A stretch of DNA of 33,846 nucleotides from Candidatus Saccharimonadota bacterium (GTDB taxonomy: Bacteria > Patescibacteriota > Saccharimonadia > Saccharimonadales > Saccharimonadaceae), in assembly GCA_024697865.1 (NCBI GenBank), contig JAILSC010000020.1, positions 1 through 33,846 of the forward strand, read 5' to 3'. Positions within the stretch are counted from its first letter, which is position 1; every line of letters begins with the position of its first letter. This document shows, piece by piece, positions 1 through 33,846 of this stretch. Below the pieces are notes generated by a model, which did no database searches, was not told where the DNA came from, and was given only the letters and a program-made list of their open reading frames with translations. Made by a program: the position numbers and the translations under genes.

Positions 1-4
1 CACA

Positions 5-229
5 ATGCCAAACAATAACGCCCACGGTACCGAATTACGAGACACTGAAGGTAGAACTGTTAAGAGTAGTAATATCCTACTCAAGAATGATGTCCAATTA
101 CCAGATGGGGATTATGCTCATAAGCCAGCATTAGATGAGACTATGGAGAACTACGCCATCAAACCCCCTATAGGAACACCATCAACTAGCAACCAACAAC
201 CTAACAATAATCAAAATATGGAGGAATAA
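5..229 (+). CDS. Small hydrophilic protein of unknown function, possibly 5'-partial
   Basis: I do not recognise this 74-residue protein. It is rich in Asn, Pro, Thr and Gln, has no hydrophobic segment and ends in a low-complexity Asn/Gln tail, so it is probably disordered. An ATG lies 4 bases from the window edge, so it cannot be decided whether this is the true start or an internal Met of a longer gene entering from the left. Its last codons carry the GGAGG that serves as ribosome binding site for the next gene 3 nt downstream, so the two are probably cotranscribed. That it is coding rests on the open frame and this coupling only. Confidence 0.45.
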   Translation: MPNNNAHGTELRDTEGRTVKSSNILLKNDVQLPDGDYAHKPALDETMENYAIKPPIGTPSTSNQQPNNNQNMEE

Positions 230-232
230 AAC

Positions 233-499
233 ATGAATAAAATCACAATTAACGAAATAGTCACTCTTGATAATGGTAAAGAATTCTACTGTTTTCAGGT
301 TTTAAATCATGAAGGCACGGAGTATCTTTATTTAATTAGCACAACCACGCCAATTGAAGTTCGCCTTGTCAAGCAACAAATAATTGACGGCTCATTACGT
401 ATGGATATTATTGATGATAAAGAAGAAAAACTTTTCGCATTAAAACTATTTCAGGATGAACATAAAGCCAAACAAAATACAACGCAGACTAGTTATTAA
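233..499 (+). CDS. Small protein of unknown function, DUF1292-like in style
   Basis: 88 residues, preceded by GGAGG at 220-224 with good spacing to the ATG. The sequence looks like a small beta-rich domain: an ITINEIVTLDNGKEFYCFQVL stretch followed by strands around EYLYLIS and IEVRLVK, then an acidic helical tail. The pattern (an 'I..LDNGKEF.CF.VL...G.EYLYL' N-terminus) recalls small DUF1292-type proteins, but that is a resemblance of style and not a firm family call. It has no signal peptide or membrane segment. Codons are more A/T-rich than in the housekeeping genes downstream, as for the gene before it. Both could be poorly expressed or acquired. Confidence 0.6.
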   Translation: MNKITINEIVTLDNGKEFYCFQVLNHEGTEYLYLISTTTPIEVRLVKQQIIDGSLRMDIIDDKEEKLFALKLFQDEHKAKQNTTQTSY

Positions 500-540
500 C
501 TTATTTGTATTTCATATACCTACGCCTTGCTATCTCGTGC

Positions 541-558
541 CATAATTAAATAAAGGAG
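541..558 (+). promoter_or_regulatory. Extended -10 element and Shine-Dalgarno of the TfoX-N gene
   Basis: TGcCATAAT (-10 hexamer at 541-546) lies in the 60-nt gap after the upstream gene. It is followed by AAAGGAG at 552-558, 4 nt before the ATG at 563. No convincing -35 box is seen; extended -10 promoters do not need one. Confidence 0.45.
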
Positions 559-562
559 TTTG

Positions 563-865
563 ATGTCTAGCACCAAAGAATACAGAGACTACATCCTAGA
601 ACAATTATCTGAACTACCAGGCATTACCTGTCGCCCCATGATGGGCGAATTTTTATTGTACCTAGACGGAGCTTTATTTGGTGGCATCTATGATGATCGT
701 CTCTTGGTCAAAATCGTCCCCGAAACCAAAGACTATCAAATGTCTGAAGAAATCCCCTACCCCAAGGGTAAACCAATGTATTTAATTGAAGATGTCGACG
801 ACAAAAATTTATTAAAGGAAATAATAATTAAGACCAAAGAAGGTTTAGTCAATAGAGAACGCTAA
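563..865 (+). CDS. TfoX N-terminal domain protein
   Basis: 100 residues matching the TfoX_N family (PF04993): the 'RPMMGEFLLYLDGALFGGIYDDRLLVK' core, followed by a PYPKGKPMY element and a C-terminal helix. The domain is named after the Haemophilus/Vibrio competence regulator TfoX/Sxy, but stand-alone TfoX_N proteins are common in bacteria without a proven role, so a competence function should not be assumed. An in-frame TTG lies 3 nt upstream of the ATG. I chose the ATG at 563 because the AAAGGAG site would be only 1 nt from the TTG. Only the C-terminal TfoX_C (helix-hairpin-helix) domain of full-length proteins is missing. Confidence 0.85.
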   Translation: MSSTKEYRDYILEQLSELPGITCRPMMGEFLLYLDGALFGGIYDDRLLVKIVPETKDYQMSEEIPYPKGKPMYLIEDVDDKNLLKEIIIKTKEGLVNRER

Positions 866-879
866 AGAAACGAATACAA

Positions 880-1524
880 TTATCTATACTTCCACCCCAG
901 TGACTGATAAAAGTCCATCGCTGTCGGCAAATCTAAGTTTTTCAGGGTCAAATTAGTCACTTCGTCTAACATTATCACCGCAAATAACGAGATCGTTAAT
1001 ATCAGAAAGCCACGCTTGCTCATTTTTCTTGCCAGAAAAACACCAAACGGCATCACTATATAGGCTAAGGCTAAACAGCCAATCGCGAACACTGTTGCGC
1101 TTGCAAGACACACAAACCCGCCAATATTGCCAAAGTTCCACGGCTCTCCGTTATAATCCCAATACCTAGTTCCATCACCGATAGTATAAACTAACCAGCC
1201 GGCTGCCAGCTCTAGGGCGCCAGTCACGAAAAATGAAATTACGAATACCGCCCAGGGATAGCGCCGAAACTTATAAGCTAATGAGGTCACCAGAATCGCC
1301 CCAATCGCATAAATATTTATCCAGGGTAAAAGATTTCCGCCCTTCATATACCAGATTCCATCACCCTCATTTATAAAAGTAAAGATAAACTCGTATATCC
1401 ACCCTACCATCCCCGCAATCACCACAATCAAGAACGCGATTCCTGCCTTTTGGTAAAGCTTCAATTTCACTTTATCCTCCAGGTAATCGCGATAATTTTG
1501 CTTGAAACTTAGTTTCTTAGCCAT
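880..1524 (-). CDS. Multi-pass membrane protein of the putative 'ABC-transporter type IV' family (PF06541-like)
   Basis: 214 residues with about five to six membrane segments. Conserved-looking elements are GMVGWIYEFIF in the first segment, a loop KGGNLLPWINIYAIGA, FFVTGALELAAGWLVY, and WDYNGEPWNFGNIGGFVCL. This order of Glu- and Trp-containing motifs is that of PF06541, annotated as a putative ABC-type permease, although no ATPase partner gene is adjacent and transport has not been shown for the family. The frame is open further upstream, but I place the start at the ATG at 1524: the -10 box TATAAT (1532-1537, minus strand) ends 7 nt before it, so an upstream start would lie in or before the promoter. 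The mRNA should be leaderless. Confidence 0.75.
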   Translation of the reverse strand: MAKKLSFKQNYRDYLEDKVKLKLYQKAGIAFLIVVIAGMVGWIYEFIFTFINEGDGIWYMKGGNLLPWINIYAIGAILVTSLAYKFRRYPWAVFVISFFVTGALELAAGWLVYTIGDGTRYWDYNGEPWNFGNIGGFVCLASATVFAIGCLALAYIVMPFGVFLARKMSKRGFLILTISLFAVIMLDEVTNLTLKNLDLPTAMDFYQSLGWKYR

Positions 1525-1531
1525 TAGTCTT

Positions 1532-1540
1532 ATTATAACA
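1532..1540 (-). promoter_or_regulatory. Extended -10 promoter, leaderless mRNA
   Basis: TGtTATAAT on the minus strand, with the hexamer at 1532-1537. It is 7 nt from the ATG at 1524, so transcription should begin at or next to the start codon. Confidence 0.65.
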
Positions 1541-1558
1541 TCTTCTACATATAAATTT

Positions 1559-1583
1559 AAGGCCCGGATCAAATCCGAGCCTT
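1559..1583 (-). terminator. Rho-independent terminator of the 1595-2056 gene
   Basis: On the minus strand AAGGCTCGGAT pairs with ATCCGGGCCTT around a 3-nt loop (11 bp, one G-U pair). It is followed by an A/T-rich TAAATTTATAT stretch. It sits 12 nt after the stop codon. Confidence 0.7.
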
Positions 1584-1594
1584 AATTTGGTTGG

Positions 1595-2056
1595 CTACTT
1601 CTTGCGGGTTTTGGCTGCTTCAGCCAGCATTTCTGGGAAGCCGGCTAGTGCCGGGCAACTGCTGAAAGTGGAGTAAATTTGCTGTTCTAAGTCGCTAGAA
1701 TAGGGCAACTCTTCCACTTTGACTTCGGCCAAATTTCGTTCAACGAAATTCCCGCCAGATTTTTCTCGTGTCGCCCACACACCTTGGCCGTCCTTCAAAT
1801 TCTCTATCATGCAGAGCAGCATATCCTGCGGTGGGTTATCGTACATTTTATAGAAATAAAATTCTATGCCATGCCTATTCGAGAATCCTCCTGCCAGATA
1901 GCTAGTGGCGCCAGCTTTCATGGTGTCACCGTCTCCTAGTTCTTCACAGCGTCCCCAGAAAATCGGCAGTTCCCCCATTACGACTTCACCGACGAAAATT
2001 TGGCCCAGGCCATCATCTTGCTCGAAGTATCCAACAATTCTAAACAACTTGCTCAA
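1595..2056 (-). CDS. Protein of unknown function
   Basis: 153 residues if started at the TTG at 2056; I do not recognise the family. The frame is open back to 2158, but a -10 box (TATAAT, 2091-2096) and a very strong purine-rich ribosome site (GGGGAGGGGG, 2062-2071) lie inside that extension, 5 nt before the TTG. The protein is soluble and acidic, with several Cys and Trp residues (FWGRCEELGDGDTMKAGATSYLAGGF; ATREKSGGNFVERNLAEV) and no motif I can assign. It is transcribed divergently from sufC. That position might mean a link to iron-sulfur assembly, but nothing in the sequence shows it. Confidence 0.65.
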   Translation of the reverse strand: MSKLFRIVGYFEQDDGLGQIFVGEVVMGELPIFWGRCEELGDGDTMKAGATSYLAGGFSNRHGIEFYFYKMYDNPPQDMLLCMIENLKDGQGVWATREKSGGNFVERNLAEVKVEELPYSSDLEQQIYSTFSSCPALAGFPEMLAEAAKTRKK

Positions 2057-2090
2057 TTTTACCCCCTCCCCTAGAGCACTCTGTGGTTTA

Positions 2091-2131
2091 ATTATAACAT
2101 TCTCCCCAGTAAAAAGCGGATATGATATAAT
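2091..2131. promoter_or_regulatory. Divergent promoters between the unknown gene and sufC
   Basis: Minus strand: TATAAT at 2091-2096 for the TTG-started gene. Plus strand: the extended box TGaTATAAT with hexamer 2126-2131, 7 nt before the sufC GTG. The two boxes are 29 bp apart, so the polymerases would compete for the same DNA. No clear operator is seen. Confidence 0.6.
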
Positions 2132-2138
2132 TAGCCCA

Positions 2139-2837
2139 GTGTTAGAGTTAAAAAACATCAGTTACGAAATCAAGCAGTCCAAGCAGAAAATCCTGGATCA
2201 GGTTTCGCTGCGAATTGAACCGGGCACCCTTACCGTAATTACCGGTCCAAATGGGAGTGGCAAATCCACCCTCGCCCAGATTATCATGGGCATCAAGACT
2301 CCCACTAGCGGCCAAATCATTTTTGGTGGTGGCGATATCACCAAAGACGATATCACTGCTCGCGCTAAAAAAGGCATTAGTTTTTCTTTTCAACAACCCG
2401 TTAAATTCCAAGGTCTGACCGTCTATGAACTACTAAATATCGCTAATGGGGAGTTGTTTTCTCCGGTAGAAGCCGGTCAAGTTCTTGAACAAGTTGGTCT
2501 TAATCCCGACGATTATTTGAAACGCGAAATCAACACCAAACTCTCTGGCGGGGAATTAAAACGCATTGAAATTGCCTCTATTCTCGCCCGTAAAGACGCC
2601 AAGTTGCTGATTTTTGACGAACCCGAAGCCGGTATTGATCTCTGGAGTTTTCAAGATTTAACCAAACTCTTCCAAAAAATTCGCTGCGAGTATCCAGATA
2701 AATCCCTTGTCATTATTTCTCACCAAGAAAAAATCCTAAAAATCGCCGACGAAATTATCATTCTTGAAAACGGCAGCATCGCTAAAAAAGGTGCCCCCGC
2801 CCAAATCATTTCAGAGATCAAGGAGGCAAAACCATGA
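2139..2837 (+). CDS. sufC: SufC, ATPase of the SufBC iron-sulfur cluster assembly complex
   Basis: 232-residue cytoplasmic ABC-type ATPase that drives Fe-S cluster assembly on SufB. Visible motifs: Walker A GPNGSGKST (about residues 36-44), a Q-loop region FSFQQP near 83, signature LSGGELKR (135-142), Walker B LLIFDEPEAGID (156-167, with Glu161) and the switch His in ISHQEK. The DEPEAGID form after Walker B and LSGG-[EK]-LKR are typical of SufC rather than of import or export ATPases. The start is GTG at 2139, 7 nt after a TATAAT box; an open frame back to 1905 is antisense to the divergent gene and is not coding. Its stop overlaps the sufB start by 4 nt (ATGA), so the two are translationally coupled. 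Confidence 0.93.
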   Translation: MLELKNISYEIKQSKQKILDQVSLRIEPGTLTVITGPNGSGKSTLAQIIMGIKTPTSGQIIFGGGDITKDDITARAKKGISFSFQQPVKFQGLTVYELLNIANGELFSPVEAGQVLEQVGLNPDDYLKREINTKLSGGELKRIEIASILARKDAKLLIFDEPEAGIDLWSFQDLTKLFQKIRCEYPDKSLVIISHQEKILKIADEIIILENGSIAKKGAPAQIISEIKEAKP

Positions 2838-3790
2838 AATTGTCTAAGGAAGAAACTCAAATCTTTTGCGAAGTAATTACTGGAGGGTCGGACACGACTC
2901 AAGAAACATTATCTCAGCTAGTAGCACCAGAGAGTGCCTATAATTTCCGTGTCAACGGCAAGTCCATCAGTCGTCACTCTACCGAGAATATTAATATTGT
3001 ACCTAAATCAGATGGCCAAGGTTTAGATGTTTATATCGCACCTGACACCAAACACGAAACGGTCCATATCCCCGTAGCTATCAGCGTCACGGGCCACAAA
3101 GAAACAGTCTATAATGATTTTCATATTGGCGAAAACGCTGAAGTCGTCATCATTGCCGGCTGCGGTATCTATAATTGTGGCGGCGTTGACTCAGTTCATG
3201 ACGGAATTCATCGTTTCGACGTCGGCAAAGGCGCTAATATCACCTACATCGAGAAGCACTATGGCTTTGGTCAAGGCCGCGGTGGTAAAATCCTTAATCC
3301 TACCACTGAGGTACATTTAAAGGCGGGCGCCATCGCTCACCTTGAGCTCGAACAAATCAAAGGCGTCGACTCTACTATTAGAAATACTGTCGCTAAACTA
3401 GAACAGAACGCCAAACTTACCGTCAAAGAACGTTTAATGACTCACGGCCGCCAAATCGCCGAAAGTAGCTACGATATTCAATTGAAAGGGAAAGACTCTA
3501 CCGCCGATCTTGAATCCCGCTCCATCGCCCAGGACTATTCAACCCAAACCTTCAAATCCACCATTACCGCTACCGCCAAATCTCGCGGCCACTCCGCCTG
3601 TGATGCTATTATTATGGACCAAGCTAAAGTTTTTGCTCTTCCGGCCTTAAACGCCGAAATTAAAGACGCCGAACTCATCCATGAAGCCGCCATTGGCAAG
3701 CTAGCTTCTGATCAAATCACCAAGCTCATGACCCTTGGACTGACTCAGGCTCAAGCCGAATCCCACATTATCAATGGATTTTTGAAATAA
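2834..3790 (+). CDS. sufB: SufB/SufD-family scaffold protein of the minimal SufBC (SmsCB-like) type
   Basis: 318 residues, clearly shorter than proteobacterial SufB (about 495) and like the short SufB of archaea and clostridia that works with SufC alone. The right-handed beta-helix core is recognisable from CGIYNCGGVDSVHDGIHRF through ILNPTTEV, QIKGVDSTIR and RLMTHGRQIAESSY. The Cys in SACDAIIMD aligns with the scaffold Cys405 region of E. coli SufB (QCDSMLIG), and the Glu of LIHEAAIGK with Glu434. The C-terminus, ITKLMTLGLTQAQAESHIINGFLK, is the family's usual end. The start overlaps the sufC stop (ATGA). No sufD, sufS, sufU or sufE gene lies nearby. Confidence 0.9.
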   Translation: MKLSKEETQIFCEVITGGSDTTQETLSQLVAPESAYNFRVNGKSISRHSTENINIVPKSDGQGLDVYIAPDTKHETVHIPVAISVTGHKETVYNDFHIGENAEVVIIAGCGIYNCGGVDSVHDGIHRFDVGKGANITYIEKHYGFGQGRGGKILNPTTEVHLKAGAIAHLELEQIKGVDSTIRNTVAKLEQNAKLTVKERLMTHGRQIAESSYDIQLKGKDSTADLESRSIAQDYSTQTFKSTITATAKSRGHSACDAIIMDQAKVFALPALNAEIKDAELIHEAAIGKLASDQITKLMTLGLTQAQAESHIINGFLK

Positions 3791-3805
3791 AAAGCATAAA
3801 AAGTC

Positions 3806-3834
3806 TTGCAATTCCATATTTAGTGTTATATACT
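3806..3834 (+). promoter_or_regulatory. nrdDG promoter
   Basis: -35 TTGCAA (3806-3811), 17-bp spacer, -10 TATACT (3829-3834). Transcription should start near 3841, leaving a leader of about 56 nt with an AAGGAGG site at 3881-3887. Confidence 0.7.
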
Positions 3835-3859
3835 AGATAACAGACACCAAATATAGCGT
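3811..3859 (+). promoter_or_regulatory. Two NrdR-box-like operators
   Basis: Two 16-bp imperfect palindromes match the NrdR-box consensus acaCwAtATaTwGtgt: ATTCCATATTTAGTGT (3811-3826, about 12 of 16) and ACACCAAATATAGCGT (3844-3859, about 13 of 16). Their starts are 33 bp apart, about three helical turns, as is usual for paired NrdR boxes. The first overlaps the promoter spacer and the second lies just past the expected start of transcription. This predicts repression of nrdDG by NrdR when (d)ATP is high. Confidence 0.75.
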
Positions 3860-3896
3860 CATACATAAAAATTTGAACAAAAGGAGGTAATACAAA

Positions 3897-6092
3897 ATGT
3901 TCAAGCGCATCGTCAAAAGGGACGGCAAAATCACCAAATTTAATCCTGACAAAATCACCGAAGCTATTGCTAAGGCCGGCCTCGCTACTGGCGAGTTTAA
4001 AGCTGATCGCGCTAAAACTTTGACCGACAAAGTTATCAAACGCGCTGACGAGAAAATCACCGCTCGTACTCCTAATGTAGAGCAGATTCAAGACCTCGTC
4101 GAGGAAATTTTAATGGAATCCAGCTTCAAGAAAACTGCCCGCGCTTACATTCGTTACCGTCAGGAACGTTCTCGAGTACGTGATGCCAAATCCGACTTGA
4201 TGATGATTTATCGTACTATTAGCCACGCTGATGCCTCCGAAGATTCTGACGTTAAACGTTCTAATGCTAACGTCGACGGCGACTCCGCTATGGGTAAAAT
4301 GCTTCAATTCGGCGCCGAAGGTTCCAAAGTTTTCGCTAAGACTTTACTCCTCCGTCCTGATATTGCTGCCGCTCACGATAATGGTGACATTCACATTCAC
4401 GACCTAGATTTTTACGCTACTGGTACTCTGACTTGCTGCCAGTCCGATCCGTTCACTCTCTTCGAAAACGGCGGTTTTAACACCGGACATGGTCACCTTC
4501 GTACCCCTAATTCCATTGGCTCCTATGCCGCACTTGCGGCCATTCTCCTTCAGGCCAATCAGAACGAGCAGCACGGTGGTCAGTCTATTCCTAACTTTGA
4601 CTATGCTATGGCTCCTGGCGTGGATAAATCTTTCCGAAAAGCCTTAAAGCGTAATCTTGAAAAATACAACAAATTCGCTAACAAGAAATTGGATCTTAAA
4701 GTTAAAGATGATATTTGCTTTGGTGACGACGCTAAATTAAAACGCGCTAAATGGCCCAAAGAAGTCATCGAGGCCAGCAATGAAGATGCTGAGCGTGAAA
4801 CCCTCCAAGCTATGGAAGGCTTCATTCATAACCTCAACACCATGCATTCACGTGCCGGGGCTCAAGTTCCATTTACTAGTATTAACTTCGGTACCGACAC
4901 CACTCCATCTGGCCGCCTAGTTTCTAAATATCTTTTGGAGGCTACAGACAACGGTCTGGGCAAGGGCGAAACGCCTATTTTCCCAATCAGTATTTTCAAG
5001 GTCAAAGAAGGCGTTAACTATAATCCAGAAGATCCCAACTACGACCTCTTCAAGCGTTCAATGGAAGTCTCCAGCAAGCGTCTCTTCCCGAACTTCTGTT
5101 TCATCGATGCTCCTTACAACCTTAAGTACTACAAGCAGGGCGATTACCGTACCGAAATCGCCACCATGGGTTGCCGTACTCGCGTCTTTGCTTCAATCTT
5201 CCCAGAGTCAGACGGTATTGTTACCGGTCGTGGCAATCTATCATTCACCACCATTAACCTCGTTCGTATTGGTATTCATCACGGCATCTGCACCGGGGAA
5301 AGAAAGGAAGCAGACTGGAACGGCTTTTATAAAGAACTAGATGAAAAAATGGATCTGGTCAAAGATGAACTCCTCGAGCGCTTTGAATTCCAGGCCAACC
5401 AACACGTCCGTAACTTCCCGTTCTTGATGGGTCAAGGCAACTGGTTTGGCTCTGAAAAACTCGGTCCCAATGATACTTTGCGTAGCGTAATTAAGCACGG
5501 CACTCTTTCTATCGGCTTCATCGGCCTAGCGGAAACTCTGGTTGCCATGACTGGTAAACACCACGGTGAAGACGAAGACTCTCGTGAACTAGGCTTAGAT
5601 ATTATCACTCATATGCGTGAACGCTGTGATGGATATTCCAAGAAATACAAGCTTAACTTTAGCCTGCTAGCTACTCCCGCTGAAGGTATCGCCGGTCGCT
5701 TTACTAAGATCGATAGGAGAGAATATGGTATTATCCCGGGCGTCACCGACCGTGAATTCTATACTAACTCCTTCCACGTACCGGTTTACTACCCAATCTC
5801 TGCTTTTGAAAAAATCGAAATTGAGGGACCATATCACAATCTCTGTAATGCCGGCCACATTACCTATATCGAGCTAGATGGCGATCCTTCTCAAAACATC
5901 GCCGCCTTTGAATCTGTTATTCGCAAAATGCACGACGAAGGCATCGGTTATGGTTCGGTTAACCACCCAGTAGACCGTGATCCTGTCTGTGGCTTCTCTG
6001 GGGTAATCACCGGCAATCGTTGTCCGCACTGCGGCCGCCTAGAGGGCGATCTTCCGTTCGAAAAAGTTTATGCTGAAGCGAAAGGGAAGTAA
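3897..6092 (+). CDS. nrdD: Anaerobic (class III) ribonucleoside-triphosphate reductase
   Basis: 731 residues, full length. NrdD reduces ribonucleoside triphosphates to deoxyribonucleotides without oxygen, using a glycyl radical made by NrdG. An N-terminal ATP-cone (about residues 1-95, FKRIVKRDGKITKFNPDKI) is the allosteric dATP/ATP site. The catalytic barrel carries the conserved Cys pair in TGTLTCCQ (C180/C181) and the Cys of MGCRTRV (C426). The C-terminus, RDPVCGFSG (Gly699 in a glycyl-radical-like context) followed by CPHCGR (C709, C712), combines the radical loop with a zinc-type CxxC. Only three Cys are visible there, so the metal site may differ from the four-Cys form; I cannot say whether that is usual for this subfamily. 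It has an AAGGAGG ribosome site and its stop overlaps nrdG (TAATG). The NrdR boxes suggest nucleotide control. Confidence 0.95.
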   Translation: MFKRIVKRDGKITKFNPDKITEAIAKAGLATGEFKADRAKTLTDKVIKRADEKITARTPNVEQIQDLVEEILMESSFKKTARAYIRYRQERSRVRDAKSDLMMIYRTISHADASEDSDVKRSNANVDGDSAMGKMLQFGAEGSKVFAKTLLLRPDIAAAHDNGDIHIHDLDFYATGTLTCCQSDPFTLFENGGFNTGHGHLRTPNSIGSYAALAAILLQANQNEQHGGQSIPNFDYAMAPGVDKSFRKALKRNLEKYNKFANKKLDLKVKDDICFGDDAKLKRAKWPKEVIEASNEDAERETLQAMEGFIHNLNTMHSRAGAQVPFTSINFGTDTTPSGRLVSKYLLEATDNGLGKGETPIFPISIFKVKEGVNYNPEDPNYDLFKRSMEVSSKRLFPNFCFIDAPYNLKYYKQGDYRTEIATMGCRTRVFASIFPESDGIVTGRGNLSFTTINLVRIGIHHGICTGERKEADWNGFYKELDEKMDLVKDELLERFEFQANQHVRNFPFLMGQGNWFGSEKLGPNDTLRSVIKHGTLSIGFIGLAETLVAMTGKHHGEDEDSRELGLDIITHMRERCDGYSKKYKLNFSLLATPAEGIAGRFTKIDRREYGIIPGVTDREFYTNSFHVPVYYPISAFEKIEIEGPYHNLCNAGHITYIELDGDPSQNIAAFESVIRKMHDEGIGYGSVNHPVDRDPVCGFSGVITGNRCPHCGRLEGDLPFEKVYAEAKGK

Positions 6093-6652
6093 TGAGTCAA
6101 GGATTTAATCTTCACGATTACCTTTTGAATAATTTACCTAAACAGGTCGAAACTCCGGATGGCTACATCCGACTTTCGGGCCCCTTAGAGCGCGACAATA
6201 TCGTTAACGGGGATGGTCTTCGGGCTATCCTCTGGACTCAGGGTTGTCCCAACCACTGCAAAGGTTGCCAAAATCCTGAGACTTGGGACTACGACGCCGG
6301 CCAACTAGTCAAAATCGACGACATCAAAGCAGAATTAAAGACTTTCAAGGGACAAGATGGTCTCACTTTCTGTGGTGGTGAGCCCTTTGTTCAAGCCAAA
6401 GCCTGCAAAGAAATCGCTGATTGGTGTCGAAAAGAATTAGGTTGGAACGTCTGGAGCTTCACTGGTTTCACTCACGAAGTCATTAAGGAATACGGGCAGG
6501 AACCTTGGGAATTTCTAAAGTCTCTCGATGCCCTAATTGATGGCCCTTTCATCCTAGAAAAGCGTGATTTGAGCCTCCGCTTCCGTGGTTCGTCTAATCA
6601 GCGTTTGCTTAAATTGGAGTCGGGCACCGGTAAAATTTTGTCAATCGAATAA
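6092..6652 (+). CDS. nrdG: Anaerobic ribonucleotide reductase activating protein (radical SAM)
   Basis: 186 residues. It uses S-adenosylmethionine and a [4Fe-4S] cluster to install the glycyl radical on NrdD. The cluster-binding CxxxCxxC is CPNHCKGC (C52, C56, C59), followed by QNPETWD as in NrdG. The SAM-contacting GGEP motif is in LTFCGGEPF, and LDALIDGPFI and LSLRFRGSSNQR are typical of the family C-terminus. The start codon shares an A with the nrdD stop (TAATG), so the two are coupled. The cluster must come from the cell's Fe-S machinery, for which the adjacent sufCB operon is an obvious source (inference from proximity). Confidence 0.95.
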   Translation: MSQGFNLHDYLLNNLPKQVETPDGYIRLSGPLERDNIVNGDGLRAILWTQGCPNHCKGCQNPETWDYDAGQLVKIDDIKAELKTFKGQDGLTFCGGEPFVQAKACKEIADWCRKELGWNVWSFTGFTHEVIKEYGQEPWEFLKSLDALIDGPFILEKRDLSLRFRGSSNQRLLKLESGTGKILSIE

Positions 6653-6657
6653 TTGTT

Positions 6658-6666
6658 TGCTATAAT
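6658..6666 (+). promoter_or_regulatory. Extended -10 promoter of the Ig-like membrane protein gene
   Basis: TGcTATAAT with hexamer 6661-6666, immediately after nrdG. A GGAGG site follows at 6681-6685, 7 nt before the ATG at 6693. Confidence 0.65.
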
Positions 6667-6692
6667 AAGATAAAACAAGTGGAGGAACAAAA

Positions 6693-7553
6693 ATGGAAGA
6701 ACGTATGTTTACGCTCACCCCGATGAATCAGGACATCGAGCTAAAGGCAGGGCAGACTTATACCGGATCTATTACCGTAGTTAATCCTTCGGATGCCACT
6801 GAAGATTTTTCGTATAAAGTTTCAGTTAATCCCTTCAGCGTTATTGGCAGCGAATACAATGTAGATTTAGCTACCGAATATAATCGTTCTATGATGACCA
6901 AATGGATTACGATTGCTGAACCTACTGGTACTTTGAAGCCTAACGAATCTCGCCAAGTCGAGTTCACTATCAACGTTCCGGAAGGCGCTCCAGCTGGAGG
7001 TCAATATGCCGCCCTTACGGTTACAGCTGATAATTCTGGCGAAGATGGTGGTGGCTTGTCTGTCCAGAGCGTGCTAGAAATGGCCAGTGTTATCTACGCT
7101 AAAGTAGCCGGCGAGACTATTCATCAGGGTAAAATTTTGCAAAACAACGTGCCTTCTTTTGCCACTACTACACCAGTCATTCTTAGCGCTGAAATCGAGA
7201 ACACCGGCAACGTTCACGATTACGCTAACTACACCATCACCGTCACCGACGTATTTACCGGTCAAGTTATTTTGCCTACTGCCGAGAATGATGGCCATTA
7301 TTCCGAGGTTATTATGCCAGAGACTACTTACCACTCTGAGCGTGAAGTCAGCAATCTTCCAGCCATCGGTGTAGTCAAAGTTTCCCAGACTATCCGCTTC
7401 AACGGGGAAGTATCCGTCCAGGAAAACAACATTGTTATCTGTCCGGTTTGGTTTATGGTCTTAGTTCTCCTCACTTTGGCTGCCCTTATCACCACTATTG
7501 TCTTGATCATTAAGAAACACCGCCGACACAAAAAAGAACTCTCTGCCATCTAG
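6693..7553 (+). CDS. C-terminally anchored protein with Ig-like (DUF916/WxL-associated-like) domains
   Basis: 286 residues. The N-terminal domain (about 5-120) has the pattern of Ig-like or pilus-chaperone-like folds seen in DUF916 and NEW3 proteins: LTPMNQDIELKAGQTYTGSITVVNPSDATEDFSYKV, then a TLKPNESRQVEFTINVPEGAPAGGQYAAL element. A second beta domain with IENTGNVHDYANYTITVTD follows. One membrane segment (about 252-272) is followed by a basic tail, KKHRRHKKE. The positive-inside rule would place the bulk of the protein outside, yet no N-terminal signal peptide is present: the ATG at 6693 has the ribosome site and promoter right in front, and there is no room upstream. The next gene, rel, has its own promoter. 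Family assignment is by pattern only. Confidence 0.7.
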   Translation: MEERMFTLTPMNQDIELKAGQTYTGSITVVNPSDATEDFSYKVSVNPFSVIGSEYNVDLATEYNRSMMTKWITIAEPTGTLKPNESRQVEFTINVPEGAPAGGQYAALTVTADNSGEDGGGLSVQSVLEMASVIYAKVAGETIHQGKILQNNVPSFATTTPVILSAEIENTGNVHDYANYTITVTDVFTGQVILPTAENDGHYSEVIMPETTYHSEREVSNLPAIGVVKVSQTIRFNGEVSVQENNIVICPVWFMVLVLLTLAALITTIVLIIKKHRRHKKELSAI

Positions 7554-7563
7554 ACTCTAAAAG

Positions 7564-7572
7564 TGTTATAAT
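7564..7572 (+). promoter_or_regulatory. Extended -10 promoter of rel, leaderless
   Basis: TGtTATAAT with hexamer 7567-7572, 6 nt before the ATG at 7579. No Shine-Dalgarno fits in between. Confidence 0.7.
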
Positions 7573-7578
7573 GGTTGT

Positions 7579-9048
7579 ATGACCACTAAGTCATCCAATT
7601 CTAAAGATGATCGCATCAAGCGCGCTGTAGAAATGGCTAAAAAAGCCCATGAAGGTCAGTTGCGCAAGACTGGTGAACCCTATATTGTTCATCCTCTAGC
7701 CGTCAAGAAAATTCTAGAAGAATGGGGTATGGACGAAGATACTATCATCGCCGGCATTCTTCATGACACTATAGAAGATACCGATCTTACTCTGGATGAC
7801 ATTAAACAAGAATTTGGTGAATCCGTTGCCTTTTTAGTTGATGGTGTTACCAAACTTTCTACTGCTCGCAACGGCATGCGGGATATTGATACTTATCTGC
7901 CAGCCACCCGCGATAATTTCCTGCGCTTAATGATTGCTTTAGGCGATGACATCCGGGTTTTAATTATTAAATTAGCCGATCGTCTGCACAATCTGCGCAC
8001 GCTTTCGGCCCTCCCTCCGGACAAGCAAAAGAAAATCGCCAAAGAAACTTTGGAAGTTTTCGCGCCGCTAGCCGACCGTCTCAACATGGGGCTGCTTAGG
8101 GTTGAGATGGCTGACCTGGCCTTTAAATATGTCGATCCTAAGCGTTTCGACGAATTAGAGCAATTGATTAAAAAATACAATAAATCCGCCGAAAAGTCCC
8201 TAGCCAAAACCGAAGAAGAAATCAGACGGGCCCTAAGAAAGGAAAAGATCAAATATAAACTTTCGGGTCGCGTTAAATCTGTTTATTCTCTTCATAAAAA
8301 ACTAGCTAAACACCATCAAAATATGGGAGAAATCTACGACTTGATGGCTTTACGTATTATCGTAGAGGATGTCACTACTTGTTATTTGGTTTTAGGCATT
8401 ATTCACTCTCTCTATACCCCGATGGATGGTCGCATTAAAGATTATATTGCTATGCCGAAACAAAACGGTTATCAATCTCTTCACACCACCGTTATCACTA
8501 AAGACAAGCATATCGTAGAATTTCAAATTCGGACTAACGAAATGCACGAATACGCCGAACGCGGGCTAGCCGCCAGCTTCTACTATAACGAGCAGAAATT
8601 AACTGAAAGTTACAAAAAAGGCAAGATAGAACATCTGCCGACTAACCTGCTCTGGATTACGGAACTGCAAATGACCGCCGCTAAGCTTCGCGAAGGGAAG
8701 AAGGTGGATCTCAAAAAACTCAAACTCAATCTTTTCGCCGATAAAATTTTCGTCTACACCCCCAAGGGCGATATCATTGATTTGCCTAAAGGCGCTCTGC
8801 CACTCGATTTCGCTTACAAGCTTCACTCCGAAATCGGCGATCACGTAGTGGGCGTAAAAATTAACGGTAAGATGTCTAATTTGGGTAAAAAATTAGAACA
8901 CGGTGATGTAGTAGAGATTCTTACTTCTAAAAATCAGACCCCTAAACAAACCTGGTTCAATAAGATTATTACCCCTCACGCCCGACAAAAACTTCGTCAC
9001 GCTCTTAGGCCAGCCCCCAATCAGACTACTTCCCGCAAAAAGCATTAG
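7579..9048 (+). CDS. rel: Rel/SpoT-type (p)ppGpp synthetase/hydrolase, short form
   Basis: 489 residues against about 730 in typical long Rel proteins. Domains in order: HD hydrolase (about 10-190, His38 in VHP, His62-Asp63 in ILHDTIEDT), synthetase (about 215-340, with LSGRVKSVYSLHKKL, YDLMALRIIV, NGYQSLHT and the Glu of IVEFQIRT), and TGS (about 395-460, KIFVYTPKGDIIDLPKGALPLDFAYKLHSEIG). The helical, zinc-finger and ACT/RRM domains that normally follow TGS are absent, so ribosome-dependent regulation may differ. Both catalytic centres look intact, which predicts a bifunctional stringent-response enzyme. The start is fixed by the -10 box 6 nt upstream. The tail is basic (RKKH). Confidence 0.93.
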   Translation: MTTKSSNSKDDRIKRAVEMAKKAHEGQLRKTGEPYIVHPLAVKKILEEWGMDEDTIIAGILHDTIEDTDLTLDDIKQEFGESVAFLVDGVTKLSTARNGMRDIDTYLPATRDNFLRLMIALGDDIRVLIIKLADRLHNLRTLSALPPDKQKKIAKETLEVFAPLADRLNMGLLRVEMADLAFKYVDPKRFDELEQLIKKYNKSAEKSLAKTEEEIRRALRKEKIKYKLSGRVKSVYSLHKKLAKHHQNMGEIYDLMALRIIVEDVTTCYLVLGIIHSLYTPMDGRIKDYIAMPKQNGYQSLHTTVITKDKHIVEFQIRTNEMHEYAERGLAASFYYNEQKLTESYKKGKIEHLPTNLLWITELQMTAAKLREGKKVDLKKLKLNLFADKIFVYTPKGDIIDLPKGALPLDFAYKLHSEIGDHVVGVKINGKMSNLGKKLEHGDVVEILTSKNQTPKQTWFNKIITPHARQKLRHALRPAPNQTTSRKKH

Positions 9049-9078
9049 TTCGAAAAACTTATCACGGATTGCGACTTA

Positions 9079-9087
9079 TGATATAAT
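9079..9087 (+). promoter_or_regulatory. Promoter of tRNA-Thr and probably the downstream genes
   Basis: TGaTATAAT with hexamer 9082-9087, 12 nt before the tRNA. No terminator follows the tRNA, so the next three genes (9198-11798) can be read from here. A TATAAT-like string at 9176-9181, right after the tRNA, could add a second start. Confidence 0.6.
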
Positions 9088-9098
9088 AATTATAGTAT

Positions 9099-9174
9099 GC
9101 CGATGTAGCTCAGTTGGTAGAGCAGCTCATTCGTAACGAGCAGGTCACAGGTTCGAGCCCTGCCATCGGCTCCA
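9099..9174 (+). tRNA. tRNA-Thr(CGT)
   Basis: 76 nt with encoded CCA. The acceptor GCCGATG/CATCGGC, the D-arm GCTC/GAGC and the T-arm with TTCGAGC are all regular. The anticodon loop TTCGTAA gives anticodon CGT (reads ACG). The anticodon stem GCTCA/CGAGC has an A-C mismatch at the loop-closing pair 31-39. The closest well-known relative is E. coli tRNA-Thr(CGU), which shares the loop. Confidence 0.96.
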
Positions 9175-9197
9175 TATAATAAAAGGAGAATATCTAT

Positions 9198-9806
9198 ATG
9201 GCAAAAGCAGAAATTATTAAGCAGCCCATCGACAAAGTTGGTGGCGAACTCAAAAAAAACGCCTGGACGGCATTTCTTGAGTCCTTAATTACTGTTATCC
9301 TTGGTATTTTATTAATTGCTTGGCCAGACACCATAATTAGAGTTATCGCCTATGTAGTTGGCGCTTTCTTAATTATTAAAGGAGCTTATCAAGTAATTAA
9401 CTATTTTGTGGTCAAGGGCCAAAACGATTTTTTCAACAACAATCTGCTTGCTGGCGTAATTTCACTCTTGATCGGTGCCGCTCTGCTTTTGATCGGCGAA
9501 GAGATTATCAACGTCTTCCGTATCGTTATTGGCATCTGGATGATTTACGAGTCTCTAACCCGAATTAACACCTCCATCAAGCTTCACGCCGCTTCCATTC
9601 CGGCCTGGAGGTACACACTTATCTTGGCTTTAATGATGTTAGTTCTCGGCGTGTTTGTCACTTTCTATAGCGGCGCAGTAGTCACGCTTGTTGGCTGGAT
9701 GTTGATTCTAACAGGTATTATTGGTATCGTGGGCGATGTTATGTTTGTCCAGTATGTTAATAAAATCACCGATGCCTTAACCGGGAAGGTTCCAAAAGAA
9801 AAATAA
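9198..9806 (+). CDS. HdeD-family (DUF308) membrane protein
   Basis: 202 residues with about six membrane segments arranged as three similar hairpins. The repeated 'G..L...P......I....G..LI..G' pattern, for example LITVILGILLIAWPDTIIRVIAYVVGAFLIIKGAYQVI, is that of DUF308/HdeD proteins. HdeD itself is linked to acid resistance in E. coli, but most family members have no known role. AAAAGGAG precedes the ATG. The stop codon directly abuts the next start (TAA ATG), so this is the first gene of a run that continues into a membrane glycosyltransferase; a role in envelope biogenesis is inferred from that context only. Confidence 0.85.
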   Translation: MAKAEIIKQPIDKVGGELKKNAWTAFLESLITVILGILLIAWPDTIIRVIAYVVGAFLIIKGAYQVINYFVVKGQNDFFNNNLLAGVISLLIGAALLLIGEEIINVFRIVIGIWMIYESLTRINTSIKLHAASIPAWRYTLILALMMLVLGVFVTFYSGAVVTLVGWMLILTGIIGIVGDVMFVQYVNKITDALTGKVPKEK

Positions 9807-10169
9807 ATGCAAAGTTTCAGAGAGGATTTCGCTAGAATTTGTCATACCGAACGCGGCGTTTTGATTTTAATGATCTTCAATTTATTACTTGCAATTGCCT
9901 TGATCGTGTTCGCCATAATTAGCCTTAACCCAAACGCCTCAGTAGTTAAAATCGGTTATGGTGATATTGGCGGGTATCGAGATGGTACTTGGATGGATAT
10001 GTTGGCTTACCCACTTTTAGCTTTGATTTTCGGCGTTTTTCATAACTTGCTTACTATCCGAATTTTTCATAAACGCGGTAGCGGTATGGCTAAATTTTTC
10101 CTTCTAACCACTACTATGTTAATTCTCGGCACATTCCTAGTTTTAATTCGTGCCCTTGGAGAGGGATAA
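9807..10169 (+). CDS. Small membrane protein of unknown function
   Basis: 120 residues with three membrane segments (about 19-43, 66-83, 95-115) and a basic loop, RIFHKRGSGMAK. I do not recognise the family. It has no separate ribosome site: its ATG follows the upstream stop with no gap, and its own stop abuts the start of the glycosyltransferase gene in the same way. This strict head-to-tail packing suggests the three membrane proteins are made in step and may act together. Confidence 0.75.
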   Translation: MQSFREDFARICHTERGVLILMIFNLLLAIALIVFAIISLNPNASVVKIGYGDIGGYRDGTWMDMLAYPLLALIFGVFHNLLTIRIFHKRGSGMAKFFLLTTTMLILGTFLVLIRALGEG

Positions 10170-11798
10170 ATGTATAGTCAAGACCTTGAAATTCCTCAGG
10201 GTAAACGCAAACCTTTTTATCGTTTTCTTGAAATCGCCCCTGGTGCGATTTCTTATGGTGCTATCATTTTGCTCTTTCTTTTGTCTTGGCTAGATCCTGT
10301 AATTGGTTCAATTTATTTATTTGCTTTAATCGCCGCTACTCTGGTTAAAGCTATCGCTGTAGCTTATCGTACTGTTCAGGGTTACAAGGTAATTAAACGA
10401 GCTGGGCGAGTAGATTGGGCTAAGCGTTTGGCCGACTTAGAACATCCTCATACTTCTTATGAGCGTCTACGAGACGAACAAAACACTAGTTATCATTTTT
10501 CTGCGCATCTTGATAATCTCAAAATGATGGCCGTAATGGAGCACGAATATCCTAAACCGTCCGAAGTTTACCATGTCGTGATTATGACTGCTTACGACGA
10601 AGGAATTGAAGTCCTTGGTCCGTCTGTAGAGGCTGTCAAAAACACCACTTTCCCGAATGATCGCATTATCTTTGCTTTAGCCTATGAGCAAAGGGGAGGG
10701 GAAGCTATGAGCCAGACCGCCCATCAGCTAGAAAAGCATTATCGGGGCGTTTTTAGAGATTTTCTTTTAGTAGAGCATCCAGCTAATCTTCCGAATGAGG
10801 TCGTCGGCAAAGGTCCTAACCTTGTCTACGCTGGTCAAGCTGTCGCTAAACATGTCAAGACTCAGAAACTCCCCGTCGAGAATATCATCGTTACCTCTCT
10901 GGATAGCGACAACCATATGGCCCCCAAATACCTAGATTCCGTCGCCTATGAATTTATTGTTCACCCTAATCGTCAACGCCTCAGTTATCAACCGGTATCT
11001 TTATTCATGAACAATATTTGGGATGCCCCTGCCCCTTCTCGAGTTATTGCTGTATCCAACTCTTTCTTCAATGTTATTACTACTATGCGTCCTCACGCTT
11101 TACGCAATTTTGCCAGTCATTCCCAGCCACTTCAGGCCTTAGAAGCGATGAATTTCTGGAGTAAACACACTATTGTAGAGGACGGTCACCAATATTGGCG
11201 CAGCCTCTTCTTCTTTCATGGTGATTATTCTGTTCTGCCAATCCGGATCCCGATTTATCAGGACGCCGTAATCGATGAAACTTTTTGGAAAACAGTTAAG
11301 GCTCAGTTCGTCCAGGTTCGTCGTTGGTATTATGGCGCTTCAGACGTAGCCTATGTCGGAACTCGGTTGTTTACTCGTAAAGAAAATCGCATCATGCCTT
11401 TTTGGCAGCTCTTTCCTAAATTCTGGCGCCTGTTAGACGGCCACATCACTTTAGCTATTTTGGCCCCCATCGTGGCCTTTGGCGGTTGGGTGCCGATGAT
11501 TATGAATCTTTCCTCGCATGAAATGGTCGCCTACAATATTCCTAGTATTGTGGGTATTGTCGAAACTTTCGCCTCGATTGGTTTAATTGTTTCAATTTTG
11601 GTCTCATTCAAAATTTTACCCAAGCGTCCCGCCAAGTATCGTAAAGGCAAAAACTTACTCATGATTATCCAATGGATTTTGATGCCAGTTACCTCGATTC
11701 TTTATCAGTCCGTAGCTGCTTTTTATTCTCAGACTCGCTTGATGCTCGGGCGTTATATGGAAAAATTCGATGTCACTAAAAAAATTGTTAAAACATAA
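10170..11798 (+). CDS. Membrane-embedded family 2 glycosyltransferase (processive-synthase type)
   Basis: 542 residues. Two N-terminal membrane segments (about 26-40, 44-66) precede a cytosolic GT2 domain and three to four C-terminal segments. The GT2 active-site signature of processive synthases is complete: DxD-like DSD (245-247), ED in TIVEDGHQYW (E337-D338, base region) and QVRRW (382-386). This is the D, DxD, ED, QxxRW order of cellulose/hyaluronan-type synthases, which extend a polysaccharide and export it through their own membrane domain. The substrate cannot be told. No PilZ domain or BcsB partner is present. It is the last member of the 9198-11798 membrane operon and could make a surface glycan. 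Confidence 0.85.
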   Translation: MYSQDLEIPQGKRKPFYRFLEIAPGAISYGAIILLFLLSWLDPVIGSIYLFALIAATLVKAIAVAYRTVQGYKVIKRAGRVDWAKRLADLEHPHTSYERLRDEQNTSYHFSAHLDNLKMMAVMEHEYPKPSEVYHVVIMTAYDEGIEVLGPSVEAVKNTTFPNDRIIFALAYEQRGGEAMSQTAHQLEKHYRGVFRDFLLVEHPANLPNEVVGKGPNLVYAGQAVAKHVKTQKLPVENIIVTSLDSDNHMAPKYLDSVAYEFIVHPNRQRLSYQPVSLFMNNIWDAPAPSRVIAVSNSFFNVITTMRPHALRNFASHSQPLQALEAMNFWSKHTIVEDGHQYWRSLFFFHGDYSVLPIRIPIYQDAVIDETFWKTVKAQFVQVRRWYYGASDVAYVGTRLFTRKENRIMPFWQLFPKFWRLLDGHITLAILAPIVAFGGWVPMIMNLSSHEMVAYNIPSIVGIVETFASIGLIVSILVSFKILPKRPAKYRKGKNLLMIIQWILMPVTSILYQSVAAFYSQTRLMLGRYMEKFDVTKKIVKT

Positions 11799-11812
11799 CG
11801 AAGGAGGCATTT

Positions 11813-12700
11813 ATGGCCAAGCCCAAAGTTTATTTTACTAAAGATATTACTTCTGTGGGCCTACAAAAAGTCTACGATGCTCTCGGAGTAAAATTACCAG
11901 GGAAGGTAGGCGTCAAAGTTTCTACTGGCGAGGCCGGAGCCAAAGGCTATCTTAAGGCTGACTTAATCGGTCCCTTTGTTAAAAATTTGAACGGTACTAT
12001 TCTGGAATGTAACACCGCTTATCCCGGAGAACGCAACACTGCTAAAGACCACCTCAAGGTTGCCGCTGATCACGGCTTCACTTCTTTCGCCGAAGTCGAT
12101 ATTATGGACGCTGACGGGGAATTCAAGATCCCTTTTTCCAAAGGTAAACACCTTAAGTACGATTTAGTCGGCCAGAATTTCGAAAATTATGACTCTTTCG
12201 TTAATTTAGCTCATGGCAAAGGACACGCTATGGGCGGATTTGGCGCCAATTTAAAGAATCAGTCTATCGGCATTGCTTCTCGCAATGGTAAAGCCTATAT
12301 CCACTCTTGTGGTAAAACTAAAAGCCCTAAGCTTTGTTGGGTCTCTAAGCATCAACAGATTGATTTCATCGAATCCATGGCTGAAGCCGCCACTGCTGTG
12401 GCCGACTATCTTCAAGCCCAGGGTAAGCTCATTGTTTATATTACAGTGATGAATGCGCTTTCCGTAGATTGTGATTGCGATAAAAACCAAGGCGACCCAG
12501 TCATGGCCGACCTTGGCATTGTTGCCTCATTAGATCCGGTAGCTAATGACCAAGCCTTCATTGATATGATTTGGGCCTCTGCAGATCCTGGCGCCGCTGA
12601 ATTGAAGGAGCGCATCGATTCTCGTGAAGGCCGGGCTATTCTCCCCTACGCCGAAGCTCTCGGTCTTGGTTCTCGTGATTATGAGCTGGTCAAAATCTAA
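11813..12700 (+). CDS. DUF362 domain protein without a ferredoxin domain
   Basis: 295 residues starting at an ATG with GAAGGAGG just upstream. The DUF362 pattern is clear: KVGVKVSTGEAG, LECNTAYPGERNTAKDHLKVAADHGF, an 'F..LAH.KGH...GFG..LKN..IG.AS..GK..IHS' core, and CDCDKNQGDPVMADLGIVASLDPVANDQA near the C-terminus. Many DUF362 proteins carry a [4Fe-4S] ferredoxin domain with CxxCxxC motifs; this one does not. The remaining cysteines (Cys in IHSCGK and the paired CDCD) could bind a metal. The biochemical function of the family is not settled. It is followed at once by the tRNA-Val promoter. Confidence 0.88.
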   Translation: MAKPKVYFTKDITSVGLQKVYDALGVKLPGKVGVKVSTGEAGAKGYLKADLIGPFVKNLNGTILECNTAYPGERNTAKDHLKVAADHGFTSFAEVDIMDADGEFKIPFSKGKHLKYDLVGQNFENYDSFVNLAHGKGHAMGGFGANLKNQSIGIASRNGKAYIHSCGKTKSPKLCWVSKHQQIDFIESMAEAATAVADYLQAQGKLIVYITVMNALSVDCDCDKNQGDPVMADLGIVASLDPVANDQAFIDMIWASADPGAAELKERIDSREGRAILPYAEALGLGSRDYELVKI

Positions 12701-12706
12701 CATCTA

Positions 12707-12715
12707 TGATATAAT
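12707..12715 (+). promoter_or_regulatory. tRNA-Val promoter
   Basis: TGaTATAAT with hexamer 12710-12715, 9 nt before the tRNA 5' end. Confidence 0.65.
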
Positions 12716-12724
12716 AGTGTGAGT

Positions 12725-12801
12725 GGGTGATTAGCTCAGTTGGCTAGAGCGTCTCGTTTACACCGAGAAGGTCGGGGGTTCGAGCCCCTCATCACCCACC
12801 A
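12725..12801 (+). tRNA. tRNA-Val(TAC)
   Basis: 77 nt with encoded CCA. Acceptor GGGTGAT/ATCACCC, D-arm GCTC/GAGC, anticodon arm TCTCG-TTTACAC-CGAGA with anticodon TAC, and T-arm GGGGG-TTCGAGC-CCCTC. All stems are regular. Confidence 0.96.
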
Positions 12802-12841
12802 GGAATTAAAGAAAGAGCCAAGGGCTCTTTATTTAATTCCT
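12801..12841 (+). terminator. Long terminator hairpin after tRNA-Val
   Basis: AGGAATTAAA and AAAGAGCC on the 5' side pair with GGCTCTTT and TTTAATTCCT on the 3' side, about 18 bp with one internal G/A mismatch. The inner stem GAGCC/GGCTC followed by TTTATTT can act as an intrinsic terminator. The hairpin begins at the last base of the CCA end. Confidence 0.7.
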
Positions 12842-12850
12842 GATAGAATA

Positions 12851-12859
12851 TGCTATAAT
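12851..12859 (+). promoter_or_regulatory. Extended -10 promoter of the YbjQ-like gene
   Basis: TGcTATAAT with hexamer 12854-12859. AAGGAG at 12875-12880 precedes the ATG at 12887. Confidence 0.65.
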
Positions 12860-12886
12860 ATTTTTATAAGTTATAAGGAGTTCGAA

Positions 12887-13201
12887 ATGCTTATTACTAC
12901 AAGCGATATCATTCCAGGCAAAGAAATCAAAGAAACCTTAGGGCTTGTTCAAGGGCAAGTGGTTCAGTCCAAGCACATCGGTAGCGATGTGGTCGCCGGG
13001 CTTAAGAATATTGTCGGTGGTGAAATCAAGGGCTATACAGATATGGTGAACAAAGCTCGCAAAACCGCTATAGAACGTTTGGTCAAAGAAGCTGAGGCTA
13101 AGGGCGCTGATGCGATTATTTGTTTCCGTTACGGTTCTTCTACCGTAGCTCCTAGTGCCTCTGAGATTTTAGCTTACGGCACTGCCGTCAAATTAAAATA
13201 A
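12887..13201 (+). CDS. YbjQ/UPF0145 family protein
   Basis: 104 residues, full length for the family: MLITTSDIIPGKEIKETLGLVQGQVVQS at the start, a GGEIKGYTDMVNKARKTAIERL helix, then AKGADAIICFRYGSS. YbjQ proteins form small ring-like oligomers and are listed as possible heavy-metal binders; their role is not established. The frame is open further upstream through tRNA-Val and its terminator, but promoter, AAGGAG and conserved N-terminus all fix the start at 12887. Confidence 0.9.
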   Translation: MLITTSDIIPGKEIKETLGLVQGQVVQSKHIGSDVVAGLKNIVGGEIKGYTDMVNKARKTAIERLVKEAEAKGADAIICFRYGSSTVAPSASEILAYGTAVKLK

Positions 13202-13221
13202 ACTAGTCATTGATGCGCCTT

Positions 13222-13245
13222 AAGCCGCCGACCCTGGCGGTTTTT
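13222..13245 (+). terminator. Rho-independent terminator of the YbjQ-like gene
   Basis: GCCGCC-gaccct-GGCGGT stem-loop, extended by A-U pairs and followed by TTTTT, 20 nt after the stop codon. Confidence 0.8.
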
Positions 13246-13329
13246 GGTCTGGTTTTTATGCCAAGATATTAAGTTTTGCGACATTTGTTCCGTTTTTGCT
13301 CAAAACGAAAATCTTGTCGGCTCAGCTCG

Positions 13330-13338
13330 TGATAAAAT
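13330..13338 (+). promoter_or_regulatory. Extended -10 promoter of the racemase-like gene
   Basis: TGaTAAAAT with hexamer 13333-13338. A purine-rich ribosome site, GGAGGGGAAAGG, lies at 13349-13360. Confidence 0.55.
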
Positions 13339-13369
13339 TTTCTCAAGCGGAGGGGAAAGGATTTTTGCA

Positions 13370-14047
13370 ATGTTAAAAGTTGTGGTGTTTGACGGGGGAT
13401 ATGGTGGTGAATTTTTCGCTGACCAACTAGAAGAAGAGGTGCCAATCATAGAAGTCATTCGGGTGATCGATTGGCGTAATGCTAAGCAGCTCCTAACTAG
13501 TCCCAGGAATGCCCGCAAAGTTGCTCAGAACGCTCTCCGCCCATATATTGGTAAGGTTGATCTCATCATTCTAGCTAATCACTTACTCACTATCACGAGC
13601 CTTAAATATTTTAAGCGCAAATATAAAGAACAAAAGTTTATCGGACTCAACCTCCAGTCGCCAGATACTTTTGTCAAGCGCGATGTGCTCATCCTTACCA
13701 CTAAGGCTGTAACTCGTACCATCAATTATCGTAATTTTATCTTCCAAATCCGCCGCAAATCTCTTACTCTTGCCCTTGATGAGTGGCCCGCTGAGATTGA
13801 TGACGGCGAACTCACCGAGCAGGAGATTCGTGACACCTTAGAAAATAACCTAATTAAGAAAAATATTCACCCTGGAGAAATTATTTTAGCTTGTTCGCAA
13901 TTTAATGATATCAAACCAATTCTTAGAGATATTTTTGGACGCAATCTCAAAATTTATGATAGCTTCAATACTACTATTAGAAACACCTGCAAAATATTAC
14001 GCATTCGTGGCAGTCTGAAAAAGCCCAAGTATAAATCTAAGAGATAA
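13370..14047 (+). CDS. Asp/Glu racemase-superfamily protein with a degenerate active site (MurI-like)
   Basis: 225 residues from the ATG at 13370, chosen because promoter and ribosome site lie just upstream. The plan of glutamate racemase is visible throughout: KVVVFDGGYGGEF (family: VFDSGVGGL), DLIILANHLLT (family: V.ACNTAT), FIGLNLQ, DVLILTTKAVTRT (family: IGVIGT..TI.S), EIILACSQFNDIKPIL (family: LILGCTHYPIL) and KIYDSFNTTIRNTCKIL. The first catalytic Cys is Ala (LANH), the Ser after the first Asp is Gly, and the His after the second Cys is Gln; only the second Cys remains. Ordinary two-base racemisation is therefore unlikely. It could be a one-sided enzyme, a binding protein or a relic; an intact frame and good translation signals argue for a working protein. 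Confidence 0.75.
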   Translation: MLKVVVFDGGYGGEFFADQLEEEVPIIEVIRVIDWRNAKQLLTSPRNARKVAQNALRPYIGKVDLIILANHLLTITSLKYFKRKYKEQKFIGLNLQSPDTFVKRDVLILTTKAVTRTINYRNFIFQIRRKSLTLALDEWPAEIDDGELTEQEIRDTLENNLIKKNIHPGEIILACSQFNDIKPILRDIFGRNLKIYDSFNTTIRNTCKILRIRGSLKKPKYKSKR

Positions 14048-14060
14048 TTGCGCTCTAATA

Positions 14061-14069
14061 TGGTATAAT
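14061..14069 (+). promoter_or_regulatory. Promoter of the thrS-miaA-M50 operon
   Basis: TGgTATAAT with hexamer 14064-14069. Transcription should start near 14076, and GGGAG at 14084-14088 serves the ATG at 14093. Confidence 0.65.
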
Positions 14070-14092
14070 AAGAAGAATAAATGGGAGTAAAA

Positions 14093-15832
14093 ATGAACAA
14101 TCTAGAACCAATGCGTCACACTTTAAGTCATGTCCTAGCGGCTGCGGTCAAAGAACTATATCCGGATGTTAAGCTCGGTATCGGCCCCGCTATTGATAAC
14201 GGCTTTTACTATGATATTGATTTTGGTAAGACCAAGATTAGCGACGCTGACTTGCCTAAAATAGAGAAAAAAATGCGCGAAATCATCAAGCGCGATTTAA
14301 AAATGACTAAGCGCACCACTACTAAGGCTGAAGCTTTGGAGTGGGCCAAGACTAACCAACAGGATTACAAAACTGAACTCATCACCGAGCTCCCCGATGA
14401 TGACGAGATTACCTTCTATGATTTAGGCGATGTTTTTACCGATCTTTGTAAGGGTCCGCATATCGATAGCACTAAAGATATAGGCACCTTCAAACTAGTG
14501 CGCGTGGCCGGGGCTTATTGGCGTGGCGACGAAAAGCAACCTATGCTTACTCGCATTTACGGACTCGCTTTTTCTACTGAAGAGGAACTAGCAGCTTACC
14601 TTCAGCAGCAAGAGGAGGCTAAGAAGCGCGATCATCGCAAACTAGGGAAGGAGCTGGATTTATTCTGTTTCTCGGAGTTGGTTGGCTCTGGTTTACCTTT
14701 GTTTACTCCTCGGGGAACTATTCTGCGCGACTTGCTTAATGATTTTGCTCAAGGGTATCGCGTGGACCGAGGCTATCAGAAGGTCTGCATTTCACATATT
14801 GCCAATATTGAACTCTACAAAACTTCTGGCCACTATGAAAAATTCCCTGAAATGTTGCAATTTGTTTCTCAAGAGTCCGGGGATCATCTCGCCTTGAAGC
14901 CGGTCTCCTGCCCGCATCACTCCCAGATTTATGCTAGCAGCCCGCGTTCCTACAAGGACTTACCGATTAAATATCTAGAGACCACTATGGTTTATCGCGA
15001 TGAACGTAAGGGTGAATTAGGCGGCCTCTCCAGAGTTCGTGCTATTACTCAGGATGATTCTCATGTTTTCTGTACCGAGGAACAAGTTGGCGACATCTTC
15101 GGCGAATTGATTGAGTCTGCTAAAGATCTCTATGCTAAGATTGATATGAAATTAAAACTCCGTCTCTCCTTCCGTGATGATAAGGACGGTTATATCGGCA
15201 CTCCGGAGATGTGGGCTAAGGCTGAATCAGCGATTCAGGCCATGGCCGATAAGTTTGAGATGGACTACTTTATTGGGGTAGGTGAAGCTGCTATGTATGG
15301 TCCCAAGATGGACTTTATGGCCGTGGATGCTCTTGGGCGTGAATGGCAATTGGCCACCGTGCAGCTAGACTACGCTTTACCTGCCAGGTTTAAGCTAGAA
15401 TACACCGATGTTGACGGCTCTAAAAAGACTCCAATCATGATCCACTGTGCCTTGGTTGGTTCAATCGAGCGTTTTATGAGCATCTATCTAGAACATACCG
15501 CTGGTTGGCTACCAATGTGGTGTGCTCCAGAGAACGTGCGCATTCTCACTGTCAATGATCAGATAACGGACTATGTCCAAAAGATCGCCACAGTTCTAGA
15601 CGGAGTGGTTTTGGAGGATCCTATTCCCGAGAATAAACTCCGCTACAGCGTAGATGACTCCGCCGATTCGCTCGGTCGCAAGATTAAGCGCGCTACCGCC
15701 ATGAAAATCCCTTGCGTGTTGATTGTTGGCCCGAAGGACGCCGAAGAAGGAATAGTTTCTGTTCGTCTCCGCGACAAGGAAGAAAAAGTCAAATTGCCTG
15801 AATTGGCAGACTACCTAAAGAGATTATCATGA
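14093..15832 (+). CDS. thrS: Threonyl-tRNA synthetase lacking the TGS domain
   Basis: 579 residues from the ATG at 14093; an ATG 12 nt upstream has the GGGAG site inside its own codons, so it is less likely. The N2 editing domain comes first (HTLSHVLAAAVK with the HxxxH motif; DLCKGPH with the Cys/His pair), so the N-terminal TGS (N1) domain of about 60 residues found in E. coli ThrS is missing. The class II catalytic core has the zinc ligands Cys in KPVSCPHH, His in TQDDSHVFC and His in MIHCALVGSIERF; motif 2 is around MVYRDERKGELGGLSRVR. The C-terminal anticodon-binding domain (VRILTVNDQ...GRKIKRATAMKIPCVLIVGPKDAEEG) is complete. The stop overlaps the miaA start (ATGA). Confidence 0.95.
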   Translation: MNNLEPMRHTLSHVLAAAVKELYPDVKLGIGPAIDNGFYYDIDFGKTKISDADLPKIEKKMREIIKRDLKMTKRTTTKAEALEWAKTNQQDYKTELITELPDDDEITFYDLGDVFTDLCKGPHIDSTKDIGTFKLVRVAGAYWRGDEKQPMLTRIYGLAFSTEEELAAYLQQQEEAKKRDHRKLGKELDLFCFSELVGSGLPLFTPRGTILRDLLNDFAQGYRVDRGYQKVCISHIANIELYKTSGHYEKFPEMLQFVSQESGDHLALKPVSCPHHSQIYASSPRSYKDLPIKYLETTMVYRDERKGELGGLSRVRAITQDDSHVFCTEEQVGDIFGELIESAKDLYAKIDMKLKLRLSFRDDKDGYIGTPEMWAKAESAIQAMADKFEMDYFIGVGEAAMYGPKMDFMAVDALGREWQLATVQLDYALPARFKLEYTDVDGSKKTPIMIHCALVGSIERFMSIYLEHTAGWLPMWCAPENVRILTVNDQITDYVQKIATVLDGVVLEDPIPENKLRYSVDDSADSLGRKIKRATAMKIPCVLIVGPKDAEEGIVSVRLRDKEEKVKLPELADYLKRLS

Positions 15833-16650
15833 TGATGCTAAATACTCATCCGAAAGAGCCTCGTGAGCGAAGCGAGGCGGCTCTTGAGGGTGAGGATTTA
15901 GCGCCTGTTATAGTAATTCTAGGCCCCACCGGCTCAGGTAAAACCGGAGTCTCTATTGATATCGCCAGGGCTATAAACGGCGAAATCATTTCTGCTGATT
16001 CTCGAGCTATTTATCAAGGTATGGACATTGGTACTGCCAAGCCTACCAAAGAAGAACAACAGGGGATCCCGCACTGGGGTATAGATCTGATTAAACCTGG
16101 TGAACGTTTTACGGTGGCTGACTGGAAAGAATATGCCGAACAGAAAATTAAAGAGATTAGAGCTCGCGGTCACATCCCCATTATCACTGGCGGCACGGGG
16201 CTCTATATTGATGCTTTGATCTATGATTACCAATTTAAAGGACCTACTGGTGCTAAGATTGGCGATTATGCTCAAAAAACTTGTTCAGACCGGAAGGAGA
16301 TTAAGGGGAATTACTTACTGATTGGCGTCAAATGGTCTGCCGATGAGCTTCGCCTCAGATTAAAACAGAGAATTGACCAAATGTTCATTCCTGAACTGTA
16401 TACCGAGACCAAACAATTGGCTGCAGAGTATGGCTGGGATAACCAGGCCATGAAAAGCGATATCTATGAGTATGCGCATAAGTATTTACAGGGGGAATTA
16501 TCTCTAGAGCAAGCTAAAGAACAATGTTTTTATGAAGATTGGCATTTGGCTAAACGTCAGCTCACTTGGTTTAAGCGCAACGATAAAATAATCTGGCTGC
16601 CACTCGACAAAGTTTACTCATTTGTGCTAAAATATATACAAGATGAGTAA
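15829..16650 (+). CDS. miaA: tRNA dimethylallyltransferase
   Basis: 273 residues. MiaA transfers the dimethylallyl group to N6 of A37 in tRNAs reading UNN codons. Visible: P-loop GPTGSGKT (about 32-39), DSRAIYQGMDIGTAKP, the tRNA-contact region HWGIDL, ITGGTGLYIDAL, and a C-terminal RQLTWFKR as in other MiaA proteins. The family normally begins within a few residues of the P-loop strand. Here about 25 extra residues precede it and are encoded by a palindrome (15854-15885); no alternative start exists after the three initial ATG codons. The start overlaps the thrS stop, and the stop overlaps the next gene by 8 nt. Confidence 0.93.
   Translation: MMMLNTHPKEPRERSEAALEGEDLAPVIVILGPTGSGKTGVSIDIARAINGEIISADSRAIYQGMDIGTAKPTKEEQQGIPHWGIDLIKPGERFTVADWKEYAEQKIKEIRARGHIPIITGGTGLYIDALIYDYQFKGPTGAKIGDYAQKTCSDRKEIKGNYLLIGVKWSADELRLRLKQRIDQMFIPELYTETKQLAAEYGWDNQAMKSDIYEYAHKYLQGELSLEQAKEQCFYEDWHLAKRQLTWFKRNDKIIWLPLDKVYSFVLKYIQDE
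15854..15885 (+). repeat. Palindromic element inside the miaA reading frame
   Basis: AAGAG pairs with CTCTT and, inside it, CCTCG with CGAGG around a TGAGCGAAG loop, with a 3-nt bulge. It encodes roughly residues 9-19 of an extension that other MiaA proteins lack. The 'gagcgaagcgag' core is typical of short mobile or repeated palindromes. Confidence 0.55.
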
Positions 16651-17248
16651 AATTGCAAACACCCCTACCGAAAAATTGTTTGGTTCCAAAACTAGGGCTA
16701 AACTCTTGCAATTATTCTTCGAAAACCCCGCTAAAAGTTTTTATGTTCGCGAAATGACTAGGGTCATCGAAGAGCAGATCAACTCTGTCCGCCGCGAGCT
16801 CAATAATCTAGAAAGTATCGGTATCATTAAAAGTGAAACCTACGACAATAAAATCTATTATTCAGCCAACAGCAAACACCCCTTCACTCGCCCATTGACT
16901 GAAATCTTCTCTAAAAAAGTTAGTTCATCGCGTGGCCAAGAAGCTAAGGTTAGCACTTGGGAGGATTACACCCGCCCAGTCAAACATTACTTAAAAGGCC
17001 TCGTCGTCACCAATCGTTTGCCTGGTCAAGACGGCATCGATCTTCTCATTATTGGTAACGACAAGACCAAAAAACTTACCCGTTGGGCCGAAGTAGTAGA
17101 GAAGAAGTTGGGTAAACCTATCAATTACGTGATTATGCCTACGGACGATTTCGTTTATCGTAGGAATGTCAAAGACCGCTTTATCACCGAGATCCTAGAG
17201 ATGGAAATTTTAGAAATCATTGACCCAGAAAACATAATTAAAGATTAG
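16643..17248 (+). CDS. Winged-helix regulator with a nucleotidyltransferase-like C-terminal half
   Basis: 201 residues. Residues 1-80 form a winged helix-turn-helix (LFGSKTRAKLLQLFFENPAKSFYVREMTRVIEEQINSVRRELNNLESIGII), as in ArsR-like regulators. The rest resembles the minimal nucleotidyltransferase fold found fused to such regulators: HYLKGLVVTNRLPGQDGIDLLIIGN with the strand-turn around GIDLLI, but not the full GS-x-DxD active site, so catalysis is doubtful. The likely role is DNA-binding regulation of an unknown target. It starts 8 nt before the end of miaA and is followed 7 nt later by the next gene. Confidence 0.7.
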   Translation: MSKIANTPTEKLFGSKTRAKLLQLFFENPAKSFYVREMTRVIEEQINSVRRELNNLESIGIIKSETYDNKIYYSANSKHPFTRPLTEIFSKKVSSSRGQEAKVSTWEDYTRPVKHYLKGLVVTNRLPGQDGIDLLIIGNDKTKKLTRWAEVVEKKLGKPINYVIMPTDDFVYRRNVKDRFITEILEMEILEIIDPENIIKD

Positions 17249-17255
17249 GAGGAAT

Positions 17256-17702
17256 ATGTTTGAACTAGAAAGCAAAAATCAAGACGAAATCATCGTTAGC
17301 ACAAAACAGACTACTATTAAGTTCAATATTGCTGACGCCTCTATCGATGCCGGCCTAGCCGTTGGTAAAATCACTGGGCCTGGGGAATTCGAAATCGGTG
17401 ATGTTAGTGTCCGTGGTATTGCTACCGAGGGTGATAAAACAATTTACGATATAGAAATAGGCGGTGTTCATACCGGTATCATTGGCGGTATCGAAGAAAA
17501 CCTAGACGACATCGTTGCCGACATTCTCTGTACTTCCTCTGTTCGCGCTATTCGCGAAATCGAACCTAAACTAATCATTGCCATGGGCAATGTCGATGCT
17601 ATGGTCACTGATCTTAAATTAACTGCTCGCACCGAAAAGAAGCTCAAAGTTAAAAATCTCGACAGTCTTCCAGTCACGAAAGAAGTGGTAGTGCTGAATT
17701 AA
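17256..17702 (+). CDS. Small metallo-beta-lactamase-fold-like protein without the metal motif
   Basis: 148 residues, preceded by TTAGGAGGAAT. The segment KITGPGEFEIGDVSVRGI recalls the 'GPGEYEV..V.I.GI' element of a group of small MBL-fold hydrolase-like proteins common in CPR genomes; the C-terminal part (EIEPKLIIAMGNVDAMVTDLKL) fits the end of that fold. The HxHxDH metal-binding motif is absent and the protein lacks a His-rich active site, so it is probably not a hydrolase. A structural or binding role is possible; this is a family-style call, not a firm one. Its stop overlaps the M50 gene start (TAATG). Confidence 0.6.
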   Translation: MFELESKNQDEIIVSTKQTTIKFNIADASIDAGLAVGKITGPGEFEIGDVSVRGIATEGDKTIYDIEIGGVHTGIIGGIEENLDDIVADILCTSSVRAIREIEPKLIIAMGNVDAMVTDLKLTARTEKKLKVKNLDSLPVTKEVVVLN

Positions 17703-18340
17703 TGAATTTCGGGTATATAATAATAGTCTTAGTTATCGTGGTGGGGTCGGTGATTTTGCATGAATTGGCTCATGGCGCGGTCGCCTATTGGCTAGGGGAT
17801 CGCACCGCTAAAGACGCTGGTCGCCTCACTCTTAACCCAATCAAACATATTGACCCCTTCATGTCTATTTTAGTGCCAGTCATATTATATATATTGCAGG
17901 CCCCTGTATTTGGTGGCGCCAAGCCAGTCCCGGTCAATTACTATAATCTCAAGTGGCGCGAATGGGGCATGGCTCTGGTCGCTCTGGCGGGCCCGCTTAC
18001 AAATTTCCTCTTAGCTTTTGTCTTTTTCTTGATCGGTCACTTTACTGGGGCTATCTATGGGGCTGGCGGAGAACTAACCTTTTTCATCTTTCAGGAGATT
18101 ATTTTCATCAATCTTGGCTTCATGATCTTTAATCTGATCCCCATTCCACCGCTAGACGGTTCTCGTATTCTTTACGCTATTGCCCCAGATGGTTTCCGTC
18201 CGATATTAGCAAGTATTGAACGCTACGGCATTATTATTGTCTATGCACTCATTTTGCTCTTCGGTCAATTCTTTTCTAGTTTTATGATCAACGGCATGAA
18301 CGGCATCGTCAACTTCTTCTATTGGATAGTTGGTAGCTAG
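17702..18340 (+). CDS. Site-2-protease-family zinc metalloprotease (M50)
   Basis: 212 residues with about five membrane segments. The zinc motif HEXXH is VILHELAHGAVAYWLGD in the first hydrophobic stretch, and the third ligand is the Asp of IPIPPLDGSRIL. The GGAKPVPVNYYNLK and WGMALVALAGPLTNFLLA elements are typical of the short M50B group (YwhC-like). These enzymes cut membrane-spanning segments within the bilayer. No PDZ domain is present. It is the last gene of the run beginning with thrS; its partner substrate is unknown. Confidence 0.92.
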   Translation: MNFGYIIIVLVIVVGSVILHELAHGAVAYWLGDRTAKDAGRLTLNPIKHIDPFMSILVPVILYILQAPVFGGAKPVPVNYYNLKWREWGMALVALAGPLTNFLLAFVFFLIGHFTGAIYGAGGELTFFIFQEIIFINLGFMIFNLIPIPPLDGSRILYAIAPDGFRPILASIERYGIIIVYALILLFGQFFSSFMINGMNGIVNFFYWIVGS

Positions 18341-18342
18341 TG

Positions 18343-18351
18343 TGATATAAT
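18343..18351 (+). promoter_or_regulatory. Promoter of the structured leader and the RNase H gene
   Basis: TGaTATAAT with hexamer 18346-18351, 5 nt after the M50 stop. Transcription should begin near 18358, just before the first helix of the structured RNA. Confidence 0.65.
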
Positions 18352-18357
18352 GGAATT

Positions 18358-18511
18358 AACCCCATTGGCAGCATGATTTTCCTGAATAATCATGTTATAG
18401 GGATTTCGTGGCCTTGTACCCGTGGGTGCAAAGCATAAGATTTTACCCACCTTGTATATATTACGGGGAAAACAGGCCAATGGGGCCCTTGAAAGATAAG
18501 TGGTGGGTTAA
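18358..18511 (+). ncRNA. Structured leader RNA or riboswitch-like element of unknown class
   Basis: A three-way-junction RNA fits between promoter and ATG. P1: CCCCATTGG (18360-18368) with CCAATGGGG (18477-18485), 9 bp perfect. P2: CATGATT (18372-18378) with AATCATG (18388-18394). P3: a GGCC..TGT/ACAGG arm topped by GTGGGT (18422-18427) with ACCCAC (18445-18450). The strand ACCCACC can instead pair over 7 nt with GGTGGGT (18502-18508), which lies 4-10 nt before the start codon. That gives two mutually exclusive states, one hiding the ribosome entry region. I do not recognise any published riboswitch consensus, and a free-standing small RNA is also possible. Confidence 0.55.
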
Positions 18512-19357
18512 ATGAAGCAAAGAATTCGTACAGTTGGTATTATTAAAAACGAAGAGGGGGTTCTAGTTTTTAGACGTAGCCGAGGTCGATCTGAAGCCCC
18601 GGTTTTTTGGGAACTTCCCACCGGTAAAATTAAATTTGGCGAACAACCTGAAGAGGCTATGGCCCGCTCGCTCACTGATTATACTGGATTAATTGCCAGT
18701 TCTATCAAACTCAAAGACGTGATTACTTTTCTCGCCCCCGAAGGAGCTAGCCAACTCAGTAATTTGTATATAATTTATGAGCTCAGCATTGAGGGTGAAA
18801 TTAAACCTCGCCCCCATGATCGTTATACGGCCTATAAATTTATTAAAGACTTTACCGCCGCTCGTATCCGCCTTAGCGAAACTACTACCTCGGTTCTCGA
18901 GATCGAAAGTGGCAAAGTTACCCCTGAGCATGTCTCTGCTCGTGGCGCTGCTAACGGTATTACTATAAATGTCGACGGAGCCTCCCGTGGTAATCCTGGT
19001 CCTGCTGGTATTGGCTACTGTATCTACGACAATAATCATATTATCGAACGGGGCGGGGAATTTATTGGTTTCGCCACTTCTCGTATGGCCGAATATTATG
19101 CCATGAAAAAAGGTATTGAGCGGGCCATTGAGTTGGACTATAAGACAGTTCGGTTCATTTCCGATAGTTTAATGGTTGTCAATCAGTTAAACGGCATATT
19201 CTCTGTCAAAAATCAGGATATCGCCCCTGTTTATCGCGATATTCAAGAGCAGTTGGGGCAATTTGAGGCAGTTTCTTTCACTCATGTTCCTCGCTCTCAA
19301 AACATGCTTGCTGACTCTGAGGCTAACGCTGCCATTGATAAAATGCTAACAAAATGA
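18512..19357 (+). CDS. NUDIX-like domain fused to RNase HI
   Basis: 281 residues. The N-terminal part (about 1-130) is a NUDIX fold: RTVGIIKNEEGVLVFRRSRG, ELPTGKIKFGEQPEEAMARSLTDYTG. The NUDIX box should read GX5EX7REUXEEXGU; here REUXEE is RSLTDY, so the catalytic Glu pair is lost. The C-terminal part (about 150-281) is RNase HI with the four acidic residues in place: Asp in INVDGASRGNPG, Glu in MAEYYAMKKG, Asp in FISDSLMV and Asp in MLADSEAN. It should cleave RNA in RNA-DNA hybrids; the NUDIX part may only bind a nucleotide or act as a spacer. It is preceded by the structured leader, and the rnpB promoter lies at its stop codon. Confidence 0.88.
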   Translation: MKQRIRTVGIIKNEEGVLVFRRSRGRSEAPVFWELPTGKIKFGEQPEEAMARSLTDYTGLIASSIKLKDVITFLAPEGASQLSNLYIIYELSIEGEIKPRPHDRYTAYKFIKDFTAARIRLSETTTSVLEIESGKVTPEHVSARGAANGITINVDGASRGNPGPAGIGYCIYDNNHIIERGGEFIGFATSRMAEYYAMKKGIERAIELDYKTVRFISDSLMVVNQLNGIFSVKNQDIAPVYRDIQEQLGQFEAVSFTHVPRSQNMLADSEANAAIDKMLTK

Positions 19358-19363
19358 TATAAT
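19355..19363 (+). promoter_or_regulatory. rnpB promoter
   Basis: TGaTATAAT with hexamer 19358-19363; its TG overlaps the TGA stop of the RNase HI gene. Start of transcription is near 19369. Confidence 0.7.
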
Positions 19364-19368
19364 TACCC

Positions 19369-19705
19369 TGAGCCTGAAAGACAATCGCTTTATATAAGAG
19401 GAAAGTCCGGGCAACATAGAGCATGGTAGTCGCTAACAGCGACCGTCCGTAAGGATAGGGAAAGTACCACAGAAACAATACCGCCTAACTTCGTGTTAGG
19501 TAAGGGTGAAAAGAGTGAGGTAAGAGCTCACAGCGCGCGGTAGCGATACAGCGCGGAGGCAAACCCTACCTGTTGCAAGGAGTGCTAGGTCACCTTAGCT
19601 CGAGGATGCACGTTTACCGCTAGAGCGTTATAGCAATGTAACGCCAAGATAGATGATTGTCGCCCGTGCTTGCACGGGTACAGAACCCGGCTTACAGATG
19701 GCTCA
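19369..19705 (+). ncRNA. rnpB: RNase P RNA (type A-like)
   Basis: About 337 nt. The conserved blocks are present: P1 TGAGCC at the 5' end with GGCTCA at the 3' end, GAGGAAAGTCCGGGC with CAACATAGAGCA (P4/J region), AGGGTGAAA, GAGGCAAACCC, and ACAGAACCCGGCTTACAG near the 3' end. It processes the 5' ends of tRNAs; the sequence CAGAA..CCCGGCTTAC is the universal P4-P2 return strand. Ends are set from P1 and the promoter, so they are accurate to a few bases. Confidence 0.95.
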
Positions 19706-19709
19706 TATC

Positions 19710-19738
19710 AAAAAACCGCCCTTAACGGGTGGTTTTTT
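19710..19738. terminator. Bidirectional terminator between rnpB and rpmB
   Basis: AAAAAACCGCCC-ttaa-GGGTGGTTTTTT. The stem is flanked by A6 and T6, so it ends rnpB on the plus strand and the ribosomal-protein operon on the minus strand. These are convergent with 12 nt between hairpin and rpmB stop. Confidence 0.9.
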
Positions 19739-19749
19739 GAATCAGAATC

Positions 19750-19974
19750 TTATTTGTTCTTCTTGGCCGCACGGTCTCTAGGTGATTCAATCAGGCCTTT
19801 CTTCTTCAAAGTCCTTAGGGCTGAAGTCGAAACGTTGCATTTAACCTTTTGCCCGTTGATGATCAAAGTCCTCTTAGAGACATTTGGTTTAAATACCTTG
19901 CGCGTCTTTCGTTGGGAGAAGGACACGTTGTGACCATACATTTTACCTTTGCCAGTAATTTCACAAATTGCCAT
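19750..19974 (-). CDS. rpmB: Ribosomal protein bL28
   Basis: 74 residues, full length. MAICEITGKGKMYGHNVSFSQRKTRKVF matches the N-terminus of bL28, and KRTLIINGQKVKCNVSTSALRTLKKKGLIE its C-terminal half. It is the last gene of the infC operon: AAGGAGA in the last codons of rplT serves as ribosome site, and the ATG is 1 nt after the rplT stop. In most bacteria rpmB pairs with rpmG elsewhere; its attachment to infC-rpmI-rplT is a local rearrangement. Confidence 0.95.
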   Translation of the reverse strand: MAICEITGKGKMYGHNVSFSQRKTRKVFKPNVSKRTLIINGQKVKCNVSTSALRTLKKKGLIESPRDRAAKKNK

Positions 19975-19975
19975 C

Positions 19976-20323
19976 TTATTTCTCCTTTACCGTATTTACG
20001 ATTTGCTTGAACGCTTCTGGATTGTTTACGGCGAGATCAGCCAACATCTTGCGATCTAGGTTAATATTTTTAGCCTTCATCCCGGCAATTAATTGCGAGT
20101 AGGAAAGGCCGAGTTCTCTAGAAGCATTGTTAATTCTAGTAATCCAAAGTGCTCGCATATCTCGCTTACGATTTCGGCGATCTCGGTAGCTGTAGGACAA
20201 AGCTTTGATTACACCTTGTTTGCCTAACCGATAACTCCGGCGACGATAATGTTGCATCCCCTTGGTTTTATTTAGCATCTTCTTGTGCTTGGCGTGAGCC
20301 GCTACACCTCTTTTTACTCTCAT
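19976..20323 (-). CDS. rplT: Ribosomal protein bL20
   Basis: 115 residues. [67 protein letters not shown] is the basic N-terminal extension and helix pair of bL20, and [33 protein letters not shown] its globular domain. It is needed early in 50S assembly and in many bacteria represses its own operon; no obvious operator is seen here. AGGAG lies 6 nt before the ATG, inside the end of rpmI, from which it is separated by 1 nt. Confidence 0.97.
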
Positions 20324-20324
20324 C

Positions 20325-20519
20325 TTATACTCCTAAAGCCCGTTTAACGTTTTTCTTGATTTTGCCATTTACCCCCGCAGCAGTTTTGATGTTGCGCTTT
20401 CTGGCTTTAGATTTTTTAGCGAGAATGTGATTCCCGAATGCCCGTTCTCGTACTAATTTGCCCGAGCCGGTCACTTTGATCCGCTTAGCGGTACCTTTAT
20501 GCGTCTTCATTTTCGGCAT
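20325..20519 (-). CDS. rpmI: Ribosomal protein bL35
   Basis: 64 residues, typical length. [28 protein letters not shown] and [15 protein letters not shown] are the usual bL35 signatures. GAAAGGAAAT precedes the ATG. It lies 64 nt after infC in the conserved order infC-rpmI-rplT. Confidence 0.96.
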
Positions 20520-20583
20520 AATATTTCCTTTCGTTAAAATTATTATTCAAAGTACGATCAGTCGGCCTAAGAAAAGTAGGAAA

Positions 20584-21102
20584 TTACTTTTTTCGTACCT
20601 GCACTGACAAGTTGCGTCCACTCATGTTGGGTTTGCCTTCCATCACGACGTCTTCGCCGAGTAGGGAAACAACCTTATCTAAAAGTTCATTTCCGATCTC
20701 TTTGTGGGCCATTTCGCGCCCTCTAAAGATGATCATGATCTTTACTCGGTCGCCAGAATCGAGGAAACCTCGCATTTTTCGGACTTTAATGTTAAGGTCG
20801 TTATCGGAAATTTTTAGGCCAATTTTCATCTGTTTTAACTCGGATTGTTTTTCCCGAGCTTTTTTACGATTTCTGGCCTCTTCCTTCATCTTTTGGTATT
20901 GGAATTTACCCCAATCGATGACTTTCACGACCGGTGGGTTAGCATTGGCGGCAATTTCCACCAAATCCACTCCCTGCTCTTTCGCGAGAAGTTGAGCATC
21001 ACGGCTAGACATGATGCCTAGCTGTTCGCCATTAGAACCGATTACGCGGACCTCAGGATAACGAATTTGCTCGTTTAACTTAGTCCGTGATTTCTGTTTG
21101 AT
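20584..21102 (-). CDS. infC: Translation initiation factor IF-3 with a non-standard AUC start
   Basis: 172 residues from the ATC at 21102. IF-3 keeps 30S subunits free and checks the start codon. The N-domain (LNEQIRYPEVRVIGSNGEQLGIMSSRDAQLLAKEQGVDLVEIAANANPPVVKVIDWGKF) and C-domain (IGLKISDNDLNIKVRKMRGFLDSGDRVKIMIIFRGREMAH) are complete. The first ATG is at 21012, inside the N-domain, and would drop conserved residues. Between the in-frame upstream TGA and that ATG there is no ATG, GTG or TTG; two tandem ATC codons (21105 and 21102) follow AGAAAGGA at ribosome-site distance. AUU, AUC or AUA starts are a known infC feature and let IF-3 repress itself. It leads the infC-rpmI-rplT-rpmB operon. 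Confidence 0.93.
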   Translation of the reverse strand: MKQKSRTKLNEQIRYPEVRVIGSNGEQLGIMSSRDAQLLAKEQGVDLVEIAANANPPVVKVIDWGKFQYQKMKEEARNRKKAREKQSELKQMKIGLKISDNDLNIKVRKMRGFLDSGDRVKIMIIFRGREMAHKEIGNELLDKVVSLLGEDVVMEGKPNMSGRNLSVQVRKK

Positions 21103-21137
21103 GATAGTCCTTTCTTCTCTTGAATTAACCTGTCATC

Positions 21138-21166
21138 ATTATACATCATCGTCTTCTAAAAGTCAA
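21138..21166 (-). promoter_or_regulatory. infC operon promoter
   Basis: Minus strand: -35 TTGACT (21161-21166), 17-bp spacer, -10 TATAAT (21138-21143). The -35 box lies inside the last codons of comM. The start is expected near 21131, with a leader of about 29 nt. Confidence 0.85.
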
Positions 21167-22654
21167 CGCTTCAGCTAAATGTTTATTTAAGATTTCTCCT
21201 GAGTCATCTAGGTCTGCAATCGTCTGAGCAACCTTGATGGTTTTAAAATACGATCTAGCCGATAGATTTAGCTGCTTTGAAGCGGATGCTAGTAATTTCT
21301 TTGCCGCCGGTTCCATTTTCAGTTTCTGCGAGACTTCAAATGAAGATAGGGAACTATTGAATTTGCCGTCTTGTTCGTAACGAGCTCTTTGTCGGGCAAT
21401 TGCCTCAGTTATGTTATTTTTTACAACACTATGTTCGTCGTCATTTTTCGGAATTGTCTTAAGCAAATCCGCATTGTCCACCTTTTCTACCATAATGCTC
21501 ATATCGATCCGGTCGAATAAGGGCCCCGACAGCCTCTTCTGATAGTTCTGGATTTGAGTTTCAGTACATTTACACTCGTGCGTTGGATCTCCTAGATAAC
21601 CACATGGGCAGGGGTTCATCGTGGCTATCAGCATGAAATCCGCCGGATACATCGTCTTTTGGTTAGCTCTCGAGATTACTATCCGTTTATCTTCTAATGG
21701 TTGCCTCAAAGACTCCAATACCGAGCGGGGAAATTCGGGGATTTCGTCTAAAAACAAGACCCCCTTATGAGCCAAAGAAATTTCCCCTGGCCCGTTAGCT
21801 CCCCCGATAATTGAGGTGGCCGAAGCCGTGTGGTGCGGACTTCTGAATGGTCTTTTATTTATGGCGTCCTCGGTAGCAAATCCCGCAATTGAGTATAGTT
21901 TGGTAATATCAACCATTTCATCAGGGGTCAAATCTGGCAGTAGATTTGCTGCCGCTTTGGCCAGTAAGGTCTTACCTGCTCCTGGTGGTCCCGATATTAG
22001 AATATTGTGATGCCCCGCAATTGCAATCGTCATAGCTCGCTTGGCCAGCTTCTGACCACGTATATGATCTAAAATCGTCGCTCCTGCTGCATTTTCGGCC
22101 GCTCCTAGCGCTTTTAGGCTGTTTTTCGCTTGTGGTAAAGTGATTTGGCTTTTTAGGGCTAGAAACAGCTCCTGTAGGGTTTCTACTCCATAAACGGTCA
22201 GGTCGGAGACTAGTGCCGCCTGGGGTAGATTTTTCACTGGTACGAAGATCTCTGAATATCCGGCTCGCTTAGCCACCTCTAGGATATTAATAACTCCGCG
22301 CACTGGCTTCACCTCACCGTTTAGCGACAGCTCTCCTACGAATATTCTCCCATACGTATCGCTTTTCAGTAGTTGGCCAGATAGCACTAGCACCGATAGT
22401 GCAATCGGTAAGTCTAGATATGTTCCGTCCTTAGGAAATTCCGCTGGAGCCAAGTTGATTGTCACCTTTCGACTGGGGAACGAAAAACCAGAATTTATAA
22501 TAGCGCTGCGTACCCGCTCTCGCGCTTCGTTAATAGTTTTATTAGCCATACCCACAATGTTGAAAGCTGGGAGTCCTTTATTCATGTCGCCCTCGACTTC
22601 AACCAGCTTTCCTTCAAAGCCGTAAGGCGTTGCTGAATGTATTTTGCTTATCAT
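21146..22654 (-). CDS. comM: ComM/YifB-family Mg-chelatase-like AAA+ ATPase
   Basis: 502 residues, full length. The N-terminal LonC-like domain begins MISKIHSATPYGFEGKLVEVEGDMNKGLPAFNIVGMANKTINEARERVRSA; the AAA+ core has Walker A GPPGAGKTLL, Walker B VLFLDEIPEF and the segment TMNPCPCGYLGDPTHECKCT, whose Cys residues mark the YifB/ComM zinc-binding insert. The C-terminal Mg_chelatase_C domain ends in KVAQTIADLDDSGEILNKHLAEALTFRRR. ComM is a branch-migration helicase that helps integrate DNA taken up in transformation. CPR bacteria often keep competence genes, so a role in DNA uptake fits. AGGAAAATGGC precedes the ATG. Its 3' end contains the infC promoter. Confidence 0.94.
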   Translation of the reverse strand: MISKIHSATPYGFEGKLVEVEGDMNKGLPAFNIVGMANKTINEARERVRSAIINSGFSFPSRKVTINLAPAEFPKDGTYLDLPIALSVLVLSGQLLKSDTYGRIFVGELSLNGEVKPVRGVINILEVAKRAGYSEIFVPVKNLPQAALVSDLTVYGVETLQELFLALKSQITLPQAKNSLKALGAAENAAGATILDHIRGQKLAKRAMTIAIAGHHNILISGPPGAGKTLLAKAAANLLPDLTPDEMVDITKLYSIAGFATEDAINKRPFRSPHHTASATSIIGGANGPGEISLAHKGVLFLDEIPEFPRSVLESLRQPLEDKRIVISRANQKTMYPADFMLIATMNPCPCGYLGDPTHECKCTETQIQNYQKRLSGPLFDRIDMSIMVEKVDNADLLKTIPKNDDEHSVVKNNITEAIARQRARYEQDGKFNSSLSSFEVSQKLKMEPAAKKLLASASKQLNLSARSYFKTIKVAQTIADLDDSGEILNKHLAEALTFRRR

Positions 22655-22870
22655 GCCATTTTCCTACCATTGTCCATATTTTTTTACAACCCCCCACCCA
22701 CACAAAATAACTAAATTTTCGTGCCAAAATTAGCAAACTCTGCAACACCAAAAAAATGTCCGCGGCGCGCACGAATCTTGGTTCGACTTTTTATTAAAAT
22801 GGTTGCCGAAAGGACACTAAATTGCTTGTGGAAAACTCAGCAAAAAAATACAAAAAATTGTTCAAAAAAG
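22655..22870. other. Intergenic stretch between comM and the small RNA promoter
   Basis: A/T-rich and without a convincing reading frame. It must carry the comM promoter on the minus strand, but I see no clear -35/-10 pair. A C-rich run (CCCCCCACCC near 22692) and one TGTGGAAAA string near 22835 that resembles a DnaA box are the only marked features. Confidence 0.4.
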
Positions 22871-22872
22871 TA

Positions 22873-22901
22873 TTGACATTAGCATTTTTAGACGATATAA
22901 T
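22873..22901 (+). promoter_or_regulatory. Strong promoter of a small RNA
   Basis: -35 TTGACA (22873-22878), exactly 17 bp, -10 TATAAT (22896-22901): a consensus promoter, and among the strongest in the window. No protein gene follows. Confidence 0.85.
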
Positions 22902-22907
22902 AGGGGT

Positions 22908-23017
22908 AGCTTTTGAATAAAAAAATTATGCAAAAGCCAAAAATAAAAATTTAGCCAAAATAACTCCACACTCTACACAGAAGACCGGTTTTCCTCGCAG
23001 TTACCGGTCTTCTTTTA
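22908..23017 (+). ncRNA. Small RNA of unknown function, about 110 nt
   Basis: Runs from the consensus promoter to a textbook terminator. The body is A-rich with little internal pairing (long A runs at 22917-22966). The 3' part is the terminator hairpin, whose 13-nt loop contains TTTTCCTCG. That loop is complementary to the GAGGAA(A) in several ribosome sites of this window (before 233, 6693, 17256 and gyrA at 29671). I do not recognise a known family. A short frame of eight codons at 22928 has no ribosome site. Confidence 0.65.
22979..23017 (+). terminator. Terminator of the small RNA
   Basis: AGAAGACCGGT (22979-22989) pairs perfectly over 11 bp with ACCGGTCTTCT (23003-23013), followed by TTTATAT. 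Confidence 0.85.
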
Positions 23018-23040
23018 TATTTGGCACTAAAAATAGTCAC

Positions 23041-23062
23041 AAAAAAACTGCCAAAATGGCAG
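23041..23062 (-). terminator. ssrA terminator
   Basis: On the minus strand CTGCC-atttt-GGCAG followed by T7, 16 nt after the CCA end of tmRNA. Confidence 0.85.
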
Positions 23063-23077
23063 GATTTTTAAAAAGAA

Positions 23078-23428
23078 TGGTGGAGCTGCCGGATACTGCC
23101 TCCGGGTCCGAAACATCACTGGGTCATGATTCTACGTGCGTAGTTTTCTGTTTTGTCTTGGCATAAAATAGTAGCGGCAGAAAACGAAACTTGCTAGTGC
23201 CATGGCTAATTTTCGAATTATCACTCGCCATTTTGATAACCTTATTTCCGTAATATGATAATTTTGATCCTACGGAACCTTAGACCAAAACCAGCCTAAT
23301 ATTTAGGCATAAGCCGGCATGTAAGCTACATGCGCGGTTTGCGTGTTTTTAGCACTTATTGAATACTTACGGTATCTAATCGGCACGCCTCACGACTGTT
23401 AATATCCCGTCTAAGCTTTGTCAGCCCC
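23078..23428 (-). ncRNA. ssrA: tmRNA (trans-translation RNA)
   Basis: 351 nt. The tRNA-like ends are clear: 5' GGGGCTGAC with AGACGGGA, 3' TTTCGGACCCGG and CAGCTCCACCA. The resume codon is most likely the GCT at 23353, giving the tag AKNTQTAHVAYMPAYA and a TAA at 23305; the context AGTGCTAAAAAC is like that of Firmicute tmRNAs with AKN tags. tmRNA frees stalled ribosomes and marks the product for proteolysis. Two features are odd: the T-loop reads GGCAGTA where nearly all tRNA-like domains have TTCRANY, and the D-region has TTAGAC for the usual TTCGAC. The tag ends in AYA, not the common ALAA or AVAA. Confidence 0.93.
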
Positions 23429-23439
23429 AACTGTTGTTA

Positions 23440-23468
23440 ATTTTACCATAACTGATAAAAGAATACAA
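23440..23468 (-). promoter_or_regulatory. ssrA promoter
   Basis: Minus strand: -35 TTGTAT (23463-23468), 17-bp spacer ending in TGG, -10 TAAAAT (23440-23445). Transcription is expected within a few bases of the mature 5' end. Confidence 0.7.
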
Positions 23469-23585
23469 GCCTCAAGTCGACACTAATTAATGGACGGCTA
23501 AAACTAGGTCTAAATTCCCGTATCGTTGTAAAAAACACAACAAAATGAACAACAAATTAGAACAGGGAAGAAATAGGGCTTATGT

Positions 23586-23598
23586 TGTAATAATTACA
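23586..23598. promoter_or_regulatory. Perfect 13-bp palindrome, possible operator
   Basis: TGTAATAATTACA lies 10 bp before the first -35 box of the structured RNA promoter, between it and ssrA. Its position suggests a regulator site, but no regulator can be named. Confidence 0.35.
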
Positions 23599-23607
23599 CC
23601 GAAAAAG

Positions 23608-23649
23608 TTGAATAAATCTATTGCTTTTTTATAATTTTTATGCTAATAT
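23608..23649 (+). promoter_or_regulatory. Overlapping promoters of the structured RNA
   Basis: Two arrangements fit: TTGCTT (23621-23626), 17 bp, TGcTAATAT (hexamer 23644-23649); or TTGAAT (23608-23613), 16 bp, TATAAT (23630-23635). Start sites would be near 23656 or 23642. Confidence 0.6.
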
Positions 23650-24046
23650 CAAATCAGCTGTGATAGCTCAAACAAAAACGAAAAATAAAGGCAAATTAAC
23701 AAGATGAAAAAGTTCAAAACGTAACCTTAGCGGGCGAAAAGGTAATTTCTAGCCATAAATTACACCTAGGAGTTACCTAGAGCTCCGCTAAACGGAATCC
23801 ATGTCTCTGGGGATTCTGAAAAAGCGTAGAGCGCGGAAGTCAAATCCTTCATTAGTACTTTAGATTAACATAAACAAGAGTGAAGGGAAAAGGCTGACAA
23901 GGATCGTGCTTCACCCAGTGTGAAGCGGTCAAAAGGAAAGGCGGATCAGGGCTCTGGCCAATAGTAAAGATCACAAGCACCGGATAGCCCCCCGCCTCCT
24001 CCTAGTCATTAGGAGGGAACAGAGAACAAAAAACTTGGGGGCAATC
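23650..24046 (+). ncRNA. Large structured RNA of unknown class
   Basis: About 390 nt without a reading frame but with a chain of clear helices. TTAGCGG (23727-23733) / CCGCTAA (23785-23791) encloses GTAATTT/AAATTAC (23742-23748/23757-23763) and CTAGG/CCTAG (23766-23770/23776-23780). Next come GAATCC/GGATTC (23795-23800/23811-23816), CCTTCATT/AGTGAAGG (23846-23853/23879-23886), GCTTCAC/GTGAAGC (23908-23914/23920-23926), GGCGG..GGGCT/AGCCC..CCGCC (23940-23953/23986-23996) and CCTCCTA/TAGGAGG (23998-24004/24010-24016). GCCCCC and GGGGGC (about 23987-23992 and 24036-24041) can pair over the last arm. Linkers are A-rich on this strand, as expected for unpaired RNA. The 3' end is not fixed, as no U-run is seen. 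It is not RNase P, tmRNA, 6S or SRP RNA by any signature I know. Confidence 0.65.
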
Positions 24047-24057
24047 AACCAGATGTA

Positions 24058-24066
24058 TGATATAAT
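24058..24066 (+). promoter_or_regulatory. Extended -10 promoter, leaderless gene
   Basis: TGaTATAAT with hexamer 24061-24066, 6 nt before the ATG at 24073. Confidence 0.65.
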
Positions 24067-24072
24067 GAGAAT

Positions 24073-24426
24073 ATGAAGCATAACCGCATTATTCTCGTCT
24101 TGGGCATTATAGGACTCGCAGCTTTAACCTTAATGCTGATTATCACCTCTCCGACCGAAATCGGTCCTTTAGGTGTTTTGTTATTTTTTACAACACTATA
24201 TTTAGTGTTTTTTTGTGCCGTCACGTTATTGCTCCAAGCTTTTGTCCGGTTGGCTTTTAAACGTAAAGAACTTAAAAACAAAGATTATCTTTACGCTGCT
24301 ATTCTAGCTTTTGGTCCGATTATGCTCTTAATGGCCCGTTCTTTCGGGGCTATCGACCTCTGGACTGTCGCTCTTACGGTTATTTTCTTGTGTTTGGCTG
24401 AATTTTTGGTTTACAAAAGAATCTAG
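24073..24426 (+). CDS. Small membrane protein of unknown function
   Basis: 117 residues with four hydrophobic segments (about 5-25, 32-58, 74-91, 96-113) and a basic loop FKRKELKNK between the second and third. The pattern of two hairpins with the basic loop inside suggests both ends are cytoplasmic. I do not recognise the family. Translation starts at the expected 5' end of the mRNA (leaderless). It is followed by a gene with its own promoter, then the T4SS-like ATPase, so it may be part of the same system, though that is only proximity. Confidence 0.75.
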   Translation: MKHNRIILVLGIIGLAALTLMLIITSPTEIGPLGVLLFFTTLYLVFFCAVTLLLQAFVRLAFKRKELKNKDYLYAAILAFGPIMLLMARSFGAIDLWTVALTVIFLCLAEFLVYKRI

Positions 24427-24430
24427 GATG

Positions 24431-24439
24431 TGATACAAT
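24431..24439 (+). promoter_or_regulatory. Extended -10 promoter, leaderless gene
   Basis: TGaTACAAT with hexamer 24434-24439, 6 nt before the ATG at 24446. Confidence 0.55.
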
Positions 24440-24445
24440 AAGCAT

Positions 24446-24925
24446 ATGGATTATCAGGAGGTAAAGAAGAATCCGGACACCAGTGAGGCCGATCGTCCCA
24501 AATCGGAGTTTGACGAGGCCTTATTTGACCACCAGTCTGTTCGTCGCAACCCTCAGGCTATAGGTAGTACGGCTATAGCTTCGCCGGACGCCTCTCGTGA
24601 GACCCTTAAGCCAGGCATACTCTCTGAACAACCAAATTCCACTCCGGAATTGGGTCAGATAGTTCCTCTAATGCCTCCAGGATACGAGGCGGAGCCCGCT
24701 GTTGGCGATCGAAACGAAACTTCTTCTGACACTTCTGTCGGTCAAAAGCCTATTGCTGGTAGCTTCAGTCGACGTCATGCCATGTCAGGGGAACGTTTAA
24801 GTACTAAAACCGTCGACGCTCTTCAGGACAGGGAAAGGCAACTAGCTGCCGATGGTGATATTGCTTCTTTTGTGGATTTTATCGATCAAGCTAAGGCTGA
24901 ATTCCAAGGCAAGGAGGCTGCATGA
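24446..24925 (+). CDS. Disordered acidic protein upstream of the VirD4-like ATPase
   Basis: 159 residues without membrane segment or signal peptide. The first 105 or so are polar, Pro/Ser/Glu-rich and probably disordered; the last 50 (SGERLSTKTVDALQDRERQLAADGDIASFVDFIDQAKAEF) look helical. I do not recognise it. The two small repeats around VKKNPD and VRRNPQ near the N-terminus may be a short motif. The mRNA should be leaderless. Its last codons hold AAGGAGG, the ribosome site of the following micro-ORF, which overlaps its stop (ATGA). A helper role for the ATPase downstream is inferred from the coupling. Confidence 0.7.
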   Translation: MDYQEVKKNPDTSEADRPKSEFDEALFDHQSVRRNPQAIGSTAIASPDASRETLKPGILSEQPNSTPELGQIVPLMPPGYEAEPAVGDRNETSSDTSVGQKPIAGSFSRRHAMSGERLSTKTVDALQDRERQLAADGDIASFVDFIDQAKAEFQGKEAA

Positions 24926-24987
24926 GTCACCATATCTGTTTCTGTAATTTTTACAACGATACTTCCACCAGGGAGGGGGTCCACTAA
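24922..24987 (+). CDS. 21-residue Cys/His-rich micro-ORF coupled to both neighbours
   Basis: The frame starts at an ATG overlapping the upstream stop (ATGA), 4 nt after AAGGAGG (24911-24917), and ends in a TAA overlapping the next start (TAATG). The product, MSHHICFCNFYNDTSTREGVH, has HH, a CxC pair and a terminal His. Its 3' part contains GGGAGGGGG (24971-24979), the ribosome site of the ATPase gene. Starts and stops that fit on both sides, with a strong ribosome site, argue that it is translated. It may be a coupling device or a small functional peptide. Confidence 0.6.
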   Translation: MSHHICFCNFYNDTSTREGVH

Positions 24988-27611
24988 TGGAGGTTTGGGT
25001 GGCAGCCTTGATCATGTTAGTCTCAGTTATTCTGTTAGCTGCTATTGTTTCTGGCGCGCACATCGGTAAACTCAGAAAAGCCAAGAAATACGAACGTGGC
25101 CTTAAGATGACTCCACTCCTAATTCATCTACCACCTCCCACCGATGACATTGAAGGTGGCAGTCGCGACGAACGAGACATTACTACTGAGGCCGTCTCTA
25201 AGGCTCAGACCATGTACTCTATTTTGTCCTCCACTATCACTAAAGGGGTAAAAACTAAAGTTTATGGTCAGCGTTATTTCTCTTTTGAGATCATCGCTAA
25301 AGATGGTTTTATCCATTACTACGCCGTAGTTCCGTCTATTCTGGTAGAAACTGTTAAGCAGGCCGTTCAATCTGCGTATCCTACCGCTAGATTGGAGGAA
25401 AGGCGTGAAGAGAATATTTTCAGGGGTGGCGGAGGTCTTAATGCGGTGGCTGGGGCCGAACTTAGCCTCAACCGAGACTCCTATTTGCCGATTGCTACCT
25501 ACGAGGATACTAAACGTGACGCTCAAATGGCCATCCTGAATGCCCTCTCTAATGTGCAAAAAAATGAAGGTGTTGCTGTACAAATTCTTTTCCGTCCTGC
25601 ACACAAAAATTGGTCAACTAGTGGTAAGGAACACATGGAGAATATCCAAAAAGGCAAAAAAGATAAGACTGTCGGGGCTAGCCTCGGTGGGTTCGCCATG
25701 GACGTCTTACGGGCTCCTTGGGAAGCCCCAGGGGCGAGTGAAAAGAATGAGCAAGAAGTAATTACCAATATCAAACAAGACGAAATCACCGCCATTGCCA
25801 ATAAAATGCGCTACCCTGCTTATGAGACTTTAATTAGGGTCGTAGCTAGCTCCGCCTCCGCCCATCGTTCAGAAGCTCTAACAGGGGGAGTGGTCAGCGC
25901 CTTTGCTCAATTCAATGCCCCCGAGCTTAATGGCTTCAGAGTCAACACTATGAAAGACCCCAAGAAACTCGCCGTAGATTTCACTTTCCGTTTCTTCCCA
26001 GTGCGCAATCGTAGTAGCATCCTAAACAGCGTCGAGTTGGCTTCTATCTATCATTTGCCAGAACAGAACGCCATTCCTAATTCTAGTGTCGAGCGGCAGC
26101 TCACTAAGCAAGTTGACGGACCAGCTAAACTAGCTACTGAAGGGGTTCTCTTGGGGACCAATGAATTTAGGGGAGTCAAAAAAGCTATCTACCTCGACGA
26201 CGATGACCGTCGTCGCCATATGTATGTCATTGGTCAAACTGGTATGGGTAAATCCGTCTTCCTCGAGAATATCGCCTTTCAGGACATGTGCGATGGGCGT
26301 GGTTTTGCCTTTATTGATCCGCACGGGGATGCCGTGGAAGCTATTTTGAAGCGGGTCCCAGAGGAACGTATCGATGATGTCATCTATTTCGACCCTTCCG
26401 ATATTGAACACCCCGTAGGAATGAACATGTTCGAATTCACCTCTGAAGATCAAAAAGATTTCATCGTTCAAGAGGGAATCAGTATGCTGCAATCTCTCTT
26501 TGACCCCAACAATCAAGGCTTCTTTGGCCCGCGCGGTCAGCATATGTTCCGAAATGCCGCCCTCCTCTTGATGTCGGACCCTCACGGTGCTACTTTTATC
26601 GACATCCCCCAATGTTTCACCGACCCCGAATTTGTTAAATCCAAGCTTAAATATGTCACCGATAAAGCTGTCTACGACTACTGGACTAGGGAATATCCAG
26701 AATCACGAAAGAGTAATGACGCCGGCGAAGTCGTTACTTGGTTCTCTAGCAAATGGGGCCCATTCATTGCTAATACCATTATGCGAAACACCCTCGGTCA
26801 GGTCAAATCCGGCTTTAATATCCGCGAAATTATGGACAACAAAAAAATCTTCCTCGTTAATCTTTCTAAGGGTAAACTCGGCGATATCAACTCTAACCTC
26901 CTTGGTATGATCTTCGTGATGAAGTTCCAGCAAGCCGCCATGAGCCGGCAGAACATCCCCGAGGATCAGCGCCAAGATTTCTGCCTTTACGTTGACGAGT
27001 TCCAGAACTTCGCTACAGATAGTTTTGAATCCATCCTCTCCGAGGCCCGTAAATATCGTCTCAACCTGATTGTGGCCAACCAGTTTATGACTCAGCTCAC
27101 CGATAAAATCAGGGAAGCACTGCTCGGTAACGTCGGCAGTATCATCTGTGGTCGCGTAGGCGTGACCGATGCTGATCTTATGGTAAAAGCCTTCACTCCT
27201 ACCTTTACCGCTGAAGATCTCACTAAAACCGCCAATCACCAAGCCGTCGCTAAGATTATGATGTTTGGCATGCCCTCTAGCCCCTTCACTATACTACTTC
27301 CACCGCCAATGGGCGAACCTAATAACGAGCTGATGGAGACCTTAAAAGTCTATTCTGCTACCAAATATGCTAAAACTCGCGCTGAGGTTGAAAAGGAAAT
27401 CAACGATCGCTGGTCTGCCGCCGAAAAAGCCAAGCAGGCTAATCGGCCAACCGCGCAACCAACCGAAAATCCCGCTCAGGAGCCCACAGAAGCCTCTTCT
27501 GCTCCTAAACCGCTTACGGACACATCTCCAGCCCCAAACACACCACAGACGGCCTCTCAGGCCTCTCAGAGCGGATTTTTGGATGCCTGGCTAGCTCAGA
27601 AACAATCATAA
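24987..27611 (+). CDS. VirD4/TraG-like ATPase with N-terminal membrane anchor
   Basis: 874 residues. One membrane segment (about 4-25) is followed by a large domain (about 40-400) rich in beta/alpha pattern that I do not recognise, then the FtsK/HerA-type motor: Walker A GQTGMGKS near residue 416, AFIDPHGDAVEAIL, and Walker B with LYVDEFQNFATDSF (about 665-680). LNLIVANQFMTQL contains the sensor Gln typical of VirD4/TraG and VirB4-like ATPases. The tail (about 805-874) is Pro/Thr/Ser-rich and disordered. Such proteins move DNA or protein through type IV secretion-like channels. The other T4SS genes are not here. In CPR bacteria relatives are widespread and may serve surface or DNA-transfer systems. 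Confidence 0.85.
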   Translation: MEVWVAALIMLVSVILLAAIVSGAHIGKLRKAKKYERGLKMTPLLIHLPPPTDDIEGGSRDERDITTEAVSKAQTMYSILSSTITKGVKTKVYGQRYFSFEIIAKDGFIHYYAVVPSILVETVKQAVQSAYPTARLEERREENIFRGGGGLNAVAGAELSLNRDSYLPIATYEDTKRDAQMAILNALSNVQKNEGVAVQILFRPAHKNWSTSGKEHMENIQKGKKDKTVGASLGGFAMDVLRAPWEAPGASEKNEQEVITNIKQDEITAIANKMRYPAYETLIRVVASSASAHRSEALTGGVVSAFAQFNAPELNGFRVNTMKDPKKLAVDFTFRFFPVRNRSSILNSVELASIYHLPEQNAIPNSSVERQLTKQVDGPAKLATEGVLLGTNEFRGVKKAIYLDDDDRRRHMYVIGQTGMGKSVFLENIAFQDMCDGRGFAFIDPHGDAVEAILKRVPEERIDDVIYFDPSDIEHPVGMNMFEFTSEDQKDFIVQEGISMLQSLFDPNNQGFFGPRGQHMFRNAALLLMSDPHGATFIDIPQCFTDPEFVKSKLKYVTDKAVYDYWTREYPESRKSNDAGEVVTWFSSKWGPFIANTIMRNTLGQVKSGFNIREIMDNKKIFLVNLSKGKLGDINSNLLGMIFVMKFQQAAMSRQNIPEDQRQDFCLYVDEFQNFATDSFESILSEARKYRLNLIVANQFMTQLTDKIREALLGNVGSIICGRVGVTDADLMVKAFTPTFTAEDLTKTANHQAVAKIMMFGMPSSPFTILLPPPMGEPNNELMETLKVYSATKYAKTRAEVEKEINDRWSAAEKAKQANRPTAQPTENPAQEPTEASSAPKPLTDTSPAPNTPQTASQASQSGFLDAWLAQKQS

Positions 27612-27616
27612 ATATA

Positions 27617-27645
27617 TTGCTTTTTTCACTCCTAAGGTGTATAAT
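27617..27645 (+). promoter_or_regulatory. gyrBA promoter
   Basis: -35 TTGCTT (27617-27622), 17 bp, -10 TATAAT (27640-27645). The leader of about 25 nt holds AAGAGGT before the gyrB ATG. Confidence 0.75.
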
Positions 27646-27675
27646 AGGGAAAGAATATTAAAGAAGAGGTAACAA

Positions 27676-29661
27676 ATGGCTGACAAAGCAAATGATTATG
27701 ATTCGTCCGAAATTCGGGTGCTCGAAGGGTTGGAGCCTGTTCGCTTGCGTCCTGGGATGTATATCGGTTCCACTGGTTACGATGGCCTCCATCACTTAAT
27801 CAAGGAAATTGCCGACAACTCCATCGATGAAGCTATCGCGGGTTATGCTAACAAGGTAAATATCACTATCCTGAAAGACGGTGGTATAAGGGTCAACGAT
27901 AACGGGCGCGGTATCCCTGTAGATATCCATCCTAAAACTAAAAAATCCACTCTAGAAACCGTTCTGACCGTGCTTCACGCCGGGGGTAAGTTCGGCGACG
28001 GTGGTTATAAAGTCTCCTCCGGTCTTCACGGCGTAGGCTCATCTGTTGTTAACGCCCTTTCTACCCACATGGAGGCTGAGGTTTACAGAGACGGTAAAAC
28101 TCATCATATCGAATTTGACCTCGGCAAGCCCACCATGGAACTACAAGTCACCAAGGGCACGCCCCGCGAGTCTGGTACCTCTATTACTTTTTATCCTGAC
28201 CCCTCTATCTTTAAAGAAACTACCACTTTCGATTATAAGTGGGTCTCCAATTACGCCCGTCACCAAGCCTACCTTACCAAGGGCGTATTAATCGCTGTCG
28301 CCGATGAGCGCACCGGTGAACACGAATCTTTCTATTTTGAAGGCGGCATCAAGAGCTACGTCAAGCGCCTCAATAACGGGAAAGAGCTTCTCTCTGATGA
28401 TATCTTCTACGTTGATAAACAGGTTAAAGATACGGGCATAGAGATTGCTCTTCAATATAATGATTCCTATGCTGAGACGATGAAGCCTTTCGCTAACAAC
28501 GTGCTCACTCCTGACGGCGGCATGCACGTAGTTGGTTTTCGGGCTGGTCTTACTCGGACGGTTAATGATTACGCTCGTCGTAACAACCTTCTAAAAGAAA
28601 AGGAAGACAACCTCACCGGTGATGATATTAAAGAAGGCCTTACCGCTGTAATCCTGGTTAAACTTCCAGATCCTCAGTTCGAAGGCCAGACCAAGAATAA
28701 GCTCGGCAATCCAGAGGTTCGTGGCTACGTCGACAAAATTATGACCGAATATTTCGGCTATTACTTAGAGGAAAATCCAGCTATTGCTAAGAAGATTATC
28801 GGTAAAGCCACCCTCGCTGCCCGTGCCCGTAAGGCTGCTCGGGCTGCCCGCGATAACGTCATCCGTAAAGGCGCCTTTGAGGGGCTCAACCTCCCTAGTA
28901 AATTAGCCGATTGCTCTAGTCGCAACCGAGACGATTGTGAACTCTTCATCGTTGAGGGTAACTCTGCTGCCGGTTCCGCCAAGGAAGGTCGTAACCCTCA
29001 GATTCAAGCCATCTTGCCTTTGCGTGGTAAGGTGTTGAACACCGAGCGTGCTAGACTAGATAAAATGCTCGCTAACCAAGAGCTTGTCTCTTTGATCAAG
29101 GGGCTAGGCGTGGGCATTGGCGACCAGTTTAATATTGACGGTCTCCGTTATGATAAGATTATTTTCATGACTGATGCTGACGTCGACGGTCTCCACATCG
29201 CTACACTACTGATGACTTTCTTCTTCCGCTATATGCCTCAGGTAATTGAGGAGGGTCACGTTTATCTAGCTAAACCACCCCTATTTGGCTTGATTAAGGG
29301 TACCGGTAATACTCGCAAGATCGACTACCTTTACGACGAAGTTGCTCTAGAGAATAAACTGAACGAGAAAATCGCCGAACGCAAGAAAAACGGCACCAAA
29401 ATTGATGAATCCCAAGAACGCTTCAAGCAAGCAGGCTACACTGCTCAGCAGCGTTTTAAGGGTCTTGGTGAAATGGATGCTAAACAGCTTTGGGAAACCA
29501 CCATGGATCCCGAGAACCGCATCCTTGTTCAGGTACATATCGATGATGCCGAGAAGGCAGACGCTGTATTTACGAAGTTAATGGGAGACCAGGTCGACCT
29601 CCGTAAGAACTTCATCCAGGCTGGGGCCGCCAGTGTGGACTTAGATGATCTAGACTTTTAA
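27676..29661 (+). CDS. gyrB: DNA gyrase subunit B
   Basis: 661 residues. GHKL ATPase motifs: EIADNSIDEAIAG, VNDNGRGIPV, GLHGVGSSVVNALS. The transducer and TOPRIM domains follow, with ELFIVEGNSAAGSAKEGRN (Glu of TOPRIM), LRGKVLN and MTDADVDGLHI (DxD), then KGLGEMDAKQLWETTMDP at the C-terminal end. The large insert seen in Gram-negative GyrB is absent. With GyrA it introduces negative supercoils using ATP. gyrA begins 9 nt after the stop, so the two are cotranscribed. Confidence 0.97.
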   Translation: MADKANDYDSSEIRVLEGLEPVRLRPGMYIGSTGYDGLHHLIKEIADNSIDEAIAGYANKVNITILKDGGIRVNDNGRGIPVDIHPKTKKSTLETVLTVLHAGGKFGDGGYKVSSGLHGVGSSVVNALSTHMEAEVYRDGKTHHIEFDLGKPTMELQVTKGTPRESGTSITFYPDPSIFKETTTFDYKWVSNYARHQAYLTKGVLIAVADERTGEHESFYFEGGIKSYVKRLNNGKELLSDDIFYVDKQVKDTGIEIALQYNDSYAETMKPFANNVLTPDGGMHVVGFRAGLTRTVNDYARRNNLLKEKEDNLTGDDIKEGLTAVILVKLPDPQFEGQTKNKLGNPEVRGYVDKIMTEYFGYYLEENPAIAKKIIGKATLAARARKAARAARDNVIRKGAFEGLNLPSKLADCSSRNRDDCELFIVEGNSAAGSAKEGRNPQIQAILPLRGKVLNTERARLDKMLANQELVSLIKGLGVGIGDQFNIDGLRYDKIIFMTDADVDGLHIATLLMTFFFRYMPQVIEEGHVYLAKPPLFGLIKGTGNTRKIDYLYDEVALENKLNEKIAERKKNGTKIDESQERFKQAGYTAQQRFKGLGEMDAKQLWETTMDPENRILVQVHIDDAEKADAVFTKLMGDQVDLRKNFIQAGAASVDLDDLDF

Positions 29662-29670
29662 GGAGGAAAT

Positions 29671-32199
29671 ATGGAAGAAAATCAAGACAAATCAGAAAAT
29701 ATTGAAATCATCCCTGAGGGAATTGAGCGCCGTGGTGTTGAGAACACCATGGAGGAATACTTCCTTAAGTACTCCATGTCCGTAATTATTGACCGTGCTC
29801 TTCCTGACGTTCGTGATGGTCTTAAACCCGTAAATCGACGTATTCTCTACACTATGAATAAAAACGGCTGGAAGGCTCCTCATGCCACCGTTAAGTCCGC
29901 CCGTATCGTCGGTGACGTCATGGGTAAATACCATCCGCACGGCGATTCTTCGATTTACATGGCGATGGTCAACCTCGCTCAGCCTTGGAAGATGCGCTAC
30001 ACCCTGATCGAAGGTCAAGGTAACTTTGGTTCGATGGACGGGGATGAACCCGCTGCCTATCGTTACACCGAGGCCCGCATGGATAAAGTCGGGGCCGAAC
30101 TCCTTACCGACATCGAGAAGGACACCGTAGATTTCCGTGATAACTTCGATGGTACCGAGCAAGAACCAGTGGTCCTCCCCTCAGCTCTCCCGAACATCCT
30201 TCTGAACGGCCAAATGGGTATTGCCGTAGGTATGGCTACCAATATTCCACCTCATAACCTTGGGGAATTAGTGGATGCTACTGTCGCTCAGATTGAGGAC
30301 CCTGAAATCTCTCTAGATGGCTTAATGAAACACGTTAAAGGTCCAGATTTTCCAACTGGGGCCGAAGTCTTCGGTGGTGCTCCGATGCGTCAAGCTTACG
30401 CCACTGGGAAAGGCTCAGTTACTATTCGTGCTGTGACCGAAATCGAAGAACGCGCCAAAGGTCGTTTTAATATCGTAATTACCGAGGTGCCTTACGGTAT
30501 GAGCAAGGAAGGCTTTATCGAAAAGGTTCGTGATCTCGCTATGGCCAAGAAAATCACCCACATCGCTGATGCGCGTGACGAATCCGCCAGAGGTAAGATT
30601 CGCATCGTCGTCGAACTTAAAAAAGACGCTTTCCCCAAGAAGATCTTAAATCAGTTGTATAAGATGACTGGCCTCCAGACCTCTTTCCATTACAATATGC
30701 TTGCCCTCGTAGATGGGGTTCAACCGCGCATCTTAGGCCTTAAGGAAATACTAGGTGAATTTATTAAGCATCGCCAGAAGGTGGTACGTCGTCGCACTGA
30801 GTACGACCTCCGTAAAGCCAAGGAACGCGCCCACATCCTTGAGGGGTTGAAAATCGCTCTTGATAATATCGATGAAGTGATTAAGGTGATTCGCGCCTCT
30901 TACGATGACGCCGATAAACAGTTAATGACTCGCTTCGGTCTCTCCGAGATCCAAGCTAACGCCATCTTACAGATGCAGCTTCGCCGTCTCCAGGGGCTCG
31001 AAAGAGATAAGATTGAAGAAGAATTGAAGCAGCTCCATGAGTTAATTAAGAAATTAGAAGCCATCCTCGCCGACGAAAACGAGATCTTAAGAGTAATCAA
31101 GGAAGAACTAATCGCTCTCAAAGCTAAGTACGGTGACGAGCGCCGCTCTAAGATCATCAACCACGAAGCCGGTAAGTTCTCTGAAGAAGAGCTAATCCCT
31201 GAAGAAGAAAGCGTCATCTTGCTTACTTCCGAGAATTACATGAAGCGCGTTCCCCAGACCGATTTCCGCAAGCAGAACCGGGGTGGTAAAGGTAAGCGTG
31301 GCATGACTACCAAGGAAGAGGACGTGATCGCTCAGATTCTGACCGCCAATTCACATGACTTCCTCCTCTTCTTTACTAATCAGGGGCGTCTCTTCCGCCT
31401 GAAAGCTTACGAAGTCCCACAGGCTTCTCTAGCTGCCAAGGGTACTGCCGCCGTTAATCTCTTGAACATGCATCCAGAGGAAAAGATCACCGCCATCATT
31501 AAACAGGGTGATACCAAGGCCGACGGCTACCTCTTTATGGCCACCAAGAAGGGAACGATCAAAAAATCTGCGATTAAAGATTTCTTTAATGTCCGCTCTA
31601 ACGGCTTAATCGCTATTAAGCTCGCCGAGGGTGATGAACTCAAGTGGGTCAAAGAGACCGCCGGGGAGAACGATATCGTAATCTCTACCTCTGCCGGCCA
31701 GGCCACTCGCTTTAACGAAAAGGAAGTCCGCGTTATGGGCCGCGCCGCTATGGGGGTCAGGGGTATGCGTCTCCGTCCGAAGGATGAAATCGTCGGTATG
31801 GACGTCATTACCGATCCTAACCAGAAATTGATTGTCGTCTCAGCCAATGGTTATGGTAAAGCTACCCTAGTTTCTAACTTCCCACCCCATAAGCGTGGTG
31901 GTGTCGGTATTAAAGTTGCTGCCGTCACTGATAAAACTGGTCCTATTGTCGCTGTTCACACCCTGGATCCACTAGCTAAAGAAGTCATCATGATGTCCAC
32001 TAAAGGTCAGGCCATCCGCGTCGCGATGAAAGAAATCCCGACTCTCGGCCGCGCTACTCAAGGAGTTCGCATCATGAAGATGAGTGAGGGCGATACAGTG
32101 GCTTCTCTCGGCATCGTTTTGCCTGAAGAAGACCCCGAACAAAAACCCGAAAAAGCTGAGCCTCAAGCTAAGCCAACTGCAAAAACCACTGAGAAGTAA
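29671..32199 (+). CDS. gyrA: DNA gyrase subunit A
   Basis: 842 residues. The breakage-reunion domain has the catalytic Tyr132 in AAYRYTEAR; the coiled-coil (about 380-480, rich in Glu/Lys/Leu) and six-bladed C-terminal domain are complete. A GyrA box (family QRRGGKG) is present as QNRGGKGKRG, which marks a true gyrase rather than topoisomerase IV. In the quinolone region HPHGDSSIYMAM, Ser93 (E. coli Ser83) is kept but the acidic residue at E. coli position 87 is Met97. The last 35 residues are Glu/Pro/Lys-rich and disordered. AAGGAGGAAAT precedes the ATG. Confidence 0.97.
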   Translation: MEENQDKSENIEIIPEGIERRGVENTMEEYFLKYSMSVIIDRALPDVRDGLKPVNRRILYTMNKNGWKAPHATVKSARIVGDVMGKYHPHGDSSIYMAMVNLAQPWKMRYTLIEGQGNFGSMDGDEPAAYRYTEARMDKVGAELLTDIEKDTVDFRDNFDGTEQEPVVLPSALPNILLNGQMGIAVGMATNIPPHNLGELVDATVAQIEDPEISLDGLMKHVKGPDFPTGAEVFGGAPMRQAYATGKGSVTIRAVTEIEERAKGRFNIVITEVPYGMSKEGFIEKVRDLAMAKKITHIADARDESARGKIRIVVELKKDAFPKKILNQLYKMTGLQTSFHYNMLALVDGVQPRILGLKEILGEFIKHRQKVVRRRTEYDLRKAKERAHILEGLKIALDNIDEVIKVIRASYDDADKQLMTRFGLSEIQANAILQMQLRRLQGLERDKIEEELKQLHELIKKLEAILADENEILRVIKEELIALKAKYGDERRSKIINHEAGKFSEEELIPEEESVILLTSENYMKRVPQTDFRKQNRGGKGKRGMTTKEEDVIAQILTANSHDFLLFFTNQGRLFRLKAYEVPQASLAAKGTAAVNLLNMHPEEKITAIIKQGDTKADGYLFMATKKGTIKKSAIKDFFNVRSNGLIAIKLAEGDELKWVKETAGENDIVISTSAGQATRFNEKEVRVMGRAAMGVRGMRLRPKDEIVGMDVITDPNQKLIVVSANGYGKATLVSNFPPHKRGGVGIKVAAVTDKTGPIVAVHTLDPLAKEVIMMSTKGQAIRVAMKEIPTLGRATQGVRIMKMSEGDTVASLGIVLPEEDPEQKPEKAEPQAKPTAKTTEK

Positions 32200-32226
32200 T
32201 TCGTTTTCTCAGAGGTCAAAACGCTC

Positions 32227-32260
32227 AAGTCACCCCTCACCCTAAGTGAGGGGTTGACTT
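32227..32260 (+). terminator. Hairpin after gyrA, probably a terminator
   Basis: AAGTCA-CCCCTCAC pairs with GTGAGGGG-T-TGACTT, 14 bp with a 1-nt bulge and a 5-nt loop. The following TGTCCTTGTCC is only weakly U-rich. Its 3' arm contains the -35 box of the next gene. Confidence 0.6.
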
Positions 32261-32282
32261 TGTCCTTGTCCGTATCTATATT
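32254..32282 (+). promoter_or_regulatory. Promoter of the PNTG protein gene
   Basis: -35 TTGACT (32254-32259), 17 bp, -10 TATATT (32277-32282). The ATG at 32312 has GGGAG at 32301-32305. Confidence 0.65.
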
Positions 32283-32311
32283 CCCCCTGTTATTAATCAT
32301 GGGAGTATTAT

Positions 32312-33385
32312 ATGGTACACAATCCGATCAAAAGCCTATCGGTCTTGGCGCTGGCCGTATTAATGGCATCGTCTAATATCAACCTTAATTTGACCTCCGC
32401 TATAGCCCCAGATTCAGCTGATGAGTTCTGGACGGTCAGGGAATTACTCGATTTCACCCCTATCTTAAGGGAGGAGGTCAGCGAGCGTTGCGGCGGCAAA
32501 ACTAACGAAGAGTGGACAGAATGTTGGTGGGGCTTACAGGACGAGTGGAGGGGAAGAAATGGTATTTACGAAGCTACCCGAGTTTTTAACGAGCAGACCT
32601 TCGTGATTACGGCTATCAACCCTAGCGAAGAATCTATCCGCGTAGTTTTTCACGATGAGGACGCCATAGAACGGCAAATGTTTGGCACCGAGAACCACTA
32701 TCCAGTGGTAGAATCTTACATTGTCTGGCTTGATCCGGAATATGATCAGAGTATATCCTACCTTCGGCACCTCCGGAATCAAGAAAGCGCCCCTGGTATG
32801 CATGTGATTTTTGATGGTCACGATACTGGACTGGAATCGAATTGGTGGCCGGCAGATGAAGAAATCACCATCACGGCCAAGGATCAAGACATCAGCCAAA
32901 ATACCTCTGGTAGCCCCCTTCACTTCTGGGTAGCCAACTATCCGTCTTCTGTTCTAGGACAGGCCAATTACGCTGCTCAATGTCTTAATTCCGAAGTCTA
33001 CCAGCCAGGGATGGAGTGCCAAATAGTCTATAATGCTCAGGGACAATTTCGCTATCTTCCAGTCGAGACTAAAAAGGAAATAGTTACTTCCATCCCAGCC
33101 ACGACGGAGCCAACCCTGGAGTCAGGCCCGGTTCAAAATCCCGAGTCAAAATTGGCCAGTAGTCCTCATTCGAAAAATAGCCCTCAAACTGAACCCTCTT
33201 TCGGTCCCGGAAGCCAGAATATAAAGACCACTAATATTACCACTCCCAACACTGGGGAAGCAACTATGGACCAAAATGATTCAGTTGAGTTTCCATGGTG
33301 GTTGGGTGCTATTTTTGCCTCTGGAATAGTCGCACTAATTTGGCTTTTTTGGCCTCAACGTCAAAAAACATCAAAAAAGTCCTAA
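32312..33385 (+). CDS. Secreted protein with a PNTG sortase-type C-terminus, function unknown
   Basis: 357 residues. An N-terminal signal peptide (VHNPIKSLSVLALAVLMASS, cleavage perhaps near 31) leads to an extracytoplasmic domain (about 35-245) that I do not recognise, with four Cys spaced as possible disulfides (SERCGGK, TECWWG, AQCLN, MECQIV) and several Trp. A Pro/Ser/Thr-rich linker (about 250-315) follows. The C-terminus is like a cell-wall sorting signal: TTPNTGE (family LPxTG), 14 residues, membrane segment WWLGAIFASGIVALIWLFW, and a basic tail RQKTSKKS. The gap between motif and membrane is longer than usual. A sortase elsewhere would be required. It is likely a surface protein. The rRNA promoter starts within 10 nt of its stop. 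Confidence 0.8.
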   Translation: MVHNPIKSLSVLALAVLMASSNINLNLTSAIAPDSADEFWTVRELLDFTPILREEVSERCGGKTNEEWTECWWGLQDEWRGRNGIYEATRVFNEQTFVITAINPSEESIRVVFHDEDAIERQMFGTENHYPVVESYIVWLDPEYDQSISYLRHLRNQESAPGMHVIFDGHDTGLESNWWPADEEITITAKDQDISQNTSGSPLHFWVANYPSSVLGQANYAAQCLNSEVYQPGMECQIVYNAQGQFRYLPVETKKEIVTSIPATTEPTLESGPVQNPESKLASSPHSKNSPQTEPSFGPGSQNIKTTNITTPNTGEATMDQNDSVEFPWWLGAIFASGIVALIWLFWPQRQKTSKKS

Positions 33386-33392
33386 AAAAGTG

Positions 33393-33421
33393 TTGACAGC
33401 ATTTATAGTTTTTGATAAAAT
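33393..33421 (+). promoter_or_regulatory. rRNA operon promoter
   Basis: -35 TTGACA (33393-33398), 17 bp, -10 TAAAAT (33416-33421), at 124 bp from the mature 16S start. A boxA-like AGTTTAACAATTT lies at about 33470-33482. Confidence 0.85.
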
Positions 33422-33544
33422 GGGAACAGTCTAAAGCTGCGAGTACATATTTTTACCAGTCTTAGAAATAGTTTAACAATTTAGTTGTGCAATTAATCAT
33501 CGTCAGTTTTTAATTATGTTGAGTTTTTCAAATTTAACATTACT

Positions 33545-33846
33545 TTAATGGAGAGTTTGATCCTGGCTCAGGATGAATGCTGGCGGCGTGCCTAATACAT
33601 GCAAGTCGAGCGGTAACAGGGCTTCACCGTGTTCTTGACGCACTTGGCCATTGAGCAAGTAGTTGAATTCGAGAGCACAGTGAAGCTGCTGACGAGCGGC
33701 GGACGGCTGAGTAACGCGTGGGAACGGACCCCAAACTGAGGGATAACTACTCGAAAGAGTAGCTAATACCGCATGTGATCTTCGGATTAAAGCTTTTGCG
33801 GTTTGGGACTGGCCTGCGTACGATTAGATAGTTGGTAGGGTAATGG
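33545..33846 (+). rRNA. rrs: 16S ribosomal RNA, 5' part
   Basis: The universal AGAGTTTGATCCTGGCTCAG (33552 onward) fixes the mature 5' end at about 33545. GCGGCGTGCCTAATACATGCAAGTCGAGCGG, GGACGGCTGAGTAACGCGTGG and CTAATACCGCATG follow. The gene runs off the right edge. The extent is enough to place the organism by database comparison. No tRNA or 5S gene lies upstream. Confidence 0.98.

Follow-up and report, generated by a model that had tools for sequence, protein, structure and literature searches.

A conserved small RNA gene beside tmRNA in Saccharibacteria and a candidate partner RNA with a complementary hairpin loop

Introduction

Complementary hairpin loops that kiss are found in cis-encoded antisense RNAs such as RNAI and RNAII of ColE1 and similar pairs. 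The C-rich-loop small RNAs (sRNAs) of Firmicutes, of the RsaE or LhrC type, expose a loop or linker rich in pyrimidines beside the terminator hairpin. Pairs of separately encoded sRNAs, in which one RNA alters the interactions of the other, are described for Staphylococcus aureus (RsaI-RsaG and SprY-RNAIII), as are loop-loop contacts between RNAIII and its targets (PMC9266662, PMC8383071). For the sponge RNAs SroC, 3'ETS-leuZ and the phage-borne AgvB, the role given is pairing with an sRNA (PMC8383071). CcnA of Caulobacter is a non-coding RNA that lies within the replication origin and is presumably activated by CtrA (PMC8959179).

Here, we describe a predicted small RNA, sRNA1, encoded in a 33,846-nt stretch of Saccharibacteria DNA (hereafter the window; contig 15 in a genome of 0.71 Mb), together with a candidate partner, sRNA2, encoded elsewhere in the same genome. 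sRNA1 resembles the RsaE/LhrC type in showing an exposed pyrimidine-rich loop at its terminator hairpin. The first-pass annotation had pointed to the C-rich exposed loops of Firmicutes; unlike the sRNAs that carry them, sRNA1 has a core, CUCGCAG, without a CCC run, its C-rich complement to the Shine-Dalgarno sequence is not conserved, and the host is not a Firmicute. As in the S. aureus pairs, the two RNAs are separately encoded and, by prediction, bind each other; the RsaI contact, as its sources present it, joins G-rich to CU-rich tracts, whereas sRNA1 and sRNA2 would form a reciprocal hairpin-loop pair, and the S. aureus RNAs belong to another phylum and share no Rfam family with them. The complementary loops recall ColE1 RNAI-RNAII, but the genes of sRNA1 and sRNA2 lie on different contigs and are not cis-encoded antisense partners. 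Some likeness to sponge RNAs is seen in the position of sRNA2 beside tRNA genes in the window's own genome (G000) and in mimic hairpins on a prophage contig; unlike SroC, 3'ETS-leuZ and AgvB as they are portrayed in the source, sRNA2 possesses a promoter and a hairpin of its own, both conserved, and its sponge activity is putative. CcnA offers a parallel as a non-coding RNA linked to the origin of replication, but it sits in the origin itself and the cited account gives it no partner sRNA, unlike sRNA1 with its candidate sRNA2. Among the papers listed for searches on small or non-coding RNAs, transcriptomes and tmRNA of Saccharibacteria or Patescibacteria, no title or abstract describes such an RNA.

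Results

Structure and conservation of sRNA1

The sole 12/12 promoter match in the region, TTGACA-17-TATAAT, precedes sRNA1 on the plus strand, with the -35 element at 22873-22878 and the -10 element at 22896-22901 across a 17-nt spacer; at the laxer threshold of 9/12 there were 4 matches vs 4.6 in shuffles, that is, no excess. The predicted transcript of about 110 nt (22908-23018, plus strand) has start and end points deduced from the DNA; conservation stops near 23018, and the match of model R2 on the window covers 22907-23019. The unit consists of a 5' hairpin (22909-22937), a single strand that is invariant in the genus (AACTCCACACTCTAC, 22962-22976) and a terminator hairpin with an 11-bp perfect stem (22979-23013), the 13-nt loop of which (TTTCCTCGCAGTT, 22990-23002) contains the core CTCGCAG (22994-23000), the complement of the sRNA2 loop. 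The fold with its two hairpins has a z of -5.8, and equal stability was reached in 0/200 shuffles. In most copies the terminator stem is followed by a T-rich tail, as in an intrinsic terminator; in two (L029 and L031) the stem is longer and the T tract nearly absent. The promoter, the ~110-nt unit and the 11-bp hairpin had all been proposed by the first-pass annotation and agree with our promoter scan and fold; the terminator loop that it reported exists as well, off by one base in its version.

A DNA match spanning ~22860-23018, and stopping at the terminator, was found in 32 of 35 genus relatives (E<1e-25), the remaining three being incomplete genomes (G008, G014 and G015). By hand-counted rows, model R2 detected sRNA1 in 86 of 88 genus genomes, in 107 of 117 other genomes of the family and in 6 of 187 from other families of the order. 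A phylum-wide model search over 286 genomes found it in 16, of which 15 belong to the family; one match was borderline. The exact pattern of the two invariant segments occurred in at least 117 stretches of the named genome collection and had 0 matches in the viral collection; among the 80 titles of the matches listed, 78 were Candidatus Saccharibacteria, 1 was an uncultured bacterium and 1 Nomurabacteria. The title of this last record (L079) may be a misnomer.

Across 33 aligned copies, the window's included, the 10-nt loop segment TCCTCGCAGT is unchanged in 33/33 while the stem varies, which supports a functional exposed loop. The single strand AACTCCAC-ACTCTAC is likewise invariant, barring one inserted A in one copy (L025). 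In the 5' hairpin, 97.5% of cells are paired and 4 pairs are altered on both sides; for the named structure as a whole the values are 91.2% and ten pairs, counts that lean toward the given structure because it was supplied by hand after RNAalifold, which on the MAFFT alignment had dropped the terminator stem because stem lengths differ. The covariation score was reached by 0/500 shuffles, with the reservation that the structure was taken from the window's own sequence, giving it an advantage over the slid controls. Across 110 distinct terminators the stem sequences are widely divergent and the loop is retained, the exact-pattern loci having been required by the search to have that loop. Copies in other genera share a core of the 5' hairpin, an A-rich linker and a CTCGCAG loop on a new stem; the U run preceding CTCGCAG varies, and ACTCCAC, at the place of the invariant single strand, is retained in most of the family and no wider. 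In one genus (g42; L204 and L205) the promoter and 5' hairpin are kept, and the body is longer, with an extra hairpin and the terminator loop CTCTCTCGCG.

Conservation and covariation strongly support a small RNA gene, as the first-pass annotation had claimed, and the decisive evidence is the DNA match among genus relatives together with the family-wide model matches. sRNA1 has features of an independently transcribed, trans-encoded sRNA, namely its own perfect, conserved sigma-70-type promoter, an intrinsic terminator and a conserved exposed pairing region. The annotation had proposed conservation of the promoter and of the loop among relatives as the check on its claim and a loop that differs between relatives as its refutation; the invariant loop leaves the claim unrefuted. 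We are therefore nearly certain that 22908-23018 is a real, conserved gene for a predicted sRNA. Identity with a known Rfam family was ruled out, since Rfam 15 held no family above the gathering cut-off for sRNA1 or sRNA2, the best scores being far below it.

A DnaA-box-like 9-mer, TTTTCCACA, lies on the minus strand upstream of the sRNA1 promoter (22827-22835; the plus strand reads TGTGGAAAA). We infer that it is a DnaA box because four copies of it cluster between dnaA and yidC in the same genome. Such a box precedes sRNA1 in 32 of 33 genus copies and sRNA2 in 19 of 23; elsewhere in the window's own genome the background rate is 1.3% per 125 nt. A box at the promoter, as in DnaA-regulated genes, is thus found for both RNAs, and DnaA may regulate both promoters.

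sRNA2, a candidate partner

When used as a query, the sRNA1 promoter also matched a second place in its own genome (contig C8, ~5137-5257, minus strand, outside the window), so that sRNA2 was discovered by promoter likeness and not by its loop. It is a short unit with a predicted RNA of ~85 nt and a promoter of the sRNA1 type, adjoins two tRNA genes in this genome and carries the hairpin loop TACGATTGCGAGG. A DNA search identified relatives across the genus, of which 23 aligned copies share a common hairpin (97.1% of cells paired). The loop reads CTGCGAG in the aligned genus copies and TTGCGAG in the window's own genome, where a G-U pair is left. Model R3 located sRNA2 in 82 of 88 genus genomes and in 15 other genomes of the family (both at E<=0.05), at least two of the matches of R3 (G363 and G116) falling on the sRNA1 locus. 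Copies from beyond the genus keep TGCGAG as the loop core, on differing stems and flanks. Most of the family has sRNA1 with sRNA2 undetected, so that the partner is documented for part of the family.

The exact 10-nt complement ACTGCGAGGA did not emerge as a target shared between genomes; in each genome one site was the antisense of sRNA1 itself, and the others were scattered. This search missed sRNA2 because the sRNA2 loop ends in GAGGC or GAGGT. A genome of another genus (G128) contains a unit resembling sRNA2, with a promoter of the same type and a 19-bp hairpin whose loop is CTGCGAGG; the unit lies near a gene read by eye as ROK-like, as sRNA2 does in G000. Most genus copies of sRNA2 also have a conserved single strand, ATGTATGACCT, between hairpin and terminator. 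Two genus genomes (G207 and G251), both 99% complete, contain sRNA2 and have no convincing sRNA1 match.

Complementarity of the two loops

Within one genome, the loops of sRNA1 and sRNA2 are complementary over 6-10 bases in the 34 parsed pairs (14 of the 48 pairs were unparsed and fall outside the count), with 10 complementary bases in 13 pairs, 9 in 5, 8 in 9, 7 in 1 and 6 in 6, that is, at least 7 in 28 of the 34. The mean loop duplex energy is -14.0 kcal/mol vs -4.5 for shuffled loops. TGCGAG is present in the sRNA2 of 47/47 compared genomes, a figure to be read with the facts that the T was demanded by site choice and that many loci come from model R3, which itself contains TGCGAG. At the flanking positions, the match within genomes is better than in shuffled pairings (p 0.005, 0.02 and 0.005; combined 0/5000) for 41 genomes, in a test that takes no account of phylogeny and leaves out 6 of the 47 genomes, where only one side was parsed (four of these show TGCGAG). 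The strongest sign of pairing comes from two other genera, in which both RNAs have changed together: G324 combines TCTCGCAA with TTGCGAGA and G391 combines TCTCGCAT with GTGCGAGA, both loops being altered in each case relative to the CCTCGCAG and CTGCGAGG of the genus. Conserved reciprocal complementarity, as in sRNA-sRNA (sponge) pairs, is therefore found here; in genus g32 most flanks mismatch and often only 6 complementary bases are left. Taken together, pairing between the loops of sRNA1 and sRNA2 is likely.

Discussion

Proximity to tmRNA and the nature of the unit

The constant neighbour of sRNA1 is the tmRNA gene (23078-23428, minus strand; detected by Rfam and missed by ARAGORN), which is convergent with it in the window and has a terminator-like hairpin at 23048-23062 (minus strand). 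Its tag reading frame yields AKNTQTAHVAYMPAYA. A tmRNA lies at most ~450 bp from sRNA1 in 150/150 loci, which overlap and comprise 113 distinct sRNA1 regions among L001-L033 and L037-L153, 3 of them unparsed; 3 of 153 loci held no sRNA1 and were excluded from this count. The arrangement is convergent in 83, same-strand with tmRNA downstream in 46, same-strand with tmRNA upstream in 21 and divergent in 0, so the linkage persists through rearrangement, and Rfam detects tmRNA in 16 of 20 loci from other genera and families. Such proximity is what one would see if sRNA1 were a functional satellite of tmRNA, acting through pairing, shared processing or guarding. The sRNA1 loop, however, pairs with tmRNA no better than with its shuffled versions (-10.0 kcal/mol against -10.7, 33 loci), and GTGGAG is missing in 33/33 tmRNA matches; tmRNA was rejected as a pairing partner, its complementarity not exceeding chance, and we consider a satellite role very improbable. 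The convergence of the two genes, and the fact that intergenic terminators are common, might also suggest that sRNA1 is a mere terminator hairpin, or the untranslated leader of a neighbouring gene, with no separate RNA. Against this, the unit is equipped with a conserved promoter, 5' hairpin and spacer of its own, it stays in place while the orientation of tmRNA changes among relatives, and the next same-strand open reading frame (>=60 aa) begins only at 24073, past the tmRNA gene. A leader or attenuator of a downstream gene was ruled out for want of a fitting gene, and we give the whole explanation almost no credence.

Ribosome sites, proteins or a partner RNA

The first-pass annotation had read the loop as an anti-Shine-Dalgarno element, complementary to GAGGAA in the ribosome sites of several genes, gyrA included. 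This is literally true, but concerns only 3 of the 28 coding sequences judged likely in the window (6693, 17256 and 29671, the last being gyrA), a small share for a classic sRNA whose UUUUCCUC would bind such sites in many mRNAs. Two further observations favour that reading. One is a second CUCC element, ACTCCAC, which most of the family retains. The other is a leader upstream of a gene read by eye as dnaX, where a weaker hairpin spans the start of a 172-aa protein; of the 28 genus copies that could be read (2 of 30 loci were unreadable at the start), 27 have GCGAGG at the ribosome site and 24 have TGCGAGG. Outside the genus, however, UUUUCCUC with its CCTC is not kept and the loops ACTCGCAG and TCTCGCAG are found, while CTCGCAG is retained, Shine-Dalgarno pairing leaves the conserved GCAG half unexplained, and the perfect complement that has been conserved is the sRNA2 hairpin loop, CTGCGAG(G). 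The loop comparison and the low share of GAGGAA led us to set anti-Shine-Dalgarno targeting aside as the conserved role, and the classic form now appears improbable; the pre-dnaX leader partly supports a reduced version, which it may keep alive. Alternatively, a protein such as an RNase or an RNA chaperone of the Khp type could recognise the loops, with RNA-RNA complementarity being secondary. A KhpB-type gene does lie beside yidC, and in genus g28 sRNA1 bears another hairpin whose loop is similar (TTCTCCGCAGT in G116, L198). Recognition by a protein would nevertheless require neither an exact complement in the loop of a partner nor the matched changes of G324 and G391, and we hold it to be distinctly improbable.

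We therefore favour, as the probable reading, that sRNA1 is a trans-acting sRNA engaged in loop-loop pairing with sRNA2 and a few other hairpins, which would mostly replace the earlier anti-Shine-Dalgarno mechanism. A strong promoter preceded by a DnaA box would drive sRNA1, and the 13-nt loop of the sRNA1 terminator hairpin would present CCUCGCAGU to hairpin loops bearing CUGCGAGG, above all to that of the independently promoted and conserved sRNA2. Probable further partners would be a few mRNA leader or terminator hairpins that differ between genomes, and sRNA2 would most likely titrate sRNA1 as a sponge or be regulated by it. The sequence comparisons show the conserved gene, its structure, the invariant loop, the conserved reciprocal loop of sRNA2 and the DnaA boxes; transcription, physical pairing, the direction of control and regulation by DnaA are inferred from them. 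If true, Saccharibacteria, which are tiny bacteria, would have a core RNA regulator and an unusual instance of two sRNAs whose complementary loops have been retained together, and their replication initiator would be concretely linked to control by RNA. Thanks to the loop pair, two short synthetic RNAs would be enough for a direct test of the claim.

Other hairpins with complementary loops

The window's own genome has 38 TGCGAGG sites vs 50 in a reversed control, fewer than in the control. Of the sites, 4 of the 32 examined lie in strong hairpin loops (score >=20), vs 0.3% of random positions (6 of the 38 fell outside this examination, one being the antisense of sRNA1). Besides sRNA2, these four comprise a terminator that follows the major head gene of a prophage (phrog_422), a hairpin right before a ribosome site on the same contig as that gene, and a terminator flanked by a secreted-protein-like gene and, in convergent orientation, a gene read by eye as EF-Ts. 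For three genomes of other genera, 67 of 77 CTGCGAGG sites were examined (10 were left out): three are sRNA1 antisense, one is the 19-bp hairpin of G128 and one, in G344, lies in the leader of a large surface-type protein, with a hairpin score >=15 that 2.3% of positions reach by chance. In G163, no CTGCGAGG site apart from the sRNA1 antisense lies in a strong hairpin. Hairpins with complementary loops are candidate targets.

A broader and rather doubtful extension would be a replication-linked circuit, in which two sRNAs with DnaA boxes and complementary loops might set the level of free CUCGCAG. This would read CUGCGAG hairpins in cellular leaders and terminators (those of an unknown gene before dnaX and of surface or secreted protein genes), and prophage mimic hairpins might exploit or resist it.

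A prophage-like region of the own genome contains two hairpin loops perfectly complementary to the sRNA1 loop (L357, G000:C2:56978, and L358, G000:C2:71033). The prophage hairpin was sought behind related head genes and found in 0 of 2 viral contigs. Finally, from ~1490 onwards, three loci (L316, L329 and L330) have a unit of ~400 nt whose neighbour in divergent orientation was read by eye as dprA; in L330 this unit has no Rfam match even at E<=1. Its first hairpin has the loop CTGCGAGG, and the unit is possibly an undescribed larger non-coding RNA.

Follow-up and report, generated by a model that had tools for sequence, protein, structure and literature searches.

A structured RNA of Saccharimonadales and its predicted pairing with the start of the infA mRNA

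The plus strand of the window (the whole stretch of 33,846 nucleotides analysed here) encodes, at 23650-24018, a structured RNA of Saccharibacteria that has no match in Rfam. Judged from its sequence, it is a free-standing, highly structured molecule with its own predicted promoter, and in this genus it probably acts in trans as an antisense RNA, controlling the synthesis of translation initiation factor IF-1 at the 5' end of the infA mRNA. Patescibacteria make up a large share of bacterial diversity, and full-text searches of a literature collection turned up no description of a structured regulatory RNA from these bacteria. The RNA described here occurs across an order and has a concrete candidate target in trans: it is complementary to the mRNA of a translation factor that is essential and universal, and the match falls exactly on the predicted start of that mRNA. 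If this is true, minimal epibionts have in this RNA a means of adjusting their translation capacity, and the function of its order-wide core becomes accessible to test.

Fold, promoter and elements of the RNA

The plus-strand fold of 23650-24046 has a minimum free energy of -110.9 kcal/mol (z = -4.0), a stability equalled by none of 100 shuffles, and the fold of the minus strand of the same region is unremarkable (z = -0.8). G.U outnumber A.C combinations at the model pairs (119 vs 26; 68 vs 32), an excess that marks the plus strand as the RNA strand. An Rfam search of the region gave no credible match even at E <= 10. At the gathering score the RNA is unmatched, and the only Rfam families found in the window lie elsewhere: RNase P (19369-19709, +), tmRNA (23078-23428, -), tRNAs and the start of a 16S rRNA. 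The initial annotation had proposed an unrecognised, promoter-led RNA on this strand, distinct from RNase P, tmRNA, SRP and 6S RNAs, and in all these respects it is borne out. The predicted promoter keeps its position and sequence across the aligned homologues of the genus, and the RNA is expected to start near 23656. U-rich, terminator-like 3' ends occur in other genera and families, and none is evident in the window. The elements of the RNA and its flanks are as follows.

23525-23541, no strand: palindromic operator-like site GTTGTAAAAAACACAAC, upstream of the RNA
23584-23600, no strand: second palindromic operator-like site GTTGTAATAATTACACC, one mismatch to the pattern
23621-23649 (+): predicted promoter; -35 TTGCTT at 23621-23626, 17-nt spacer, extended -10 TG-C-TAATAT at 23641-23649
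23655-23669 (+): 5' mini-hairpin AGCU-GUGAU-AGCU, followed by an A-rich leader (23670-23689)
23687-23724 (+): SD-like AAAGG (23687-23691) and micro-ORF ATG AAA AAG TTC AAA ACG TAA (MKKFKT*, 23704-23724), conserved in the genus
23727-23733 / 23785-23791 (+): helix H1, closing the antisense domain, with compensated changes on alignment A1
23741-23777 (+): covarying helix H2, GGUAAUUU / GAGUUACC, bearing the antisense loop
23749-23763 (+): antisense segment CUAGCCAUAAAUUAC, 15 nt, perfect complement of infA mRNA +1 to +15
23782-23832 (+): putative pseudoknot H3, GCUC 23782-23785 with GAGC 23829-23832
23794-23816 (+): extra hairpin between H1 and H3, strain-specific, absent or variable in relatives
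23835-23841 / 23892-23898 (+): helix H4, enclosing H5, with significant covarying pairs
23843-23853 / 23878-23888 (+): helix H5, within H4, with significant covarying pairs
23901-23930 (+): covarying hairpin H6, ending in a GCGGUC(A) motif, part of the order-wide core
23940-23996 (+): long 3' stem H7, in the order-wide core, with GCGGYCAAUAGU..GCCGGAU as internal motif; its covariation over the order is the strongest
23995-24016 (+): terminal hairpin CCUCCUA/UAGGAGG
24035-24072 (+): predicted promoter of P117, TTGGGG and extended -10 TGATATAAT (24058-24066), ending six bases before the ATG at 24073; leaderless-type mRNA
24073-24426 (+): P117, small membrane-protein-like gene, first of a P117-P159-TraG/HerA-like ATPase cluster, syntenic in the family and not part of the RNA

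The 5' mini-hairpin is AGUC/GACU in most members of the genus, GUGC/GCAC or GCUUUU/AAAAGC in other genera and GUAAG/CUUAC in other families. H2 covaries (GGCAAUU/AAUUGCC, GGUUAUU/AAUAGCC, AGCUUA/UAAGCU, GGUAG/CUACC) around a fixed loop, the changes being seen in other genera and in one member of the genus. H1 is paired in only 84% of cells on A1, partly because some rows are shifted. H3 is tentatively assigned as a pseudoknot, being mostly invariant, with GCUU/AAGC in three homologues. Some members of the genus (loci L075-L078) carry insertions of about 250-950 nt in the RNA between H3 and H4. The GAGCGGUCAG of H6 is nearly invariant in other genera and families. The terminal hairpin had been noticed in the initial annotation as an imitation of an SD and anti-SD pair; the hairpin itself stands, but this interpretation over-reads it, as the sequence is strain-specific and relatives have CYCCAA/UUGGGG.

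The region had also been taken as frame-less, which the micro-ORF contradicts; the match of the RNA to infA likewise escaped the initial annotation. An SD, an ATG, a few codons and a stop are found in 81.5% of 92 nonredundant leaders of the genus, and the same arrangement of SD, ATG and stop appears in 3.0% of dinucleotide shuffles (300 shuffles; maximum 9.8%). By this arrangement the frame has the look of one that is translated. Its stop keeps a nearly fixed distance upstream of the antisense loop, 26 nt before UAGCC in 50 of 85 cases, and Pro (43), Thr (21) and Lys (19) account for most of the final codons. In the window H1 begins two bases after this stop, and a terminating ribosome and H1 should therefore exclude each other.

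Covariation and distribution across the order

On a plain MAFFT alignment of 19 sequences (A1), the source of covariance model R1, 93.6% of cells are paired and 30 of 59 pairs show double changes. None of 500 shuffles is as good, and slid controls pair in at most 46.4%. A tree-aware null was also applied, custom-written and R-scape-like (it is not R-scape), in which the substitutions on an inferred tree are redistributed over positions. Against it, a model-fitted alignment gives 10 significant pairs, and a structure-blind alignment of 68 sequences gives 14 pairs at E <= 0.5, all of them model pairs, six of which reach E <= 0.05. For the order-wide 3' domain (A5), 94.5% of cells are paired, with 265 double-change cells (0 of 500 shuffles), and the tree-aware null leaves 9 pairs at E < 0.05 and one more at 0.055. 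Two of the checks suggested in the initial annotation, an Infernal/Rfam search and a covariation analysis, favour a new RNA: Rfam has no match, the helices change in a strongly compensatory manner, and homologues extend over the order.

Of 36 genomes from the same genus, 33 gave a homologue by blastn, and 24 genomes from other families gave none; the named homologues are Candidatus Saccharibacteria, many from ruminant gut. R1 matches 116 of 393 genomes of the order and reaches other genera of the family. R3, which models the 3' domain on sequences from other genera, matches 125 of 295 genomes, in 69 of the 143 sampled genera of the order and in many families, and among 380 genomes of the phylum it matched none outside the order. 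The window itself scores only 11.3 bits with R3, and its H7 is linked to the order-wide stem via relatives in the genus that score up to 37 bits. In five TraG loci from the same class the GCGGTCAG motif is absent, and in one genome (G252, 99% complete) infA is present and the RNA was not found. A virus-borne element was considered and rejected: two short pattern matches in viral contigs were unconfirmed by R1.

Outside the family of the window organism the RNA consists of a compact core, about 130-200 nt long, with a 5' hairpin with an A-rich loop (GUAAG..CUUAC around AAAACAAAAA), the GAGCGGUCAG hairpin (CGCUC..GAGCGGUCAGUCA), a long 3' stem (GGACGGUAAGCGCU-AAUAGU-AGCGGAUUUACCGUCC) and an intrinsic-terminator-like hairpin. 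From this it follows that the RNA of the window is the core plus an inserted domain (H1-H5). On this comparison, the pseudoknotted domain is an insertion made in the family of the window organism, and the core is old and common to Saccharimonadales. Most of the core-RNA loci checked are without the infA loop. Since the core is found in many genera that lack this loop, it must originally have served something other than antisense control of infA. It is possible, if somewhat doubtful, that the main role of the RNA in the order is a housekeeping one, as part of an RNP or as a scaffold, and that the infA loop is a late and secondary addition in one clade. The conservation of the core in 69 of 143 genera, mostly without the loop in the loci checked, fits such a role, but no partner protein or activity is known for it, and it does not conflict with an antisense function in this genus.

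The antisense loop and the start of infA

The loop CUAGCCAUAAAUUAC is invariant in the genus, except for two G.U-compatible variants. Its complement, GTAATTTATGGCTAG, is found at least twice (with at most one mismatch) in 33 of 40 genomes of the genus, once in the RNA gene and once at another site. A reversed control pattern has a single match in each of 5 genomes, and genome size alone predicts about 0.001 exact sites per genome. All 20 of the other sites that were fetched are starts of infA, the gene for translation initiation factor IF-1 (TIGR00008, E = 1.4e-33), which, where the context was examined, belongs to a secY..infA-rpmJ-rpsM-rpsK-rpsD cluster. The target comprises nucleotides +1 to +15 of the mRNA, GUAAUUU-AUG-GCU-AG, and includes the start codon. 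At 20 of 20 sites a -10 element, TGnTAnnnT, precedes the match by 6 nt; positions -6 to -1 are variable and +1 to +15 invariant. This succession of invariant -10, variable spacer and invariant +1 to +15 indicates that the match begins at the predicted +1, and the infA mRNA is expected to have its 5' end at the G of GUAAUUUAUG. In the window's own genome infA is cut by a contig end (contig C7 begins inside it, with first bases TKGRISFRLKD* in the second frame), so that its 5' end is missing from the comparison.

The predicted duplex of loop and infA mRNA has an energy of -20.5 kcal/mol. The loop has a mean unpaired probability of 0.75, against 0.40 for the whole RNA, and its CUA end is able to pair with UAG in the stem. 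Taken as sequence, complementarity to the distant infA start is conserved beyond chance, and with it the potential to pair. Loop variants in two genomes (G024, G030) keep the pairing via G.U. In g42 the loop is changed (CUACUGGCCAUAAAUUACC), and pairs with infA through one G.U and an extension (-28.9 kcal/mol); in g32 infA has gained an N-terminal insertion, yet the exact 15-nt start is kept. By these sequences the pairing holds also in g32 and g42, and probably in g63. In g34 (G164) infA keeps GUAAUUUAUGGCC and the RNA is without the loop, which means that pairing with the RNA cannot be the sole reason for the conservation of this leader; in g38 the infA leader and the RNA both differ. No clean two-sided compensation between loop and infA was seen, the covariation in trans consisting of G.U-tolerant changes and one extension. 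The CACCUUA motifs of other genera have no convincing match to infA, and infA was not in the sampled stretches of g26 and g51. As a separate observation, g32 has, at L339 (G174), another mRNA with these 15 nt (GUAAUUUAUGGCUAG) at its start; it encodes a putative membrane protein and is a possible second target.

In the antisense mechanism proposed, the pseudoknotted domain would hold up the H2 hairpin loop, which would pair with the first 15 nt of the infA mRNA and cover both its 5' end and its start codon. With a leader of only 7 nt, such a duplex should keep ribosomes off and lower the synthesis of IF-1. The effect is most likely repressive, as a message of this kind would offer the ribosome no other loading place. 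We infer that the RNA is transcribed, that it pairs in vivo, that it represses rather than activates, and that the micro-ORF takes part. A ribosome ending on the micro-ORF, with its footprint over H1, may alter the display of the loop, a coupling that would tie IF-1 supply to initiation capacity. A tentative extension, which we put forward as a suggestion, is a translation-initiation homeostat: ribosomes on the micro-ORF would read initiation capacity, IF-1 included, and their footprint would remodel H1/H2 so that the loop silences or releases the infA mRNA from its first nucleotide on. If true, a genome-reduced epibiont would here govern an essential initiation factor through an RNA circuit.

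The same pairing could be real and act positively, the RNA shielding the 5' end of the mRNA from decay or presenting it to ribosomes. That the duplex covers the extreme 5' end, and that the micro-ORF draws ribosomes to the RNA, are consistent with this; burial of the start codon behind a 7-nt leader usually blocks initiation, however, and makes a positive action unlikely.

Genomic neighbourhood and relation to known systems

The locus is syntenic, in the order IF3 (-), ComM (-), tmRNA, the RNA, P117 and the TraG/HerA-like ATPase, and the TraG homologue starts about 1 kb downstream of the RNA in 20 of 20 R3 loci fetched. P117 has no Pfam match. In other genera the interval between tmRNA and P117 (L201-L219) is 1.2-2.2 kb of intergenic DNA, mostly without long ORFs. 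A position directly upstream of the cluster in all loci checked would suit a cis-acting leader, riboswitch or attenuator, of P117-TraG. We consider this very improbable, as a predicted extended -10 promoter belonging to P117 itself lies six bases before the ATG, the RNA outside the genus terminates ahead of the gene in what look like terminator U-runs, synteny extends in any case to the entire neighbourhood (IF3, ComM, TraG), and the conserved loop matches infA. Least credible of all is that the complementarity is a neutral relic, such as an inverted copy of the infA start: part of H2 (GUAAUUU) does resemble the infA leader, but the match is kept in three genera with pairing-preserving changes, and the loop is invariant while its flanking helix covaries.

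Several other features of the neighbourhood are of interest in their own right. The palindromic pattern has 7 matches in the window within 3 mismatches, against 0.74 expected, two of them just upstream of the RNA, and operator-like palindromes also precede its promoter in relatives within the genus. Genome-wide, GTTGTAAAAAWTACAAC has 8 exact sites as well as near matches; some seem to lie within genes (tgt, dnaX, the pheT region) and others are upstream of rpmJ-rpsM and obgE; it could be a chromosome-organising or a regulator site. A second putative small RNA (22873-23022, +) has a consensus promoter (TTGACA-17-TATAAT), a 5' hairpin (AGCUUUUG..CAAAAGC) similar to the one that the main RNA has in other genera, an A-rich linker (UUUAGCCAAAAUAACUCCACAC) and an intrinsic terminator, and is about 75-95% identical in most family loci compared. 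The tmRNA is on the strand opposite to the RNA here, and on the same strand in some members of the genus and in the checked loci beyond it, from which the block of tmRNA and second small RNA seems to have been inverted.

tmRNA, RNase P RNA, 6S RNA and SRP RNA are likewise large structured bacterial RNAs, and tmRNA adjoins the present one. A divergent tmRNA or RNase P was rejected, since there is no covariance-model match and genuine copies of both are present separately; 6S has no match in the organism's own genome. SRP RNA was rejected as well: RF00169 was found in 0 of 40 genomes of the order and the Ffh M domain (PF02978) in 0 of 30, with positive controls. By this sample the SRP pathway as such appears to be absent in Saccharimonadales.

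With GOLLD, ROOL and OLE (PMC12286853) and raiA RNA it shares the status of an orphan structured RNA first recognised by comparative genomics; it differs in having no Rfam match and in that a base-pairing target is identified. Leader-peptide and ribosome-sensing RNAs such as tnaC resemble it in their very short ORF, often ending Pro-stop, and a structured element at a fixed distance, whereas the regulated gene here would be in trans. The closest functional likeness is to trans-encoded antisense sRNAs that pair with translation-initiation regions, such as RNAIII of Staphylococcus aureus. Points in common are an own promoter, a structured RNA, a hairpin loop that matches the start region of an mRNA encoded elsewhere and, possibly, a small peptide coded in the same RNA. 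No relation in sequence or structure to a known family was found. The target here is IF-1, with pairing from the exact predicted 5' end of a nearly leaderless mRNA, a pseudoknotted domain bears the loop, and the RNA belongs to a lineage of Patescibacteria. We propose that this is a new RNA family with a new target, of the antisense-sRNA kind in function and outside every described family.
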